Shown piece by piece: positions 1 through 64,000 of a DNA stretch of 64,000 nt (the stretch's first letter is position 1; the number at the start of each line of letters is the position of its first letter). The stretch is taken from NCBI GenBank assembly GCA_900314925.1, contig OMXC01000003.1:62001-126000 (forward strand), read 5' to 3'. Origin of the DNA: an uncultured Bacteroidales bacterium (GTDB taxonomy: Bacteria > Bacteroidota > Bacteroidia > Bacteroidales > P3). Below the pieces are notes generated by a model. It was not told the origin of the DNA. It was given only the letters and a program-made list of their open reading frames with translations, and made no database searches. A program made the position numbers and the translations under genes.

Positions 1-2
1 CA

Positions 3-1460
3 GGAGACGATTTCTCCCAGCTTGTGGGATGTCCGCTCAACGGTTTGTGGACTGTCGAGGTATGCGACTATCTCGGTGCTGATAACGGTTGGGTTTTCAG
101 CTTCAGTGTGGATATATGTGGTGTGAATACCTCCAACTGCCAATACCAAGTTGACATCGACAGCCTTATCTGGGAGCCGGACACCTCGGCGCAGTACCAT
201 GACTATGAGCTTGGGCGCTACCGCGGCCTTGAGGTGCACCGCCACAACGACCTGGAGTCTTATGTGTTGACGCCAGACACCGCCGGCACCTTCCCCATCA
301 ATGTGAAGATATACGACGAATTCGGCTGCGTGTGGGATACCAATACCAAGATTACCACCTACTGGACTCCGAAGCCTACGCTCGGCAACGACACCACCCT
401 CTGCGGTGTCACCACGACGGTGCTTGACGCCACCGACCGTCATGCCGCCACGGAGAACTACACCTACCTCTGGGAGCCCTTCGGTCAGGACTCCAGCATG
501 ATCACCACCAGGTACGAGCCGGGCAGCGACATACGCTACATCGCCCAGGTGACCAACACTCAGCGTTCTACGGTGTGCGTCACCCGCGATACCATTGACG
601 TCAAGCTCCGCACCCAGCCTTACCCGAGCTTTGTGCCCACCCCCTTCACCCTTGAGGGGTGCAGCCCGCTGACGCTGACCTTCGACAACCAGACCATAGA
701 TGCAAAGACGCACTTCTGGGATTTCGGCGACGGTGTCACCTCGGAGCAAGCCAGCCCCACGCATACCTACACCGAAGGCGTCTACGACCTGAAATACTAC
801 GTCACGTCGGGCGACGGCTGCAAGGACTCCCTTATTTACGACAGCGTCATCGCCGTCTATGCCTCGCCAAAGGCCTCCTTCGCCTGGGATCCCATCTACC
901 CGTCGGTGCTGCATCCTGTGGCACAGCTCACCAATACCACAGCCAACCGTACGGCAGACACCAAGTTCTTCTGGGAGATGCAGTATAACCGCAACAACCT
1001 GCTCTCTGTCCAGACGCTTACCGACGAGAACCCGCTCTTCGACTTCTCGCAGTTCGCCTCCCCCGACGAGCTGGCAGGCACCTATACGGCCCGCCTCATC
1101 GCCCGCACCGACAACATGGCCCCGTCGGGCAATATCATCTATTGTCGCGACACCACAGAGAGCACAATCATGCTGGTCAACGACTTCCTGCAGTTCCCCA
1201 ACGTGGTGACTCCCAATGGCGACGGCATCAACGACAAGTTCGTTATCTCCAACCTCATCGGCGGCCTGGCCTATCCTGTCAACACCCTTGACATCTACAA
1301 CAAGTGGGGCACCCGCATCTTCCACCGCGAGAACATAACCGCGGAGGAAGACTTCTGGGATCCCGTCGACGTACCGGCCGGCACCTATTTCTACCGCTTC
1401 TCGGCGCGAGGCTACAATGGCAACATCGAACACAACGGCGCCGTGGAGGTGATAAAGTAA
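3..1460 (+). CDS. T9SS type B-sorted surface protein, C-terminal part (5' end outside window)
   Basis: The frame is open to the left edge, so only the last 485 or so residues are visible. The first visible residues (GCPLNGLWTVEVCD, then an aromatic stretch ending VDICG) resemble the end of a proprotein-convertase P domain. A PKD domain follows near visible residues 210-280, with the FWDFGDG and HTYTEGVYDL signatures. The last 90 or so residues are a gliding-motility-associated C-terminal domain: FPNVVTPNGDGINDKF, then LDIYNKWG, then PAGTYFYRF. That domain is the type B signal that routes proteins through the T9SS to the cell surface. Adhesion or protease function cannot be judged without the N-terminus. 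A strong terminator follows, so this is the last gene of its unit. Confidence 0.9.
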   Translation, partial: GDDFSQLVGCPLNGLWTVEVCDYLGADNGWVFSFSVDICGVNTSNCQYQVDIDSLIWEPDTSAQYHDYELGRYRGLEVHRHNDLESYVLTPDTAGTFPINVKIYDEFGCVWDTNTKITTYWTPKPTLGNDTTLCGVTTTVLDATDRHAATENYTYLWEPFGQDSSMITTRYEPGSDIRYIAQVTNTQRSTVCVTRDTIDVKLRTQPYPSFVPTPFTLEGCSPLTLTFDNQTIDAKTHFWDFGDGVTSEQASPTHTYTEGVYDLKYYVTSGDGCKDSLIYDSVIAVYASPKASFAWDPIYPSVLHPVAQLTNTTANRTADTKFFWEMQYNRNNLLSVQTLTDENPLFDFSQFASPDELAGTYTARLIARTDNMAPSGNIIYCRDTTESTIMLVNDFLQFPNVVTPNGDGINDKFVISNLIGGLAYPVNTLDIYNKWGTRIFHRENITAEEDFWDPVDVPAGTYFYRFSARGYNGNIEHNGAVEVIK

Positions 1461-1478
1461 GCCGTTGCACACCAAGAC

Positions 1479-1513
1479 AATGCCCTCATGTATCGCATGG
1501 GGGCATTTTTTTA
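1479..1513 (+). terminator. Rho-independent terminator after the T9SS cargo gene
   Basis: AATGCCCTCATG pairs with CATGGGGGCATT (one mismatch) around a 5-nt loop and is followed by seven T residues. It separates the surface-protein gene from yggS. Confidence 0.88.
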
Positions 1514-1557
1514 TTGTGTATATATAATAATTTACAAAAAGCGGCGTTAAATATAAC

Positions 1558-2232
1558 ATGATAGCAGAAAACATAGCGCGTATCAAGTCCACCTTGCCAC
1601 AGGGAGTGAGGCTTGTCGCCGTGTCCAAGATAAAGCCCGTGGAAGACATTATGGAGGCCTACAATGCCGGTCAGCGCCTCTTTGGAGAGAACTATGCCAC
1701 AGAGCTGCGTGACAAACACGCCGTGCTCCCCGCCGACATACAGTGGCATTTCATCGGCCACCTGCAGGCCAAGCAGATCAAGTACTACATAGACTTTGTG
1801 AGCATGATCCACGGTGTTGACACCATCGAGCATCTTGAGGACATAGACCGTGCCGCCGCCAAGGCCGGACGTGTGGTCGACGTGCTGCTGCAATGCCATA
1901 TAGCCCGTGAGGAAACCAAGTTTGGCTTCTCGCCAGAGGAACTTGCCGGCATCCAGTCTTCTGCCGCCGCGCTGCCTCACGTGCGCGTGTGTGGCATAAT
2001 GGGCATGGCGACCAATACCACCGACCAGGAGCAGGTGCGCCGCGAGTTCCGCGAACTGAAGCATATCTTCGACACCCTACAGTCAGGCCCCTTTGCAGGC
2101 CACCCCGAGTTTTGTGAGCTCTCCATGGGAATGAGCCACGACTACCTTATTGCCGTCGACGAGGGCAGTACCCTTGTGCGCCTCGGCACCTCCATATTCG
2201 GCGAACGCGATTACAGCAAACTTAAAAGATAG
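1558..2232 (+). CDS. yggS: YggS/PLPBP-family pyridoxal phosphate homeostasis protein
   Basis: This 224-residue protein has the usual length and fold signature of the PLP-binding YggS/PROSC family. The expected PLP lysine is in RLVAVSKIKP (Lys24). The family motifs LFGENYATEL, WHFIGHLQAKQIK and FCELSMGMSHDY (phosphate-binding glycine/serine region) are all present. Family members buffer cellular PLP and influence amino-acid metabolism; no enzymatic reaction is established. The ATG lies 45 nt after the upstream terminator. yitT follows 6 nt after the stop, so the two are probably co-transcribed. Confidence 0.93.
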   Translation: MIAENIARIKSTLPQGVRLVAVSKIKPVEDIMEAYNAGQRLFGENYATELRDKHAVLPADIQWHFIGHLQAKQIKYYIDFVSMIHGVDTIEHLEDIDRAAAKAGRVVDVLLQCHIAREETKFGFSPEELAGIQSSAAALPHVRVCGIMGMATNTTDQEQVRREFRELKHIFDTLQSGPFAGHPEFCELSMGMSHDYLIAVDEGSTLVRLGTSIFGERDYSKLKR

Positions 2233-2238
2233 ACAGCA

Positions 2239-3123
2239 ATGCAGATATTCAAGAAAAGCAGACAGATTGTCATGTCATACGTCGTCATCACGCTTGGCCT
2301 GATGCTCTATACCTTCGGCTGGTCGGCTTTCATGCTGCCCATGAAGATAGTGGGCGGCGGTGTGAGCGGTATGTCGGCCATCCTCTATTACGCCGTCGGC
2401 ATCCATGTGCCCATCGGTGTACTCAACTTTATCTTCAACGCCATCCTTGTGGCCATAGGATTCAAGATGCTTGGATCCAAGTTCGGCGCCAACACCATCT
2501 ACGGCATTATCATGTCGTCACTCTGCTTCATCCTTTGGCAGCAGGTGCTGAAGGTCGACACATGGTTCGACGTTGAGCATTTCGGCGTCTTCATGTGCGC
2601 TGTGCTTGGCGGCGTCTGCTGCGGCGCTGGCATCGGCCTGAGCTTCATCATGGGCGGCAACAGTGGCGGCACTGACATCATTGCCCTCATCGTGTGCAAG
2701 TACCACAACATTTCCCCCGGCCGTGTCATCATGCTCATCGATGTCGTCATCATAGGCTGCTCTTTCTTCGTCAGCCACAAGCTTGACAACGTCATCTGCG
2801 GCTATGTGGTCATGGTCGTCATGACCTACGTCCTCGACATGGTGCTCGACGGCAACAAGCAGTCCTATCAGGTGATGGTCTTCTCGTCAAAGAACGACGA
2901 GATTGGCGACGCCGTGACCAAGGAAGTGGGCCGCGGCGCCACGCTTCTCGACGCCGAAGGCTGCTACACCAAGAACAGCCAGAAGGTGCTCCTGATGATG
3001 GTGCACCGCACCGACAAGCCCCACGTCATGCAGATAATACACCGCATCGACGAAAACGCCTTCGTCTCCGTCAGCAAGGCCGAGGGCGTCTATGGCAAGA
3101 ACTTTGAGAAACTGAAGCTTTAA
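2239..3123 (+). CDS. YitT family membrane protein (YitT_membrane + DUF2179)
   Basis: This 294-residue protein has five or six hydrophobic segments in the first 200 residues, including the conserved GGVSGMSAILYY and GAGIGLSFIMGGNSGGTDI stretches of the YitT membrane domain. The soluble C-terminal DUF2179 domain starts near residue 210 (QVMVFSSKNDEIGDAV, GRGATLLDAEGCYTKN). The molecular function of the family is not settled. The gene sits in a tight unit between yggS (6 nt) and rpe (10 nt). Confidence 0.92.
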   Translation: MQIFKKSRQIVMSYVVITLGLMLYTFGWSAFMLPMKIVGGGVSGMSAILYYAVGIHVPIGVLNFIFNAILVAIGFKMLGSKFGANTIYGIIMSSLCFILWQQVLKVDTWFDVEHFGVFMCAVLGGVCCGAGIGLSFIMGGNSGGTDIIALIVCKYHNISPGRVIMLIDVVIIGCSFFVSHKLDNVICGYVVMVVMTYVLDMVLDGNKQSYQVMVFSSKNDEIGDAVTKEVGRGATLLDAEGCYTKNSQKVLLMMVHRTDKPHVMQIIHRIDENAFVSVSKAEGVYGKNFEKLKL

Positions 3124-3133
3124 TCCTGTCATC

Positions 3134-3778
3134 ATGAAACTTGTTTCCCCTTCGCTTTTAAGCGCCGACTTCGGCAACCTGCAGCGCGACATCGAGATGC
3201 TCAACGCATCGGAGTGCGACTGGCTGCATGTCGACGTCATGGACGGCATCTTCGTGCCCAATATATCCTTCGGTCAGCCCATCGTCAAGCATATCAAGCG
3301 CCACGCGCAGAAGCCCCTCGACGTGCATCTGATGATTATGGACCCGGGCCGCTATGTGGCCGACTTCAAGGAGGCCGGCGCCGACATAATGACTGTGCAC
3401 TACGAGGCTTGCACACACCTCGACCGCACTATCCACGCCATCCACGACCACGGCATGAAGGCCGGCGTGGTGCTCAACCCGCACACCGCCGTCTGTCTGC
3501 TCGAAGACATCGTGCAGGAGTGCGACCTCGTGCTGCTGATGAGCGTCAACCCCGGCTTCGGCGGCCAGAAGTTTATCGAAAACACCTACAACAAAGTGCG
3601 CCAGCTCCGCGCCCTCTGCGACCGCAAGAACCCGCAGTGCCTCATCGAGGTCGACGGCGGCGTCAACCTGCAGAACGCCCCGTTGCTCTACGGGGCCGGC
3701 GCCGACGTGCTCGTTGCCGGCAATGCCGTCTTCAAGAGCGCCGACCCCAAGCAGACGATACACGACCTCAAACAATGA
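3134..3778 (+). CDS. rpe: Ribulose-phosphate 3-epimerase
   Basis: This 214-residue TIM barrel interconverts ribulose 5-phosphate and xylulose 5-phosphate in the pentose phosphate pathway. The metal ligands are recognisable: His32 and Asp34 in LHVDVMDG, His65 in DVHLMI and Asp174 in IEVDGGV. The phosphate and flexible loop motif MSVNPGFGGQKF is intact, as is the barrel-closing VAGNAVF. The stop codon overlaps the next ATG (ATGA), which implies translational coupling to the methyltransferase. Confidence 0.97.
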   Translation: MKLVSPSLLSADFGNLQRDIEMLNASECDWLHVDVMDGIFVPNISFGQPIVKHIKRHAQKPLDVHLMIMDPGRYVADFKEAGADIMTVHYEACTHLDRTIHAIHDHGMKAGVVLNPHTAVCLLEDIVQECDLVLLMSVNPGFGGQKFIENTYNKVRQLRALCDRKNPQCLIEVDGGVNLQNAPLLYGAGADVLVAGNAVFKSADPKQTIHDLKQ

Positions 3779-4962
3779 CTCGCCCGCAGCTGATAATAGC
3801 GCCAGGCAAGGAAAAAGCCCTTCTGCGCCGCCATCCCTGGGTGTTCTCGGGGGCGGTGAAACGCGTTGTCGGCGACCCTCATGACGGCGACCTCGTCGAC
3901 GTCGTGTCCGCCGACGGCAGCTGGATGGCCGCAGGCCACTATCAAGCCGAGAGCATCATCTGCAAAGTCCTCTCTTTCGACACGCCTGATGTCGGCGAGG
4001 CCTTCTTCCGCGAGCGCATCCGCTCCGCTGTCGCCTACCGCCAGCGTCTCGGTTTCTTCGCAAGCGCCGACACCGACGTCTTCCGCCTCGTACACGCCGA
4101 AGGCGATTTCCTCCCCGGGCTGGTGGCCGACTGGTACAACGGTGTGCTCGTCCTGCAGGCCCATTCGGTAGGCATGCACCGCCTCTTCCCGCTGCTCACC
4201 GCCGCCTTCCGCGAGGCCTTGAAGCCTTACGGCATCCGTTCGGTCTTCGACAAGAGCTCCGCCACAGTCCCCGGCGGTGCCGCCGACGGCTACCTCTGGG
4301 GCGACGAGCCGCAGGAGTGGGAGATCTGCGAGCATGGCAACCGCATGCTCATCAACTTCTTCGAGGGCCAGAAGACGGGCTTCTTCATCGACCAGCGCGA
4401 GAACCGCGCACTTGTGCAACAGCTTGCCGGCGGCCAGCGTGTGCTCAACTGCTTCGGCTACACCGGCGGTTTCTCCCTCGCCGCCCTCCGCGGTGGCGCC
4501 GCTTTCGTGGAGACTGTCGACATCTCCAAGAAGGCCATCGACCTCTGCGACCGCAACGTGGCCCTCAACTTCGGCCCGGAGGCCGCACATAAAGGCACCG
4601 TGGCCGACGTCCTGCAGTTCCTCGCCGGACACAGGGACCATAACTCGCAATTCTCATTCATCATCCTCGACCCACCGGCTTTCGCCAAGAACCACCGCGC
4701 CCTGCAGCAGGGCCTCAAGGGCTACCGGTCCATCAACCAGCGAGCCATGGAGGCGTTGCCGTCGGGGGGCATGCTGATGACTTTCAGCTGCTCGCAGGCC
4801 GTCTCAAAGGACGACTTCCGCACCATGGTGTTCACCGCTGCCGCCAACGCGCGCCGCCGCGTGCGCGTGGTGCGCGAGCTTCCGCATGCCGCCGATCATC
4901 CCGTCAGCATCTTCCACCCCGAGGGCGAATACCTCAAGGGGCTGCTGCTCCAGGTGGAATAA
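3775..4962 (+). CDS. RlmI/RlmK-like class I SAM-dependent rRNA methyltransferase
   Basis: A 395-residue protein with an N-terminal PUA domain (IIAPGKEKALLRRHPWVFSGAV, residues 5-80). This is followed by the family linker NFFEGQKTGFFIDQRENR and a Rossmann methyltransferase: VLNCFGYTGGFSLAA for SAM, FIILDPPAFAK for the catalytic loop, and a late SCSQ motif with cysteine. These features match the YccW/RlmI family that makes m5C in 23S rRNA; the exact nucleotide cannot be read from sequence. The start at 3775 overlaps the rpe stop by 4 nt and gives the proper PUA N-terminus; the longer open frame upstream is a shadow of rpe. Confidence 0.93.
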   Translation: MTRPQLIIAPGKEKALLRRHPWVFSGAVKRVVGDPHDGDLVDVVSADGSWMAAGHYQAESIICKVLSFDTPDVGEAFFRERIRSAVAYRQRLGFFASADTDVFRLVHAEGDFLPGLVADWYNGVLVLQAHSVGMHRLFPLLTAAFREALKPYGIRSVFDKSSATVPGGAADGYLWGDEPQEWEICEHGNRMLINFFEGQKTGFFIDQRENRALVQQLAGGQRVLNCFGYTGGFSLAALRGGAAFVETVDISKKAIDLCDRNVALNFGPEAAHKGTVADVLQFLAGHRDHNSQFSFIILDPPAFAKNHRALQQGLKGYRSINQRAMEALPSGGMLMTFSCSQAVSKDDFRTMVFTAAANARRRVRVVRELPHAADHPVSIFHPEGEYLKGLLLQVE

Positions 4963-4992
4963 CAGAATAATCAGAATGTAACAGCAACGACA

Positions 4993-5982
4993 ATGAAAAA
5001 AAACAGTCTCATGCTCATCGCTGCCTTTGCGCTCGCCGTCCTCCTCAACGCCTGCGCCAAGGACAGCACTTACCTCATCGACGAAGTCCTTGATGTCAAC
5101 ACAGCCTCCGAGGACGTCCGTATCATGAAACAGCACATATCAGTGCCCGGCACAGACCAGACCGTGGACCTCATCGTCGTCCTCAAAGGCGAGTTCACCA
5201 TGGGCGCCGACTATTTGGACCCTGATGCCTACAGCTACGAGCACCCTCAGCACAAGGTCACTATCTCAAAGGACTTCGCCTTTGCCGAGGTGCCTGTCAC
5301 ACAGGCTCTCTATGCCGCCGTCATGGACACCAACCCCGTCCTGACGTGGGCTAGCGAGCATCCTCGGCTGAGCGGCTTCCTCGGTGACGACAAGCCCATC
5401 GTGTGGGTCACCTACGAGGATGCCACCGAGTTCTGCCGCCGCCTCAGCGCCATGACTGGCAAGACTTTCTCCCTCCCCACCGAGGCACAGTGGGAGTATG
5501 TGGCCCGCGGCGGCCATGCGGCGCGCCGCGTGCAGACGGTCTTCGCCGGCAACGACCGTCTCGACCCCGTCGGCTGGTACCAGATCAACACCCCGCGCGA
5601 CTCCGTGATTATTTCCTATTATGATGAATTCGACGACACCACATACTATGACACAGTGCGGTACAGGCATATCATGCCCGTGCGTGGCAAGACACCCAAC
5701 GTCATCGGCGTCTACGACCTCTGCGGCAACGTCTGGGAGTGGTGCCGCGACTATTTCAACTACTACACCGCCGACGACCAGGTGGACCCCGTGGGCCTTG
5801 ACACAGTGAGCATCCACCCCGACGGACACCATGAACTGTACCACGCCTATATACGCCGCGGCGGTTCCTGGAGCGACGATGAGCGGCACTGCCGTATCAC
5901 CTACCGCTATCCGCACGAAATTTCACCCTTCAATTTCACCTGCGACAGCACTATCGGCTTCCGTGTCGTAATGGATTTGTAA
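4993..5982 (+). CDS. SUMF1/formylglycine-generating-enzyme-like lipoprotein
   Basis: A 329-residue protein with a lipoprotein signal (lipobox LLNAC) and an FGE-sulfatase fold from about residue 55: GEFTMGADY, PVTQALYAAVM, LPTEAQWEYVARGG, YDLCGNVWEWCRDYF, RRGGSWSDD and the terminal GFRVV. In bona fide FGEs two cysteines bind copper. Here the first is absent (SDDERHC keeps only the second), and the usual GFRC-type ending reads GFRV, so sulfatase maturation is unlikely. Bacteroidetes use this fold widely as non-catalytic envelope modules; GldK is one, but is longer. A paralogue begins at 63333. Confidence 0.88.
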   Translation: MKKNSLMLIAAFALAVLLNACAKDSTYLIDEVLDVNTASEDVRIMKQHISVPGTDQTVDLIVVLKGEFTMGADYLDPDAYSYEHPQHKVTISKDFAFAEVPVTQALYAAVMDTNPVLTWASEHPRLSGFLGDDKPIVWVTYEDATEFCRRLSAMTGKTFSLPTEAQWEYVARGGHAARRVQTVFAGNDRLDPVGWYQINTPRDSVIISYYDEFDDTTYYDTVRYRHIMPVRGKTPNVIGVYDLCGNVWEWCRDYFNYYTADDQVDPVGLDTVSIHPDGHHELYHAYIRRGGSWSDDERHCRITYRYPHEISPFNFTCDSTIGFRVVMDL

Positions 5983-6037
5983 TTAGTGCGTTACTGATGA
6001 GCGATTTCTTGAAACCCTTGCTGGCTCTGCATTTCGT

Positions 6038-6090
6038 CGGAGTCCCTTCGGCCCCCCTTCGGCCCCCCTTCGGCCTTGGTTCGGCCGTGC
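6038..6090. repeat. One-armed copy of the 11-bp-module intergenic element
   Basis: Four consecutive 11-bp units (AGTCCCTTCGG, CCCCCCTTCGG twice, CCTTGGTTCGG) lie in the 233-nt gap between the SUMF1 lipoprotein and folE. Unlike the copies at 14.8, 43.1, 52.3 and 63.1 kb, no inverted second arm follows. The rest of the gap shows no gene or clear promoter. Confidence 0.75.
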
Positions 6091-6215
6091 TCGCCGCGGG
6101 TGCGATAGGAACGCCGTGGAGGCTCCGTGCCGGGGGCGTGGAGGCTGCGTGGCGGGCTCAGAAAATCAGCCTTTTGGCACAATAATATTACCACTTGACA
6201 TACTAAAAGACAACA

Positions 6216-6824
6216 ATGGCAGAATTAGGATACCAGAAAATAGACAAGTACGACGAGCAGTGCGTCGGCGAGATGGCAGCGCACTACAAGGCCATCCTCC
6301 GCCTGCTGGGCGAAGACCCCGACCGCGAAGGCCTCCTCAAGAGCCCGGAGCGCATCGCCAAGGCCATGCTTTTCTTCACCAACGGCTACGACCTCGACCC
6401 CAAGGAGATACTGCGCTCGGCCATGTTCCACGAGGACTACCGGCAGATGGTCGTCGTCAAGGACATAGAGCTCTATTCGCTCTGCGAGCACCACATGGTG
6501 CCCTTCGTCGGCAAGGCCCACGTGGCCTACATCCCCAACGGCACCATCGTGGGCCTGAGCAAGATACCGCGTGTGGTGGACGCCTACGCCCGCCGTCTGC
6601 AGGTGCAGGAGCGCCTCACCAAGCAGATCAAGGACTGCATCCAGGAGACCCTCAACCCCCTCGGCGTGGCCGTGGTCATCGAAGCTCAGCACATGTGCAT
6701 GTCGATGCGCGGCGTGCAGAAGCAGAACTCCGTCACCACCACCTCCGACTTCACTGGCGCCTTCATGAAAGACCCCAAGACGCGCGAGGAATTTATGAAC
6801 ATTATCGGCATGAAACTGCATTGA
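6216..6824 (+). CDS. folE: GTP cyclohydrolase I
   Basis: A 202-residue enzyme that converts GTP to 7,8-dihydroneopterin triphosphate, the first step of tetrahydrofolate synthesis. The zinc ligands Cys90 and His93 ([18 protein letters not shown]) and Cys161 (HMCMSMRG) are intact, as are the SKIPR and QERLTKQI signatures, so this is the zinc-dependent FolE1 type. Length is normal. It heads a four-gene run with lolA (2-nt gap), tsaB and a permease gene. Confidence 0.97.
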
Positions 6825-6826
6825 TT

Positions 6827-7486
6827 ATGAGAAAGATTGTTGCGTTGTTGATGGTGGCGGCCACCATCGTCTGTGCACCTCTTGCTGGCAGGGCGCAGAT
6901 TACCCACGCCTCGCAGGGGCGCCTCGACGAGAACGCCACCGAGGTGCTCAAGAAAGCCGCGGCGCGCTTCGACAAGAACGTGAGCTTCACGGTGACCATG
7001 ACCGTCCTCGACAGCAAGAAGGCGGAGAAAGCCCGCCAGAGCGCTCAGGTGCGCTACAACAAAGGCAAATACCGCCTCACGCTGCCCGACCAGGAGCTCA
7101 TCAGCGACGGCACCACCGTGTGGCACTGGAACAAGACCGCCAAGGAGGTGACCGTGAGCGGCATGGCTGACGACGACATCGACCTGCTCAACCCCGGGCG
7201 CCTGTTGGCAGGCTACGGCAAGAGCTTTAAGGCTAAGTATATACGCACCGACGACGACGGCACGGCCATCGTCGACCTGCAGCCGCGCTCCACGCGCAGC
7301 TACCACAAAATCCGCCTGTACATCAAGGAGGACGACGGCCTCCTGCGCCGCATGGAGGTGCACAAATACGACTCCAGCCGCGAAAACTACGACATCATCG
7401 ACTTCAAGCGTGCCTCCAACGCAGCGTCGCAGTTCACCTTCGACGCCGCCAAGCACCCAGATGTCGAGGTAATTGACATGCGATGA
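6827..7486 (+). CDS. lolA: LolA-like outer-membrane lipoprotein carrier protein
   Basis: A 219-residue protein with a Sec signal peptide (MRKIVALLMVAATIVCAPLAGRA) followed by a LolA-type half barrel: SFTVTMTVLDSKK, GKYRLTLPDQELISDGTTVW and NPGRLLAGYGKSF. It is predicted to shuttle lipoproteins across the periplasm to the outer membrane. The chosen ATG lies 2 nt after the folE stop and gives a clean signal peptide; the frame upstream of it overlaps folE and is not real. Its end overlaps tsaB by ATGA. Confidence 0.88.
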   Translation: MRKIVALLMVAATIVCAPLAGRAQITHASQGRLDENATEVLKKAAARFDKNVSFTVTMTVLDSKKAEKARQSAQVRYNKGKYRLTLPDQELISDGTTVWHWNKTAKEVTVSGMADDDIDLLNPGRLLAGYGKSFKAKYIRTDDDGTAIVDLQPRSTRSYHKIRLYIKEDDGLLRRMEVHKYDSSRENYDIIDFKRASNAASQFTFDAAKHPDVEVIDMR

Positions 7487-8160
7487 AGATACTTCTTATA
7501 GAAACTGCCACGCGTGTGTGCTCGGCGGCAATGGCCGTCGACGGCACCGTCACCATGCTCCGCGAGTGTGCCGACGCCGACGCCCACTCCACACGTCTGC
7601 CTCTCTTCCTCAAAGAAATCACCGACGCGCAGCGGCCCGACGCCGTGTGCGTCTCGGCGGGCCCCGGCAGCTACACGGGGCTGCGCATAGGGGTGAGCAG
7701 CGCCAAAGGACTCTGCTACGGCTACGGCATACCATTGCTCTCGGTGCCGACGCTGCTCTCGATGGCCGCGCGCTACTATGCACAGCACGCGGACTACAAC
7801 GGCCTTGTCTGCCCTATGATTGACGCACGCCGCATGGAGTGTTACACAATGGTGGTGGACCGCGACCTCAACATCCTGCGCGACACGCAGGCGGAGGTCA
7901 TCGTCGAGGGCTGCTACGACCAGTGGCTGGATAGGGGAGAGGTGATGTTCATAGGCGACGGCGCCGCCAAGACGCGCCCGCTGCTGGACGGTCACCCCAA
8001 CGCTCGCTACGACGACGCCTTCACGGTCTCTGCCGACGGCATGGCAGGGCTCGCCGAGCAGCGCCTCGCCGCCCGCCAGGTTGAAGATGTGGCCTACTTC
8101 GAGCCCTTCTACCTCAAGGACTTCGTGGCAAAGAAAAGTGTTGTGCACGGTTTGCGCTGA
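7483..8160 (+). CDS. tsaB: tRNA threonylcarbamoyladenosine biosynthesis protein TsaB
   Basis: A 225-residue ASKHA-fold protein opening MKILLIETATRVCSAAMAVDG, with the diagnostic VSAGPGSYTGLRIGVSSAKGLCYG motif and MIDARRMECYT. TsaB is the non-catalytic partner of TsaD that supports t6A37 modification of ANN-decoding tRNAs. It overlaps lolA by 4 nt and the permease gene by 1 nt (TGATG), indicating coupled translation. Confidence 0.95.
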   Translation: MKILLIETATRVCSAAMAVDGTVTMLRECADADAHSTRLPLFLKEITDAQRPDAVCVSAGPGSYTGLRIGVSSAKGLCYGYGIPLLSVPTLLSMAARYYAQHADYNGLVCPMIDARRMECYTMVVDRDLNILRDTQAEVIVEGCYDQWLDRGEVMFIGDGAAKTRPLLDGHPNARYDDAFTVSADGMAGLAEQRLAARQVEDVAYFEPFYLKDFVAKKSVVHGLR

Positions 8161-9239
8161 TGGGTAGGTATATTATAAAACGGCTTCTGTACGGGCTCCT
8201 GGTGCTTCTGGGAGTGGTCACTCTGGTCTTCTTCCTCTTCAACATCCTGCCCGGCGACCCGGCGCGCATGATGCTCGGCCAGCGCGCCGACCAGGAGAGC
8301 ATCGACATCATCAACCGCGACCTCGGGCGCGACAAGCCCGTAGGCTTGCAGTATCTCAACTATCTCAACGACCTTGTCCCCATCTCGGTGCACAACAACA
8401 GCGACAGCACAAGCTATTTCTACCTCTCCGGCGAGAAGTACGCCCCCTATGCCACGCTGCTGCGCCTGGGCTCCACCTCGTTGGTGCTCAAAGCGCCCTA
8501 CCTCAGGCGTAGCTACCAGAGCCAGCGCCGTGTGAGCGAGATTATCGGTGCGGCCTTCCCGCAGACGGCTCTCCTCGCCGTGGTGGCCATGCTCTTCGCT
8601 CTCGTCGTCGGCGTCTCGCTCGGTGTCGTCTCCGCCCTCCACAAGGACACATGGGTGGACCGTCTCACCCTCGTCCTCTCCACATTCGGCATGTCGTTGC
8701 CATCCTTCTTCGCCGCCATCCTCATCGCGTGGCTCTTCGCCTACGTCCTGGCCGGCTGGACGCACCTCAACATGTTCGGCAACCTGTACTCCGTCGACGA
8801 CTACGGCTGCGGCGAATACATTGACCTGAAGAATCTGATACTCCCCGCGCTGACGCTCGGCATACGCCCCTTGGCCACGCTCACGCAGCTCACCAAGAAC
8901 TCCATGCTCGAAGCCCTCTCGCAGGACTACATACGCACCGCCCGCGCCAAGGGTTTGAGCCGCCGCCGCGTCGTGGTGCGCCATGCGTTGCGCAACGCCC
9001 TCAACCCCGTGGTGACGTCGGCCAGCGGCTGGTTCGCCGGGCTCTTGGCGGGCGCCGTCTTTGTGGAGTATGTCTTCGACTGGAAGGGCATGGGCGTCGT
9101 CATTGTCGACGGACTGGAGAAGTACGACTTCCCCGTCGTCATGGGCACTATCCTCTTCATCTGCATCCTTCTGGTGCTCATCAACATTCTCACCGACATC
9201 CTCTACGCCCTTCTCGACCCGCGCGTGCGTCTCGGCTAA
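8160..9239 (+). CDS. DppB/OppB-type peptide ABC transporter permease
   Basis: A 359-residue inner-membrane protein. The N-terminus GRYIIKRLLYGLLVLLGVVTLVFFLFNILPGDPAR is the classic OppB/DppB start. The EAA cytoplasmic loop is clear near residue 260 (SQDYIRTARAKGLSRRRVV, then RHALRNALNPVVT), with five to six membrane segments. An insert between residues 65 and 115 looks soluble. No second permease, ATPase or binding protein is encoded nearby, so the partners must lie elsewhere. The start codon overlaps the tsaB stop. Confidence 0.92.
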   Translation: MGRYIIKRLLYGLLVLLGVVTLVFFLFNILPGDPARMMLGQRADQESIDIINRDLGRDKPVGLQYLNYLNDLVPISVHNNSDSTSYFYLSGEKYAPYATLLRLGSTSLVLKAPYLRRSYQSQRRVSEIIGAAFPQTALLAVVAMLFALVVGVSLGVVSALHKDTWVDRLTLVLSTFGMSLPSFFAAILIAWLFAYVLAGWTHLNMFGNLYSVDDYGCGEYIDLKNLILPALTLGIRPLATLTQLTKNSMLEALSQDYIRTARAKGLSRRRVVVRHALRNALNPVVTSASGWFAGLLAGAVFVEYVFDWKGMGVVIVDGLEKYDFPVVMGTILFICILLVLINILTDILYALLDPRVRLG

Positions 9240-9241
9240 AA

Positions 9242-9273
9242 AGAAAGAGGCCCCTGACGGAGCCTCTCTTTCT
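9242..9273. terminator. Bidirectional terminator between permease and pepD
   Basis: GAAAGAGGC pairs with GCCTCTCTTTC around a short loop between two convergent genes. The flanking A-rich and T-rich tracts can serve both strands. Confidence 0.7.
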
Positions 9274-9289
9274 GTGTGTCCCTGTTGCT

Positions 9290-10747
9290 TTATTTCTTAA
9301 CGGGGATTGCCTCGAGGACTGCCAGCAGGTAGTCGTAGAACTTCTTTGCACTCGGTATGTTGCAGCGCTCGTCGGGGCTGTGGGGGCTCTGCAGCGTCGG
9401 GCCGAAGCTGATCATCTCCATGTCGGGATACTTGCCGCCGAGCAGGCCGCACTCCAAGCCGGCGTGGATGGCCATCACGGCGGGCTCTTTCTTGTAGAGC
9501 TTCTTGTAGGTGGCCTTCATGGTCTTCAACAACTGGCTCTGCATGTTGGGCTTCCAGCCGGGATAGGCGCCGCTGAGCTGGCACTTGCCGCCTGCCAGTT
9601 CTGCCAGGCAGACCAGGCGCTCGGCGAGGGCTTCCTTGGCGGTGTCGACAGAGGAGCGCAGCAATGCGTAGACGACGAACTTCTTGCTGGCCGTGGTCTT
9701 GGCTATGGCCAGGTTCAGCGAGGTCTCCACAAGGCCTTCCATGTCCTTGCTCATGCGGATAACGCCGTTCGGGGCCACCATCATGAGGCTGATGATCTTC
9801 TGTGTGTCGGCCTCGGTGATGACGGTGGGGTTCATGCGCACCTTCTCGTATTTCATGAAGAAGTCGGGCTCCACGGCGGCGAGTTCTTTCTTCACCCAGC
9901 CTGCCACCTTGTCCCACTCCTTGAGGATGCACTCCACATGCTCCTTGGGCATGGCTATGACGGCCTCGGCGTCGCGCGGTATGGCGTTGCGCATGTTGCC
10001 GCCCTCAAGGCTGACGATGCGTATGCCGCACTCGGCCACCCAGCGCAGGTGGCGGAAGAGGAGCTTGTTGGCGTTGGCGCGGCCGGTGTTGATCTCCATG
10101 CCGCTGTGGCCGCCCTTGAGACCGCCGATGGTGATCTTGTAGGCTTCCATGCCCTTGGGGGCTTTCTCGGTGCTGTAGGGCAGGCTGATGGCAGCGTCGA
10201 TGCCGCCGGCGCAGCCCACGTAGAGCTCGCCCTCGGTCTCGCTGTCGAGGTTCAGCAGGTAGTCGCCGTGCAGCTCGCCCTTCTTCAGGCCGAAGGCACC
10301 GGTCATGCCCGTCTCCTCGTCGGTGGTGATGAGGGCCTCCAGGGGGCCGTGCTTGACGGTCTTGCTGGCGAAGACGGCCATGATGGCGGCCACGCCCATG
10401 CCGTCGTCGGCACCCAGCGTGGTGTCGCAGGCATACACCCAGTCGCCCACTATCTTGGTCTCTATCGGGTCTTTCTCAAAGTCGTGCTTCTTGCCGGCGC
10501 GTGCCTGCGGCACCATGTCCATGTGGGCCTGCAGCACCACGGGGTGCACCTTCTCCATGCCCTTGGTGGCGGGCTTGCTCATAATGACGTTGCCGACGCC
10601 GTCCACACGGCAGGCAATCTTGTTCTTCTTGGCCCAGTCCACCAGGAACTGGCGCACTTTCTCTTCGTGTTTTGAGGGGCGCGGCTGGCGCGTCAGGGCG
10701 TAGAAGTTACTCCACAACTCTTTGGGTTCAAGGTCTTTGATTGTCAT
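9290..10747 (-). CDS. pepD: Cytosol non-specific dipeptidase (aminoacyl-histidine dipeptidase, M20)
   Basis: A 485-residue protein, the same length as E. coli PepD. The di-zinc ligand motifs are present: QAHMDMVPQ (His75/Asp77), GADDGMGVAA, TTDEETGMTG (Glu144/145), LNLDSE, and the late SPHSPDERC. It hydrolyses a wide range of dipeptides in the cytosol. The chosen start (MTIKDLEPKELW) fits the family N-terminus and lies about 40 nt downstream of a good promoter; the open frame further upstream runs through that promoter. Confidence 0.96.
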   Translation of the reverse strand: MTIKDLEPKELWSNFYALTRQPRPSKHEEKVRQFLVDWAKKNKIACRVDGVGNVIMSKPATKGMEKVHPVVLQAHMDMVPQARAGKKHDFEKDPIETKIVGDWVYACDTTLGADDGMGVAAIMAVFASKTVKHGPLEALITTDEETGMTGAFGLKKGELHGDYLLNLDSETEGELYVGCAGGIDAAISLPYSTEKAPKGMEAYKITIGGLKGGHSGMEINTGRANANKLLFRHLRWVAECGIRIVSLEGGNMRNAIPRDAEAVIAMPKEHVECILKEWDKVAGWVKKELAAVEPDFFMKYEKVRMNPTVITEADTQKIISLMMVAPNGVIRMSKDMEGLVETSLNLAIAKTTASKKFVVYALLRSSVDTAKEALAERLVCLAELAGGKCQLSGAYPGWKPNMQSQLLKTMKATYKKLYKKEPAVMAIHAGLECGLLGGKYPDMEMISFGPTLQSPHSPDERCNIPSAKKFYDYLLAVLEAIPVKK

Positions 10748-10793
10748 AATGTATTTGTTTTTAGTTATTGTTGTTCTTGCTGAAAGGCGACTG

Positions 10794-10824
10794 CAAATAT
10801 ACACATTATTTCGCACCTGGCAAA
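10794..10824 (-). promoter_or_regulatory. Bacteroidetes-type promoter for pepD
   Basis: On the minus strand, TTTG (-33) and TATATTTG (-7) are separated by exactly 19 nt, matching the Bacteroidetes primary-sigma consensus. The start site would fall about 40 nt before the pepD ATG. Confidence 0.85.
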
Positions 10825-10847
10825 ATAATATGTCATTTTTCTGCCCA

Positions 10848-11408
10848 TCACACAAGGTCGAGGCGCTCCGTGTCGATGTGCATCATGATGGCCGTGGAGT
10901 GCTGATTGAGGTTTGTGTGTATCTGTATGCTGCGCCGAGAGGCTTTCGGCGGCAGGGCGTTCTCCTGGTTGTAGCGGTCCACGAGCAGGAAGTCGGCCAG
11001 CAGGTCGTCGCGCAGCGCCGCGTGCTCCGTGGCCAGCAGGTCGCCCTCGTCGGCGGGCAGCGGGTCGGTGAGGTCTTCGTAGAGGCGCTCCGCCTCGTCG
11101 GCGGCGCATTCCCCTTTGATGACGAGCATCTTGTTGTGCTCGCCCCAGGCGTCGCGCAGCTGCTCCGTGGCGGGTTTCTCCACGAGGTAGTAGCGCAGGT
11201 GGCTCACGCCGTCGGCGTAGGTGTAGAAAGGCCACTGCGCGCCGTCGAGCGGCATGTCGTCGATGCGCCGCAGGGCGTAGCCGTAGAGCCGGTTGAGGGT
11301 GTCGGCGAAGAGGTAGCCCGGCTGCGAGGTGCGGAAGAGCAGCTGCGCCACGTCGTCCAGCGGCTCGTCGTCGTCGATGTCGAGGGTGATTATGTTCTTT
11401 TTCTTCAT
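10848..11408 (-). CDS. Uncharacterised protein downstream of a radical SAM gene
   Basis: This 186-residue soluble, acidic protein is not recognised. It opens MKKKNIITLDIDDDEPLDDV. It has no signal peptide, membrane segment or metal motif, and ends in a polar tail. Its ATG directly abuts the radical SAM stop codon (TAG then ATG), so the two are almost certainly expressed together. It could assist or be a substrate of that enzyme, but nothing in the sequence shows this. Confidence 0.75.
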   Translation of the reverse strand: MKKKNIITLDIDDDEPLDDVAQLLFRTSQPGYLFADTLNRLYGYALRRIDDMPLDGAQWPFYTYADGVSHLRYYLVEKPATEQLRDAWGEHNKMLVIKGECAADEAERLYEDLTDPLPADEGDLLATEHAALRDDLLADFLLVDRYNQENALPPKASRRSIQIHTNLNQHSTAIMMHIDTERLDLV

Positions 11409-12344
11409 CTATTCAAAGGGGTTGTCCTTGCGGTCGAAGTCCGGGCGGTAGTTGTCGCGGGCCTCCAGCTCCTGCACCCATCCTTCGGTGAAGCCCAGCG
11501 CTGCGGCGCGGTCGGTCACCGTGGCGTATTCCTCCGCCGTCAGCGTGCGGTCCAGCGGTGCCGGAAGGCCCTGGCGCGGCGGGAAGTACTGGGCCATGAG
11601 CGAGAGGTGCAGCGTGAAGGGGTTGAAGTGGTCCGCCAGCCATTCGAGACATTGCAGCGAGTTGTCCGTGGCCCCTGGCAGCACCAGGTGGCGCACTATC
11701 ATGCCGCGGTAGGCGCGCCCCTCGTCGTCCACCATCAGGCCCCCGCCCACCTGCCTTTTCATCTCCCTGAGCGCCGCCGCCGCCACCTCGGGGTAGTCCG
11801 CCGCGTGGCTGTAGCGTGCCGCAAGGGCGCCGTCCATGTACTTGAGGTCGGGCAGGTAGACGTCCACCAGCCCTTCGAGGCTCCGCAGGGTCTCCACGCT
11901 CTCGTAGCCGCCGCTGTTGTACACCACCGTTGGCGTGAAGCCGCGCCGGTGCAGCTCCTCCACAAGCGCCGCCAAGCGGTCGGCATAGTGTGCGGCGGTG
12001 ACGAGCCCCAGCATGGGCTGGCTCTGGGCGGGCAGCTGCGCGAACTGTGAGGCTATCCTGTCGGCGAGAGATGCTGCCGTATGCCGCTCGCCGCTCCCCT
12101 CGCGGCCGCTGATCTGCCAGTTCTGGCAGTAGATGCACTGCAGGTTGCAGTGGGCGAAGAAGACGTTGACGATGGGGTTCAGCGGAGGCTCTTCGCCGCG
12201 GTGCACGCACACCGTGGCCACCTCCAAGTCCTCCGGGGCGCCGCAGAAACCCTGCGCCGCAGCCCTCAGTGCGCCGCATCGCCGCGGGCACAGCGTGCAG
12301 CGTCCGGTGATTGGTGAGCCGTGTTCAGCGTCCTCGTAACTCAT
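11409..12344 (-). CDS. PflX-like radical SAM protein
   Basis: A 311-residue protein. The radical SAM cluster motif CNLQCIYC (Cys66, Cys70, Cys73) binds the catalytic 4Fe-4S cluster. An N-terminal cysteine group (CTLCPRRC, then FCG; Cys16, 19, 23, 34) is typical of the PflX/YjjW-like group annotated as putative pyruvate formate-lyase activating enzymes. No glycyl-radical enzyme gene is nearby, so the true partner is unknown. The ATG is part of the first unit of an AACTCAT array that fills the gap to the next gene. Confidence 0.88.
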   Translation of the reverse strand: MSYEDAEHGSPITGRCTLCPRRCGALRAAAQGFCGAPEDLEVATVCVHRGEEPPLNPIVNVFFAHCNLQCIYCQNWQISGREGSGERHTAASLADRIASQFAQLPAQSQPMLGLVTAAHYADRLAALVEELHRRGFTPTVVYNSGGYESVETLRSLEGLVDVYLPDLKYMDGALAARYSHAADYPEVAAAALREMKRQVGGGLMVDDEGRAYRGMIVRHLVLPGATDNSLQCLEWLADHFNPFTLHLSLMAQYFPPRQGLPAPLDRTLTAEEYATVTDRAAALGFTEGWVQELEARDNYRPDFDRKDNPFE

Positions 12345-12372
12345 AACTCAAAACTCATAACTCTTAACTAAG
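12338..12372. repeat. 7-bp AACTCAT array carrying a start codon
   Basis: Five 7-bp units (AACTCAT, AACTCAA, AACTCAT, AACTCTT, AACTAAG) run from inside the first codons of the radical SAM gene to 1 nt before the stop of the small lipoprotein gene. The first unit, read on the minus strand as ATGAGTT, supplies the radical SAM start codon. Confidence 0.8.
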
Positions 12373-12373
12373 C

Positions 12374-12595
12374 TCAGTCCCAGTCGCACACCGAGTAGTA
12401 GCTCACCATCGGGTCGTAAGTGCCGTCGTTGTACATGTATTTCATCGACTGACAGGTGCCGTCGTGTGCTTTCACCTCCTCGGCGGTGAAGGTGTGGCTC
12501 GTGCCGTTGTTCTTGATGCAGGTGCACGTCTTGCGGCAGCCTGTCAGGCACATCAAGCCCGCCAAGGTCACAAGCAGCGTGAAACATCTCGTCAT
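12374..12595 (-). CDS. Small cysteine-rich lipoprotein of unknown function
   Basis: A 73-residue protein. MTRCFTLLVTLAGLMCLTGC is a lipoprotein signal with lipobox LTGC, leaving about 54 residues with further cysteines (CRKTCTCIKN, DGTCQSM, SVCDWD). An ATG 13 codons upstream is possible but would add charged residues before the signal, so the internal start is preferred. It is small but has a convincing export signal. The family is not recognised. Confidence 0.7.
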   Translation of the reverse strand: MTRCFTLLVTLAGLMCLTGCRKTCTCIKNNGTSHTFTAEEVKAHDGTCQSMKYMYNDGTYDPMVSYYSVCDWD

Positions 12596-12670
12596 CTTTC
12601 TTTGTCTAACATGAATTCCCATAGTCTTTAACATGAATTCCCGTAAATGCCCATGAATATTCTTGAATGG
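12596..12670. other. Short gap with degenerate CATGAATTC repeats
   Basis: CATGAATTC occurs twice, along with related 9-bp pieces (CATGAATAT, CTTGAATGG), between two minus-strand genes. No promoter match was seen. A similar AATTTGTGG / CAATTCGTG pattern fills 13133-13165. Confidence 0.5.
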
Positions 12671-13114
12671 TTATTCGTCGTTGTCTGTCTCCAGCAAGTT
12701 CATCTCTCTGTCCGCAAGAAAACACTCGTTTGCCTCCTCGACATAGACATAACGCTCACCCTCCAGCCGCCGGCTGCCGAAGTTGATAAGCAACCCCACA
12801 GGCTTTTTCGTGAGCCGCAGGTAGTTGAAAAGCTGTGCCCTGTGGGCAGGAATAAGCTCCACCACGGATTTCAGTTCCACGCAAACATCGCCCAGAACCA
12901 TATCCATACGGTATTTCTTCTCCAGCTTGTGCGACTTGTAGTGGCATTCTATCTCTTTCTCAAGCTCGTTGTCAATCCCCCTGTCGCACAGCTCTATGTG
13001 CAAAGCCTCGGCATAGATGCCTTCCAAAAGCCCGTGCCCCAAGGTCCTGTGTACCTCCATGGCGGCGCCTATAATGTCATAGACAATCGGTTTGTATTGG
13101 CTGAAACAGTACAT
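12671..13114 (-). CDS. GxxExxY protein
   Basis: A 147-residue member of the GxxExxY family, a small group related to the PD-(D/E)XK nuclease fold. The naming motif is GLLEGIYAEAL. The nuclease-like core is visible as YRMDMVLGDVCVELKSV (Asp, then Glu-x-Lys), followed by QLFNYLRLTKKPVGLLINFG. Its biological role is not established. It stands alone between a lipoprotein gene and the flippase gene and has its own degenerate repeats on either side. Confidence 0.92.
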   Translation of the reverse strand: MYCFSQYKPIVYDIIGAAMEVHRTLGHGLLEGIYAEALHIELCDRGIDNELEKEIECHYKSHKLEKKYRMDMVLGDVCVELKSVVELIPAHRAQLFNYLRLTKKPVGLLINFGSRRLEGERYVYVEEANECFLADREMNLLETDNDE

Positions 13115-13172
13115 TTATGGAAAGCGTATTTATGATAATTTGTGGCTTTTTGTGGCAATTCGTGTGAGAAGG

Positions 13173-14657
13173 TTATTTCCGTGCGGTGAATTTATGCAGC
13201 ACCGAGCGTAGCAGCGCCCGCTCGCCGTAGGCCACGGCGGCCACGTAGACCAGCAACAGCAGGGTGTTCCATGCCAGGCGCAGCCACAGTGCCTCGGGGT
13301 GCACCACCACCGTGAGGGCGTAGAGTACATGCGCCAGCAATATGTAGCCGAGGATGGTCCACACGGGGTAGGGCACAGGGTTCTTCCGCTGCCCTATGAA
13401 GTAGCTCATCAGCACGCACACGCCGTAGCCCGCCAGGCCGCCCCAGGCGCAGGCCATATAGCCCACCCGCGGCACGAAGATCACGTTCACCGCCACCAGC
13501 ACGGCGCAGCCCACGGCGCTCATCACGGCGCCCCACCACGTCTGCCCGCTCAGCTTGTACCAGAAGCTCAGGTTGAAATAGATACCCATCAGTATCTCCG
13601 CCATCATCACCACCGGCACCGCCGGCAGCGCCTCCCAGTAGTCGGGGCTCACCAGGTAGCGGAACACATCCATATAGCACATCACCGCCAGGAACGCCAG
13701 CAGCGTGAACATGACGAAATACTTGGTGGCCTGCGCCTGCGTCTCCTTGCTCTGCTTGTCGCGCTGGCCGCTGAAGACGAAGGGTTCGTAGGCGTAGCGG
13801 AAGGCCTGTGTGATGATGGCCATGATCATCGCTATCTTCACGCAGGCACCGTAGAGGCCCAGCTGCACGCGTCCCTCGCCACCAGGCAGCAGCACCGGCA
13901 GCAGTATCTTGTCGGCCACCTGGTTGAAGATGCCCACCACCCCGAAGAGCAGCAGCGGCCACGCGTACTTCAGCATCTGCCTCAGCAGGCCACGGTCGAA
14001 GAGCACCGGCCGGTAGTCGCGCAGCTCGCCCACGAAGCCCAGTGTTACCAGCGCCGTGCACAGCAGGTTGATATAGAAGATGTAGCCCACATTGTCAGCC
14101 TCGCTGTACCAGCCCATCCACGCCCGGTCGGCCCACTGCGGCGCCACGACGAAGACAAACAGGTTCAGCGCCAGGCTGGCCACTATGAAGCCCAGCTTAA
14201 GCCCCGCGAAGTGCCACGCCTTCCCCTTCTGGCGCAGCCGCGCGAAGAGGATGGCCTGGAAAGCGTCCAGCGCCACCACGCAGGCCATCACCCTCAGGTA
14301 CTCCGGGTGGTCGGCGTAGCCCATGACGCCGCTTATGGGGCCTATGAACGTCATCACCAGCGCCACAAACACCAGCGCCACCGTGCCCACGGCCGTCAGC
14401 GCCGTGCTGTACACGCGCCGCTCGTCGCCGCCGGCCCGGTTGGCGAAATAGAAATAGGTCGTCTCCATGCCGAAGGTCAGTATCACCAGCAGCAGCGCCG
14501 TGTAGGCGTAGACGTTGGTCACCACCCCGTAGCCGCCCGAGGCCGCCGTGATGTGGTAAGTGTATACTGGGACAAGCAGATAGTTCAAAAATCTGCCAAC
14601 GATGCTGCTCAGGCCGTAGACCACCGAGTCTGACAAAAGTTTTTTAAGCGATGCCAT
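13173..14657 (-). CDS. Wzx-like polysaccharide flippase (MOP superfamily)
   Basis: A 494-residue polytopic membrane protein with 12-14 hydrophobic segments. It opens with the family-typical LLSDSVVYGLSSIVGRFLNYLLVP. It also has TYHITAASGGYGVVTNVYAYTALL and a conserved mid-protein charged stretch (YAYEPFVFSGQRDKQSKET). It is predicted to flip undecaprenyl-linked glycan units across the inner membrane. No glycan synthesis genes adjoin it; glycosyltransferases occur at 28.9, 34.4, 47.9 and 56.6 kb. Confidence 0.92.
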   Translation of the reverse strand: MASLKKLLSDSVVYGLSSIVGRFLNYLLVPVYTYHITAASGGYGVVTNVYAYTALLLVILTFGMETTYFYFANRAGGDERRVYSTALTAVGTVALVFVALVMTFIGPISGVMGYADHPEYLRVMACVVALDAFQAILFARLRQKGKAWHFAGLKLGFIVASLALNLFVFVVAPQWADRAWMGWYSEADNVGYIFYINLLCTALVTLGFVGELRDYRPVLFDRGLLRQMLKYAWPLLLFGVVGIFNQVADKILLPVLLPGGEGRVQLGLYGACVKIAMIMAIITQAFRYAYEPFVFSGQRDKQSKETQAQATKYFVMFTLLAFLAVMCYMDVFRYLVSPDYWEALPAVPVVMMAEILMGIYFNLSFWYKLSGQTWWGAVMSAVGCAVLVAVNVIFVPRVGYMACAWGGLAGYGVCVLMSYFIGQRKNPVPYPVWTILGYILLAHVLYALTVVVHPEALWLRLAWNTLLLLVYVAAVAYGERALLRSVLHKFTARK

Positions 14658-15046
14658 AATGCTACATATAACGCCGGAGCGGCTCTAAAATTGTACCGCG
14701 CGCCGCATATTTATGCCTTTGTCGGCGGCTGTGCGTGTATGTCTCTGTATATCAGTTATCTCTATTTTTACGTTGCGCCATGCCTCCTACCGCTCCCCTT
14801 CGGACCCGGTACGGAGTCCCTACGGCCGTTCTTCAGTAGTTCTTCAGTAGTTCTTCAGTAGTTCTTCAGTGTGGCACTGAAATACTACTGAAGAACTACT
14901 GAAGAACGGCCGTACCGGGTCCGTAGGGACTCCGTACCGGGTCCGGGTGAGGGGAGGGGGGCAAGGGAGTCGGAAAAAGGGGCGGAACAAAAGGGCCGTA
15001 CAATAAATATGGCGAGGTGGCGTTATAAGGGTAAAAGAGTAACAAA
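14658..15046. other. Divergent intergenic region between flippase and GH20-like genes
   Basis: This 389-nt gap contains a large 11-bp-module palindrome (14790-14958) flanked by about 130 nt on the flippase side and 90 nt on the other. No reading frame with a family match and no TAnnTTTG promoter was found, though two divergent promoters are expected here. Confidence 0.7.
14790..14958. repeat. 11-bp-module palindromic element with TTCTTCAGTAG core
   Basis: The left arm reads ACCCGGTACGG, AGTCCCTACGG, CCG, then three TTCTTCAGTAG units and a shortened fourth. After the spacer TGG the modules return inverted (CTACTGAAGAA units, then CCGTACCGGGT, CCGTAGGGACT, CCGTACCGGGT). The right arm carries one extra ACCCGGTACGG-equivalent. 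The paired arms could form a stem of about 50 bp or more. Confidence 0.9.
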
Positions 15047-16408
15047 ATGAAGAGAAAAAGAGTACTCCTGTCGGCGGTTGCCGCGCTGGTGCTGCTGGCG
15101 TTGTCGGCCTGCGGCCGCAGCGCCACGGTGACCGAGCTCAGCGTGGTGCCTGAGCCTGTGTTCATGGTGCAGAAGGAAGGGTCGTACACGCTGCACTCCA
15201 GCATCAAGTTGAGCGTTACGGGCATCGGGCAGAATTCGCCGACGCTCAAGTATGTGACCAAGGCGTTACGCAGCGCGCGCTTCAGGCCGTCGCTGGTGTC
15301 GGCGTCGCAGGACAGCGACGTGGAGCTGGTGCTCAACGACACGCTGAACCCCGAGCTCGGCGACGAGGGCTACCTGCTGGAGGTGCGCAGCGGCGGCATT
15401 CGCCTCTCGGCCAACAGCGGCGCGGGGCTGCTCTACGGCTGCCAGACGCTGCTGCAGATGCTGCCCGCCGACGTGACGCGGGTGTCATACGCCACGGTGT
15501 CGCTGCCCGAGTGCACCATACTGGACCATCCGTGCTACGGCTGGCGCGGCGTGGCTGTCGACGACAGCTGCGGCGTGCTGGGGGCCAAGTTCATGCGGCG
15601 CCTGGTCGACGCCATGTCGCTCTACAAGCTCAACCGCCTGCGTCTGCGTCCGCCTGCCGACGCCGACTCCGAGGACGTGGCCGGGGTGGTGGAGTATGCG
15701 GCGTCGCGCAATGTCGCCGTCGAGGTGATGGACTCCTGCGGCTGGGCCATGGAGACGGACACCGTGTTCTGCGTCAACGGCTTCTATGAGGGTCTGGAGC
15801 GTGCGCGCGAGGGTTGCGTGGTGGTGATGTCGCCGTCAGACTACTGCTCCTACAACCGCTACCAGGCCGACGCCCGCTACCAGCCCGCTGCCGACGCTGG
15901 GGTGGTGACGCTGTCGCGCGTCTATGGCTTCAAGCCTGTGCCCGAGGGCACGGCAGCCCGTCTGGCCGAGATGGTCGCCGGCGCCTGCGGCCGCTACACG
16001 GCGAAGACCGGGAGCGACGCCCGCGGCGCCGAGTACATGCTGCTGCCGCGCATGCTGGCCTTGGCCGAGGTGCTGTGGTCGCCCGCCGAGGTGCGCGACT
16101 GGGGCCGCTTCCGCCGCAAGGTGGAAGTCCAGAAAGACCGTCTGGCAGCGCACGGATACAGCTACTGCGAAGGCTCCTTCACGCCGCTCTTCGCCGCCAG
16201 ACGGGTCGACGAGACGACAATGAACATAGAGGTGAGCACCGAGGTGCCAAACACTTATATCTTCTACACCACCGACGGCTCCACGCCGACGCGCGAGAGT
16301 GCCGTCTACATAGGTCCGGTGAACCTGCAGCGCGGCACGCACATCAAGCTCCTGCCCGTCTACAAGGGTGTGGACAGGGATTCGGTGTACGAGTTTGTCA
16401 TCAAGTGA
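15047..16408 (+). CDS. GH20-like lipoprotein, degenerate and probably non-catalytic
   Basis: A 453-residue protein with lipobox LSAC. The N-terminal GH20b-type domain occupies about residues 28-160, and a partial GH20 barrel starts at YGWRGVAVDD (~163). The family's MSPSDYCSYNRYQ, RVYGFKPVPEG and EYMLLPRMLALAEVLWSP segments are well kept. A C-terminal chitobiase-type domain (YIFYTTDGSTPT) closes the protein. Between YKLNRL (~193) and the MSP segment (~258) only about 65 residues remain. The H-x-G-G-D-E catalytic pair and the W/H substrate residues of beta-hexosaminidases are missing. It may bind rather than cleave GlcNAc glycans. Confidence 0.82.
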   Translation: MKRKRVLLSAVAALVLLALSACGRSATVTELSVVPEPVFMVQKEGSYTLHSSIKLSVTGIGQNSPTLKYVTKALRSARFRPSLVSASQDSDVELVLNDTLNPELGDEGYLLEVRSGGIRLSANSGAGLLYGCQTLLQMLPADVTRVSYATVSLPECTILDHPCYGWRGVAVDDSCGVLGAKFMRRLVDAMSLYKLNRLRLRPPADADSEDVAGVVEYAASRNVAVEVMDSCGWAMETDTVFCVNGFYEGLERAREGCVVVMSPSDYCSYNRYQADARYQPAADAGVVTLSRVYGFKPVPEGTAARLAEMVAGACGRYTAKTGSDARGAEYMLLPRMLALAEVLWSPAEVRDWGRFRRKVEVQKDRLAAHGYSYCEGSFTPLFAARRVDETTMNIEVSTEVPNTYIFYTTDGSTPTRESAVYIGPVNLQRGTHIKLLPVYKGVDRDSVYEFVIK

Positions 16409-16419
16409 CCAATATTTTT

Positions 16420-16450
16420 TTTGCCATGTCGGGGAAAATGTGTAATTTTG
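16420..16450 (+). promoter_or_regulatory. Bacteroidetes-type promoter for dnaG
   Basis: TTTG at 16420-16423 and TAATTTTG at 16443-16450 are separated by 19 nt, the ideal spacing. The dnaG ATG begins only 9 nt after the -7 box, so the transcript should have almost no 5' leader. Confidence 0.87.
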
Positions 16451-16458
16451 CAGCCTGA

Positions 16459-18456
16459 ATGATTGACCAGGAGACCATACAGCGCATTATGGATGCCGCC
16501 CGCATCGAGGAGGTGATAGGCGATTTTGTGTCGCTCAAGAAGCGTGGCGCCAACCATATAGGCTGCTGCCCGTTCCACAACGAGAAGACGCCGTCGTTCT
16601 ATGTGTCGCCGTCGAAGGGTATCTTCAAGTGCTTCGGCTGCGGCGAGGCGGGCGATGTGGTGAAGTTCCTCATGAAGCACGAGCACTACACCTACCCCGA
16701 GGCGCTGCGCTGGCTGGCCGACAAGTACCACATCGAGATAAAAGAGGAGGAGCAGACCGAGGAGGAGAAGCAGCGGCAGACGGAGAGGGACGGCCTGTTT
16801 CACGTGAGCGAGTTTGCGCAGAAGTATTTCGCCGACCTGCTCTACAACGACGAGATGGGGCGCGCCGTGGGCTTGAGCTATTTCCACGGGCGCGGCCTCA
16901 GCGACGAGGTCATCAAGCGCTTCGGGCTGGGCTACTGCCTCGACGAGTGGAGCAACTTCACCGACCACGCGCTGAAGAACGGTTACAGCCTTCAGGTGTT
17001 GGAGAAGACGGGCCTCACCATCGTCAAGGAGGACACCGGCAAGCAGTACGACCGCTTCCGCGGGCGCGTGATGTTCCCCATCTACAGCATCAGCGGCCGT
17101 GTGCTGGGCTTCAGCGGCCGCGTGCTCACCAGCGAGAAGCAGGCCGCCAAATACGTCAACTCGCCCGACTCCGACATATACAACAAGAGCCGCATACTCT
17201 ACGGCCTCTACCAGGCCCGCGCCGCCATAGCCAAGGCCGACAAGTGCTACCTGGTGGAGGGCAACGTGGACGTCATATCGATGCACCAGAGCGGTGTGGA
17301 GAACACCGTGGCCAGCTGCGGCACCAGCCTGACGGTGGAGCAGATTAGGCTCATCAAACGCTACACGCAGAACGTCACGGTGCTCTACGACGGTGACAAG
17401 GCGGGCGTCAAGGCGGCGCTCCGCGCCATAGACCTCCTCTTCGCCGAGGGCATGCATGTCAGGCTGGTGCTCTTCCCCGACGACGAAGACCCCGACAGCT
17501 ACGCCCAGAAGTACGGCTCCACGCAGCTGCAGGAGTTCCTCGCCACGCACGAGGACAACTTCATCATGTACAAGACGCGCGTGCTGCTCGACGGCGTGAA
17601 GGACGACCCCATACGCAAGGCCGAGCTCGTCAGCGAGACGGCGCGCAGCATAGCGCTGGTGACCGACATGCTGGAGCGCAGCGAGTATATACGCCAGTGC
17701 TCGCACTTGCTGCGCGTCAGCGAGGATGTGCTGAGCACCGCCGTGGCCCGCGCCATAGGCTCGGCACGGCAGAAAGTGGCTGAGCAGACGGCAGGGAGCG
17801 GGGGACAGGCGGCAGACGGCGTGGAGCAGGCAGCAGGCACCGAGGAACAGAAACCGGATGCAGAACGCATAGCTGTCGGCACTAATGCGGCACCGCCGCC
17901 GGAGGTGGAACGCCACCTGGTGCAGCTGTTGCTGAACTACGGCAACGAGAGCGTCAGCCAGACGGTGACCGCCGAGGACGGCACACAGCAGACGACGTCG
18001 TACACCGTGGCACAGATTATCGTCAACGAGCTGAAGAACGAGCAGCTGTCGTTTGCGCACCCTCTGTGCCAGCGTGTGCTGGAGCAGTGCACGCTGATGG
18101 TCGAGATGGTGGGCCGGGTTGACACGGCGCGCTTCATAGACTCCAACGACGACGCGCTGCGCACCTTCTGCGCCACGGTGATGATGGACACCTATTCGCT
18201 CTGCGAGGACTCGTGGCGCAAAAAGGGCATCTACCCCCCAAAGATAGAGGACGCCCTGCTGCAGGATGTCGGCGACAGTCTCAACACCTTCAAGAGCCTG
18301 CGGCTGGCGCAGATGATAGCAGAGAGGCGCGAGAGGCTCATAGGCGCCTCCGAAGAGGAACAGGGGCAGCTGCTAAGCGAGATAAAGTACTACTCAGACA
18401 TATTACGGCAGTTGGGTCAGGCCCTCGGCATGGTGATAGCCCGACGGCTCGACTGA
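16459..18456 (+). CDS. dnaG: DNA primase
   Basis: A 665-residue enzyme that makes RNA primers for replication. The N-terminal CHC2 zinc finger is clear: GCCPFHNEKTPSF with FKCFGCG. The catalytic core follows, with TOPRIM motifs VEGNVDVISMHQSG (usually EGYxDV, so Tyr to Asn here) and VLYDGDKAGVKAA. The C-terminal third is a DnaB-interaction region with a low-complexity Q/E/A-rich linker around residues 435-480. The start MIDQETIQRIMDAARI matches Bacteroidetes primases, which supports the unusually short leader. Confidence 0.96.
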   Translation: MIDQETIQRIMDAARIEEVIGDFVSLKKRGANHIGCCPFHNEKTPSFYVSPSKGIFKCFGCGEAGDVVKFLMKHEHYTYPEALRWLADKYHIEIKEEEQTEEEKQRQTERDGLFHVSEFAQKYFADLLYNDEMGRAVGLSYFHGRGLSDEVIKRFGLGYCLDEWSNFTDHALKNGYSLQVLEKTGLTIVKEDTGKQYDRFRGRVMFPIYSISGRVLGFSGRVLTSEKQAAKYVNSPDSDIYNKSRILYGLYQARAAIAKADKCYLVEGNVDVISMHQSGVENTVASCGTSLTVEQIRLIKRYTQNVTVLYDGDKAGVKAALRAIDLLFAEGMHVRLVLFPDDEDPDSYAQKYGSTQLQEFLATHEDNFIMYKTRVLLDGVKDDPIRKAELVSETARSIALVTDMLERSEYIRQCSHLLRVSEDVLSTAVARAIGSARQKVAEQTAGSGGQAADGVEQAAGTEEQKPDAERIAVGTNAAPPPEVERHLVQLLLNYGNESVSQTVTAEDGTQQTTSYTVAQIIVNELKNEQLSFAHPLCQRVLEQCTLMVEMVGRVDTARFIDSNDDALRTFCATVMMDTYSLCEDSWRKKGIYPPKIEDALLQDVGDSLNTFKSLRLAQMIAERRERLIGASEEEQGQLLSEIKYYSDILRQLGQALGMVIARRLD

Positions 18457-18478
18457 ATGCCAAACACAGAACAAAGAG

Positions 18479-19699
18479 ATGGATATCCAGACACTGAAAC
18501 AACGTTACGACATAATAGGCAACGACCCGCGCCTGATGCTGGCCCTCAACAAGGCCATCCAGGTGGCGCCCACCGACCTGTCGATACTCATCACCGGTGA
18601 GAGCGGTGTTGGCAAGGATGTGTTCTCGCGCATTATACACGAGAACAGCCTTCGCAAGCATGTGCGGCAGGGCAGGGGGCTCATCTCCGTCAACTGCGGC
18701 GCCATACCGGAAGGCACGATAGAGAGCGAGCTCTTCGGCCATGTGAAAGGTGCCTTCACGGGTGCCGACAAGAACCGCAAGGGCTACTTCGAGGAGGCTG
18801 ACGGCGGCACCATATTCCTCGACGAGATCGGCGAACTGCCACTGGCCATGCAGGTGAAGCTGCTGCGCGTGTTGGAGAACGGCGAGATCATGCCCGTAGG
18901 CAGCAGCACGGCGCAGAAGATCAACGTGCGTGTGGTGGCTGCCACCAATATCGACATCGTGGAGGCTGTGCGCAACGGCCGCTTCCGCGAAGACTTGTAC
19001 TACCGCCTCAACCAGATAAGCATATACCTGCCGCCGCTGCGCGAACGCAAGGACGACGTCCCATTGCTCTTCCGCAAGTTTGCGTCCGATGTGGCAGAGA
19101 AATACCACATGCCTCCCATCGTCCTCACCGACGATGCCAAACGCATGATGATGGATTACCCCTGGTATGGCAATGTGCGCGAGCTGAAGAACATCACTGA
19201 GCAGATATCGGTGGTGGAGACAGAGCGCACCATCACCTCGGCGATACTGCAGAACTACCTGTCATACATCCCTACGGAGCGCATGCCGGCCATCGTTGAC
19301 AACACAGCCGCTGGAGGTAATAACATCAGCGACCGTGAGCTGTTGCTGAAGGCCCTCTCCATGGGGCAGATGATTAGCGAGATGCGTCAGGAGATCAACG
19401 ACCTGAGACAGATGGTGGGACGTATGGCACAGGGAGCTCCGATGCAGGTGGAGCAGCCGTCGGTGGTATCGCCGTCATATCTTCCTGCCACCACACACAA
19501 CGCCATCCACCCCGAAGAAGAGGAGTTCCTCACGCCGGAGATTATCGAAGACGAGAGTGTGGCTCTCGAGGACCGCGAGCGTGTGGCCATAGCACGCGCA
19601 CTTGAGCGCCGTCACGGCAACCGCAAGCTTGCCGCTGCCGACCTCCATATATCTGAACGCACACTTTACCGCAAACTGAAAGAGTATAGCATCGAATGA
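18479..19699 (+). CDS. Sigma-54-dependent transcriptional activator without receiver domain
   Basis: A 406-residue AAA+ enhancer-binding protein. Walker A is GESGVGKD (40-47), the sigma-54 contact loop GAFTGA is intact (91-96), and Walker B is TIFLDEIGELP (111-121). A Fis-type helix-turn-helix closes the protein (RHGNRKLAAADLHISERTLYRKL). There is no N-terminal response-receiver or sensor domain, so activity may be set by expression or a partner. Targets are unknown. It starts 22 nt after dnaG and overlaps aroA by 4 nt, an unusual setting for a regulator. Confidence 0.95.
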   Translation: MDIQTLKQRYDIIGNDPRLMLALNKAIQVAPTDLSILITGESGVGKDVFSRIIHENSLRKHVRQGRGLISVNCGAIPEGTIESELFGHVKGAFTGADKNRKGYFEEADGGTIFLDEIGELPLAMQVKLLRVLENGEIMPVGSSTAQKINVRVVAATNIDIVEAVRNGRFREDLYYRLNQISIYLPPLRERKDDVPLLFRKFASDVAEKYHMPPIVLTDDAKRMMMDYPWYGNVRELKNITEQISVVETERTITSAILQNYLSYIPTERMPAIVDNTAAGGNNISDRELLLKALSMGQMISEMRQEINDLRQMVGRMAQGAPMQVEQPSVVSPSYLPATTHNAIHPEEEEFLTPEIIEDESVALEDRERVAIARALERRHGNRKLAAADLHISERTLYRKLKEYSIE

Positions 19700-20922
19700 A
19701 CACCAACGATATACGTATCAACCTGCCAGCGTCGAAGAGCATGAGCAACCGCTGGATGGTGATAAACTATATCACCGGCAGCCGTTTCCGTATAGGCAAG
19801 CCCTCCACGTCGGGCGACACACGCCTGCTGCGCCAGTTGCTTGCCCAGCTCGACGAGGGCAAGTCCGACATATTCTATTGCAACAATGCGGGCTCTGTGG
19901 CACGTTTCCTGATGCCGTTGCTCGCCATCACCCCCGGACACCATATCCTGACCGGCGACCCACGCCTCTGCCAGCGCCCGATGGCCCCTATCATTGAGTC
20001 GTTGCGCCAGATGGGCCTGCGTGTAGAGTGTTCGGAGAAAGAAGGCTTCCTGCCGGTACACATACAGGGCGGCATACCCACCAAGCGCACCGTGCAGGTT
20101 GACCCGTTGCTGAGCAGCCAGTTTGTCAGCGCCCTTCTGCTTGTGGCCCCCGTCCTGCCCGAGGGTATCTCGCTGACCATGACCTCGCGACCCACGTCGC
20201 GTCCATACATAGAGATGACGGCAGACATATTGCGCCAGGCCGGCGTCAACGTGCGCCGCTCCTCCAATGGCCGCACTTACTATGTTCAGCCTATGACCGC
20301 CAAGACCAAACCCACCGCCGTCGTCATCGAGCGCGACTGGTCGTCGGCGTCATACTTCTATACCATGGCACTCCTGCGGCCGGAACTGCGCATACGTCTG
20401 TTGGGCCTTCAGCTCGACTCATGCCAGGGCGACAGCGCCGCCGACGCTTTCTTCCGTCAGCTGGGTGTATGCAGCACCGAGGTGCGTTCCCCTTACCGTG
20501 CCGCAGGCCGCAGCATCACGCTGCAGGGAGGCTTCGAGCGCGGCAAGACGGTACAGTTCAACTGCCTCGACTGCCCCGACCTTGTGCCCACCTTCGCCGT
20601 GGCCGCCGCCGCCGCGGGGGTGCGCGCCACCCTCAAGGGGGTGAGCAACATAGCCCTCAAGGAGAGCGACCGCATGTACGCCATCACCACAGAACTTTGT
20701 CGCATGGGCGGCAAGGTGAACACCACAGCCGAGGAGATGGTCATCATACCCGCCACGCTGAAGCCCGTGGAGCCTGTCAAGACCTATGGCGACCACCGCA
20801 TAGCGATGGCCTTTGCGCCACTCCGTCTCGTTTTCCCCGACTTGCAGATCGAGAACCCAGAGGTCGTCGACAAGTCGTTCCCCGAGTTCTGGGAGGAGTT
20901 CGACAAGGTGCTGAATGCCTAA
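19696..20922 (+). CDS. aroA: 3-phosphoshikimate 1-carboxyvinyltransferase (EPSP synthase)
   Basis: A 408-residue enzyme of the shikimate pathway that joins phosphoenolpyruvate to shikimate 3-phosphate. LPASKSMSNRWMVIN gives the N-terminal phosphate/PEP lysine and serine. NNAGSVARFLMPLLA, GDPRLCQRPMAP and the late TYGDHRIAMAFAPL are also family motifs. It is slightly shorter than the usual 420-430 residues, as in other Bacteroidetes. It is coupled by ATGA overlap to the sigma-54 activator and overlaps miaA by 8 nt. Confidence 0.95.
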   Translation: MNTNDIRINLPASKSMSNRWMVINYITGSRFRIGKPSTSGDTRLLRQLLAQLDEGKSDIFYCNNAGSVARFLMPLLAITPGHHILTGDPRLCQRPMAPIIESLRQMGLRVECSEKEGFLPVHIQGGIPTKRTVQVDPLLSSQFVSALLLVAPVLPEGISLTMTSRPTSRPYIEMTADILRQAGVNVRRSSNGRTYYVQPMTAKTKPTAVVIERDWSSASYFYTMALLRPELRIRLLGLQLDSCQGDSAADAFFRQLGVCSTEVRSPYRAAGRSITLQGGFERGKTVQFNCLDCPDLVPTFAVAAAAAGVRATLKGVSNIALKESDRMYAITTELCRMGGKVNTTAEEMVIIPATLKPVEPVKTYGDHRIAMAFAPLRLVFPDLQIENPEVVDKSFPEFWEEFDKVLNA

Positions 20923-21742
20923 GAAACTCATCGTGGTGGCAGGCCCGACGGCTGTCGGCAAAACGGCCCATGCCGTCGCGTTGGCGCAACGTCTGGACAC
21001 GGAGATCGTCTCCTGCGACTCGCGGCAGTTCTACCGTGAGCTGAGCATCGGCGTGGCACGCCCCACCGACGAGGAGCTCGCCGCCGTACATCACCATTTC
21101 ATCGCCTGCCGCTCGGTCACCGAGCCGTACAACATCTATGACTATGAGCATGACGCCATGGCCGTGGTTGCACGTCTGATGGAGACGCACGACACCGTAG
21201 TCGCCGTCGGCGGCAGCGGCCTGTATATAGACGCTTTGCGTGCCACGCCCGCCGTGTTGCCGTCGCCTACTGCCGAGCTGCGGTCCATGCTGCAGCAGAT
21301 GCCCCTCGAGGAGAAGCGTGCACAGCTGCGGCTGCTCGACCCCGACTACTACGCCCGCGTCGACCTCCGCAACCCCGTCAGGCTGCAGCGTGCCCTCGAG
21401 GTGTGCCTCACCGCCGGCCGCCCTTACAGCCAGGTGCTTGCCGACCAGCAGGCGGTCCCGCGCCCCTTCGCCATAGAGATGCAGGTGCTGTCGATGGAGC
21501 CTGCAGCCTTGCGCGAACGCATAGACCGCCGCGTGGACCGGATGATGGCTGACGGCCTTCTCGACGAGGTGCGCCAGCTGCTCCCTTACCGCCACCTCAA
21601 CACCCTCAACACCGTAGGCTACCGCGAGCTCTTCCCCGTGCTCGACGGCCACGCTGCGGTCGACGAGGCCGTGGCGCAGATAAAGCTCAACACGTGGCAT
21701 TACGCCCGCAAGCAGCTCACCTGGCTCAAACGTTACCAGTAG
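20915..21742 (+). CDS. miaA: tRNA dimethylallyltransferase
   Basis: A 275-residue enzyme that prenylates A37 of tRNAs reading UNN codons. VVAGPTAVGKTAHAVALA is the P-loop. SCDSRQFYRELSIGVARPT, AVGGSGLYIDAL and LNTWHYARKQLTWLKRY complete the family pattern. It is about 25-35 residues shorter than typical MiaA, mainly at the C-terminus. It is the last gene of the dnaG-led run and is followed by a strong hairpin. Confidence 0.95.
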   Translation: MPKKLIVVAGPTAVGKTAHAVALAQRLDTEIVSCDSRQFYRELSIGVARPTDEELAAVHHHFIACRSVTEPYNIYDYEHDAMAVVARLMETHDTVVAVGGSGLYIDALRATPAVLPSPTAELRSMLQQMPLEEKRAQLRLLDPDYYARVDLRNPVRLQRALEVCLTAGRPYSQVLADQQAVPRPFAIEMQVLSMEPAALRERIDRRVDRMMADGLLDEVRQLLPYRHLNTLNTVGYRELFPVLDGHAAVDEAVAQIKLNTWHYARKQLTWLKRYQ

Positions 21743-21750
21743 AAAAACAT

Positions 21751-21777
21751 AAGGTCCCGCCCACCGGGCGGGACCTT
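21751..21777. terminator. Perfect 12-bp hairpin terminator between miaA and hbd
   Basis: AAGGTCCCGCCC pairs perfectly with GGGCGGGACCTT around a 3-nt loop. T-rich sequence follows on both strands, so it can end both convergent units. Confidence 0.9.
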
Positions 21778-21805
21778 GTCTCTTTTGTCTCAGCGTGGCT
21801 GGCAA

Positions 21806-22642
21806 TCAATATTTGTAGAAGCCTTCGCCGGTCTTGCGGCCGAGGAGGCCGGCACGCACCATCTTGCGGAGCAGGGGGTGGGGACGGTACTTCGGGTCGC
21901 CGAACTCTTTGTAGAGCACCTCCATGATGGCCAGGTTCACATCGTTGCCGATGAGGTCGGCCAGGGCCAAGGGACCCATGGGGTGGTTGGCACCGAGCAT
22001 CATGCACTTGTCGATGTCTTCGGCGCTGGCGATACCGTCGGCCAGGATGCCGACAGCCTCGTTGATCATCGGGATGAGGATGCGGTTGACCACAAAGCCG
22101 GGGGCTTCCTTCACCTCGACGGGCTGTTTGCCGATCTCGGTGGCGAGGTCGATGACGCACTTGCAGACCTCGTCGCTGGTCAGCTGGCCGCGGATCACCT
22201 CCACGAGGGCCATGCGGTCGGCGGGGTTGAAGAAGTGCATGCCGATGAACTGGGCCGGACGCTTGGTGCAGGCGGCGATCTCGGTGATGCTCAGCGACGA
22301 GCTGTTGGTGGCGAAGATAGTCTCGGGCTTGCAGATGCCGTCGAGCTCGGTGAAGACGTCCTTCTTGAGCTGCATCTCCTCCACGGCGGCCTCGATGACG
22401 AGGTCGGCGTCGGCGAAGGTGGCGTAGTCGGTGGTGGTCTGGATGTTCTTGAGCAGGGCGTCGACAGCCTCCTGGGTCATCTTGCCTTTCTCAACGAGTT
22501 TGCCGTAGCCTTTGGCTATCGAGGCCATGGCCTTGTCGAGGCTGGCCTGCGTGCGGCTCTTCATGACGACGGGCATCTTGGCGGCGAAAGCTTTCACAAT
22601 GCCTTTTGCCATGGTGCCGGTTCCAATAACACAGATTTTCAT
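21806..22642 (-). CDS. hbd: 3-hydroxybutyryl-CoA dehydrogenase
   Basis: A 278-residue NAD(P)-dependent enzyme of the 3-hydroxyacyl-CoA dehydrogenase family. The N-terminus [20 protein letters not shown] is the dinucleotide-binding loop. [12 protein letters not shown] and [17 protein letters not shown] carry the catalytic Ser/His region, and the C-terminal domain holds [16 protein letters not shown]. With the crotonase just upstream it could run acetoacetyl-CoA to crotonyl-CoA, as in butyrate formation or beta-oxidation. No thiolase or butyryl-CoA dehydrogenase is in view. Confidence 0.94.
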
Positions 22643-22689
22643 GATTGATGATTATTTGATTGTTAAACTTTTGTTTATATTAGCAGTCT

Positions 22690-22756
22690 ACGTATCTACT
22701 TACCTACTGCCTACTTACCTACTTACCTACTTATCTACTTACCTACTGTCTACTCC
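22690..22756. repeat. 8-bp CTACTTAC array between crotonase and hbd
   Basis: About eight degenerate copies of CTACTTAC (variants CTACTGC, CTACTTAT, CTACTGT) fill the gap right up to the crotonase stop codon. The array is transcribed if the two genes form one unit. Confidence 0.8.
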
Positions 22757-23533
22757 CTATTTCCCCTGAAACTCGTACTTGCTCTTGTCGAGGAAGGCGC
22801 GCATGCCGCCCTTCTGGTCGGCGGTGGAGAAACACTCGCCGAAGGCGTGGTTCTCGCAGGCTATGGCCTCGTCGGCCGTCATGTCCCACTCGGCGTTGAT
22901 GCACTCCTTGGCAGCGCGTACTGCCAGCGGGGCTTGGGCGGCAATCTGGGCGGCCATCTCCATGGCCTTGTCCATCAGCTCTGCCTGCGGCACCACGGCG
23001 TTGACCAGCCCTATGCGCAGCGCCTCGTCGGCGCGGATGGCCTTTCCGGTGTATATCAGCTGCTTGGCCATGCCCATGCCTATCAGGCGCGCCATGCGCA
23101 CCGTGCCGCTGAAGCCGGGGATGATGCCGAGGCCCACCTCGGGCTGGCCGAACTTGGCGTTGTCGGAGCAGATGCGTATGTCGCAGGCCATGGCCAGCTC
23201 GCAGCCACCGCCGAGGGCGAAGCCGTTGACGGCGGCGATGACGGGCACCGGCAGCGTCTCCAGCATGCGGAACACGCGGGCGCCGCGTTTGCCGAAAGCC
23301 TCGCCCTCGGCAGCGCTGAGACCGGCCATCTCGCTGATGTCGGCCCCGGCCACGAAGCTCTTCTCGCCGTCGCCGGTGACGATGAGGCAGCGTAACCGCC
23401 CGCAGTCGAAGCTGCCCAGGTAGTCGCCAATCTCGTTAAGTATCTTGCTGTTGAGCGCATTGAGGCTCTTCGGAGCGCTGATGGTCATCACGGCCACGGC
23501 GCCACGCTCCTCTATCTTCAGGTGTTCGTACAT
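22757..23533 (-). CDS. Enoyl-CoA hydratase/isomerase (crotonase family)
   Basis: A 258-residue crotonase. Oxyanion-hole segments are FVAGADISEMAGL and NGFALGGGCELAMACDIR. The catalytic glutamates are expected in the latter (GGCE) and in GQPEVGLGIIPGFSGT. It probably hydrates crotonyl-CoA, given hbd next door, though other crotonase reactions cannot be excluded. The ATG at 23533 (MYEHLKIEERGAV) is chosen because the longer frame starts inside the -7 promoter box. Confidence 0.93.
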   Translation of the reverse strand: MYEHLKIEERGAVAVMTISAPKSLNALNSKILNEIGDYLGSFDCGRLRCLIVTGDGEKSFVAGADISEMAGLSAAEGEAFGKRGARVFRMLETLPVPVIAAVNGFALGGGCELAMACDIRICSDNAKFGQPEVGLGIIPGFSGTVRMARLIGMGMAKQLIYTGKAIRADEALRIGLVNAVVPQAELMDKAMEMAAQIAAQAPLAVRAAKECINAEWDMTADEAIACENHAFGECFSTADQKGGMRAFLDKSKYEFQGK

Positions 23534-23557
23534 ATATAACTTGTTTATTTGAGGCTG

Positions 23558-23589
23558 CAAAATTACAAAATAATACTGATATGGCCAAA
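23558..23589 (-). promoter_or_regulatory. Bacteroidetes-type promoter for crotonase-hbd
   Basis: On the minus strand, TTTG (-33) and TAATTTTG (-7) lie 20 nt apart in the 64-nt gap after cca. This makes crotonase-hbd a separate unit from cca. Confidence 0.85.
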
Positions 23590-23597
23590 TGTTTTTT

Positions 23598-25037
23598 TTA
23601 TTCTCGTAGCTTCAGGCCGAGGTCGGCGCCGAGGCTGAGCATCATCTGCCAGGCGGCGTCGCGCTCGTTGGGGATGCTGCCGTCGAGGATGGCGTCCTTG
23701 ATGGCGTCCTTGATGGTGCCTATCTCGCGGCAGGGGCCGATGCCGAAGGTGCGCATGATGTCCTCGCCCGAGACCGGCGGCTGGAAGTTGCGTATGCGGT
23801 CGCGCTCTTCGAGCTCCACGAGTTTGCGCTTCACCAGCTCGAAGTTTTCGCGGTGGCGGCGCTGCTTGTCGAGGTTGCGCGTGGTGATGTCGGCGTGGCA
23901 GAGGAGCATGAGGTCGTCGATGTCGTCGCCGGCCTCGAAGAGCAGGCGACGCACGGCGGAGTCGGTGACGATGTCTTCGGCGAGGATGATGGGGCGCATG
24001 TGGAGCATGACGAGTTTCTCCACGTAGCGCATCTCTTCGCCCAGGGGCAGGCGCAGGCGCTTGAAGAGGCGCTTGACCATGTGCGCTCCGCGTGCTTCGT
24101 GGCCGTGGAATGTCCAGCCCTGTCGGGCGTCGTAGCGTTTGACGCCGGGTTTGCCCATGTCGTGCAGCAGGGCGGCCCAGCGGAGCCACAGGTTGTCGCT
24201 CTCTGCGGCCACGTTGTCGAGCACCTGCATGGTGTGGAAGAAGATGTCTTTGTGGCCTTTGCCGTCGACGGTCTCCACGCCTTGCAGGGCGCTGATTTCG
24301 GGCATGATGAGCTGCATGAGGCCGCTTTTCTGCATGAGTTTGAGGCCCAGCGAGGGGTTGCGCGAGGCCATGATCTTGTTGAGCTCGGTGGTGATGCGCT
24401 CGGCGCTGACTATCTCTATGCGCTTGGCGTTGCGGCCTATGGCTTCGAAGGTGTCGTCGGCGATGCGGAAGCCGAGCTGCGAGGCGAAGCGTACGGCGCG
24501 CATCATGCGGAGCGGGTCGTCGCTGAAGGTGATGTCGGGGTCGAGGGGCGTGCGGAGGATGCCTGCGTCGAGGTCGCGGATGCCGCCGAAGGGGTCTATG
24601 AGCTCGCCGAGCCTGTCGTCGTTGAGGCATACGGCGAGGGCGTTGACGGTGAAGTCGCGGCGTCGCTGGTCGTCCTCGAGGGTGCCGTTCTCCACGACGG
24701 GCTTGCGGCTGTCGCGGCTGTAGCTCTCGCGCCGGGCGCCGACGAATTCCAGCTCGTACTCGCGGCCGTCGACGGTGTATTTGAAGCTTGCGGTGCCGAA
24801 GTTCTTGAACACGGCCACATGGCTGCCGCCGAGGGCCGCCGAAGCGGCGTGGGCGAGCTGGATGCCTATGTGCACTTCGCCGCCCTCCTGCCGTCCCACG
24901 CAGACGATGTCGATGTCGGTGCACGGGCGCTGTAGCAGGTGGTCGCGCACGACGCCGCCGACGGCGTAGGCGTCGATGCCGAGGCGGTCGGCTTCGTGGC
25001 CGATGGCGCGGTAGAGGTCAAGACCGAGGTCTATCAT
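23598..25037 (-). CDS. cca: CCA tRNA nucleotidyltransferase with HD domain
   Basis: A 479-residue class II nucleotidyltransferase. The head domain shows AVGGVVRDHLL, the metal pair TDIDIVCVG and RRRDFTVNALAV. The neck helix region is FSDDPLRMMRAVRFASQLGF. The C-terminal half carries an HD phosphohydrolase motif (LRWAALLHDMGKP). Proteins of this build in Bacteroidetes are annotated as CCA-adding enzymes, completing tRNA 3' ends. Poly(A) polymerase activity is the alternative within the family. Confidence 0.92.
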   Translation of the reverse strand: MIDLGLDLYRAIGHEADRLGIDAYAVGGVVRDHLLQRPCTDIDIVCVGRQEGGEVHIGIQLAHAASAALGGSHVAVFKNFGTASFKYTVDGREYELEFVGARRESYSRDSRKPVVENGTLEDDQRRRDFTVNALAVCLNDDRLGELIDPFGGIRDLDAGILRTPLDPDITFSDDPLRMMRAVRFASQLGFRIADDTFEAIGRNAKRIEIVSAERITTELNKIMASRNPSLGLKLMQKSGLMQLIMPEISALQGVETVDGKGHKDIFFHTMQVLDNVAAESDNLWLRWAALLHDMGKPGVKRYDARQGWTFHGHEARGAHMVKRLFKRLRLPLGEEMRYVEKLVMLHMRPIILAEDIVTDSAVRRLLFEAGDDIDDLMLLCHADITTRNLDKQRRHRENFELVKRKLVELEERDRIRNFQPPVSGEDIMRTFGIGPCREIGTIKDAIKDAILDGSIPNERDAAWQMMLSLGADLGLKLRE

Positions 25038-25070
25038 TGTCTATTGTTGAGAGGTGGTTGTCGGAGGGGG

Positions 25071-25604
25071 TTAGTATTCCTGAGTGGTGACGAGCTGGCC
25101 CGTCTCGTCGTATATCTCCCATTTGCCGGTGCGCACGCCTTCGTGGTAGCTGCCTATGTAGTAGGGGACGCCGTTTTCGCGGAAGACGCGGTAGGGGCCC
25201 TCCTCGAGGCCGCCGACGAAGGTGGCTTCGGTCTGTATGTTGCCGTTGGCGTGGTAGAACACCCAGCGCCCTTCGCGCTTGCCGCCGACGATGTCGCCCT
25301 CGCTGCGCAGCTGCATGGTGCTGTAGTACTGGCGCCAATGCTCCACGCTGCCGCAGTAGTAGACGATGGTCATCGGGTGGCCGTCGGGGCTTACCTCGGT
25401 GACGCGCATGGAGTCGTAGTTGGGGACTATCTCGCGGCCGTCGGGGCCTGTGAGGTGCCACTCGCCGGTGCGCTCGTTGAAGGTGGCGGTGACGCTCCCG
25501 TCGGCAGCGGCGTAGGTCTGGGTCTTGCTGCCGCAAGAGGCGAAGGCGAGCAGCATGGCGGCGGCTGCGATGAGGTGGGAGGTCCGTAAGGTTCTGTTTT
25601 TCAT
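25071..25604 (-). CDS. MORN-repeat (YwqK-like) lipoprotein
   Basis: A 177-residue protein with a lipoprotein signal and lipobox AFASC. The C-terminal half has three MORN-like repeats: GKREGRWVFYHANG, GGLEEGPYRVFRENG and EGVRTGKWEIYDETG. Such proteins are often labelled YwqK-type antitoxin-like, but with a lipoprotein anchor an envelope role is more plausible. No toxin gene adjoins it. Confidence 0.85.
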   Translation of the reverse strand: MKNRTLRTSHLIAAAAMLLAFASCGSKTQTYAAADGSVTATFNERTGEWHLTGPDGREIVPNYDSMRVTEVSPDGHPMTIVYYCGSVEHWRQYYSTMQLRSEGDIVGGKREGRWVFYHANGNIQTEATFVGGLEEGPYRVFRENGVPYYIGSYHEGVRTGKWEIYDETGQLVTTQEY

Positions 25605-25640
25605 GGTTTCTTATGTGTATAATGTTCTTGTTCGTGGTTG

Positions 25641-26762
25641 TTATGCGTTGGCGGCCTGGTAGAGGTGGCCAGGCAGCACGTGCACCGCCTTGGCCATCTC
25701 GAGGTTGAACATGAGCGAGGCCGCCTTGGGCATAGGCAGACCGCTGAGGTTCACTATCTCGTCGAGCGTCATGCTGCCGTTCTTGCGTATCAGCTCCCAG
25801 AGCTTCTGCTCGGCCGGCGGCAGGGTGGGGAAGAGCGAGGTCTGTGTGTCGGCTTTTGCCGTTGCCGCCGTGGGCCATCCGAGCTGGTAGGCGATGTCGG
25901 CAGCGCCGCGTGCCAAGAGGGCCTTGTTGGTGGCTATCAGGTTGTTGGTGCCGCGGCTGTAGGTGTCGCCCAGCCGTCCCGGCACGGCAAAGACGTCGCG
26001 CTGGTAGCCTGTGGCCATGGTGGCGGTGATGAGCGCTCCGCCGTGCTCTGAGGCTTCCACCACGAGGGTGGCGTCGCTCATGGCGGCTATGATGCGGTTG
26101 CGTGCGGGGAAGTGGCGCGGGTTGATGGCGGTGCCCATGGGGTACTCTGTCAGCAGGGTGCCGCCGCTGTGGACTATGCGTTCGGCCAGGCCGCGGTTCT
26201 CGACGGGATAGATGCGGTCGAGGCCGTGACCCAGTACCGCCACCGTCGGCAGGCCGTTGTCGAGCGAGGCTTTGTGGGCCATAGTGTCGATGCCGTAGGC
26301 CAGCCCGCTGACGACCAGCGGCTTGTCGTCCTCCTGCTGGGCGGCCATCTCTCTCACGAAGCGCTCCGTCGTGTCGCGTCCGTAGGGAGTGGCCTTGCGG
26401 GTGCCCACCACCGCGAGGGCGCGGCTGGCGTTGAGGTCGGCGTCGCCGAGGGCGTAGAGCAGCACGGGGGTGTCGGCGCACTCTTCGCGGTTGAGGCGTT
26501 GCGGGAAGCCGTCGTCGGTGAAGAAGAGCACCTTGATGCGCTTCGCTTCGGCGTTGCGCAACTCTTCTTCGGCCTGCGGGAAGGCTGTCTTGTTCAGCAG
26601 GTTTTCTACGATGGAGCGGTGGCTGCCGAAGGCCAGGCGCAGCTCCGAGGCCGGCAGGGAGAATATGTCCTCGCCCGGGTATGCGTCGAGCAGTTTGCGT
26701 ATGGCCGTAGGGCCGAGGCCATCGGTCATTGCCAGAGCCACTTGTGACAGTTTGTCCATCAT
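25641..26762 (-). CDS. dprA: DNA-processing protein DprA
   Basis: A 373-residue protein. The Rossmann-like DprA domain is clear: VVGTRKATPYGRD, VSGLAYGIDTMAHKASL, VLGHGLDRIYP, LLTEYPMGTAINPRHFPARN and a later GGALITATMA stretch. An N-terminal SAM/HhH region and a C-terminal winged-helix DML1-like domain (SMTLDEIVNLSGLPMPKAASLM) complete it. DprA loads RecA on incoming single strands during transformation. The start overlaps the NUDIX gene stop (ATGA), which fixes it at 26762. Confidence 0.95.
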   Translation of the reverse strand: MMDKLSQVALAMTDGLGPTAIRKLLDAYPGEDIFSLPASELRLAFGSHRSIVENLLNKTAFPQAEEELRNAEAKRIKVLFFTDDGFPQRLNREECADTPVLLYALGDADLNASRALAVVGTRKATPYGRDTTERFVREMAAQQEDDKPLVVSGLAYGIDTMAHKASLDNGLPTVAVLGHGLDRIYPVENRGLAERIVHSGGTLLTEYPMGTAINPRHFPARNRIIAAMSDATLVVEASEHGGALITATMATGYQRDVFAVPGRLGDTYSRGTNNLIATNKALLARGAADIAYQLGWPTAATAKADTQTSLFPTLPPAEQKLWELIRKNGSMTLDEIVNLSGLPMPKAASLMFNLEMAKAVHVLPGHLYQAANA

Positions 26763-27244
26763 CTTTTCGCTTTTGTCTGACGTGAGAGTGTGCGGAGTGT
26801 GCCGTAGCTTCCTTCGAGGCGGCGGTGCCACTCGTCGGGCGTCACCCACTCCACGCCGGTGATGCCCTCTTCTTCCTGCGGCTTGCCAACGGCTGAACCG
26901 TCGGCCACACTCATCGGGAACCACGACGTCTGCTTCAGGTGCCATCCGCCGTAGAGGTTAAAGATGTGGTAGGTCTTTATAGTGGTCAATGGCCAGTGCC
27001 CAGTGGTCGCTCTCACCCCCGTCTCTTCCTCCACTTCGCGGAGGGCGCCCTGCAGGAGGGTCTCGCCGGCCTCCACTTTGCCTTTCGGCAGGTCCCAGCG
27101 GCCGTTGCGAAGTATGAGGAGCATCATGCCGTCGTCGCGTGTCACCATGCCGCCTGCGGCGCGAACCCAGCGCATGCGGCGTTTGAGGAGGCGCAGCAGC
27201 CACAGGGGTATGTCCCAGGTGTGGTATTTGTAGCTCAGTTTCAT
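26759..27244 (-). CDS. NUDIX hydrolase
   Basis: A 161-residue protein with a complete Nudix box (GKVEAGETLLQGALREVEEE, then TGV) in a compact fold. VRAAGGMVTRDDGMMLLI precedes it and RWDLPKGK leads into it. The substrate cannot be predicted; the closest naming would be an 8-oxo-dGTP- or nucleoside-polyphosphate-type hydrolase. Both ends overlap neighbours by ATGA (META lipoprotein upstream, dprA downstream). Much of the longer open frame upstream is the META gene in another frame. Confidence 0.92.
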   Translation of the reverse strand: MKLSYKYHTWDIPLWLLRLLKRRMRWVRAAGGMVTRDDGMMLLILRNGRWDLPKGKVEAGETLLQGALREVEEETGVRATTGHWPLTTIKTYHIFNLYGGWHLKQTSWFPMSVADGSAVGKPQEEEGITGVEWVTPDEWHRRLEGSYGTLRTLSRQTKAKR

Positions 27245-27723
27245 TGCAGTTCGTACTTGAGGGTCTCCCGTCCTTTCTGGTAGAGGGTCATCGTGTAGGC
27301 GTCGAGCATCAGGGCGTCGGCCTTCTCGAAGAGGGCCATGTAGCGGGCTTCGGCGTTCATCTCGGCCTCCGGGCATCGTGTGTCGCCATACCCTATGCCG
27401 CTGAGCGTCAGCGTGTACCTGTCGCCTTTGGGCTGCTGTGCTTCGAGGCGCAGGGTGTAGTTGCCGTAGTAGTTGTTGCACGCCGTGCGGCCGCTGACGG
27501 TCTTGGCTTCGGGGTTGAACACAAGGGTTACCGGCTCGGCTTGGCGGTTCACCGCTTTGCCGCGTATGGCCACGAGCTGCCACACCTGCCCCTTCTGCGG
27601 CTCCAGCGGAGGTGTCTGGCGGTTGACGGCAGAGGGTTGCCGGCTGCCGCCGCAGGCGGTAAGCAGCAGACACGCAACCAGCGCGATACGTGTTATGACA
27701 GATGCCCTCATATCCATAAACAA
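27241..27723 (-). CDS. META/HslJ-domain lipoprotein
   Basis: Up to 160 residues, with lipobox LLTAC. The META domain covers the rest: WQLVAIRGKAV, then SGRTACNNYYGNYTL and DTRCPEAEMNAEARYMALFEKA, the conserved core including the CNNYxG motif. Related domains occur in HslJ and in secreted meta proteins; the function is unclear. Three in-frame ATGs (27723, 27717, 27711) could start translation; all leave the signal intact. Confidence 0.88.
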   Translation of the reverse strand: MFMDMRASVITRIALVACLLLTACGGSRQPSAVNRQTPPLEPQKGQVWQLVAIRGKAVNRQAEPVTLVFNPEAKTVSGRTACNNYYGNYTLRLEAQQPKGDRYTLTLSGIGYGDTRCPEAEMNAEARYMALFEKADALMLDAYTMTLYQKGRETLKYELQ

Positions 27724-27791
27724 TAATTATACAACGCTGTTTTGTTAATTATATTGTATATGGGGAGCGATTTCGTGTCTTTCTTTTTAGA

Positions 27792-27919
27792 AACGGCGAA
27801 TTATGCGAATTAAACGAAGCTACGCAGGTCAGACGTGCTGCGTCAGCTTTCGGGTAATTCGCAGATAATCTGTGAGATAATGGCTGCGTAGCTTCGTATA
27901 ATTCGTTTAATTCGCCGTT
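27792..27919. repeat. 128-bp composite inverted repeat overlapping a stop codon
   Basis: The outer arms pair over about 36 bp. The left arm begins AACGGCGAATTATGCGAATT and the right arm ends AATTCGTTTAATTCGCCGTT. Both run inward to GCTACGCAG and CTGCGTAGC. The interior contains a further CTGCGTCAGC that can also pair with GCTACGCAG. The right arm overlaps the last codons and stop of the DUF6266 gene. Confidence 0.85.
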
Positions 27920-28557
27920 ATTTCTATGGGGCCGCAGCCGATGTAGATTGTCTCCGACCAGCGGCCGGCGGCGTCCTGCACCATGCCCCACAGCTGCACC
28001 TCGTGGCCGCCGAACAGCTCGGGCAGCGCCACCGACAGGCGTCCCTCGCGGCGGTAGACGGGTATGGCGAGGAAAGCCATCTCGATATCAGGGCAGTAGG
28101 CAAATACCTGCACGCGATCGTAGTTGTCGGCGGGCAGGTGCTGCGGGTTGCCCTCGAAGGCGATGCTCAGCGTCGTGCCGCCAACGACCTCGGGCGTGCC
28201 GAAGGCCACAGGCGCCACAGGCCCCTCGCAGAGCACCAGCGCGCTCCAGTCGACCACCAGCTTGTCGCCCTCTGCGCTGAAGGCCGCCTTGTTCCTCTTG
28301 ATGAAGTAGTTGCATGCCGTCATGCCGTGTTCTGCCGCTATGGCGTCCATCGTCTCGCGCAGCACCCAGTTCATCCTGCCGGCCAGCTGCACCTCCTGCT
28401 TGAAGAGCATGCGGTGCTTCTGTTGCTTCTCCGTCTGCGGGTTCTTCGGCTTCGCCGCGAAGCTCCGCGTAATCCATTTTCCGCGCCACTGGTAGGTCAC
28501 CACCGGCCCCACTTTCCCCGTCAGCCCCAACAGCTGACCATTCGTCGTAATTGCCAT
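27907..28557 (-). CDS. DUF6266 family protein
   Basis: A 216-residue protein that opens MAITTNGQLLGLTGKVGPVV and continues TYQWRGKWITRSFAAKPKNP, the pattern of the Bacteroidales DUF6266 family. Its function is unknown. There is no signal peptide. The C-terminal half is beta-rich and may resemble a small Ig-like fold. The final residues (ITAN and stop) are encoded by the arm of an inverted repeat, suggesting the original 3' end was replaced. Confidence 0.78.
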   Translation of the reverse strand: MAITTNGQLLGLTGKVGPVVTYQWRGKWITRSFAAKPKNPQTEKQQKHRMLFKQEVQLAGRMNWVLRETMDAIAAEHGMTACNYFIKRNKAAFSAEGDKLVVDWSALVLCEGPVAPVAFGTPEVVGGTTLSIAFEGNPQHLPADNYDRVQVFAYCPDIEMAFLAIPVYRREGRLSVALPELFGGHEVQLWGMVQDAAGRWSETIYIGCGPIEITAN

Positions 28558-28859
28558 GATTACAATGCTTTAAAAGGTTGTCTGAATTATATTTCCATTA
28601 CTGCTAACGTTGATTTCTCTATATTATTACTTACAAAAGTAAATTTAACTAATGACAAACTAAAGAGCAACTAAAGACCAATATAAGAGATGATGCGGTA
28701 AGAGGTTGTTTTCGAGTGAGTTCCATTTTGCGTTTTTTGGCTTGTTTTCAGCTGTTGAAGAATCGGGATTTTCGGTTGATAACTTTTTTGCGGGGGGATA
28801 ATACGATATTTTGTTCGGGCGCGTTATTATGTAACTTAAATAATAATAACGGCCGAAGG
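28558..28859. other. Divergent AT-rich intergenic region
   Basis: This 302-nt gap is clearly more AT-rich than the surrounding genes. A frame is open here ahead of the glycosyltransferase (a start at 28716 would add 48 residues), but its sequence has no family similarity. No perfect TAnnTTTG box was found; TTTG near 28790 and TATTTTG near 28808 are a weak candidate for the plus strand. Confidence 0.55.
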
Positions 28860-30077
28860 GTGAACAGCAACAATAGCACGCGGATTGTGATGGCGGTGAG
28901 CAACGATTTGCTTACCGACCAGCGTGTTATGCGCCACGTCGGGGCGCTGCGCGAGGCGGGGTACGAGGTGACGACGGTGTGCCGGACGGACCTGCCGGTG
29001 CGCTGGCAGCGCGGCTGGCGCTTCTATGCGGCGTTCAACTGGCGGCTGTGGAGGAGGTTGAAGTGTGAAGTGAGAAGTGGGAAGTGTGAAGTGAGAAGTG
29101 AGAAGTGGGAAGTGAGAAGTGTGAAGTGTGAAGTGAGCGGTGATGCTACGCAGAGCAGCGTCAGCCAAAAGAACACAGAACACTCAACACAGAACACCGA
29201 AATAATTGTCTGGGCGAACGATACGGACACGCTGCTGGGCTGCTGGATGGCGGCGCGCGGACGTTGCCGCCTGGTGATGGACGCCCATGAGCTGTTCCCC
29301 GAAGTACCTGAGATACAGGACAAGCCGCTGGTGAAGTGGGTGTGGAGGACGATAGAGCGGTGGCTGATGCCCAAGTGCGACGCGCTGCTGACGGTGAGCC
29401 AGGGGATAGCCGACTACTACAAGGACAGATACGGGGTTGAGATGACGGTGGTGAGGAACCTGAGCAGTTATGAGTTGGGAGTTAGGAGTTATGAGTTAGG
29501 AGTTAGGAGTTATGAGTCGGGGGAGAAGGTTTTGCTCTATGCCGGCAAGGTGAATGTGGGGCGAGGGGTCGACTGGGCGATAGATGCGCTGGAGTTGCTG
29601 CCCGGGTGCCGCCTTGTGGTGGCCGGCGACGGCGACTTGCTGGAGGCGATGAAGGCTTACGCCGCCGAGAAGGCGTGGGCCGACCGCGTTGTGTTCACCG
29701 GGCGGCTGATGCCGGAGGAGATGGCGGCGCTGGAGGCGAAGGCCGACGTGGGCCTGGTGATGCTTGAGGACAAGGGTCTTAGCTACCACTACGCGCTGCC
29801 CAACAGGGTGGGGGCCTTCGTGCAGGCGGGGGTGCCGATGGTGGTGAGCGACCTGCCGGAGATGGCGCGCGTGGTGCGCACTTACGGTGTGGGCGAGGTG
29901 ATAGATGAGTTAGGAGTTAAGAGTTATGAGTTGAGAGTTAAGGCGTTGGCGGAGGCTGTGGAGAGGGTGCTGGCGAGGGAGTGGAAGGACGAGGACTTCG
30001 CCGCCGCGCGCGAGGATATGGATTGGAACAAAGAGAAACAAAAACTTATAAATATAGCTGTGAGCTGTAAGGTTTAA
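28860..30077 (+). CDS. GT4-like glycosyltransferase carrying four in-frame repeat insertions
   Basis: With a GTG start at 28860 it has 405 residues. The GT-B fold is clear: RIVMAVSNDLLTDQRVMRHV, VMDAHELFPEVPEI, SQGIADYY, VLLYAGKVNVGRGVDWAI, GDGDLLEAMK and GRLMPEEMAALEAKADVGLV. Between conserved blocks lie low-complexity peptides (KCEVRSG-like, NTEHSTQNTE, SYELGVR repeats, ELGVKSYELRVK) encoded by 7-bp arrays of the type otherwise found between genes. All sit where homologues have short loops, so the enzyme may remain active. ATG at 28890 and TTG/ATG-type starts further upstream are alternatives. Confidence 0.85.
   Translation: MNSNNSTRIVMAVSNDLLTDQRVMRHVGALREAGYEVTTVCRTDLPVRWQRGWRFYAAFNWRLWRRLKCEVRSGKCEVRSEKWEVRSVKCEVSGDATQSSVSQKNTEHSTQNTEIIVWANDTDTLLGCWMAARGRCRLVMDAHELFPEVPEIQDKPLVKWVWRTIERWLMPKCDALLTVSQGIADYYKDRYGVEMTVVRNLSSYELGVRSYELGVRSYESGEKVLLYAGKVNVGRGVDWAIDALELLPGCRLVVAGDGDLLEAMKAYAAEKAWADRVVFTGRLMPEEMAALEAKADVGLVMLEDKGLSYHYALPNRVGAFVQAGVPMVVSDLPEMARVVRTYGVGEVIDELGVKSYELRVKALAEAVERVLAREWKDEDFAAAREDMDWNKEKQKLINIAVSCKV
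29061..29137 (+). repeat. Coding 7-bp AAGTGAG array inside the glycosyltransferase
   Basis: Eleven 7-bp units (AAGTGTG, AAGTGAG, AAGTGGG variants) are translated as repeats of KCEVRSG. Of the three frames on this strand only the one used avoids TGA. Confidence 0.9.
29172..29199 (+). repeat. Coding 7-bp AACACAG array
   Basis: Four units (AACACAG, AACACTC, AACACAG, AACACCG) encode NTEHSTQNTE. The 34 nt before them contain GCTACGCAG and GCGTCAGC, words shared with the inverted repeat at 27.8 kb. Confidence 0.82.
29466..29521 (+). repeat. Coding 7-bp AGTTAGG array
   Basis: Eight units (AGTTATG, AGTTGGG, AGTTAGG, final AGTCGGG) encode SYELGVR repeats between VVRNLS and the GT-B strand KVLLYAG. 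Confidence 0.9.
29908..29942 (+). repeat. Third coding site of the AGTTAGG array
   Basis: Five units (AGTTAGG, AGTTAAG, AGTTATG, AGTTGAG, AGTTAAG) encode ELGVKSYELRVK between GVGEVID and ALAEAVERVL. Confidence 0.87.
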
Positions 30078-30140
30078 GTTTTGGGTGGCCGACGCACAAA
30101 ACTTAGGCTTGCAGCTAAAAACTGAAAACTAAAAAACGAT

Positions 30141-31679
30141 ATGATTTACGACATTCTGTTGATCCTGTACTTCGTTGGGACCATAGCAGGGCTGTGGTTC
30201 GTGTTCGGCAAGGCCGGCGAGAAGCCGTGGAAGGCCTTGGTGCCGGTGTACAACATCGTGGTGTGGATAAAGGTATGCGGCAAGTCGTGGAAGTGGTATA
30301 TCTACTTCCTCGTGCCAGCGCTCAACATTTTCACGTTCCTGCTGCTGGTGGTGGAGACCGCCAAGGTGTTCCGCCGCACGGGCTTCTGGGAGCAGCTGGC
30401 GGCGGTGCTGGTGCCGTGGGTGTATCTCCCGTGGCTGGGCTTGTCGAAGGGCATGGTGTACCACGACCCGAAGACGGACCCGCCGCAGAAGGTGGGCGAG
30501 GTGCGCGACTGGCTCGACGCCATCGTCTTCGCCATCGTGGCCGCCGTCATCATACGCGGCTTCACCTGCGAGCTGTACAACATTCCGTCGAGCTCGATGG
30601 AGGGAAGCCTGATGACGGGCGACTACCTGCTGGTGAGCAAGCTGGCCTATGGGCCGAGGGTTATTATGACGCCGCTGGCGATACCGCTTGTGCACAACAC
30701 CATTCCCGGCACGGGCGAGAAGGTGGAGAGCTACCTGCGCTGGCCGCAGCTGCCCTACCACCGCTATCCGGGTCTCTCGCATGTGAAACGCTTCGACGCC
30801 GTGGTGTTCAACTTCCCCGAGGGCGACACGACGCTCAATGCGAGCCCCGGCAACCTGTACACCTACTACGACGCCGTGCGCCACAACGACCAGAACCTGC
30901 TGCGCGACGGCTGGTTCGTGCGTCCGCTTGACAAGAGGAGCAACTACATAAAGCGCTGCATCGGTCTGCCCGGCGAGACGCTGCAGATCGTGAACCACCA
31001 AGTGCTGATCGACGGCAAGCCGATAGCGACCCCGAAGGAGGCGCAGACGACCTACTCGTTTGTCACCAACTCGCGCGGCATACCGCCGCAGTATGTGATG
31101 CAGGAGCTCGACCGGCTGGGCTTGAGCTATCAAGACATCGAGAACGCGGGCCCGTACGCCGTTGACGACGGCGGTGTGCTGACGGCCTACAACGTGCCGC
31201 TGACGCATAGGCAGTTGTACGGTCTGGAGAACTCGGAGCTGGGCCGCCAGACGTCAGTGGTGATGGATACCGCTGCGGCGACGCTGAACACCGACCTCTT
31301 CCCGCACCGCGAGGGGCAGCAGCAGAGTGTCGACAACTTCGGGCCGGTGCACATACCTGCCAAAGGGGAGGTGATAGAGCTGAACGACAGCACGCTGGCC
31401 ACATACCTAAGGGTCATCACCGCCTATGAGCACAACACGTTGGAGGTGAAGGACGGCAAATACTACATCAACGGCAAGGAGACGAAGAGCTACACCGTGC
31501 AGCAGGACTACTACTGGATGATGGGCGACAACCGCCACCACAGCCAGGACAGCCGCTACTGGGGCTTTGTGCCCGAGGACCACATCGTGGGCAAGGCCAA
31601 GTGGGTGCTCTTCAGCCGCGACAAAGACCGCGGCACTTTCCGCAAAGGGCGCTGGTTCAAAGACGCCTGCGCTTACTGA
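30141..31679 (+). CDS. lepB: Signal peptidase I with extra N-terminal membrane domain
   Basis: A 512-residue S26 peptidase that cleaves Sec signal peptides. Residues 1-105 form an added membrane domain with three hydrophobic helices (DUF5684-like, WKALVPVYNIVVWIKVCGKSW). The peptidase follows: catalytic Ser152 in PSSSMEGSLM, the general-base lysine in SNYIKRCIGLPGE, and the box MMGDNRHHSQDSRYWGFVP. A long insert sits between these, as in other Bacteroidetes LepB. The gap before the ATG holds an AACTAAA-type 7-bp array (30113-30137). Confidence 0.94.
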   Translation: MIYDILLILYFVGTIAGLWFVFGKAGEKPWKALVPVYNIVVWIKVCGKSWKWYIYFLVPALNIFTFLLLVVETAKVFRRTGFWEQLAAVLVPWVYLPWLGLSKGMVYHDPKTDPPQKVGEVRDWLDAIVFAIVAAVIIRGFTCELYNIPSSSMEGSLMTGDYLLVSKLAYGPRVIMTPLAIPLVHNTIPGTGEKVESYLRWPQLPYHRYPGLSHVKRFDAVVFNFPEGDTTLNASPGNLYTYYDAVRHNDQNLLRDGWFVRPLDKRSNYIKRCIGLPGETLQIVNHQVLIDGKPIATPKEAQTTYSFVTNSRGIPPQYVMQELDRLGLSYQDIENAGPYAVDDGGVLTAYNVPLTHRQLYGLENSELGRQTSVVMDTAAATLNTDLFPHREGQQQSVDNFGPVHIPAKGEVIELNDSTLATYLRVITAYEHNTLEVKDGKYYINGKETKSYTVQQDYYWMMGDNRHHSQDSRYWGFVPEDHIVGKAKWVLFSRDKDRGTFRKGRWFKDACAY

Positions 31680-31706
31680 GTTATGAATTAAGAGCTAAGA
31701 GCTATG
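31679..31706. repeat. 7-bp array bridging lepB stop and parC start
   Basis: Units AGTTATG, AATTAAG, AGCTAAG and AGCTATG fill the entire 24-nt gap. The first unit overlaps the lepB stop, and the last ends in the ATG of the topoisomerase gene. Confidence 0.8.
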
Positions 31707-34340
31707 AGTGACGAATATATAGAAGACATAACACCACGGGGGGAGAACGTTGAACAGGCCGGGGGCGGCACGGTGTCGCTCGACGGCATGTTCAAAGACT
31801 ACTGGATAGACTATGCCTCCGACGTGATACTGGACCGCTCGGTGCCCGACATCGACGATGGCCTCAAGCCTGTGCAGCGCCGCATACTGCACGCCATGAA
31901 GGAGACCGACGACGGGCGCTTCACGAAGGTGGCCAACATCGTCGGCAACACCATGCAGTACCACCCTCACGGCGACATGAGCATCAAGGACGCCCTGGTC
32001 AACATGGGCCAGAAAGACCTGCTGATAGACTGCCAGGGTAACTGGGGCAACATACTGACCGGCGACGACGCTGCCGCAGGCCGCTACATCGAAGCGCGCC
32101 TGTCGAAGTTTGCCAAAGACGTGGTGTTCAACCCCAAGACCACACAGTGGAAGCCCTCATACGACGGCCGCAAGCAGGAACCGGTGAGCCTGCCCATAAA
32201 GTTCCCGCTGCTGCTTGCTCAGGGCACCAAGGGCATCGCCGTCACGCTGACGAGTGTCATCCTCCCATACAACTTCTGCGAGCTGCTCGAGGCAAGCATC
32301 AAGATACTGCGCGAGGAGGAGTTTGAGATTTATCCCGACTTCCCCACGGGCGGCTTGATAGACGTCAGCCGCTACAACGACGGCGCACAGGGCGGCCGTC
32401 TGAGAATCAGGGCCAAGATGCACTACGACGAGAAGCGCAAGGCCATCGTCATCACCGAGCTGCCATACAGCGTCACCACCGACGTGCTGATAGACAGCAT
32501 CGTCAAGGCCAACGAAAAAGGCAAGATAAAAATCAAGAAGGTGGACGACAACACCGCCGCCGAAGTGGAGATTGTGGTGCACCTGCCCGGCGGCGTCAGC
32601 CCCGACCAGACCATCGACGCCCTATACGCCTTCACCAGCTGCCAGATAAGCTTCTCGCCACAGACCTGCGTCATCGTCAACGACAAGCCTGTCTTCATGA
32701 CAGCCAGCGACATACTCCGCCACAACACTCTGCGCACACGCGACCTGCTGCGTCAGGAACTGGAGATACAGCTCGGCGAACTCGAGGACCGCTGGCACTG
32801 GGTGAGCCTCGAAAAGATATTCTTCGAAAAGCGCATCTACAAGGTGTTGGAAAACGACCGCGCCAAAGACTGGGAGGCGCAGCTGACGCAGATTGAGCGC
32901 GCCTTCGACGAATACCGTCCGTTGTTCAAGAAGGAAATCACACGCGACGACGTGCTCAAGCTCTGCGAGCGACCCGTGCGCAAGATAAGCAAGTTCGACA
33001 TCAAGAAAGCCATCGAGGAGATTGCCTCCATAGAGATGACCATCGACGAAGTGAAAAACCACCTGGCGCATCTGACAGACTATGCCATCCGCTACTTCGA
33101 GGATATCCTCAAGCGTTACGGTAAAGGACGCGAACGCAAGACCGAGATACGCTCCTTCGAGGATATAGAGTCCACCACAGTGGCCCTCGCCAACGAGAAA
33201 CTCTATGTCAACTACACCACCGGCTTTGTCGGATGGGGCCTCAAGCGCGAAGAAGGTGTCGAGGTGGCCTCCGAATGCTCGCGCCTCGACGACATCATCG
33301 TCTTCCGCAAGGACGGCACCATGATGGTCACCAAAGTGCAGGAAAAAGGCTTCGTCGGCTCGCAGGACTGCAAGGAGATACTCTTCGTCAGCGTCTTCCG
33401 CAAACGCGACGAACGCACCGTATACAACATGATCTACCGCGACGGCCCCAGCGGCTACGCCATGGTAAAACGCTTCAGCGTCACCGCCGTCACGCGCGAC
33501 CGCGACTACCTGCTCACCAAAGGTACCAAGGGCAGCAAAGTACTATACTTCACGGCCAACCCCAACGGCGAAGCCGAAGTGGTCACCGTGCACCACGTCA
33601 GCAACCCAAAACTCAAGAAAGTATCCTTTGACTTCGACTTCAAGACACTCGCCATCAAAGGGCGTCAGAGTATGGGCAACATACTGACCCGCAATGCTGT
33701 ACGCTCCATCAACCTCAAGGACGAAGGCGTCAGCACGCTCAGCGCGCGCAAGATATGGTTCGACGAAAGCGTCAAACGTCTCAATGTGAATGAGGCCGGT
33801 CGCTACCTCGGCGAGTTCCGCGGCTCCGACAAGATACTCGCCATCATGCAAGGCGGCGCCTACCGCACCACCTCCTTCGACCTCGCCAACCACTACGATG
33901 ACGACCTGCTGGAACTCCGCAAATTCCGCTCCGACCAGATCGTCACGGCGCTCTACCGCTCCGCCGACGGCTACCCCTACCTCAAGCGCTTCGTCCCCGA
34001 AGTCAGCGACCGCAAGACTCCATTCCTCGACGACGACGGCTCCACACTCATCGACCTCTCCCTCGACTTTTTCCCGCGTCTCGAAGTGTCCTACACACCG
34101 GACAGCGGCAAGAAAATATCCAGCGAGATAATAGAAGTCGAAGACTTCATCGCCGTAAAGAGCAACAAAGCCAAAGGCAAGCGCATCACCACCTTCGCCG
34201 TGGAGAAATTCCAATGGCTCACTCCGCTCAAAGACGACCCCGAACCGGAACCTGACACAGAGCCGGTAGAGACAGAACCCGCCGCCGAACCCGACGACCG
34301 TCAGGGATTTGCCGAAGGGACACAGACACAACTGTTTTAA
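31704..34340 (+). CDS. parC: DNA topoisomerase IV subunit A
   Basis: An 878-residue type IIA topoisomerase A subunit that decatenates chromosomes with ParE. The breakage-reunion domain has DGLKPVQRRILHAM, QYHPHGDMSIKDALV and the active tyrosine Tyr128 in AAAGRYIEARLSKFA. Coiled-coil and C-terminal beta-propeller regions follow, then an acidic P/E-rich tail (~850-870). Met92 occupies the position equivalent to the quinolone-contact serine of E. coli ParC. ParE is not next to it. GyrA is less likely because the GyrA-box QRRGGKG is not seen. Confidence 0.92.
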   Translation: MSDEYIEDITPRGENVEQAGGGTVSLDGMFKDYWIDYASDVILDRSVPDIDDGLKPVQRRILHAMKETDDGRFTKVANIVGNTMQYHPHGDMSIKDALVNMGQKDLLIDCQGNWGNILTGDDAAAGRYIEARLSKFAKDVVFNPKTTQWKPSYDGRKQEPVSLPIKFPLLLAQGTKGIAVTLTSVILPYNFCELLEASIKILREEEFEIYPDFPTGGLIDVSRYNDGAQGGRLRIRAKMHYDEKRKAIVITELPYSVTTDVLIDSIVKANEKGKIKIKKVDDNTAAEVEIVVHLPGGVSPDQTIDALYAFTSCQISFSPQTCVIVNDKPVFMTASDILRHNTLRTRDLLRQELEIQLGELEDRWHWVSLEKIFFEKRIYKVLENDRAKDWEAQLTQIERAFDEYRPLFKKEITRDDVLKLCERPVRKISKFDIKKAIEEIASIEMTIDEVKNHLAHLTDYAIRYFEDILKRYGKGRERKTEIRSFEDIESTTVALANEKLYVNYTTGFVGWGLKREEGVEVASECSRLDDIIVFRKDGTMMVTKVQEKGFVGSQDCKEILFVSVFRKRDERTVYNMIYRDGPSGYAMVKRFSVTAVTRDRDYLLTKGTKGSKVLYFTANPNGEAEVVTVHHVSNPKLKKVSFDFDFKTLAIKGRQSMGNILTRNAVRSINLKDEGVSTLSARKIWFDESVKRLNVNEAGRYLGEFRGSDKILAIMQGGAYRTTSFDLANHYDDDLLELRKFRSDQIVTALYRSADGYPYLKRFVPEVSDRKTPFLDDDGSTLIDLSLDFFPRLEVSYTPDSGKKISSEIIEVEDFIAVKSNKAKGKRITTFAVEKFQWLTPLKDDPEPEPDTEPVETEPAAEPDDRQGFAEGTQTQLF

Positions 34341-34364
34341 TAAAGAATTGGTCCATAAACTTAG

Positions 34365-34385
34365 AGCTCATAATTCATAACTCAT
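34365..34385. repeat. 7-bp array ending in a start codon
   Basis: AGCTCAT, AATTCAT, AACTCAT precede a glycosyltransferase gene; the AT of the last unit plus the next base forms its ATG. Confidence 0.72.
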
Positions 34386-35580
34386 GAAGATCCTCGTAGT
34401 CCTCCCGCGCTTTCCGTACCCCCTCGAGAAAGGGGACAAACTGCGCGCATACCACCAGATCGTCGAACTCGCCAAGCGGCACGACATATACCTCTTCTGC
34501 GTCAGTCACAAGAAAGTGGCTCCCGGCGACATCGACGTCCTCCGGCCGCACTGCAAAGAGATACGCATCGTGCCTGTCAACAGGTTCGTCGCTGCAAAAA
34601 ACATCGTCGCTAACTGGCTCGCCTCAAAATCCCTCCAGCTTGGCTACTGGAACACCGTAGCCACCAAGTGTGCCTACCGCAAATTCGAGGCTCAGGTGCA
34701 GCCAGACGTCGTCTACAACCAGATGGTACGCACCATGCCACTCGTCGCACGCAGCCACTACCCCAAAGTCATGGACTTCCAGGACGCACTCTCCCTCAAC
34801 GCCGAGCGGCGCATGGAACGCTCAAAAGGTCTCTGGCGCTACATCCTCCACTACGAGTTCAAAATGTTGCGCTCCTCAGAATACAATGCCTTCAGCATCT
34901 TCGACGACCTCACCATCATCAGCGACGTCGACAGCGAAGCCATCCCGCACAAGAAAAACGGCGAGATAAAAATTGTCCCCAACGGCGTTGATTTCGATTA
35001 CTTCTCACCAGAAGCAGAGATCAAGAACCGGAAACCTGGAGAAACATACGACATCCTCTTCGCTGGCAATATGTCGTATGCACCCAACGTCAACGCCGCT
35101 CGCTACCTCGTAGAGGAAATCATGCCTCTCGTGTGGGCCAAACGTCCGCAAACCACGGTCCTCCTCGCCGGCGCAGCTCCCAAACACAGCGTCAGCCGCC
35201 TCGCCGACGACAGCCGCGTTGTCGTCAGCGGTTGGCTCGACGACATGCGCACAGCCTACGCCTCCTCACATATCTTCATCGCGCCCATGCGTATTGGCTC
35301 GGGCCTCCAGAACAAACTCCTCGAAGCTATGGCAATGCGGCTCCCATGCGTCACCACACCCATCTGCAACAGCTCGCTCCGCGCCCAGGATGGACGGCAG
35401 GTGCTCGTCGGCAACACCCCCGCACAACTCGCCGACAGCCTCCTCTCGCTCCTTCTCGACCCACAGCGCGCCGACGCCCTCGCCGACGAAGGCCTTCGCT
35501 TCGTCCACCAGAATTACGGATGGCCCGCGGCAGTGGCCAAACTCGAGACCGTCCTCACCCAAGTCCTCCAAAAGAAATGA
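34384..35580 (+). CDS. Glycosyltransferase family 4/1-type
   Basis: A 398-residue GT-B enzyme that opens MKILVVLPRFPYPLEKGDKL and RAYHQIVELAKRHDIYLFC, resembling the TIGR03087-like sugar transferases. The C-terminal nucleotide-sugar domain has VPNGVDFDYFSPE, ILFAGNMSYAPNVNAARYL and PMRIGSGLQNKLLEAMAMRLP with the conserved glutamate. It is probably cytoplasmic or membrane-associated in cell-surface glycan synthesis. It overlaps hflX by ATGA. Donor and acceptor cannot be told from sequence. Confidence 0.92.
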   Translation: MKILVVLPRFPYPLEKGDKLRAYHQIVELAKRHDIYLFCVSHKKVAPGDIDVLRPHCKEIRIVPVNRFVAAKNIVANWLASKSLQLGYWNTVATKCAYRKFEAQVQPDVVYNQMVRTMPLVARSHYPKVMDFQDALSLNAERRMERSKGLWRYILHYEFKMLRSSEYNAFSIFDDLTIISDVDSEAIPHKKNGEIKIVPNGVDFDYFSPEAEIKNRKPGETYDILFAGNMSYAPNVNAARYLVEEIMPLVWAKRPQTTVLLAGAAPKHSVSRLADDSRVVVSGWLDDMRTAYASSHIFIAPMRIGSGLQNKLLEAMAMRLPCVTTPICNSSLRAQDGRQVLVGNTPAQLADSLLSLLLDPQRADALADEGLRFVHQNYGWPAAVAKLETVLTQVLQKK

Positions 35581-36857
35581 GCAGAACCACCTGGAAAAAC
35601 GACAAAGGCAAATTCCGCGACGGCATAGGCACCTGGGAAAACGAAACCAAACGCCCCTCGCCGCAGCAGCGCAACACCTTCAGCACCGACATCCAGCCCG
35701 AAAAAGCCATCCTCGTCGCTGTCTGTCAGAGCGGCCAGACCATCGAACGCACTGCAGAATACCTCGCCGAGCTCGCCTTCCTCCTTGAGACTGCTGGCGG
35801 CGTCGCCGTCAAACAAGTCATTCAGCGCCTCGAACGCGCCGACACCAGAACATACGTCGGCAGCGGCAAACTGGACGAAATAAAAGAATACCTCCAGGCA
35901 CTGGACGCCGACTTCATCGTCGTCGACGACGAGCTGTCCCCCGCGCAGCTCCGTAACCTAGAAAAAGAGTTACAGTGCCGCATCCTCGACCGCACATCGC
36001 TCATCCTCGACATATTCGCCAAACGCGCGCGCACCTCCATAGCGAAGACACAGGTTGAACTCGCTCAGCTCCAGTACATGCTGCCTCGCCTCACTCGCTT
36101 GTGGACACACCTCGAACGACAGCGCGGCGGCATCGGCATGCGCGGACCCGGCGAGACACAGATAGAGACCGACCGGCGCCTCATAAAAGAAAAAATAGCA
36201 CTCCTCCGCGAGCAGCTCACAGCCATCGACAAACAGAAGACGCTTCAGCGCAAAAACCGCGAATCCCTCGTCCGTGTAGCCCTCGTGGGCTACACCAATG
36301 TTGGCAAATCCACGCTGATGAACCTGCTCTCCAAAAGCGACGTCTTCGCTGAAAACAAGCTCTTTGCCACACTCGACACCACCGTCCGCAAGGTCGTCAT
36401 CGGCAACCTCCCGTTCCTCCTCACCGACACCGTCGGCTTCATCCGCAAACTCCCCACGCAGCTTGTCGAAAGCTTCAAGAGCACACTCGACGAAGTCGTG
36501 GAGGCTGACCTCCTCCTCCATGTCGTCGACATCTCGCACCCTGACCACGAAGAGCAAATCGCCGCCGTCAACCGCACCCTGCAGGAAATCGGCGCCAACG
36601 ACAAGCCCGTCATCATGGTCTTCAACAAAATCGACGCTTACACCTACGTGGAAAAAGACGAGGACGACTTGAGCCCCATGACCAAAGCCAACTGGACCCT
36701 TGAAATGCTGCAGGAAAGCTGGATGTCAAAACTCGGCAAGACGGTCTTCATCTCCGCGGCCGCCAAAAACAACATCGACGCTCTTCGCGACATGCTCTAC
36801 GACGAGGTAAAACGCATACACGCTGTGCGTTATCCTTACAATAACTTCCTTTACTGA
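35577..36857 (+). CDS. hflX: GTPase HflX
   Basis: A 426-residue ribosome-associated GTPase. The N-domain has RTYVGSGKLDEIKEYL and VVDDELSPAQLRNLEK. The linker GGIGMRGPGETQIETDRR is diagnostic. The G domain shows GYTNVGKST (G1), DTVGF (G3) and NKID (G4). HflX splits stalled or stressed ribosomes. The start at 35577 overlaps the upstream stop codon; the longer frame upstream is a shadow of the glycosyltransferase. It converges on uvrC with a single base between stop codons. Confidence 0.96.
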   Translation: MSRTTWKNDKGKFRDGIGTWENETKRPSPQQRNTFSTDIQPEKAILVAVCQSGQTIERTAEYLAELAFLLETAGGVAVKQVIQRLERADTRTYVGSGKLDEIKEYLQALDADFIVVDDELSPAQLRNLEKELQCRILDRTSLILDIFAKRARTSIAKTQVELAQLQYMLPRLTRLWTHLERQRGGIGMRGPGETQIETDRRLIKEKIALLREQLTAIDKQKTLQRKNRESLVRVALVGYTNVGKSTLMNLLSKSDVFAENKLFATLDTTVRKVVIGNLPFLLTDTVGFIRKLPTQLVESFKSTLDEVVEADLLLHVVDISHPDHEEQIAAVNRTLQEIGANDKPVIMVFNKIDAYTYVEKDEDDLSPMTKANWTLEMLQESWMSKLGKTVFISAAAKNNIDALRDMLYDEVKRIHAVRYPYNNFLY

Positions 36858-36858
36858 A

Positions 36859-38679
36859 TCAGCGCCCTTTCCCTCTGAAGTGCTCGAACACCAACGACGC
36901 CTTTGCGGGACCTATGGCCGCCGTGAGGTCATCGAGGGTCTGCAGCTGTATCTGCTTCACGCTGCCGAAACGCAGCAGCAGGTCGTGGGCGGTCTTCTCG
37001 CCGATGCCCGGTATGTCGGTCAGCACTGTGCGGAATGTCCCCTTGCTGCGCTTGTCCTTGTGGAAGGTGATGGCGAAACGGTGCACCTCGTTTTGTATCT
37101 GCTCCATGAGGTGAAACAACGGGTCGGTGGGTTTCAGCCCGACAACGGCCACCTCTCCGCGGCCGTCGAAGCGCAGCAACTCATTTGTACGGTGGCTGTC
37201 GTCTTTGGCAAGTCCGGCTATTGGTATCGCCACCCCCACCTGCTGCAACGCCTTCTCGGCCACATGCATCTGCCCCTCGCCGCCATCGACGATAAGAAGG
37301 TCTGGCAGCGCGGCGCCAGACTCATGCAGGCGACGGTACCGTCGCTCGATGACCTCGGCCATCGACGCATAGTCGTCAGGCCCTTCCACGCTCTTTATGT
37401 TGAACTTGCGGTACTCCTTGCGGTTGGGCTTGCCTGCCGTGAAGCGCACCATGCCCGCTACAGGGTAGGCCCCCTGGATATTGGAGTTGTCGAAACACTC
37501 AATGTCCATAGGCATGGTGGGCAGGCCGAGGGCTCGCTGCAGACGCTCCAGCTGTTTTACAGCCTGCGGTGCCGCTTCGCCTTGCGTCAGCGCCCGCTGG
37601 TGGCGGCATTGCTTCTGGTAGCTCTCGACGTTGCGCAGCGACAGCTCCAGCAGCTTCCGGCGGTCGCCTCGTGGCTCCACGGTCTGCTTCAGGTAGTCTT
37701 CCGGCAGTTCCGCAACCTTCATCGGCAGCACTACCTCTGTTGCCGTGCTCTGTGTCTGCTCGTGCAGCGCCGGCACTACCGTCCCCAGTATCTCCTCCTC
37801 GCTCTCGTCGAGCTGCTTCTTTATCTCATTGCTTATGCTGTAGATGATGGCGCCGTGCTTCACACGCATGAAGTTGACGTAAGCATAGCGCTCGTCGCCT
37901 ATGATGCTCACAACGTCCACATCCTTCACATTGGTGTCCACCACCGTGCTGCGTCCCTGATACTCCTCCAGCAGGTGTATCTTGCGCTTTACACCCTCAG
38001 CCTCCTCGAATCGCAGGTCGGCGGCAAGCGTGTACATCTGCCGCTTCAGCTCGTCGAGTATGTCGCCGAAGTCACCCTTGAGAATGCGGCGTATGTTCTC
38101 TATTGTGGCGTTGTACTCCTCGCGGCTCTGCTTGCCGGCGCACGGAGCACCGCAGAGCCCTATCTGGTGCTTCATGCAAGGGCGGTTGCCCATGATGTTG
38201 CACGTCCGGTAGGTGAAGAGCTGACGTATGATGTCCTGCAGCTCGCGCAAAATGCGCCCATTGGGGTAGGGGCCGTAGTACTGCCCCTTGATATTGTGGC
38301 GCCGCGTGTATAGCAGGCGAGGGTACTCCTCGTCGGTGATGCAAAGATAAGGGTAGCTCTTGTCGTCCTTGAGCATCGAGTTATACCGCGGCTGGTAGCG
38401 CTTGATCAAGCTGTTCTCCAGCAGCAGGGCGTCAACCTCCGTGGCCACCACCGTGACCCTGATGTCGTATATCGACCGCACCAGCATCTTAATCTTGGCG
38501 CTCTTGTCGTCGTAGTGAGAGAAGTAGCTGCTCACCCTGCGCTGCAGGTTGCGTGCCTTCCCCACATAGATGACCTTCCCGTCGGCATCGAGGTGCTGGT
38601 AGACACCCGGAGTCTCCGGTATCGTCTTGAGACGTAGCGCTATGCGGTCGATGTTGGGGTTTATGCTCTGGTCAATCAC
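36859..38679 (-). CDS. uvrC: UvrABC system protein C
   Basis: A 606-residue nucleotide excision repair nuclease. Domains in order: GIY-YIG endonuclease (TPGVYQHLDADGKVIYVGKA), a cysteine cluster around residue 155-185, UVR motif (MYTLAADLRFEEAEGVKRKI), RNase H-like endonuclease (MDIECFDNSNIQGAYPVAGM, LLIVDGGEGQM) and a C-terminal HhH pair (DIPGIGEKTAHDLLLRFG). It makes both incisions at the lesion. It lies 6 nt after gldH in the asd-gldH-uvrC run. Confidence 0.97.
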   Translation of the reverse strand: MIDQSINPNIDRIALRLKTIPETPGVYQHLDADGKVIYVGKARNLQRRVSSYFSHYDDKSAKIKMLVRSIYDIRVTVVATEVDALLLENSLIKRYQPRYNSMLKDDKSYPYLCITDEEYPRLLYTRRHNIKGQYYGPYPNGRILRELQDIIRQLFTYRTCNIMGNRPCMKHQIGLCGAPCAGKQSREEYNATIENIRRILKGDFGDILDELKRQMYTLAADLRFEEAEGVKRKIHLLEEYQGRSTVVDTNVKDVDVVSIIGDERYAYVNFMRVKHGAIIYSISNEIKKQLDESEEEILGTVVPALHEQTQSTATEVVLPMKVAELPEDYLKQTVEPRGDRRKLLELSLRNVESYQKQCRHQRALTQGEAAPQAVKQLERLQRALGLPTMPMDIECFDNSNIQGAYPVAGMVRFTAGKPNRKEYRKFNIKSVEGPDDYASMAEVIERRYRRLHESGAALPDLLIVDGGEGQMHVAEKALQQVGVAIPIAGLAKDDSHRTNELLRFDGRGEVAVVGLKPTDPLFHLMEQIQNEVHRFAITFHKDKRSKGTFRTVLTDIPGIGEKTAHDLLLRFGSVKQIQLQTLDDLTAAIGPAKASLVFEHFRGKGR

Positions 38680-38685
38680 CGGCTC

Positions 38686-39174
38686 CTACAGGTCTTTGTA
38701 GTCTATCTTGGTGTTCTCCACCGTGAGACGCAGACTGCTGACACCCTCAAGGTCATACTGGCTTGTAGCCTGTCCTATCTCCACGCGGTATTCACCCTTG
38801 GCGTTGAAGCTGAACAGCGTGCGTATGCGTGACGTCACCTGCCGCCTCTCGCCGACGATCTCGCCTTTCCAGCGGCCATTCTCCTTGAGGGGCACTGAGG
38901 CGTAGAACATACGGCGCTCTCCGGCTGGAGAGTAGATGTTGACGGTAATGGGCAGCAGGCTGTAGCGGAACACCGCAGTGTCGGCCGCAATGGTAACATC
39001 GATATTGTAGTAGTCGTCGGTGTTGGCCACGTTCACTTCAAACACCTCGGGCGTAAAGCGGTTCCACACATCGCCCGCAAAGGTGCGCTCTTCGTCAATG
39101 ATATTCTTGCTCCCGCAGCCCGTGCAGAGCAGTATGCCCAAAAGCAATAGAGTATTTATAGTCTTTTTCATCAT
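38686..39174 (-). CDS. gldH: Gliding motility lipoprotein GldH
   Basis: A 162-residue lipoprotein (lipobox LLCTGC). The GldH pattern is seen in YYNIDVTIAADTAVFRYSLLPITVNIYSPAGERR and SRIRTLFSFNAKGEYRVEIGQ, then LEGVSSLRLTVE. GldH is needed for gliding and is T9SS-associated in Flavobacteriia; in non-gliding Bacteroidales the role is unclear. The two surface proteins with type B sorting domains in this window fit a working T9SS. An 8-bp array starts directly at its ATG. Confidence 0.88.
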   Translation of the reverse strand: MMKKTINTLLLLGILLCTGCGSKNIIDEERTFAGDVWNRFTPEVFEVNVANTDDYYNIDVTIAADTAVFRYSLLPITVNIYSPAGERRMFYASVPLKENGRWKGEIVGERRQVTSRIRTLFSFNAKGEYRVEIGQATSQYDLEGVSSLRLTVENTKIDYKDL

Positions 39175-39214
39175 ATCAACTTATCAACCTATCAACTTAT
39201 CAACCTATCAAATT
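39175..39214. repeat. 8-bp ATCAACTT array running from gldH start into asd 3' end
   Basis: Five 8-bp units (ATCAACTT and ATCAACCT alternating, then ATCAAATT) start at the base next to the gldH start codon. They run into asd, encoding its last residues (NLIG) and stop. Confidence 0.85.
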
Positions 39215-40180
39215 CTCCATAATCTGCACGGCGTTGGTGGCGGCGCCTTTGCGTATGTTATCGGCCACAACCCACATGTTCAGTGACCGTGGCTGCGAGA
39301 AGTCGCGTCTCAGTCGCCCCACCCACACCTCGTCGCGATGGTGTGACAGTATGGGCATCGGGTATTCATTCCTGGCGGGATTGTCGTAGAGTATCACACC
39401 CGGGGTGCCGGCTATCAGGCTGCGCACCTCGTCGAGGTCGTAGTCCTCGCGCAACTCCACGTTGACGGCCTCGCTGTGGCCACCCACTACGGGCACGCGC
39501 GCCACCGTGGCCGTGATCTGTATGTCCGGGTCACCGAATATCTTGCGCGTCTCGTTCACAAGCTTCTGCTCCTCGGTGGTGTAGCCGTCTTCCTGGAAGT
39601 CCCCGCCGTGGGGGAACAGGTTGCGGTGTATCTGGTAGGGGTAGGCCGTCTCCGACGGCTTCTCGCCGCGCTCCTCGGCTTCCAGCTGGCGCACAGCTTT
39701 GATGCCGGTGCCTGTGATGCTCTGGTAGGTGGCTATCACCAAGCGGCGTATGCCGTAGCGGCGCTCCAGCGCCGAGAGGGCCAGCACCATCTGTATGGTG
39801 CTGCAGTTGGGGTTGGCGATGATGCGGTCGCCGGCCTTCACGGCGTCGATGTTCACTTCCGGCACCACCAGCGGCTTGTCGGCATCCTTGCGCCATGCCG
39901 AACTGTTGTCAATCACCGTGGTGCCTGCTGCGGCGAACAGCGGCGCATACTGGCGCGAGGCTGCCGCGCCTGCCGAGAAGATGGCGTACCGTGGGCGCGC
40001 AGCTATGGCGTCGTCCACAGAGACCACCGTCAGCTCCCTGCCGGCGAAGGCTATCCGTTTGCCGACACTCTTGGGCGAGGCGGCGGCTATTATCTCTTCT
40101 TTGCCGAAGCCACGTTCTTCGAGCACCGTGAGCATCTCGCGCCCTACGAGCCCCGTGGCTCCCACTACAGCAATCTTCAT
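39200..40180 (-). CDS. asd: Aspartate-semialdehyde dehydrogenase
   Basis: A 326-residue enzyme that reduces aspartyl phosphate to the semialdehyde for lysine/DAP, threonine and methionine synthesis. MKIAVVGATGLVGREML binds NADP. The catalytic cysteine is Cys126 in IANPNCSTIQM, and VPVVGGHSEAV holds the substrate-side histidine. The start at 40180 is the family start; the open frame upstream is only array sequence. The final residues NLIG and the stop are made by an 8-bp array. Confidence 0.95.
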   Translation of the reverse strand: MKIAVVGATGLVGREMLTVLEERGFGKEEIIAAASPKSVGKRIAFAGRELTVVSVDDAIAARPRYAIFSAGAAASRQYAPLFAAAGTTVIDNSSAWRKDADKPLVVPEVNIDAVKAGDRIIANPNCSTIQMVLALSALERRYGIRRLVIATYQSITGTGIKAVRQLEAEERGEKPSETAYPYQIHRNLFPHGGDFQEDGYTTEEQKLVNETRKIFGDPDIQITATVARVPVVGGHSEAVNVELREDYDLDEVRSLIAGTPGVILYDNPARNEYPMPILSHHRDEVWVGRLRRDFSQPRSLNMWVVADNIRKGAATNAVQIMENLIG

Positions 40181-40184
40181 GATT

Positions 40185-40315
40185 AAGTGTTTAGTGTTAA
40201 GTGAGAAGTGTTTAGTGTTAAGTGAGAAGTGGTAAGTGTGAAGTGTGAAGTTGGCAGCCACTTACCACTTCACACTTATCACTTCACACTTATCGCTTAC
40301 CACTTCACACTTCTC
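40185..40315. repeat. Two inverted 7-bp arrays forming a large hairpin
   Basis: Ten units of the AAGTGAG type (AAGTGTT, TAGTGTT, AAGTGGT and others) are followed by a 5-nt centre (CAGCC). Eight units of the opposite orientation follow (ACTTACC, ACTTCAC, ACTTATC, GCTTACC, ACTTCTC). They fill the gap between the surface-protein stop and asd start and could fold into a stem of about 55-60 bp with mismatches. Confidence 0.92.
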
Positions 40316-40322
40316 ACAGATT

Positions 40323-42905
40323 TTATCTTATCAGTGTCACCGTGCCGTGCATGCTCTGCGTCTGGCGCGGGTTGTGGGTGGTGGTGTAGTTGATGATGTA
40401 CACGTAGGCGCCTTGCTGGCAGGGGTTGCCGTTGAGGTCGCGGCCGTCCCATCCGCAGTCCACACCCGTGCAGTGCGCCATGACGCGTCCCTGACGGTCA
40501 TATATCCACATCTCCTGCATCACCGTGTTGAGGCTCTGCGAGCGGAATATGTTGTTGCCTTCGGGGTTGTCGGGCATGAAGGCCGTGGGCACGTACATCG
40601 TCTCCTTGTGCATGGGCAGGTAGAGGTGCGCCGTGTCGAGGCATCCGTAGGGGCTTGCGGCTATGAGCCAGATGTTGGCCTCCGAGATGCTGTCGGGTAT
40701 GGTGTAGTACACCATGGCCTCGCTGCTTTCGCGCATGATGGTGTCGCCGTTGGCATCCTTGCCCACAGGCAGCAGCCACACGCGGCTGTTGCCGCCGGTG
40801 GAGATGTCGTTGAGCATGGCTTCCATGTTGTCGTAGGTGAATTCCTCCACGTCGCTCTGTATGCGTGCTTTCAGCGGGTACACCACCAGCTCGAGCTGCA
40901 CAATCGAGTCGCAGCCGTAGCGGTTCTGCAACCGCACGGTGTCGGCCGACGCTGTGGCCCAGTTGCTTTCGGTATAGGTGCGCCCGTTGCGCCACGTGAA
41001 ATCGCGGCAGGTCTCCTGGTGATCTATGTTGTAGCTCACGTCGTAGACCGTCAGGTGCAGGTGCACGGTGGAGTCGCATCCCGGCGCCGATTGCAGGCGG
41101 GCCACCGGCTGGTCCGTGTTCGTCGTGTACTGGTTGCCGTCGGCAGGCCATGTGTAGACCTGTCCGTTGCAGATGCCCGCCTCGTTGATGGTGTCGAATA
41201 TTGGGTAGACCCTCACCATGAAAGTGTCAAAGTTGGAGCAGCGGTTGCTGAAGTAGACGACACCGAGCACACGAATGGAGTCAATATGGTTGCGCGGCAG
41301 GGTGTCGTAGCGCGGGTCCGGCTTGATGGATATGATGCGGTCGTTGTCCTGCAGCTCGTACATGCTTGCCGGCAGGGTGATGCGGCGGCCGTTCAGTATG
41401 CGCTCCACGCGCCACTGTATGGTGTCGGCGCCACCTGAGTAATGCAGCTGCAGGGCCGCAGTCTGACCGTTGCAGATGTCTATGCGGCGCGAAGTGTCGG
41501 GCTGCGGGGTGATGGACTTCAGCGCAAGGCTTTTAACCGTGTCTATACCAATACTTATCGTGTCGTACTTGATATATGGCACACCCTCGGCGTTGAAAAA
41601 GCGAAGGCAGCACACGAAGCGCGAGGGCTCGTTGATGTTCTTGATGATGAGATGTGTGCGTGTCGGGTGAATAGGGTCGTAGTCGGGTTGGCTCGAGATA
41701 TCGTGCATGGGAGTGTAGTAGTAGTTTGGGTCACCGGCATTTGTTGTTATCATAATGCTGTCGCGACCGTCGTCGAAGATGCGGTACCACTGCAGCGTGC
41801 GCGATGCTTCGCCAAGGGGAGTGAAACGGTAGGCTATGGAGTCCATACTGTTGGCGTTGACAGTGACGTTGATGGTAGTGTCACGTCCGTCAGGGGTTGT
41901 CACCGTCATGTGGTCGGTGATGGTGGTGCCGCACTGCAGGCTGTTCCATCCCGTGGGGGTGAAGAAAGCCGGCGAACCGTTGACGACATACATGTTGGGA
42001 TCACCCACTGCGCCTTTCACCTGTGGCACACCCGTTGCGTTCTGTATGCCAACCAACCCCTTGCCGGCGCATGTGCCGGCTGTGCAGCTGCGGTGCTTGA
42101 TGTGCACCTCGATAATGTTCGAGCCCTCGTAGCAGGCTATCTGATAGGTCTGGCGATTGTCGGTCTGGCTGTTGTAGAGAGGGACGTCGTTCCACGAGGC
42201 AATGATGACTCGACAGTGTTCGTCGTCGGGGCTGGAGATGACGCCGTAGTAGATGCCTTGGTTGCCGCTGATGGTACTGGTGAGTAAGTGGGTGTCTTGA
42301 TAAACACCGTAGATGGCGTCACGCATGCAGTTGACACCGAAACCAAAAGGAATGTCACCAGTGGCACTTGCCCACGGCAATGCTACAGGGCAAGACCAGT
42401 CGCACTTGTTGCCACTGGCATCGTAGAGGTTGTGCGAATCACAGAATGTCACCACTCCGTTGTCACCCAAACGGAACTTCGTTTTGCGGATGCCGAAGAA
42501 GTAGAAAGGGAACTCGATGTTAACCGGGCTTGGTGCAAAATAGTCATCCATGCTGATGTCCATCTTCTTCTTGTAGGGCGTGTCGTAGCCCGGGTAGTTC
42601 ATGTAGAACGTCGGGTCTGGCGGGTTGTAGGGTATCATCTCCACCTTGTACTGGCCCTTGAAATACTGTGTCGGAATATATGGCTCGGCCGTGAGCACCA
42701 AACTGCCGTTGTTAAAGCAGTTAATCACTGTATCCCACCCCTGCTGACTGTAGCGTGTAATGTGGTCGGTGCGTTCTTCTATAGTTATATTTGGGCACGG
42801 AAAGTTCAGATTGGTCTGCTCTTGCGCCATGGTGTTGCTGCCAATTGTCGACGTAAGCGTAACCACCACTGCGGTGAATGCCCTGGTTATTAGTCTGCTA
42901 TTCAT
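40323..42905 (-). CDS. Large secreted protein with type B T9SS sorting domain
   Basis: An 860-residue protein with a signal peptide (MNSRLITRAFTAVVVTLT, then a cut near TMAQ). Residues 90-330 form a beta-rich region with paired cysteines (FPFYFFGIRKTKFRLGDNGV, DEHCRVIIASWNDVPLY) seen in other Bacteroidales surface proteins. Two cysteine-containing repeats follow near 600-720 (APGCDSTVHLHLTVYD, RYGCDSIVQLELVVYP). The end (TMYVPTAFMPDNPEGNN, then GAYVYIINY) is a gliding-motility-associated CTD. It probably sits on the cell surface; binding partner unknown. Confidence 0.88.
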   Translation of the reverse strand: MNSRLITRAFTAVVVTLTSTIGSNTMAQEQTNLNFPCPNITIEERTDHITRYSQQGWDTVINCFNNGSLVLTAEPYIPTQYFKGQYKVEMIPYNPPDPTFYMNYPGYDTPYKKKMDISMDDYFAPSPVNIEFPFYFFGIRKTKFRLGDNGVVTFCDSHNLYDASGNKCDWSCPVALPWASATGDIPFGFGVNCMRDAIYGVYQDTHLLTSTISGNQGIYYGVISSPDDEHCRVIIASWNDVPLYNSQTDNRQTYQIACYEGSNIIEVHIKHRSCTAGTCAGKGLVGIQNATGVPQVKGAVGDPNMYVVNGSPAFFTPTGWNSLQCGTTITDHMTVTTPDGRDTTINVTVNANSMDSIAYRFTPLGEASRTLQWYRIFDDGRDSIMITTNAGDPNYYYTPMHDISSQPDYDPIHPTRTHLIIKNINEPSRFVCCLRFFNAEGVPYIKYDTISIGIDTVKSLALKSITPQPDTSRRIDICNGQTAALQLHYSGGADTIQWRVERILNGRRITLPASMYELQDNDRIISIKPDPRYDTLPRNHIDSIRVLGVVYFSNRCSNFDTFMVRVYPIFDTINEAGICNGQVYTWPADGNQYTTNTDQPVARLQSAPGCDSTVHLHLTVYDVSYNIDHQETCRDFTWRNGRTYTESNWATASADTVRLQNRYGCDSIVQLELVVYPLKARIQSDVEEFTYDNMEAMLNDISTGGNSRVWLLPVGKDANGDTIMRESSEAMVYYTIPDSISEANIWLIAASPYGCLDTAHLYLPMHKETMYVPTAFMPDNPEGNNIFRSQSLNTVMQEMWIYDRQGRVMAHCTGVDCGWDGRDLNGNPCQQGAYVYIINYTTTHNPRQTQSMHGTVTLIR

Positions 42906-42927
42906 TTTTATGTCTATTTTCAAACTG

Positions 42928-42935
42928 CAAAGATA
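42928..42935 (-). promoter_or_regulatory. -7 box upstream of the large T9SS protein gene
   Basis: TATCTTTG on the minus strand, followed by CAG, lies 22 nt before the ATG. No clear TTTG at -33; an A/T-rich run lies there instead. Confidence 0.7.
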
Positions 42936-43057
42936 CTTTTTTTTTCGCATATAAGACGCGAACATGTGCGTTTTGTTACTGTCCGGCGAGAGATTTAACT
43001 ATATTTAACAGTCGGACGGTTGGCTGCAAAGGGGGGTCGAGAACCTGTTTTTGGCAT

Positions 43058-43161
43058 GGAGTCCCTTCGGACCCCCTACGGACCCCCTTCGGCCGTTCTT
43101 CAGTGGAAGGCCGAAGGAGGGCCGTAGAGGGGCCGAAGGGGGGCCGTAGGGGGTCCGTCCC
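43058..43161. repeat. 11-bp-module palindromic element, TWCGG type
   Basis: Three plus-oriented units (AGTCCCTTCGG, ACCCCCTACGG, ACCCCCTTCGG), the centre CCGTTCTTCAGTGGAAGG, then four inverted units (CCGAAGGAGGG, CCGTAGAGGGG, CCGAAGGGGGG, CCGTAGGGGGT) and CCGTCCC. It lies in the 269-nt gap between mltG and the T9SS gene; eight T residues follow it on the plus strand. Confidence 0.92.
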
Positions 43162-43174
43162 TTTTTTTTGACAT

Positions 43175-44182
43175 TTAGCGCTTGATGCCCATCCGCTCAA
43201 GGGCGCGGTGGTAGCGCGCGGCGTTGGCGTTGTGCTCGGCCAGGGTGGCGGCAAAGCGGTGGGTGCCGTCCAGCTTGTCGCTGGCGCAGAAGTAGATATA
43301 GTTGGTCTGCGGGGCGCCGATGACGGCTTTGACGCTGGCCGCTGAGGGCAGGCAGATGGGCTCCGGGGGGAGGCCGGTGTGCAGGTAGGTGTTGAAGGGC
43401 GACTCGGTGGCGAGGTGCTTGTTGAGTATGCGCCGCAGCGTGAAGTCGCCCACGGCGTATTTCACCGTCGGGTCGGCCTGGAGGGGCATGCCTCGCTTGA
43501 GGCGGTTCAGGTAGACGCTGGCAATCAGCGGCTTCTCGGCGTTGTTGTTGGTCTCCTCCTCGACGATGGAGGCGAGGGTGATGATGTCGTGTGTGTTTAG
43601 AGGGTATTGGATAATGGGTAGCGTTTCTCCCCTGGCGCTGTCCACTACCCACTTGCCGCTGCCCGCTGTCTGCTGCCAGAAGGCAGCATATTCTTTTCCC
43701 ATGCGCCGCATGAACTTCTCGGGCGTGATGGTCCAGTAGAACTCATAGGTGTTGGGGCGTATGAGGTAGAAGCTGTCGAGGGTGACGTTGAAGTCGTCGT
43801 GCATGAGTTTTTTGTTGAGGTATTCGTTGAGCTGCTGCGGCAGGCGGAACTTGCCGATGGTGAGCCGTATGGGGTCTTGCTGGCCGTTGCGCAGTTTGCG
43901 GACGAGGGCAAGCTGTCGCATGTGGGGCTCGACGATGTAGCTGCCGGGGCGCACGTTCTGGTTCAGGCGCAGGGCACGGGCCATGAGGCTGAAGGTGGCT
44001 CCCGGCGCTATGCCGTTGGCCGAAAGGCTGTCGCACAGCGTTTTGTAATCGGTGCCTTCGGGCAGGTTGAGGCGCAGCGGTGTGCTGTTGGCGGTGGGGC
44101 GGCGCAGACCGAGGGCGCCAGCGATGCAGCCCGCCAGCACGGCGGCGAGGACGAGGATTATGGCCAGGGTTTGTTTTTTCAT
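43175..44182 (-). CDS. mltG: Endolytic peptidoglycan transglycosylase MltG
   Basis: A 335-residue YceG-fold protein with an N-terminal membrane anchor (KKQTLAIILVLAAVLAGCIAG). The catalytic motif IITLASIVEEETNNNAEK carries the essential glutamate, and the family marker RLKRGMPLQADPTVKYAVG follows. The final part has FNTYLHTGLPPEPICLPS. It cuts nascent glycan strands and sets their length. The cysteine in the anchor could be a lipobox (LAGC), but a membrane anchor is usual. It overlaps the GNAT gene by ATGA. Confidence 0.95.
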   Translation of the reverse strand: MKKQTLAIILVLAAVLAGCIAGALGLRRPTANSTPLRLNLPEGTDYKTLCDSLSANGIAPGATFSLMARALRLNQNVRPGSYIVEPHMRQLALVRKLRNGQQDPIRLTIGKFRLPQQLNEYLNKKLMHDDFNVTLDSFYLIRPNTYEFYWTITPEKFMRRMGKEYAAFWQQTAGSGKWVVDSARGETLPIIQYPLNTHDIITLASIVEEETNNNAEKPLIASVYLNRLKRGMPLQADPTVKYAVGDFTLRRILNKHLATESPFNTYLHTGLPPEPICLPSAASVKAVIGAPQTNYIYFCASDKLDGTHRFAATLAEHNANAARYHRALERMGIKR

Positions 44183-44580
44183 AGTATCAGTTGCATGCGT
44201 ATAGTGTCGACGAAGTGGTTGTCGTATTCGAGCCACTCCTTGAAGTGGCCGCACTCGGTGTAGCCCGCCTTGCGGAAGAGGGCGAGTGAGGCGGTATTGA
44301 TGGTGGCGATGTCTGCGTAGAGGCAGTGCAGCGTGCCGCGGTATTGGTCGGCCAGCGCCTGGAGCATGGCCAGGGCGTAGCCTTGGCGCCGGTGTTCGGT
44401 GGCCACCATGATGCCCACGGCAGCGCGCCGGTTGACGGGGTCGTAGGCGTAGAGATCCACGCAGCCGTAGGGCAGCGCGTAGAGGCGCAGCGTGCCGCTG
44501 CTGAGCGACGCGCCTTCCTCGGCCACCAGCTGCATCCGGTGCTTCATGTCATGTGAAACATTGTTGCTACCCACCGCCAT
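44179..44580 (-). CDS. GNAT N-acetyltransferase, short at the N-terminus
   Basis: A 133-residue acetyltransferase of the RimJ/RimL-like group. The acetyl-CoA motif is VGIMVATEHRRQGYALAML, with the C-terminal NTASLALFRKAGYTECGHFKEW. Homologous enzymes usually have another 35-40 residues carrying the first strand and helix. Here the frame begins MAVGSNNVSHDMKHR, with a stop five codons upstream and a tandem array just before that. Substrate unknown; activity is uncertain. Confidence 0.82.
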   Translation of the reverse strand: MAVGSNNVSHDMKHRMQLVAEEGASLSSGTLRLYALPYGCVDLYAYDPVNRRAAVGIMVATEHRRQGYALAMLQALADQYRGTLHCLYADIATINTASLALFRKAGYTECGHFKEWLEYDNHFVDTIRMQLIL

Positions 44581-44582
44581 TG

Positions 44583-44650
44583 TCTTAACTTCTTAACTTT
44601 TTAACTTCTTTAACTTCTTGACTTCTTAACTTCTTAACTCCTTAACTCCT
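44583..44650. repeat. 8-bp TTAACTTC array between recG and the GNAT gene
   Basis: About eight copies of TTAACTTC with variants (TTAACTTT, TTGACTTC, TTAACTCC) fill almost the whole gap. They sit where the missing N-terminus of the acetyltransferase would be encoded. Confidence 0.85.
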
Positions 44651-44657
44651 TCCCCAA

Positions 44658-46742
44658 CTATGATATCTTGCTCCACAGTGTCTTGTTTTTTGAGTGCTCA
44701 ATGTAGCGCAGCAGGAGGGGGTGTCCGGAGAGTGTGGGGTCGGCGCCGAGCAGGTCGCGCACCTCGTTGCGGGCGGCGGCCACGAGGGGCTCGTCGTCGA
44801 CGATGGAGGCTATCTTGAGGTCGAGGACGCCGCTCTGCTGCAGCCCCTGCATGTCGCCGGGGCCGCGCAGCCGCAGGTCGGCCTCGGCTATCTGGAAGCC
44901 GTCGGTGGTGCTGCACATGGTGCGTATGCGCTCCTGGCTGGAGTAGCTGAGGCTGTCTTTGGTCATGAGGATGCAGTAGCTCTGCTCGGCGCCGCGTCCT
45001 ACGCGGCCGCGGAGCTGGTGGAGCTGCGAGAGGCCGAAGTGCTCGGCGTTCTCTATGACCATCACCGTGGCGTTGGGCACGTCGACGCCCACCTCTATCA
45101 CCGTGGTGGCCACCATGATGTGCGTCTTGCCCTCCTTGAAGCGCTGCATCTCGAAGGCTTTCTCCTCGGCGGTGAGGCCGCCGTGGAGCATGGAGACGTG
45201 ATACTGCGGGCGCGGGAAGTAGCTCTGCACCATCTCCAGCCCGTCGATGAGGTCTTTGAGGTCGAGCTTCTCGCTCTCGTGGATGAGGGGGTAGACGACG
45301 TAGACCTGGCGCCCGGCGTCTATCTGCTTCTTCAGGAAGCTGAACACCAGGGGGCGGCGCGGCTCGGTGCGGTGGTAGGTTCGCACGGGGTGGCGGCCGG
45401 GGGGCAGCTCGTCGATGACGGAGCAGTCGAGGTCGCCGTAGACGGTCATGGCCAGGGTGCGCGGTATGGGGGTGGCGGTCATCACCAGCACGTGGGGCGG
45501 CGGCGTGGCCTTGGCCCAGAGCTTGCTGCGCTGCTCCACGCCGAAGCGGTGCTGCTCGTCGATGACCACGAGGCCGAGGTCGCGGAAGGTGACGTCGTCC
45601 TCGATGAGGGCGTGGGTGCCTATGACGATGTGCGTCTCGCCGGCGGCGATGCGTGCTTTTATCCTCTTCTTGTCGGCCGGCCGCACGCTGCCTATCAGCA
45701 GCTCCACGCCGAGGCCGAGACCGTCGAGCATGCGGAGGAAGGTGTTGTAGTGCTGTGTGGCCAGTATCTCTGTGGGTGCCATGAGGCATGCCTGGCTGCC
45801 GTTGTCTATGGCCAGGAGCATGCACATCAGGGCCACGAGGGTCTTGCCGCTGCCCACGTCGCCCTGCAGCAGGCGGTTCATCTGGTGGCCGGAGCGCATG
45901 TCTTCGCGTATCTCGCGTATGACGCGCTTCTGGGCTCCCGTGAGGGGGAAGGGTATCTTCTCGCTGTAGAAGCGGTTGAAGTGGTCGCCCACGGTGGCGA
46001 AGACGCGCCCGGCGGAGTGCTGCTGGCGCTCGCTGTGGGCCCACTGGTAGTCGAGTTGCATGAAGAAGAGCTCCTCGAACTTCAGGCGTGTGCGGGCGGC
46101 GTCGAGCTGCTGCTGGCTGTCGGGGTAGTGTATGGCCTTGAGGGCCTCGCGGCGGTCAAGGAGGCGGTAGCGCTCTATGACGTCGGGCGGCAGCGTTTCG
46201 TCGATGCCGCCGAGGGAGCCTACGAGGGTCTCGGTGAGGCGCGCTATGGCGCGGGTGCCGAGGCCGCTGTGCTTCATCTTCTCGGTGGTGGGGTAGACGG
46301 GCAGGAAGGGCTGGTGGATGTCGGTGGCGGCACCCGCGGCCTCCAGCTCGGGGTGCGTCATCTGCCACTGGCCGTTGAAAACGGTGGGCTTGCCCATGAC
46401 GGTGTATTTCACGCCGGGCTTGAGCTTTTCGCGCACCCACTTGGTGCCTTGGAACCAGACGAGCTGCAGGGAGCCTGTGCCGTCGCTGAAGTCCACGGTC
46501 AGCCGCTCGCGGCGCGGCCCGTTGCTGGCGGTCTGCATGTTGCTCACAGTGCCTTGCAGCACCACGTACTGGTTCTCGTCGTGCAGCGACGCTATGGTGC
46601 TCTGCTGTGAGCGGTCTATATGCCGGAAGGGGAAGTATTGCAGCAGGTCGCCGCAGGTGTGTATGCCGGCCTCGGCGGCGAGGACTTTGGCCCGCGAGGG
46701 GCCTACGCCCTTGAGGTATACTATGTCGTCACCTGGCTGCAC
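44658..46742 (-). CDS. recG: ATP-dependent DNA helicase RecG
   Basis: A 694-residue branched-DNA helicase that reverses stalled forks. The N-terminal wedge/OB domain includes YVVLQGTVSNMQTASNG. Helicase motifs: LLQGDVGSGKTLVALM (I), MAPTEILATQHYNTF (Ia), VIDEQHRFGVEQRSKL (II, DEQH), MTATPIPRTLAMTVYGD (III) and QLRGRVGRGAEQSYC (VI). Length is normal. It lies 8 nt after coaD. Confidence 0.97.
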   Translation of the reverse strand: MQPGDDIVYLKGVGPSRAKVLAAEAGIHTCGDLLQYFPFRHIDRSQQSTIASLHDENQYVVLQGTVSNMQTASNGPRRERLTVDFSDGTGSLQLVWFQGTKWVREKLKPGVKYTVMGKPTVFNGQWQMTHPELEAAGAATDIHQPFLPVYPTTEKMKHSGLGTRAIARLTETLVGSLGGIDETLPPDVIERYRLLDRREALKAIHYPDSQQQLDAARTRLKFEELFFMQLDYQWAHSERQQHSAGRVFATVGDHFNRFYSEKIPFPLTGAQKRVIREIREDMRSGHQMNRLLQGDVGSGKTLVALMCMLLAIDNGSQACLMAPTEILATQHYNTFLRMLDGLGLGVELLIGSVRPADKKRIKARIAAGETHIVIGTHALIEDDVTFRDLGLVVIDEQHRFGVEQRSKLWAKATPPPHVLVMTATPIPRTLAMTVYGDLDCSVIDELPPGRHPVRTYHRTEPRRPLVFSFLKKQIDAGRQVYVVYPLIHESEKLDLKDLIDGLEMVQSYFPRPQYHVSMLHGGLTAEEKAFEMQRFKEGKTHIMVATTVIEVGVDVPNATVMVIENAEHFGLSQLHQLRGRVGRGAEQSYCILMTKDSLSYSSQERIRTMCSTTDGFQIAEADLRLRGPGDMQGLQQSGVLDLKIASIVDDEPLVAAARNEVRDLLGADPTLSGHPLLLRYIEHSKNKTLWSKIS

Positions 46743-46750
46743 TTCTTTTG

Positions 46751-47170
46751 TTATGTGTTATGGGTGAGTTTCTCTCGCTCGAGGGTGGAGGAGATGTTGA
46801 TGTGCTCGGCGTCGGCCATCACCAGCAGGGTCTCTATCGTGGGGTCCTGCTTGCGGTTGACGGAGGCTATCAGCTGCTCGTACTTAAAGTCTGCGGCGGT
46901 GCGTATGCCGCGGATGATGCATCGTGCCCCGACGCTGTGGCAGAGGTCTATGGTCATGCCGCTGTAGGAGGTCACCTCCACCGTGGGGCAGTCCTTCATG
47001 GCCTCGCGTATGCGCTCCACGCGCTCTTCAGGGCTGAACATGCAGTGCTTCTCGCTGTTGACGCCAACAGCCACCACCACCTTGTCGAAGAGCGGCAGCA
47101 CGCGGCGCAGCACTGCCTCATGCCCCTTGGTGAAGGGGTCGAAGGAACCGGGAAACAATGCAATAGCCAT
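46751..47170 (-). CDS. coaD: Phosphopantetheine adenylyltransferase
   Basis: A 139-residue enzyme of coenzyme A synthesis. MAIALFPGSFDPFTKGHEAVL contains the nucleotidyltransferase TxGH-type motif. GARCIIRGIRTAADFKYE and INISSTLERE are the other family blocks. It is 15-20 residues shorter than usual at the C-terminus; the core is complete. Confidence 0.95.
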   Translation of the reverse strand: MAIALFPGSFDPFTKGHEAVLRRVLPLFDKVVVAVGVNSEKHCMFSPEERVERIREAMKDCPTVEVTSYSGMTIDLCHSVGARCIIRGIRTAADFKYEQLIASVNRKQDPTIETLLVMADAEHINISSTLEREKLTHNT

Positions 47171-47198
47171 CTTTCTGTGTTATGCTTGCGTTGACTTG

Positions 47199-47870
47199 TC
47201 AGAACTGCCAGATGAGGCGCACGATGATGCTGTGGTTGTAGCAGTTGTTGGTGATGGTGGACCAGCGTTCCACGCGGTTGCCGTCGCTGTCCGACTCGTA
47301 CCCCTCATACTTGCGGAAGGTCCAGTCTCGCTTTACCGGCAGTATCGAGTGCTGCCACCGCAGGTTGAGCTGCAGGCCGCGCCAGATGGTGAAACGGGCG
47401 TCTACCACAGCCGAGAAGTCGCTGCTGAGGAAGTCTTTGTCTGTTGTATCGGGTATGAAAAAGGCGTCGCTGAAGCCGACAGTGCCTTGCGGCTGGCGCA
47501 CCAGGCGCCCGTAGCTCAGGCCTGCGCCGAAGAGCATGCCGCCGTTGGGGTCCTGCCAATGCAGGAGGACGGGTATCTCTATGTAGTTGGAGGTGATGTC
47601 GAGCTTGTACAGGTAGTAGCGCGTGTCACCGGTGCTGTATGCTCCGTGCTGACTGAAAAGCGCTTCTACGCTGACCCCCCAGCGGTTGTTGTCGCTGATG
47701 GATGCCAGCGCGCCTACGCCGCCGGTGAAGCCGAAATGCTTGAAGCCCTTGAGCTCATCGCCTTCTATCTGGCTCACTGTCATGCCCGAAGCCACGAAGG
47801 CGTGTATTCTCTGTGCGTGTAAGCCCAGTGGCAGGAGCGCCAGTATTGCTATGATGGTAAGCCGTTTCAT
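47199..47870 (-). CDS. PorT-like outer-membrane beta-barrel protein
   Basis: A 223-residue protein with a signal peptide (MKRLTIIAILALLPLGLHAQ). Alternating-residue beta strands end in an aromatic (IIVRLIWQF), typical of 8-stranded barrels of the outer_membrane_beta-brl_2 group. YIEIPVLLHWQDPNGGMLFGAGLSYG is a conserved block. Function unknown; PorT itself is a T9SS factor, but this protein is only distantly like it. Its start overlaps the GT2 fusion gene by ATGA. Confidence 0.85.
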   Translation of the reverse strand: MKRLTIIAILALLPLGLHAQRIHAFVASGMTVSQIEGDELKGFKHFGFTGGVGALASISDNNRWGVSVEALFSQHGAYSTGDTRYYLYKLDITSNYIEIPVLLHWQDPNGGMLFGAGLSYGRLVRQPQGTVGFSDAFFIPDTTDKDFLSSDFSAVVDARFTIWRGLQLNLRWQHSILPVKRDWTFRKYEGYESDSDGNRVERWSTITNNCYNHSIIVRLIWQF

Positions 47871-49762
47871 ATATTCCTCAGGTTGCGTATGAGTATAGAA
47901 AAGTCTGTGGCCGTGCTGTAGTGGCGCATATAGCGCAGTGTGAGGCGTTCGCGCAGCTGCTCGGTGGGTTTGCCGTCCATTATGTCGGCCGGCGTGAAGA
48001 CCCCGCGGTGGCCCGTATAGCCCACCCACGTGAGGTTGCCCACCATCACCGACAGGCAGTGTTGGAGATACCTCCCTTTGTCGCGCTGTAGCCAGATGAG
48101 CACTGGTGTCAGCAGCAGCAGCACAAAGGAGGTGCCTATGTCGAACATCCGCTTGGTGCGCCGTGCTGTATCTGTGCTGATGGTGTCGAGGCTTGCAATG
48201 TACAGGTCGTCTGGCGTCAGCACCGTCTCGCTGCCTATAATGTAGTCGCTCTCGCGCGGCGCTATCCTGTATTCTACTCCCGTGGTGCGCAGGTGTGCCA
48301 TCAGCTCTATCACGTGTCTGATGTCGCAGCCGCAGAATACCACCTCTTCGACGTGTTCTATGCGTATCAGGTCCTGCAGATGCCTTATGTCGGTATCGTC
48401 GGTCTCCGTCAGCTTGTCTGTCGAGATGCCCATCGAGGCGTACAGCTCGCGAATGCGTGCAGTCTCTGCCGTGGTGCCCACGGCGAGGGTGGCTCCGCGT
48501 GCGTGCGTGCGCAACGTGTATCCTTTAACCCCTTTGGCGCTCAGCGCAACACGTACCAGCAGCGTAGACGCCATCGTCCATGCCGAGCCCATGAGCAGCA
48601 GCAGGCGCGAATAGCGCTGGCTCTCGTCAAGCAGCGAATAGAACGCCAGCAGCAACAGCACCCCTGTGCCCATGCCGCTCACAATGCGTCCTATGCGCAC
48701 GGGCTTGTCGTAACCTCCCCCCAGCCAGCTGCTCGCCATCAGTATCAGTATGTACAGCGGTATCACCAACAGGGTGTACTCCGGAGGGTAGTATTCCGCG
48801 CCGCCCCACTTGACGCCTTCCCACACCTGCTTGATGAGCACGAAACCCCCGTAGGCCAGCAGGAAATCCAGCAGCGGCACGGCGATGTGCTTGGCTATCC
48901 GCGTCAGCCATGCCAGCGTGGCGCGCATCCAGATGGCGGCCTGCAGCAGCATGTTGAACAGCCGCGCGTCCTTGCCGCTGAAGTACTTGCGCACGAAGAT
49001 AGACATGGCGTTGTAGAACGTGTAGACGTAGTTCATCGACCCTTTGCGCGTGCTCTCGCCCTTGTAGTGGATGATGCGCGTCGTGGGCAGGTAGTAGTTC
49101 TCCCAGCCGGCCTGCTTGATGCTCCACGAGAAGTCGATGTCCTCGCCGTACATGAAGTAGCTCTCGTCCAGCCCGCCGGTCTTTGTGTACACCTCGCGGC
49201 GGAACATCAGGAATGCCCCGGGCAGTATCTCTATCTTGTTCACCTCGTCCTCCGGCAGGTGGCCCATATAGTAGGCTGCAAAACGCCTGGAGCCGGGGAA
49301 GAGCCTTGTGAGGCCGCTGATCTTATAGAACGACGCCGCCGGCGACGGGAAGCCGCGTTTGCTCTCGCGCAGGTAGTTGCCCTTGCCGTCGACCATCTTC
49401 ACTGTCAGGCCTCCGCAGTCGGAGTGCGCTGCCATGAAGTCGGCGCATTGCACAAAGGTGTCGCGCTCCACGACGGTGTCGGGGTTGAGCAGCAGCAGCA
49501 AATCGCCCGTAGCCTGTTTCAGCGCCATGTTGTTGGCCTTGGCGAAGCCCACGTTCTCGTGGTTCTCGATCAGGTGCACCTGGGGGAAGTCTGAGCGCAC
49601 CATCTCCACACTGCCGTCCACAGAGTCGTTGTCAACCACCCACACGTCGAGCTCCAGCTCGCTGCCGTCGGCGAGCCGCTTGTCCGACCCGAAGACCGAC
49701 GCCAGGCACTGCTTCAGGAAGTACTTGACGTTGTAGTTTACTATAACAATTGAAAGCTGCAC
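47867..49762 (-). CDS. GT2 glycosyltransferase fused to membrane and phosphotransferase-like region
   Basis: A 631-residue protein starting with GTG directly after the topA stop. Residues 1-245 are a GT-A domain (SIVIVNYNVKYFLKQCL, VVDNDSVDGS, LLNPDTVV, YGEDIDFSWSIKQAGW). Four hydrophobic segments span about 280-405. A Rossmann-like region follows (TLAVGTTAETARIRELY, VEEVVFCGCDIRHVIELM), then RRTKRMFDIGTSFVLLLLTPV. That last part resembles polyprenyl glycosylphosphotransferases but lacks their charged catalytic loop. It is probably a membrane-bound glycan assembly enzyme. Confidence 0.87.
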   Translation of the reverse strand: MQLSIVIVNYNVKYFLKQCLASVFGSDKRLADGSELELDVWVVDNDSVDGSVEMVRSDFPQVHLIENHENVGFAKANNMALKQATGDLLLLLNPDTVVERDTFVQCADFMAAHSDCGGLTVKMVDGKGNYLRESKRGFPSPAASFYKISGLTRLFPGSRRFAAYYMGHLPEDEVNKIEILPGAFLMFRREVYTKTGGLDESYFMYGEDIDFSWSIKQAGWENYYLPTTRIIHYKGESTRKGSMNYVYTFYNAMSIFVRKYFSGKDARLFNMLLQAAIWMRATLAWLTRIAKHIAVPLLDFLLAYGGFVLIKQVWEGVKWGGAEYYPPEYTLLVIPLYILILMASSWLGGGYDKPVRIGRIVSGMGTGVLLLLAFYSLLDESQRYSRLLLLMGSAWTMASTLLVRVALSAKGVKGYTLRTHARGATLAVGTTAETARIRELYASMGISTDKLTETDDTDIRHLQDLIRIEHVEEVVFCGCDIRHVIELMAHLRTTGVEYRIAPRESDYIIGSETVLTPDDLYIASLDTISTDTARRTKRMFDIGTSFVLLLLTPVLIWLQRDKGRYLQHCLSVMVGNLTWVGYTGHRGVFTPADIMDGKPTEQLRERLTLRYMRHYSTATDFSILIRNLRNI

Positions 49763-52087
49763 TTATTTTTTCTTGCTCTTCTTCTTCAGTGAGCCTTCGA
49801 TGATCTCCATGGCCATGTCGAGTGTCAGCGTCAGCGGGTTGACGCCCTTGGTCAGGCGGAAGTTCTCTCCGCGGTAGGTGAGGTAAGGCCCGAAGCGGCC
49901 TATGTTGCTCACCACGGCGTCGCCGTCCTTCACGCCTATCTCGTGCGGGTACACCTTCTTCAGCTCCTCTTTCTCCTCCTCGGCCTTGCGCTTCGACTTG
50001 ATGATCTCTATTGAGCGTTCGAGGCTTACCTCATACGGGTCGTCGTTCTTGCCCAGAGAGTAGAACTTGCCGTTGTGGCGCACGTAGGGGCCGAATTTGC
50101 CTATGCTCACCGTCACGTCTTTGTCCTCGAACTGGCCGAGGGTGCGCGGCAGCGAGAAGAGCCCGAGGGCGTCTTCGAGGGTGATGGTCTCTATGCTCTG
50201 CCCCTTCTTCATGCTGGCGAAGCGCGGCTTCTCGTCGCTGTTGGTCTCGCCGATCTGCACCAGGGTGCCGTAGCGGCCTATCTTGGCGTACACGTTCTTG
50301 CCGCTGGCGGGGTCCACGCCCAGCAGGCGGCTGCCGGTGTTGCGCTGGCTGTTCTGCTGCGTCTGGCGTATGTTCTTGTGGAACGGCACGTAGAATTTGT
50401 CTATCACCTTGCGCCACTCCTTCTTGCCGTCGGCGATGTCGTCGAAGTCCTTCTCCACCGTGGCCGTGAAGTTGTAGTCCATGATGTTGGTGAAGTGGTC
50501 CATCAGGAAGCTGTTGACCACGCATCCGATGTCGGTGGGGAAGAGCTTGCCCTTGTCGGCGTAGCCCTTTTCTGTGCGTACGGCCTTCTTCACGACGTTG
50601 TCCTTCAGCGTCAGCGTCGTGCACTGGCGTGTCTCGGCCTCGCGGTCTTCCTTGATGATATACTCGCGCTTGAGGATGGTGCTGATGGTGGGCGCGTAGG
50701 TCGACGGGCGGCCGATGCCGAGGTCTTCCAGCTTCTTGACGAGGCTGGCCTCGGTGTAGCGCGGCGGGTGCTGCGTGTAGTGCTCGGCGGCCTCGCAGCA
50801 TTCCATGGTCAGCATGGTGCCTTCGGGCAGCTTGGGCAGCAGCGACTGTGTCTGGCCGTCGCCCTCGTCGTCGGTGCCTTCCATATACACCTTCAGGAAG
50901 CCGTCGAACTTCACCTGCTCGCCGGTGCAGCCGAAGGTGAGGTTCGAGTTGCTTATGGTGATCTCTATCTCGGTCTTCTCCATCTCGGCGTCGGCCATCT
51001 GGCTGGCCACGGTGCGCTTCCAGATGAGCTCGTAGAGGCGGCGCTGTGCGCTATCGGTGTTGATGGTCTGTGCCTCGAGGTTGGTGGGGCGTATGGCTTC
51101 GTGGGCCTCCTGGGCTCCTTTGGTCTTGGTCTGGTAGCGGCGGGTCTTGACGTATTCGGGGCCGTACTGGCTCTCGATCTCCTTCTTCGCCATGCCCAGG
51201 GCCAGCTCGCTGAGGTTCACGCTGTCGGTACGCATGTAGGTGATATATCCGCTCTCGTAGAGCTGCTGCGCCACCTGCATGGTGCGCGCCACGCTGAAGC
51301 CCAGCTTGCGGCTGGCCTCCTGCTGCAGGGTGCTGGTGGTGAACGGCGGCGCCGGCGTGCGGCGTGCGGGCTTGGTCTCTATCTTCGTAATCTTGAAGTT
51401 GGCGCCCACGATGCTGCGCAGGAAGGCCTCGGCCTCCTCGGCGGTGTCGTAGTGGCGGCTCAGCTCGGCGTTGAGGGTCTTGCTGCTCTCCAGCGGGTGG
51501 AACACCGCCGTCACGCGGAAGTAGGGCTTGCTGACGAAGTTCTTGATCTCCTCCTCGCGCTCCACTATCAGGCGCACCGCCACGCTCTGCACGCGGCCGG
51601 CGCTCAGCGCGGGCTTGATCTTGCTCCACAGGATGGGGCTTATCTCGTAACCCACCAGGCGGTCGAGCACGCGGCGTGCCTGCTGCGCGTTGACGAGGTT
51701 CATGTCCACCTGGCGCGGGTTCTCGATGGCGTGCAGGATGGCCGTCTTCGTAATCTCGTTGAACACGATGCGCTGCGTCGTCTTCGGGTCGAGCTTCAGC
51801 GTCTCCTGAAGGTGCCATGCTATGGCCTCTCCCTCGCGGTCCTCATCGGACGCCAGCCACACCTTGTCGGCTTCCTTGACGGCTTTCTTCAGCTCGCTCA
51901 CCAGCGCCTTCTTGTCGTCGCTGATCTGGTACTGCGGCTCGTAGTTGTTATCTACGTCAATACTCATCTCCTTCTTGGCCAGGTCGCGGATGTGGCCGTA
52001 GCTCGACTTCACCGTGTAGTCCTTGCCCAGGAATTTCTCGATGGTTTTCGCCTTGGCAGGCGACTCAACAATTACAAGATTTTTCAT
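49763..52087 (-). CDS. topA: DNA topoisomerase I
   Basis: A 774-residue type IA topoisomerase that relaxes negative supercoils. The TOPRIM domain is VIVESPAKAKTIEKFLG and LASDEDREGEAIAWHL. The active tyrosine is in SGYITYMRTDSVNLSE. The C-terminal part carries repeated Topo_C-type modules (YAKIGRYGTLVQIGE, VSIGKFGPYVRHNGKFYSL, VSNIGRFGPYLTYRGENF) instead of zinc ribbons. A lysine-rich tail (KKKSKKK) ends the protein. It heads a long minus-strand run. Confidence 0.97.
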   Translation of the reverse strand: MKNLVIVESPAKAKTIEKFLGKDYTVKSSYGHIRDLAKKEMSIDVDNNYEPQYQISDDKKALVSELKKAVKEADKVWLASDEDREGEAIAWHLQETLKLDPKTTQRIVFNEITKTAILHAIENPRQVDMNLVNAQQARRVLDRLVGYEISPILWSKIKPALSAGRVQSVAVRLIVEREEEIKNFVSKPYFRVTAVFHPLESSKTLNAELSRHYDTAEEAEAFLRSIVGANFKITKIETKPARRTPAPPFTTSTLQQEASRKLGFSVARTMQVAQQLYESGYITYMRTDSVNLSELALGMAKKEIESQYGPEYVKTRRYQTKTKGAQEAHEAIRPTNLEAQTINTDSAQRRLYELIWKRTVASQMADAEMEKTEIEITISNSNLTFGCTGEQVKFDGFLKVYMEGTDDEGDGQTQSLLPKLPEGTMLTMECCEAAEHYTQHPPRYTEASLVKKLEDLGIGRPSTYAPTISTILKREYIIKEDREAETRQCTTLTLKDNVVKKAVRTEKGYADKGKLFPTDIGCVVNSFLMDHFTNIMDYNFTATVEKDFDDIADGKKEWRKVIDKFYVPFHKNIRQTQQNSQRNTGSRLLGVDPASGKNVYAKIGRYGTLVQIGETNSDEKPRFASMKKGQSIETITLEDALGLFSLPRTLGQFEDKDVTVSIGKFGPYVRHNGKFYSLGKNDDPYEVSLERSIEIIKSKRKAEEEKEELKKVYPHEIGVKDGDAVVSNIGRFGPYLTYRGENFRLTKGVNPLTLTLDMAMEIIEGSLKKKSKKK

Positions 52088-52207
52088 ATATCAGATTGTT
52101 TTTGCCCGTTTTATGTCGTTTTGTCTGGAAGGAAAAACGTATATATAATTAATTTATTGTGTGGCCGTGCAATTTTTTTTTGCAACCCCCTAAATTCCCC
52201 ACTCCAA

Positions 52208-52249
52208 AACTCATAACTAAAAACTCATAACTCAAAACTAAAAACTCCC
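52208..52249. repeat. 7-bp AACTCAT/AACTAAA array next to a palindromic element
   Basis: Six 7-bp units (AACTCAT, AACTAAA, AACTCAT, AACTCAA, AACTAAA, AACTCCC) stop 11 nt before the 11-bp-module element. Confidence 0.82.
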
Positions 52250-52260
52250 CCCTCCTTCGC

Positions 52261-52392
52261 CCCCGGTACGGAGTCCCTACGGCATTTCTTCAGTAGTTCT
52301 TCAGTAGTTCTTCAGTGCCGCACTGAAGAACTACTGAAGAACTACTGAAGAACGGCCGTACCGGGGTCCGTAGGGGGTCCGTAGGGGAGGGG
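52261..52392. repeat. 11-bp-module palindromic element with TTCTTCAGTAG core
   Basis: CCCCGGTACGG, AGTCCCTACGG, CAT, two TTCTTCAGTAG units and TTCTTCAGTG lead to the centre CCG. Inverted copies follow (CACTGAAGAA, two CTACTGAAGAA, CGG, CCGTACCGGGG, TCCGTAGGGGG, TCCGTAGGGGA). It is the closest relative of the element at 14.8 kb. Confidence 0.92.
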
Positions 52393-52479
52393 GTGGAAAG
52401 AAAAGGGTGCAAAAACATGCCGCCGTACACAATATAATCGTCGTGCATGCGTTATAAAAGGCTGGAAAATATCAAACCT

Positions 52480-54036
52480 ATGAAGATACATATCGTTCAG
52501 CATGACATCCTTACGCTCAAGCCGGAGGATAACCTTGAATGGATAGCCGCCGAGCTTGGCTCCGAGGCGTCGCGCGAGGCTTTGCTCACCGTCTTCCCGG
52601 CGTGCACCCTCTGCGGCACCCCGCTCTTCGCCGCCGCCGGCTACACCGACCTGCAGAAGCGGGCCCAGGCCGCCCTGCAGCGCCTGATAGAGCTCTCGGA
52701 GCACCGCGCCTTCCTCGTGGGCATGCCGCTGCAGATCCAGGACAAGGGGCTCTGCAACGCCATCGTGTTCGTACAGAACTGCGCCATACGCGGCGTGGTG
52801 ACCAAGAAGTACCTCTCCACCGACGAGCAGCGCTGCTTCGTGCGCGGCGAGGGTGTGCAGGTCATCGACTTCCACGACCAGCGTCTGGCCATAGGCTTCT
52901 ACGAGGACCTCAAGGAGCTCTCCAAGGGACATGTGGAACAGCCCGACATGGTGGTGTGCTGCGGCGGTCAGGTATTTGACTATCAGCGCCCTTACCGCAC
53001 GCGCTACCGCATGAGCAAGATTGTCGAGACCCTCAACGCGGGCCTCGTCTACGTCAACCGCACCGGCGGCGAAGGCCCCTATCTCTTCGCCGGCGGCTCC
53101 ATGGCCATGAACGCCGCGGGCGGCGTGCTCTGCCAGATGCCTTACTTCGAGCAGGGGTGCTGCACAGTGGACATGCAGCAGATAGAGACCGTCGAGGACG
53201 AGAAGCCAGAGGCCGTGGAGCTCGTCTACAAGGCCCTGGTCTGCGGCCTGCACGACTACTTCGCCAAGAATGGCCTGCGGCGCGCCGTGCTGGGCCTGAG
53301 CGGCGGCATCGATTCGGCCCTCGTGGCCACGCTCGCCGTCGACGCCCTCGGGGCCGAGAATGTGCACGGCCTGCTGATGCCCAGCCAGTACAGCACCGAC
53401 CACTCCGTGAAGGACGCCGAGGACCTGGCCCACAACCTCGGCATGAGCTACGACATAGTGCCCATCAAGCCGCTGTTCGACCAGTTCCGCGAGAGTCTCA
53501 AGCCTGTCTTCGGCGAACGCGCCGAGGACGTCACCGAGGAGAACCTGCAGGCCCGCATACGCGGCACCCTGGTGATGAGCTACGCCAACAAGTTCGGCGC
53601 CCTGGCGCTGAACACCACCAACCGCTCCGAGGCCGCCATGGGCTACGGCACCCTCTACGGCGACTCCTGCGGCGCCCTGGCGGTGATCGGCGACCTCTAC
53701 AAGACCGAGGTGTACCAGCTCAGCGAGTGGATCAATCGCGACGGCATCCGCATACCGCAGAACAGCATCACTAAGGCCCCCAGCGCCGAGCTGCGCCCCG
53801 GCCAGAAGGACAGCGACTCGCTGCCCGACTACGCGGTGCTCGACGCCATACTCGGCCTGTTCCTCGACGAGGACCTCTGCGAGGACGAGATCGTGGACGA
53901 AGGCTACGACCGCGAGGTGGTGCAGAGGGTGCTGCGCGGCGTGGCGCGCAACGAATGGAAACGCCTCCAGTTTGCGCCGCAGCTCAAGGTGGCGCCCGTC
54001 AGCTTCGGCCTCGACCGCCGCTGGCCCATCAGCTGA
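52480..54036 (+). CDS. nadE: NAD+ synthetase with degenerate glutaminase domain
   Basis: A 518-residue two-domain protein. The C-terminal synthetase domain is intact: GLSGGIDSALVATLAVDALG (P-loop, ~272), LLMPSQYSTDHSVKDAEDLA and NTTNRSEAAMGYGTLYGDSC. The N-terminal nitrilase-type glutaminase domain keeps the fold (VGMPLQIQ, TKKYLSTDEQR, NRTGGEGPYLFAGGSMAMNA). However, the motif usually FPEL reads FPAC (Ala41), and the usual ICEDLW reads GFYEDLK (Tyr141), losing both the catalytic Glu and Cys. It probably relies on free ammonia. The start at 52480 fits MKIHIVQHD. Confidence 0.93.
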   Translation: MKIHIVQHDILTLKPEDNLEWIAAELGSEASREALLTVFPACTLCGTPLFAAAGYTDLQKRAQAALQRLIELSEHRAFLVGMPLQIQDKGLCNAIVFVQNCAIRGVVTKKYLSTDEQRCFVRGEGVQVIDFHDQRLAIGFYEDLKELSKGHVEQPDMVVCCGGQVFDYQRPYRTRYRMSKIVETLNAGLVYVNRTGGEGPYLFAGGSMAMNAAGGVLCQMPYFEQGCCTVDMQQIETVEDEKPEAVELVYKALVCGLHDYFAKNGLRRAVLGLSGGIDSALVATLAVDALGAENVHGLLMPSQYSTDHSVKDAEDLAHNLGMSYDIVPIKPLFDQFRESLKPVFGERAEDVTEENLQARIRGTLVMSYANKFGALALNTTNRSEAAMGYGTLYGDSCGALAVIGDLYKTEVYQLSEWINRDGIRIPQNSITKAPSAELRPGQKDSDSLPDYAVLDAILGLFLDEDLCEDEIVDEGYDREVVQRVLRGVARNEWKRLQFAPQLKVAPVSFGLDRRWPIS

Positions 54037-54077
54037 GAGGTGGGAAGTGGGAAGTGAGAAGTGTGAAGTGAGAAGTG
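54036..54077. repeat. 7-bp AGAAGTG array directly after nadE stop
   Basis: Six units (AGAGGTG, GGAAGTG twice, AGAAGTG, TGAAGTG, AGAAGTG) begin on the last base of the nadE stop codon. Confidence 0.85.
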
Positions 54078-54091
54078 GAATGTAAAAAATG

Positions 54092-54120
54092 CAGTGCGCC
54101 GCACAATAAACGGCGCACTG
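54092..54120. terminator. Perfect 10-bp hairpin after nadE, possible terminator
   Basis: CAGTGCGCCG pairs with CGGCGCACTG around a 9-nt A-rich loop. No T tract follows on the plus strand, so termination is uncertain; it may instead stabilise mRNA. Confidence 0.55.
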
Positions 54121-54151
54121 CTGCGTTATATGGGTAAATATATAGTGTAAA

Positions 54152-55690
54152 ATGAAACGTCTTTGCTTGATATTGGCCGCATTGGCGGCTTTTGCCACGC
54201 CTGCCGCCGTCACGGCGCAGATGCAGGCACTGTTCGGCTACAGCACCTTCTATCTGCCGCAGGAAGACCGCCCGTACATGGAGACCTACCTGCAGGTCGA
54301 CGCCTGGACGGTGGGCTTCGTGCAGCAGCCCTCGGGGGTGTACAAGGCCACGGTGGAGGTGACCCTCGTGGCCCGGCAGCAGGACTCCGTGGTCTTCGCC
54401 AAGAAGTACGACCTCGGCAGCCCCACGGTGGGTAGCCTCGACGAGCTGGACTTCAGTTTCCTCGACGTGCAGCGCTTCGCCCTGCCCAACGGCGTCTACG
54501 AGATAGAGCTCACCCTGCGCGACAAGAGCAACGAGGAGCAGCGCCCGGCGATGGTGACGGAGAAGGTGGTGGTGAACTACGACGGCAGCCATCCGGCCCT
54601 GTCGAGCCTGCAGCTGATGGCCGACGCCACGCCCACGGTGGGGGAGGGCAACATGCTCTCGCGCGGCGGCTACGACATGGAACCCTATGTCAGCGACTTC
54701 TATCCCGAGCAGGTGGAGCAGCTGAACTTCTACTACGAGATATACAACATCGAGCGCGAGGTGGGCCGCAAGCCTTTCCTCGCCATGGCCTACATAGAGC
54801 GCGCCGAGACGGGTGCCCGCATCGAGGGCATGCAGACGGCAAGCCGCAAGAACAGCGCCCCGGTGGTGCCTGTCTACGGCAGCCTCGACATCAAGGAGCT
54901 GGCCTCGGGCAACTACAACCTCGTCGTCGAGCTGCGCAACCGCGACAACCAGACCATGATGTACAAGAAGGTGTCGTTCTACCGCTCCAACCCCGGTGTG
55001 AAGGCCAAGGAGATCAGCGACTTCGCCATGACCTTCGCCGGCAAGTACACCGACGAGAAGCAGCTTGACATATACCTCGACGGCCTCTACCCGATAGCGT
55101 CGGAGCTTGAGAAGGAGGTCTCGCGCGAGCTCATCAAGCGCCCGGGCCTTGAGGAGAAGCAGGCTTTCCTCTACCGTTTCTGGACGGCGCGCGACGCCAT
55201 GGCCCCCGAGGCGGCGTGGCTGAAGTACAAGGAGCGTATAGACTACGTGCAGGAGCATTTCAGCTATCCGCGCACCCCCGGCATCCACACCGACTTCGGC
55301 CGCGTGTACCTGCAGTACGGTCCGCCGGACTATGTGCGCGACGAGAAGAACTACGTAGGCGCCAACAAGATAGGCAGCAGGCAGATACAGCCGTTCAACA
55401 CCATGCAGTCCAACGAGGGCCAGGCTCCTACCGACGGCATCGCCGGTACTTCGCAGGGACATGTCTACTACCTGCCCTACCAGCTGTGGCGCTACAACAA
55501 GCTCGAGACCGACGACCCCAACCGCGTGTTCATCTTCTGGGACGAGCACCGTTCGGGTTACTACCTGCTGCTCAACAGCAACGCCCGCGGCGAGGTGCAG
55601 GAGGTAGGCTGGGAGCGGCGCCTCTGCCGTCAGCAGCTGCCAGAGGATGTAGTCGGCGAGGTGGGTGAGCAGTTCAACCGCGGATATTGA
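54152..55690 (+). CDS. GWxTD domain-containing exported protein
   Basis: A 512-residue protein with a signal peptide (KRLCLILAALAAFATPAAVTAQ). The C-terminal third is the GWxTD domain: YRFWTARDAMAPEAAWLKYKE, then TPGIHTDFGRVYLQYGPPDYV (here GIHTD rather than GWxTD), then YQLWRYNK. The rest is beta-rich. The family is common in Bacteroidota and Acidobacteriota and has no assigned biochemical role. Its stop overlaps the acyltransferase TTG start. Confidence 0.9.
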   Translation: MKRLCLILAALAAFATPAAVTAQMQALFGYSTFYLPQEDRPYMETYLQVDAWTVGFVQQPSGVYKATVEVTLVARQQDSVVFAKKYDLGSPTVGSLDELDFSFLDVQRFALPNGVYEIELTLRDKSNEEQRPAMVTEKVVVNYDGSHPALSSLQLMADATPTVGEGNMLSRGGYDMEPYVSDFYPEQVEQLNFYYEIYNIEREVGRKPFLAMAYIERAETGARIEGMQTASRKNSAPVVPVYGSLDIKELASGNYNLVVELRNRDNQTMMYKKVSFYRSNPGVKAKEISDFAMTFAGKYTDEKQLDIYLDGLYPIASELEKEVSRELIKRPGLEEKQAFLYRFWTARDAMAPEAAWLKYKERIDYVQEHFSYPRTPGIHTDFGRVYLQYGPPDYVRDEKNYVGANKIGSRQIQPFNTMQSNEGQAPTDGIAGTSQGHVYYLPYQLWRYNKLETDDPNRVFIFWDEHRSGYYLLLNSNARGEVQEVGWERRLCRQQLPEDVVGEVGEQFNRGY

Positions 55691-56562
55691 CGCCGATGCG
55701 ATTGCTGGCTGACATAGTGTATCTTGTTGTCTACTACATAGTAGGCTACCGCCGCGAGGTGGTGAGGCGCAACCTTGCCAACGCCTTCCCCGAGAAGGGC
55801 GAGGCGGAGCGCAAGGGCATAGAACGCCGCTACTACCGCTACCTGGCAGACATAGCGGTGGAGTTTGTGCACAACATGTATGCCTCGCCGGCGGCTATCA
55901 AACGCCGCTACCGCTTCACCAACCGCCAGCTGGTGGACCGCTACTACGAGCGCGGACAGAGCATCGTGCTGCTGTCGGCGCACTATGGCAACTGGGAGTA
56001 CATGGTAAGCTCGCTCAACATGCAGCTGCTGCACCACGGTATCGGTGTCGGCAAGCCGCTGAACGACAAGGTGACAGGCCCCTATATCGCTAAAAAACGC
56101 ATACGCTACGGCACCGAAGTGGTGGACCAGCGCGATGTGCGCCAGGTGGTTGACTTCTACGACCGGCACCATGTGCCGTGCGCTTTGATGATGCTTGGCG
56201 ACCAGTCGCCGTCGAACCCCGAGAAGAGCTACTGGACGACCTTCCTCAACCAGGACACGGCGTTCCTCTACGGTGCCGAATATTTTGCACGCAAATATAA
56301 CTATCCCGTCGTCTACTACACAGTGAACCGTGTGCGTCGCGGCTACTACGAGGTCACCTTCAGCCACTTCAGCGAACACCCGCAGGAGGAGCCCCAGTAT
56401 GCCATCGTGGAGCGCTACGCACGCACACTGGAGGAGCAGATACGGCAGCGGCCGGAGTTGTGGCTGTGGAGCCACCGTCGTTGGAAACTGAGCAGAAAGC
56501 ACACCAGCGTGCCTTCGCAAGGCGAAGGCGACAGGAACGGTGCTACCGCCGCTGGAAACTGA
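55687..56562 (+). CDS. LpxL/HtrB-like lysophospholipid acyltransferase, short N-terminus
   Basis: A 291-residue member of the lipid A late acyltransferase family. It has YRREVVRRNLANAFPEK, the catalytic H-x4-E-type motif SAHYGNWEYMVSSL, GDQSPSNPEKSYWTTFLNQDT and the terminal PELWLWSHRRWK. It would transfer an acyl chain to lipid A or a related lipid at the inner membrane. Compared with relatives it lacks about 18-20 N-terminal residues. The only in-frame start before the conserved part is TTG (55687), overlapping the upstream stop, or ATG 55696. Confidence 0.88.
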   Translation: MTPMRLLADIVYLVVYYIVGYRREVVRRNLANAFPEKGEAERKGIERRYYRYLADIAVEFVHNMYASPAAIKRRYRFTNRQLVDRYYERGQSIVLLSAHYGNWEYMVSSLNMQLLHHGIGVGKPLNDKVTGPYIAKKRIRYGTEVVDQRDVRQVVDFYDRHHVPCALMMLGDQSPSNPEKSYWTTFLNQDTAFLYGAEYFARKYNYPVVYYTVNRVRRGYYEVTFSHFSEHPQEEPQYAIVERYARTLEEQIRQRPELWLWSHRRWKLSRKHTSVPSQGEGDRNGATAAGN

Positions 56563-56575
56563 AACACACTGAACT

Positions 56576-57622
56576 ATGAAAGTGGCAATAGTCATACTCA
56601 ACTGGAACGGCCGTGGCATGCTGGAACGCTTCATGCCGTCGGTGGTCAAATACTCCCATAGGCAGCATTTCTCGGTGCTTGACACCGATTTCGACACCGA
56701 GGTCGTGGTGGCCGACAACGGCTCCTCCGACGACTCGCTGCCTTTTCTGCAGCAGAACTACCCCGATGTGCCGCTGGTGCTTCTGGACCGCAACTACGGT
56801 TTCGCCGAAGGCTACAACAAGGCCCTGGCACAGGTGGAGGCCGACTATTATGTGCTGCTGAACAGCGACGTGGAGTGCACGCCGCGATGGATAGAGCCCG
56901 TGATACGCATCATGGATGCCAACAGCAGGATTGCCGTTATGCAGCCCAAGCTGTTGATGTATGACAGCAAAGACACCTTCGAGTATGCCGGTGGCGCCGG
57001 CGGCTTCATCGACAGCTACGGCTATCCTTTCTGCCGTGGACGCCTCTTCAGCACCCTGGAGACAGACCACGGGCAGTATGACGACGACTGCGACATATTC
57101 TGGGCCACGGGCGCCGCTATGTTTGTGCGCGCCAGTGTGTGGCGCGAGCTTGGCGGGCTCGATGCCGACTTCTTCGCCCACATGGAGGAGATAGACTTCT
57201 GCTGGAGGGTGCACAATGCAGGCTACAGGGTGGCTTACTGCCCGCAGTCAACGCTGTACCATGTCGGTGGCGGCACGCTGCCGAAGAGCAACCCCTTCAA
57301 GACGCAGCTGAACTTCCGCAACAACCTTTCCATGCTCTACAAGAACCTGCCCGACGAGCGGCGTGACAAGGTGTTGAGGCTTCGTATGTTCCTCGACCGT
57401 GTGGCGGCAGTGAAGTTCCTGCTCGAAGGCCATCTGGGCGAGTATCGCGCCGTGCGCAAGGCGCACAAGGAGTTTCGTGCGTGGCGCGAGACACTGAAAG
57501 AAAAGCGTGCGGCCATAAAGCCACACGCTGTATCGCAGGTGTATCAAGGTGCTTTGCTGATAGAGTATTACCTCTTGCGCCGCCAGACGTTCACACAGCT
57601 GCGCGGGCGCTTCAGCCGTTGA
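56576..57622 (+). CDS. Family 2 glycosyltransferase (rhamnosyltransferase-like)
   Basis: A 348-residue GT-A enzyme with VAIVILNWNGRGMLERFMPS, VVVADNGSSDDSLPFLQ, the metal-binding region YYVLLNSDVECTPRW and the acceptor motif FFAHMEEIDFCWRVHNAGY. A basic C-terminal tail follows with no clear membrane helices. It probably adds a sugar to a cell-surface glycan; the link with the adjacent LpxL-like gene (13 nt) suggests lipopolysaccharide. Its stop directly abuts the ompH stop on the other strand. Confidence 0.92.
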   Translation: MKVAIVILNWNGRGMLERFMPSVVKYSHRQHFSVLDTDFDTEVVVADNGSSDDSLPFLQQNYPDVPLVLLDRNYGFAEGYNKALAQVEADYYVLLNSDVECTPRWIEPVIRIMDANSRIAVMQPKLLMYDSKDTFEYAGGAGGFIDSYGYPFCRGRLFSTLETDHGQYDDDCDIFWATGAAMFVRASVWRELGGLDADFFAHMEEIDFCWRVHNAGYRVAYCPQSTLYHVGGGTLPKSNPFKTQLNFRNNLSMLYKNLPDERRDKVLRLRMFLDRVAAVKFLLEGHLGEYRAVRKAHKEFRAWRETLKEKRAAIKPHAVSQVYQGALLIEYYLLRRQTFTQLRGRFSR

Positions 57623-58219
57623 TTACTTCTTGCCTTTGACGCTCTTGTACTCCTCGTTCAGGCCGGCGAGGATCTCCTCGGTGATGTCCATGGCGGGGTT
57701 GGCATAAAGCACCGGTGTGTCGTTGAAGCTCTTGCGCAGGATGACGTCGAACTGCTGGTTGGCGGCGTTGTACTCGCGGATGAAGGCGAAGATGGCGTTG
57801 AGCAGCTTGGTGTTCTCCGAGAGCTGACGCTCGGCCACCTTGGCCATGAGCTCCTGCTCAAGGGTGCTCATCTTCTCCATGCGCTGCTTCAGCTCGGCCT
57901 CCTTGGCCTGCTGCTGCGTGAGGGTGAGGCTGGCGCCGGTCTGCAGGTAGTTGTTGTAGTCGGTCTGGAACTGCGTCATCTGCTGCTGGTAGTACTTCTC
58001 CTGTTGGTCTTTGTAGGCGAGCAGCTCCTCGTTGAGGTCTATGGCGTACTGGTACTTGGCCATGATGGTGTCGGTATCCACGTAGGCTATCTTCAGGCCG
58101 CCTTCTGCTATGACTGGGGCCGCGGCCTCGGGGTTCTGCTTGCTGTCGCTGTTGTTGCATCCTGCCATGCCGAGAGTCAGCAGGGCCACTGTCGCTAAGA
58201 TAAGGGTTTTGGTATTCAT
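57623..58219 (-). CDS. OmpH/Skp-family periplasmic chaperone, lipoprotein form
   Basis: A 198-residue protein with a lipoprotein signal (lipobox GMAGC), then LKIAYVDTDTIMAKYQYAIDL, the OmpH opening. A long coiled coil rich in Q, E and K spans about residues 60-160. Skp-type proteins hold unfolded outer-membrane proteins. Having a lipobox is a variant seen in Bacteroidales. It lies 18 nt after gltX. Confidence 0.9.
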   Translation of the reverse strand: MNTKTLILATVALLTLGMAGCNNSDSKQNPEAAAPVIAEGGLKIAYVDTDTIMAKYQYAIDLNEELLAYKDQQEKYYQQQMTQFQTDYNNYLQTGASLTLTQQQAKEAELKQRMEKMSTLEQELMAKVAERQLSENTKLLNAIFAFIREYNAANQQFDVILRKSFNDTPVLYANPAMDITEEILAGLNEEYKSVKGKK

Positions 58220-58237
58220 TGTATGCGTTATTGTTTG

Positions 58238-59788
58238 TTATTCTGAGACTTCTCCTATGGTGTCTATGGCACGCTGCACGCGGCGTACGGTCTCCTCTTT
58301 GCCGAGCATCATGACGAGTGTCAGCATGTCGGGGCCTACGGTCTTGCCCACTACGGCGAGGCGCAGGGAGTTCATCACCGAGCCCATGTTGAGGCCGTTG
58401 CCCTTGATGTAGTCTTCGAGGATGGCCTGGTGCAGGGCGTCGTATTCGAAGGGTGCGGTGTGCAGTATCTCTATTACCTTGGCCATGTGCGTGGTCATGC
58501 CCGGCTTCCAACGCTTCTTGATGGCGGCGGGGTCGTACTCCGTCGGCGCCACGAAGAAGTAGCTGCAGGTGTCCCACAGCTCGCCGGGGAAGGTGATGCG
58601 CTCTTTCATCATGCCGGCCACCTTCACAACATAGTCATGGGCCGCGGTGACGCCGTGCTCGCCAAGCTGTTTCTCAAGGTAGGCGGCCACCTGCTCGTCG
58701 CTGAGCTGCTGGAAGTACTCGTGGTTGAACCACTTCGCCTTCTCAAGGTTGAAGCGTGCGCCGTTCTTGCTCACATGCTCTATGTTGAAGAGTTTGATGA
58801 GCTCGTCCATGCTCATGATCTCCTGGAAAACGGGGTTGGCTCCGTTGTCGCCTTCCCGTTTGCCTGGGTTCCAGCCCATGAGGGCCAGCATGTTGACCAC
58901 CGCCTGCGGCAGGTAGCCCTGCTCGCGGTATCCGCTGCTGACCTCGCCGCTCTTGGGGTCGTGCCACTCCAGCGGGAATACGGGGAAGCCGAGGCGGTCG
59001 CCGTCGCGCTTGCTGAGCTTGCCGTTGCCTTCGGGCTTGAGGAGCAGGGGCAGGTGGGCGAACTGCGGTGCCTGCCAGCCGAAAGCCTTGTAGAGCATCA
59101 CGTGCAGCGGGGCTGACGGCAGCCACTCTTCGCCGCGTATGACGTGGGTGATCTCCATGGTGTGGTCGTCCACGATGTTGGCCAGGTGGTAGGTGGGCAT
59201 GCCGTCGCTCTTGAAGAGCACCTTGTCGTCAAGCAGACGGCTGTTCATCGTTACGTCGCCGCGTATCAGGTCGTGCACCGTGATGTCTATATTGTCGGGG
59301 AACATGAAGCGCACCACGTAGGGCTCGCCGGCGTCTATGCGGCGCTGCGCCTCTTCCTTGCCGAGGCTGATGCTGTTCTCCATGGCGCCGCGTGTGGTGC
59401 AGTCGTACTGGAAGGTCTTTTTCTGTGCCTCGTATTCCTTGCGCTTGGCGTCGAGGGCTTCGGGCTTGTCGAAGGCGTAGTAGGCCCAGCCGTCGCGTAT
59501 CAGCTGGTCGGCATACTGGCGGTACATGGGCTTGCGGTCGCTCTGGCGGTAGGGGCCGTAGGGGCCGCCGATATGCACGCCTTCGTCAAACTCTATGCCC
59601 AGCCAGTCGAGGGCCTCGATGATGTATTGTTCGGCACCCGGCACAAAGCGTGTCTGGTCGGTGTCCTCGATGCGCAGTATCATCTTGCCGCCGTTCTGGC
59701 GCGCGAAGAGGTAGTTGTAGAGGGCAGTGCGCACGCCCCCGATGTGCAGTGGCCCCGTAGGTGACGGGGCAAATCTTACTCTAACCAT
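58238..59788 (-). CDS. gltX: Glutamyl-tRNA synthetase
   Basis: A 516-residue class I synthetase. The HIGH-type motif is [20 protein letters not shown] and the KMSKS-type motif is [35 protein letters not shown] and [16 protein letters not shown]-like segments (here [15 protein letters not shown]) match the discriminating GluRS family. It charges tRNA-Glu. Its start directly abuts the stop of the upstream barrel gene. Confidence 0.97.
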
Positions 59789-60637
59789 TTATCTGTCCTT
59801 GGAATTAATAAAGGAGTATCCTATGCCGATCATTATGGCCGTGTTGAATCCCTTTGGTATGTCTGTCGTAAGGCCTTGGTCGCCGCCCATCACACTCTGG
59901 GTGATGATGCGCAGTATGTCGGGCTCTGTTGTCGTGGCGATGAATCCGTGGTCCACATACAGCATGGCGTTCCACGGGCCGTATTCGTAGGTGAGGCCCA
60001 CAATGACGCCTACGTCAAGGCGACGCAGGTGGTTGAATACTTGGCGTTGTCGCCGTGCTTCCGCTTTTGCCGCCACCTCTGCGGCGCGCACTGCCGCCAC
60101 CTCTGCATCGGACATATTGTCGGTGATTGTGATGGATGGCGTATTGGTGATGCTGTTATCATAGTTGGCCGCTGGTGACGGGTTGCCGGGCGATACTATG
60201 CGGTCTTTGCAGCGCCCGAAGAGGCCGAAGCTCACGGCGGGTCCGGCTATGATGCCTACCACATGCCCCGAACTGCGTATGGGCAACTCCATGTGGAAGC
60301 CCACCAGTATGGGCAGCTGCAGGTAGTAGGCGTGGTAGTAGCCGTCGCGTACGCTCATGGTGTTCTCGTTCTCCAGCACCTCGTGGAAGTTGCAGCCGCG
60401 GCGGTTGAGGTTCAGTCCCGTCTGCAGGTACAAAAACTGGCCGGCGACGCTCTCCGAGTTGGTGAAGTTTATGTTCATGTACCCACCCACGCCGGCGCCG
60501 AAGACGGGCGACTTGGTGGAGAGGTCGTCGCTGATGGTGGCGATGCCGAGGCTGGCGCGCGCACCCAGTTCAATCTGCGCGTGGGCGCCCGTGATGCCCA
60601 TCAAACCCATTAAACCCAATAGAAATATCTTTTTCAT
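59789..60637 (-). CDS. PorT-family outer-membrane beta-barrel protein
   Basis: A 282-residue protein with a signal peptide (KKIFLLGLMGLMGITGAHAQ). Blocks such as YLQTGLNLNRRG, YYLQLPILVGFHMELP and GIIAGPAVSFGLFGRCKD fit the PorT/OMP beta-brl_2 group. Between about 165 and 210 there is a charged A/E/R-rich helical insert (DAEVAAVRAAEVAAKAEARR) unlike a barrel strand, perhaps a periplasmic or surface loop. Function unknown. Confidence 0.86.
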   Translation of the reverse strand: MKKIFLLGLMGLMGITGAHAQIELGARASLGIATISDDLSTKSPVFGAGVGGYMNINFTNSESVAGQFLYLQTGLNLNRRGCNFHEVLENENTMSVRDGYYHAYYLQLPILVGFHMELPIRSSGHVVGIIAGPAVSFGLFGRCKDRIVSPGNPSPAANYDNSITNTPSITITDNMSDAEVAAVRAAEVAAKAEARRQRQVFNHLRRLDVGVIVGLTYEYGPWNAMLYVDHGFIATTTEPDILRIITQSVMGGDQGLTTDIPKGFNTAIMIGIGYSFINSKDR

Positions 60638-60641
60638 TGCA

Positions 60642-62969
60642 TTAGAGTTTTCTCATTATGAAGTCCGTCATCAGCTGGTAGAGGTTGAGGCGCGTGTTGC
60701 CGGTGGCGTCGTAGATGGAGTGGTTCTTGTTGGGGTAGATGCGGAACTCGAACTGCTTGCCGGCGTTCTCCAGGCGCTCCACCATCTCGGCCGAGTTCTG
60801 GAAGTGCACGTTGTCGTCGCCGGTGCCGTGGATGAGCAGGTAGTTGCCCTGCAGGCGGTCGGCGAAGTTGAGCGGCGAGTTGTCGTCGTAGCCCTTGGCG
60901 TTGTCCTTGGGCAGGGCGAGGAAGCGCTCGGTGTATATGTTGTCGTAGTAGCGCCAGTTCATCACGGGTGCCACGGCTATGGCGGCCTTGAAGACGTCGT
61001 TGCCTTTGAGGAGCGAGAGCGTTGAGAGGTAGCCGCCGAAGCTCCAGCCCCAGATGCCGATGCGGTCTTTGTCCACCCAGCTCTGCTGGCCCAGCCAGCG
61101 GGCTGCCTCGATGGCGTCCTCGCATTCCATGCGGCCCAGGTCGCGGTAGGTCTGCTTCTTGAACTGCGCCCCGCGTCCGCCGGTACCTCTGCCGTCGAAG
61201 CAGAAGACCACATAGCCCTTCTCGGCCAGCATGTGGTACCAGTAGTAGTCGCTGTAGCCGTAGCTGTTGGTCACCTGCTGGTTGCCGGGGCCGCCGTAGA
61301 CGTAGATAAGCACGGGGTAGCGCTTGTTGGCGTTGAAGTCGGCAGGCTTGATGGTGTAGTAGTTCAGCTCGGTGCCTGTTGAGGTGGTGAAGGTGCCGAA
61401 CTGCTTGTGGCTGGTGCCGTAGTCGGACATCTTCTTTTGCAGGTCAGCGTTGTCCTGCAGCACCTTGATCAGTTTGCCATTGGCGTCATGCAGCGTGTAA
61501 GCCGGTGCCATGTTGGCATTGCTGTAGGTGCAGATGTAGTATTTGCAGCCATCGCTGAAGGTGGCGTTATAGGTGCCGCCGCTTGTGGGGGCGTTAAAGT
61601 CTTTAGTGAAGGAGTAATCGGTGCCGATGAAGTTGGGGTATATGCTGATTATATTCGCTTGGCTATAATTCAGGCATTTCTTCTTCTTGCCGTCCAGGCC
61701 GATGACGAAGAGGCTCTTGTTGATGGCGCCGTGCTCGCGGCTGGTGTAGTAGAGGCGGCTGTTCTTTAGGTCGACGCCCGCCACCTCGCACACCTCATAG
61801 CCGCCCGTGGTCACCTGGCGCACCAGCTTGCCGTCCATGCCGTAGAGGTATATGTGGCGGTAGCCGTCCCTCTCGCTCGTAATCAGCATCTGCTCCTGCG
61901 CCTTCTTGCCCTTGCCCACGGTGATGAACTGCCACGAGTCAGGCACCTCGACATAGGTGTCGCACTGCTCTTCGTAGAGGGTGGCGTCGGGCTCGCAGCC
62001 GTCCTTGTCTGTGTTGATGGTCAGTATCTGCATGTGGTTCTGCAAGCGGTTCATGCGCATCATGGCCAGCGTGTTGTCATTGGCCCACTGGAAGCGGGGA
62101 AGGTATTCCCAGCCCTCGCTATAAGGTGTCCCGACAGCATTTTCTTTCCCGCCCAATTGGGGGTACTGTGTCTTGCCGCTTTCAAGCTTGTATATGCGCA
62201 GAGAGACCTTGCTGTTGTCCTCGCCGGCCTTGGGGTACTTGTACTTGTAATCCTCGGGATAGAGCTTGCCCCACATCTGCATGTTGTATTCCTTCACCTT
62301 GCTCTCGTCGAAGCGCAGGTAGGCTATCTTCTTCGAGTCGGGGCTCCACTGGAAACCCTGCGTGATGGCGAACTCCTCCTCGTAGACCCAGTCCGTCGTG
62401 CCGTTGATGATTTCGTTGATTTTGCCGTCCGTCGTGATGGCGTGCTCCTCCAAGGTGTTGAGGTCCATCCAGTAGAGGTTGTTGTCGCGCACAAAGGCCA
62501 CCTTCGTGCCGTCGGGGCTCAGCGTCGTCAGGCGCTGCTTGCCCTCGTTGCTTATCTTGGTGAAAGTCTGTGTCTTGACATCGTAGATGTAGTAGTCGCT
62601 CACGCCGCTGTGGCGGTAGAGGGGCTCGAAGCCGCTGCTGAGGAGTATCTTCTGCTCGTCGGCGCTGAAGGCGTAGCTCTCCATGCGTGGCATGGGTTTG
62701 GCTTTCTTGGCGTTACGGTTGCCGGGGCCGCCAAAGAGGCACACGTCCTCCACCTTCTCGCCCGTGGCGTAGCTGTACTTGGCGATGCCGATGGCGTTCA
62801 TGGTGCAGTAGTGCTCGCCGTCGGCCATGGAGCGAAGCGCCCCGATGCCGCGCGGGCTGAAGGTGCGCTTGGTCCAGATGTCCTCAAGGGTGATATTGTG
62901 CTGCTGCGCCGAGGCTCCGCCGGCAGCCAGCATCGTTGCAAATGTCATAAATACAAACAGTTTCTTCAT
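60642..62969 (-). CDS. Dipeptidyl peptidase IV-like serine peptidase (S9)
   Basis: A 775-residue exported protein (signal KLFVFMTFATMLAAGGASAQ). An N-terminal eight-bladed propeller contains the DPP-IV marker YEEEFAITQGFQWSPDSKKI. The C-terminal hydrolase has the nucleophile in IGIWGWSFGGYLS, an aspartate in LIHGTGDDNVHFQNS and a histidine in YPNKNHSIYD. It would remove Xaa-Pro dipeptides from peptides in the periplasm or at the surface, typical of peptide-using Bacteroidales. Confidence 0.95.
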   Translation of the reverse strand: MKKLFVFMTFATMLAAGGASAQQHNITLEDIWTKRTFSPRGIGALRSMADGEHYCTMNAIGIAKYSYATGEKVEDVCLFGGPGNRNAKKAKPMPRMESYAFSADEQKILLSSGFEPLYRHSGVSDYYIYDVKTQTFTKISNEGKQRLTTLSPDGTKVAFVRDNNLYWMDLNTLEEHAITTDGKINEIINGTTDWVYEEEFAITQGFQWSPDSKKIAYLRFDESKVKEYNMQMWGKLYPEDYKYKYPKAGEDNSKVSLRIYKLESGKTQYPQLGGKENAVGTPYSEGWEYLPRFQWANDNTLAMMRMNRLQNHMQILTINTDKDGCEPDATLYEEQCDTYVEVPDSWQFITVGKGKKAQEQMLITSERDGYRHIYLYGMDGKLVRQVTTGGYEVCEVAGVDLKNSRLYYTSREHGAINKSLFVIGLDGKKKKCLNYSQANIISIYPNFIGTDYSFTKDFNAPTSGGTYNATFSDGCKYYICTYSNANMAPAYTLHDANGKLIKVLQDNADLQKKMSDYGTSHKQFGTFTTSTGTELNYYTIKPADFNANKRYPVLIYVYGGPGNQQVTNSYGYSDYYWYHMLAEKGYVVFCFDGRGTGGRGAQFKKQTYRDLGRMECEDAIEAARWLGQQSWVDKDRIGIWGWSFGGYLSTLSLLKGNDVFKAAIAVAPVMNWRYYDNIYTERFLALPKDNAKGYDDNSPLNFADRLQGNYLLIHGTGDDNVHFQNSAEMVERLENAGKQFEFRIYPNKNHSIYDATGNTRLNLYQLMTDFIMRKL

Positions 62970-63004
62970 ATAGTGCAGTTCTCTTTTTGCTTATTTGTAA
63001 AATG

Positions 63005-63012
63005 CAAATATA
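63005..63012 (-). promoter_or_regulatory. -7 box for the DPP-IV gene
   Basis: TATATTTG, followed by CA, on the minus strand lies 35 nt before the ATG. A TTTG at the ideal -33 position is not seen. Confidence 0.68.
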
Positions 63013-63093
63013 CGAATTTTTTTTGATATTCCGCCCCCTGCACCATTTTTTTTCACTCGCCCCCGCCCCCCGGCTCGCTGTCCGCTGCATGCC

Positions 63094-63192
63094 GTCGGTA
63101 CGGCCCCCCTTCGGCCCCCCTACGGCCCTTCTACGGCCTTCCACTGAAGAACGGCCGAAGGGGGGCCGAAGAGGGGCCGTAGGGGCTCCGTA
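63094..63192. repeat. 11-bp-module palindromic element, TWCGG type
   Basis: GTCGGTACGG, CCCCCCTTCGG, CCCCCCTACGG and CCCTTCTACGG lead to the centre CCTTCCACTGAAGAACGG. The inverted units CCGAAGGGGGG, CCGAAGAGGGG and CCGTAGGGGCT with CCGTAC follow. The centre is the reverse complement of that in the 43.1-kb copy. Confidence 0.92.
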
Positions 63193-63277
63193 CAAACCCA
63201 GTACCAGCAAGGGTTTGCGTGAATTCTGTGTCGGTATGTGCTTGTGGGTCAGTGTGTTCTGTTGCCGGGAAAAAGTC

Positions 63278-63311
63278 TTTGCGCGGGTGTCTTATATTTT
63301 TTGTATCTTTG
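63278..63311 (+). promoter_or_regulatory. Bacteroidetes-type promoter for the second SUMF1 lipoprotein gene
   Basis: TTTG at 63278-63281 and TATCTTTG at 63304-63311 are 22 nt apart, slightly long. TATCTTTGCAG is the best -7 match in the window. A purine-rich AAAGGGA lies just before the ATG as a possible ribosome-binding site. Confidence 0.82.
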
Positions 63312-63332
63312 CAGAATAAAACCTAAAGGGAT

Positions 63333-64000
63333 ATGAATTGCAAACTATTGACATACAGCCTTATGACTGTTGCTTTGACATTCGCCGCCTGCAGCGACGA
63401 TGAGTATACCGTCAACCTTGGCGACGAGACGCAGCAGCAGCCCCGCACTCCGGCGCGGCCGCTGGTGGCCGACGTGGAGTCGGTCACGGTGCCGGGCACG
63501 GAGGTGTCGTTCAACATGGTAAAGGTTCGCGCCGGCACCTTCACGATGGGCGGTGTCGACGCCGACGCCCCTGAGCATCAGGTCACTCTGACGCGCGACT
63601 TCTACATCGCGCAGACCGAGGTGACGCAGGCTCTCTACCGCGCCGTGATGGATACCAGCGTCTCGGAGTTCAACTACGGCGACAACTACCCCGTAGACCA
63701 TGTGAGCTACAACGACGCTATGGATTTCTGCTTCAAGCTGAGGGAGTTGACGGGCTACCACTTCATGCTGCCCACCGAGGCGCAGTGGGAGTATGCCGCG
63801 CGGGGCGGCCACCGCGCCTCCCCGTCGGCCACAGCCTATGCCGGCAGCGACAACATAGACATTGTGGCTTGGTATTGGAACAATTCGCCGCAATACCAGA
63901 CCGAAAACCCCGTCACCCACGAGCCTATGCTCATCCGCCACACCTCGGAGGTGCGCGGCAAGCAGCCTAACGAGTTGAATATCTATGATATGACGGGCAA
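63333..64000 (+). CDS. SUMF1-like lipoprotein, 3' end outside window
   Basis: About 222 residues are visible. MNCKLLTYSLMTVALTFAAC is a lipoprotein signal (lipobox FAAC). The FGE-sulfatase fold begins near residue 65 with VRAGTFTMGGVDADAPEHQ and continues with QTEVTQALYRAVM, DHVSYNDAMDFC and LPTEAQWEYAARGGH. The window ends at ELNIYDMTG, just before the region that would show whether the catalytic cysteines exist. It is a clear paralogue of the protein at 4993. Confidence 0.9.
   Translation, partial: MNCKLLTYSLMTVALTFAACSDDEYTVNLGDETQQQPRTPARPLVADVESVTVPGTEVSFNMVKVRAGTFTMGGVDADAPEHQVTLTRDFYIAQTEVTQALYRAVMDTSVSEFNYGDNYPVDHVSYNDAMDFCFKLRELTGYHFMLPTEAQWEYAARGGHRASPSATAYAGSDNIDIVAWYWNNSPQYQTENPVTHEPMLIRHTSEVRGKQPNELNIYDMTG

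Follow-up and report, generated by a model that had tools for sequence, protein, structure and literature searches.

Tandem arrays of 7-bp and 8-bp units were found in loops of many genes in a genus of uncultured Bacteroidales, and identical loops were filled in different species with unrelated units. The glycosyltransferase gene in the window (the whole stretch of 64,000 nucleotides that was analyzed) is one case. We consider it likely that these inserts are translated copies of repeat-armed elements otherwise located between genes, which are tolerated when open and in frame while other copies are purged. The window belongs to a draft genome of 2.4 Mb in 27 contigs, and its close relatives are uncultured Bacteroidales genomes, chiefly from the ruminant rumen or gut. 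The repeat survey covered 464 kb sampled from the window's genome together with the loci of relatives. Since the data throughout are draft metagenome-assembled genomes, copy numbers may be collapsed.

The host gene (28860-30077, plus strand) starts with a GTG at 28860 or an ATG at 28890 and has its stop at 30077. The GT4-type Pfam domains PF13692, PF13439, and PF00534 scored over the cut-off. The AF2 model, built with 56 orthologues, had a mean pLDDT of 88.6 and a pTM of 0.86 and displayed the two-domain GT-B fold; the best PDB matches in a Foldseek search with this model were the GT-B enzymes MshA/BshA/PimA. The gene was matched in 96 of 99 relatives, and the dN/dS of its core relative to five relatives was 0.09-0.25, which places it under purifying selection. 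It is a functional GT4-type glycosyltransferase, with retaining glycosyl transfer as its predicted activity. A pseudogene, named in an earlier note on this DNA as an outcome that would speak against its reading, was rejected in view of these dN/dS values and of all inserts being in frame. An assembly artefact was rejected on the same two observations and the many independent assemblies.

The earlier note had described four 7-bp arrays within a single GT4-like gene. TRF placed all four of them in the host gene, all on the plus strand, and Pfam confirmed the GT4 assignment. Three of the four arrays were 7-bp arrays with an equal or better TRF score at 21 bp, or with variant units. Array 1 (29059-29137; AAGTGNG x 11, TRF periods 7 bp and 21 bp) lies at site 1, where it forms the G-rich 5' arm of a composite insert and encodes the peptide KCEVRSGKCEVRSEKWEVRSVKCEV. 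It is followed by a spacer (29138-29169) containing the imperfect hairpin GCTACGCAG-AG-CAGCGTCAGC, and by array 2 (29170-29201; AGAACAC x 4.6, TRF), which forms the C-rich 3' arm and encodes KNTEHSTQNTE. The spacer of this composite reads GCTACGCAGAGCAGCGTCAGC and its arms are poorly matched, the complementarity of arrays 1 and 2 being only partial with an RNA fold z-score of 0.42. Arrays 1 and 2 look like the paired arms of a single composite insert, set apart by a spacer, and not like unrelated events. For the inserts in the window itself, RNA folding did not support a stable mRNA hairpin (z-scores 0.42 and -0.53).

Array 3 (29466-29521; AGTTATG/AGTTAGG x 8, TRF periods 7 and 21 bp with 21-bp phasing) is located at site 3, in the interdomain linker after VVRN, and encodes SYELGVRSYELGVRSYES; relative L042 has a similar array. 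Array 4 (29907-29942; AGTTAAG/AGTTATG x 5, TRF) is located at site 4, in the loop preceding the helix ALAEAV, and encodes LGVKSYELRVK. The site-4 loop was found with other arrays in L044, L045, L049, L057, L064, L065, and L079. The site-1 insert (residues ~74-113) was modelled as coil with a pLDDT of 43-54, the site-3 loop (~201-222) as coil with a pLDDT of ~65, and site 4 (~348-356) as coil. In the confident GT-B model the inserts thus sit in coil between secondary-structure elements, which agrees with their previous placement between conserved GT-B blocks. The term domesticated, which had been applied to the arrays, implies a function and is not supported here: the loops are predicted to be disordered or of low confidence, with units free to differ between species and no sign of benefit.

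The insertions were confined neither to this gene nor to direct arrays; inverted-pair and palindromic forms occurred at the same loops, and many genes were affected. Array hosts in the sampled 464 kb included a type IA topoisomerase, MnmA, PrmC, and RsmE, and HflX was also a host among relatives. The relatives carried 27 arrays at columns 155-165 and 8 at columns 294-296 of the glycosyltransferase, 17 at positions 79-84 of a 168-aa protein, and 13 at positions 211-214 of a second glycosyltransferase. At site 3, DNA with a 7/8-bp period or an inverted arrangement was seen in 25 of 40 core-clade orthologues, and in 6 of the 38 orthologues that are more distant, with units varying from species to species. 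In L043, L051, and L071 long palindromes replaced the arrays at site 3; the palindromic element CTCACCCCCGGCCCCTCTCC..GGAGAGGGGC..GGTGAG was found in frame there and also in MnmA of L156. Judged by eye, ~60 bp past the site-3 loop of L039 differed from the window gene to an unusual degree and resembled L043, which suggests that local recombination occurred and that its breakpoint was close to the repeat.

Array-free alleles, which the earlier note had suggested looking for across strain genomes, exist in close relatives. Site 1 had the short ancestral form, with array 1 absent, in L042 (88% protein identity), L039, and L043, and relatives without the insert were 85-88% identical in protein sequence. 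In L041 the empty site 1 contained the array-like short word GTGAAGTGAGAAG. The topoisomerase of the window's genome carries a two-armed insert of 30 aa (AGTTAAG..GCTGACGCGACC..CATAACT). This insert was absent from orthologue L186, in which two matching segments were 94-97% identical, and from more than 10 further species; all had only a short GEVEKV-type loop. Because close relatives lack them, the site-1 and topoisomerase inserts are probably recent gains. In MnmA, 11 of 26 readable species retained a 3-aa turn, and in ~10 others of the 26 its place was taken by 7-mer/8-mer arrays or a CTCACCCC-type palindrome.

The arrays are real and far above chance. Codon shuffling within all predicted genes (1.68 Mb) produced not a single array with a period of 7, 8, or 11, compared to 112, 17, and 2 in the real genes. 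About half of the clearly placed 7-mer arrays in the survey were genic (112 in genes vs. 102 intergenic). Genome-wide, a 19-nt AGTTATG-type pattern gave 191 matches vs. 3 for the reversed control. Arrays of the AGTTATG type were patchy in Bacteroidales, with a match in 65 of 198 genomes and ~90-400 matches in a few; genomes G127, G144, G202, and G205 were singled out at the level of the order.

The array types of the gene had been described as shared with non-coding gaps elsewhere in the window, and counterparts were indeed located. TRF identified a CTCATAA array, the reverse complement of TTATGAG, at 12333-12369, a CAAAACT/AACTCAT array of the unit family of arrays 3 and 4 at 52205-52247, both intergenic, and a GTGAGAA/AAGTGGG array of the unit family of array 1 at a gene end at 54034-54078. 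The latter (G000:C6:116034-116077) matches array 1. At a gene edge (40183-40317) we found a paired element with a TTAAGTG array, a short spacer, and an inverted CACTTA array (inverted score 36).

Intergenic 7-mer arrays occupied short gaps of tandem genes, at a median of 11 bp past the upstream end and 22 bp before the start. They were not enriched between convergent genes, and a terminator role was rejected. A long intergenic inverted repeat at 27797-27914, indexed also by position 27819, consists of 9-bp units (CGAATTAAA / TTCGTATAA) around GCTACGCAG..CTGCGTCAGC, and its centre resembles the spacer of the glycosyltransferase insert 1.3 kb downstream. Inverted pairs of 11-bp arrays (GTTCTTCAGTA and CCCTTCGGCCC types) were located at 14828-14945, 43063-43158, 52286-52387, and 63099-63185. 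In the survey the 11-bp arrays were intergenic in 141 cases vs. 2 genic, and ~30% of the intergenic regions between divergent genes contained them. In most pairs the C-rich arm came first, the opposite order to that of the 7-mers.

As the gene caller was a simple home-made one based on codon usage, in-gene status was rechecked by a frame-blind test. For each array, the 180 bp on either side were translated in every frame and matched against the proteins of other genomes, and arrays were counted if the two flanks matched neighbouring parts of one protein. All 99 of the 7-mer arrays and all 12 of the 8-mer arrays were in frame and stop-free (111/111), related species and neighbouring arms of one element being counted separately, so that the arrays are partly non-independent. 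Together with the absence of the site-1 insert in relatives, this supports the earlier proposal that an array-generating process also strikes genes and that only open, in-frame versions are kept. To judge by frame conservation alone, the inserts would be translated.

That only one frame of the units lacks stop codons had been put forward as well. In the actual DNA, arrays 1, 3, and 4 were free of stops in the gene frame alone and array 2 in all three frames. The argument failed for homogeneous arrays of AGTTAGG, AGTTATG, AGTTAAG, AAGTGAG, and AAGTGTG, which have a stop in every frame because a 7-bp unit gives the identical cycle of 7 codons in each frame, 7 and 3 having no common factor. Openness thus depends on which unit variant occupies which 21-bp phase. 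Shuffling the order of units left the frame open in 2% of cases for array 1, 9.8% for array 3, and 20% for array 4. A change in unit number, previously regarded as frame-neutral in sets of three, is so in threes only and must also preserve the stop-free phase. In the survey, in-gene 7-mer arrays had an identity of 0.870 at lag 21 vs. 0.846 at lag 7, while intergenic arrays decayed from 0.820 at lag 7 to 0.764 at lag 21. Stop-containing units were found in 27 of 112 arrays in the sense direction within genes, 58 of 112 antisense, and 74% per strand between genes, the low sense count being partly true by definition since ORFs lack stops.

Many elements were two-armed, with one array followed, after a spacer, by another in reverse-complement form; single arms were also common. 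Arms were typically 29-35 nt (~32 nt) and spacers often 14-21 nt. At a low detection threshold the lengths of in-gene arrays were bimodal: besides a background of short arrays, which codon-shuffled genes showed as well, a second mode lay at 31-33 nt, and few arrays measured 22-27 nt. Codon-shuffled genes gave no array longer than 27 nt. Relative to a null made from the flanks of other arrays, inverted pairing exceeded the 95th percentile in 40% of the relatives' in-gene 7-mers. The G-rich arm came first in 43 of 45 7-mer pairs, and this order is a real polarity because an inverted pair is identical from either strand. The motif GCTGACGC or its complement was present in 7 of 63 spacers (~11%) vs. 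0.17 expected. It marks a subset of spacers only, is itself mostly ordinary coding sequence, and was rejected as a universal core. De novo k-mer enrichment adjoining the arrays yielded only words of the flanking genes for 7/8-mers.

Of the unit pairs from different genes of the same genome, 30% agreed to 6/7 or better vs. 10.7% when permuted within genes (p 0.0005). For arrays that share a site but belong to different genomes the figure was 15%. Units are therefore closer within a genome than within a site, which suggests copying within the genome in preference to independent local slippage, a shared mutational bias being possible. The topoisomerase insert matched 59 places in the window's genome, including arrays 3 and 4 of the glycosyltransferase gene. 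The best other genome copy of array 1 was 94% identical over 69 nt (G000:C13:49119-49187); this was rejected as proof of copying because, by our own estimate, two independent AAGTGNG arrays are ~90% alike anyway.

No transposase or target-site duplication linked to the heptad elements was identified. The sole IS200-type Y1 transposase gene in the genome, at L200 (an open frame of 152 aa), was flanked by GACCCCTACGGGGTCG and AACCCCATAGGGGTTT repeats and not by heptad elements; one flank holds GACCCCTACGGGGTCG units in tandem and the opposite flank AACCCCATAGGGGTTTCAT units. The gene and its repeats are a candidate for a separate REP-transposase pair. Since the repeats beside this sole Y1 gene are of a different kind, IS200-type mobilisation of the heptad elements was rejected.

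In the reading that we favour, a full element would consist of ~32 nt of tandem 7-/8-bp units and a similarly long reverse-complement array, with a spacer of ~16-20 nt between the two. Such DNA would repeatedly arise at, or be copied into, unconstrained positions, i.e., gene gaps and the surface loops of proteins. Copies that keep the frame and lack stops would be tolerated as neutral disordered loop extensions, while frame-breaking or stop-containing copies would be purged by selection. The in-frame status, the recurrence at the same loops, the empty sites, the genome-specific unit families, the arm length, and the purifying selection were all observed. The elements would have spread by within-genome copying, transposition-like or template-directed, and not by local slippage only, and the loop inserts would be without benefit. 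Against copied elements stand the weakly pairing arms of the window's composite (RNA fold z 0.42) and the many single-armed arrays. More tentatively, the architecture itself could define a mobile or self-copying DNA, with the G-rich arm first, its reverse complement second, a short spacer, and arms of ~32 nt that hold any 7-/8-bp unit and are rewritten to one house unit genome-wide. Here the agent would be an enzyme or hairpin-templated replication error, and the same loops would be refilled across the genus.

Array-like words in some empty sites, such as the seed-like GTGAAGTGAGAAG at site 1 of L041, make local expansion possible, and pure slippage could in principle account for genic and intergenic arrays alike. 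A chance duplication of a heptamer would then grow by slipped-strand mispairing, with shared units reflecting mutational bias. This agrees with heptamers being the commonest class among longer bacterial simple repeats, as relayed from Mrazek (2007) in PMC4679880 and PMC4692102. We find it unlikely, as slippage alone does not produce inverted arms with a spacer, array lengths peak at 31-33 nt and are seldom 22-27 nt, unit identity tracks the genome and not the site, and a complete two-armed topoisomerase insert is set against none in a very close orthologue.

Surface-sugar enzymes are classic phase-variable genes. A change of one unit shifts the frame, 7 not being a multiple of 3, and the arrays could thus be contingency loci in which such changes toggle the enzyme. 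This is most improbable given that the hosts include housekeeping enzymes, that 0 of 111 arrays were in an off state, that similar arrays occupy non-coding gaps, and that the arrays are imperfect (mean identity ~0.85 at lag 7), which lowers slippage. It is likewise very unlikely that heptad-like peptides were selected as linkers or binding segments with the DNA repeat as a by-product. The periodic or inverted DNA at site 3 in 25 of 40 core-clade orthologues would fit such a role, but the peptides are unlike one another in sequence (SYELGVR, RRVESGE, LPTTHYP, SSLITHH, and others), the arrays are frequent in intergenic DNA, the loops are modelled at low confidence, and insert-free orthologues are conserved in the remainder of the protein.

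Altogether, non-coding repeat DNA appears to overwrite protein loops repeatedly and independently, in housekeeping enzymes and genus-wide, and both empty and filled alleles exist. One noisy DNA process would rewrite protein parts in uncultured rumen bacteria, with selection removing the harmful versions. This makes the origin of in-frame insertions in proteins, and the spread of heptamers by slippage vs. copying, testable questions. It also calls for caution, as low-complexity heptad peptides in the predicted proteins of these bacteria mirror DNA repeats and not protein function.

Searching the literature for a like phenomenon in Bacteroidales turned up nothing specific, and the papers searched gave no account of the combination of variable 7/8-bp arms, this arm length, a roughly half-genic location, and recurrence at the same loops. 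Heptanucleotide repeats are known as TAACTGA in Beggiatoaceae and others, including some Bacteroidetes (PMC4679880), and as GGGNATC in Xanthomonas and Nostoc (PMC4692102). Like these and the cyanobacterial STRRs, the arrays described here are abundant, degenerate 7-bp tandem arrays dispersed genome-wide. However, the known families are built from a single conserved unit or a few in each lineage, are mostly intergenic, and are rare or under-represented in genes, whereas about half of the clearly placed 7-mer arrays here lie in ORFs, the units are variable, and some of the arrays form inverted pairs. As cited in PMC4679880, Mrazek et al. (2007) found 7 bp to be the most abundant unit length of long simple repeats, and polymerase slippage was proposed as the cause of heptamer repeats (via PMC4679880 and PMC4692102). 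In that work, as far as it is cited, coding repeats had multiple-of-three units, while the main coding units here are 7/8 bp.

Intragenic REPs, tagged GTAG or CGTC, are small palindromes in ORF loops and linkers for which the authors proposed neutral loop insertion; more than half of the inserts are dimers or groups encoding 20-30 aa, and the stems are 5-13 bp with a GTAG or CGTC end tag (PMC3733652). The present elements resemble them as short palindromic inserts in protein loops, but differ in that no linked transposase was found and no REP-type stem or end tag was established. Some spacers hold GCGTCAGC(CA), which includes CGTC, yet this 8-mer occurred in 7 of 63 and was internal, not terminal. 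The one Y1_Tnp gene in the genome was not flanked by the heptad repeat, unlike the arrangement in REP/RAYT systems. Rickettsia palindromic elements (Ogata et al., 2000) are, as reviewed in PMC2229807, palindromic families of 105-146 bp with family-specific sequence, and the product of a gmk gene bearing one is translated and active. The likeness lies in the in-frame inserts in genes for conserved proteins together with intergenic copies. In contrast to them, the arms here are tandem 7/8-bp units of ~32 nt, variable between species and often single, and inverted arms were found with only a partially shared spacer motif in place of a 100-150 bp family consensus with terminal inverted repeats. 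The closest precedents are thus the Rickettsia palindromic elements and the intragenic REPs, both of which are in-frame palindromes in loops of conserved proteins.
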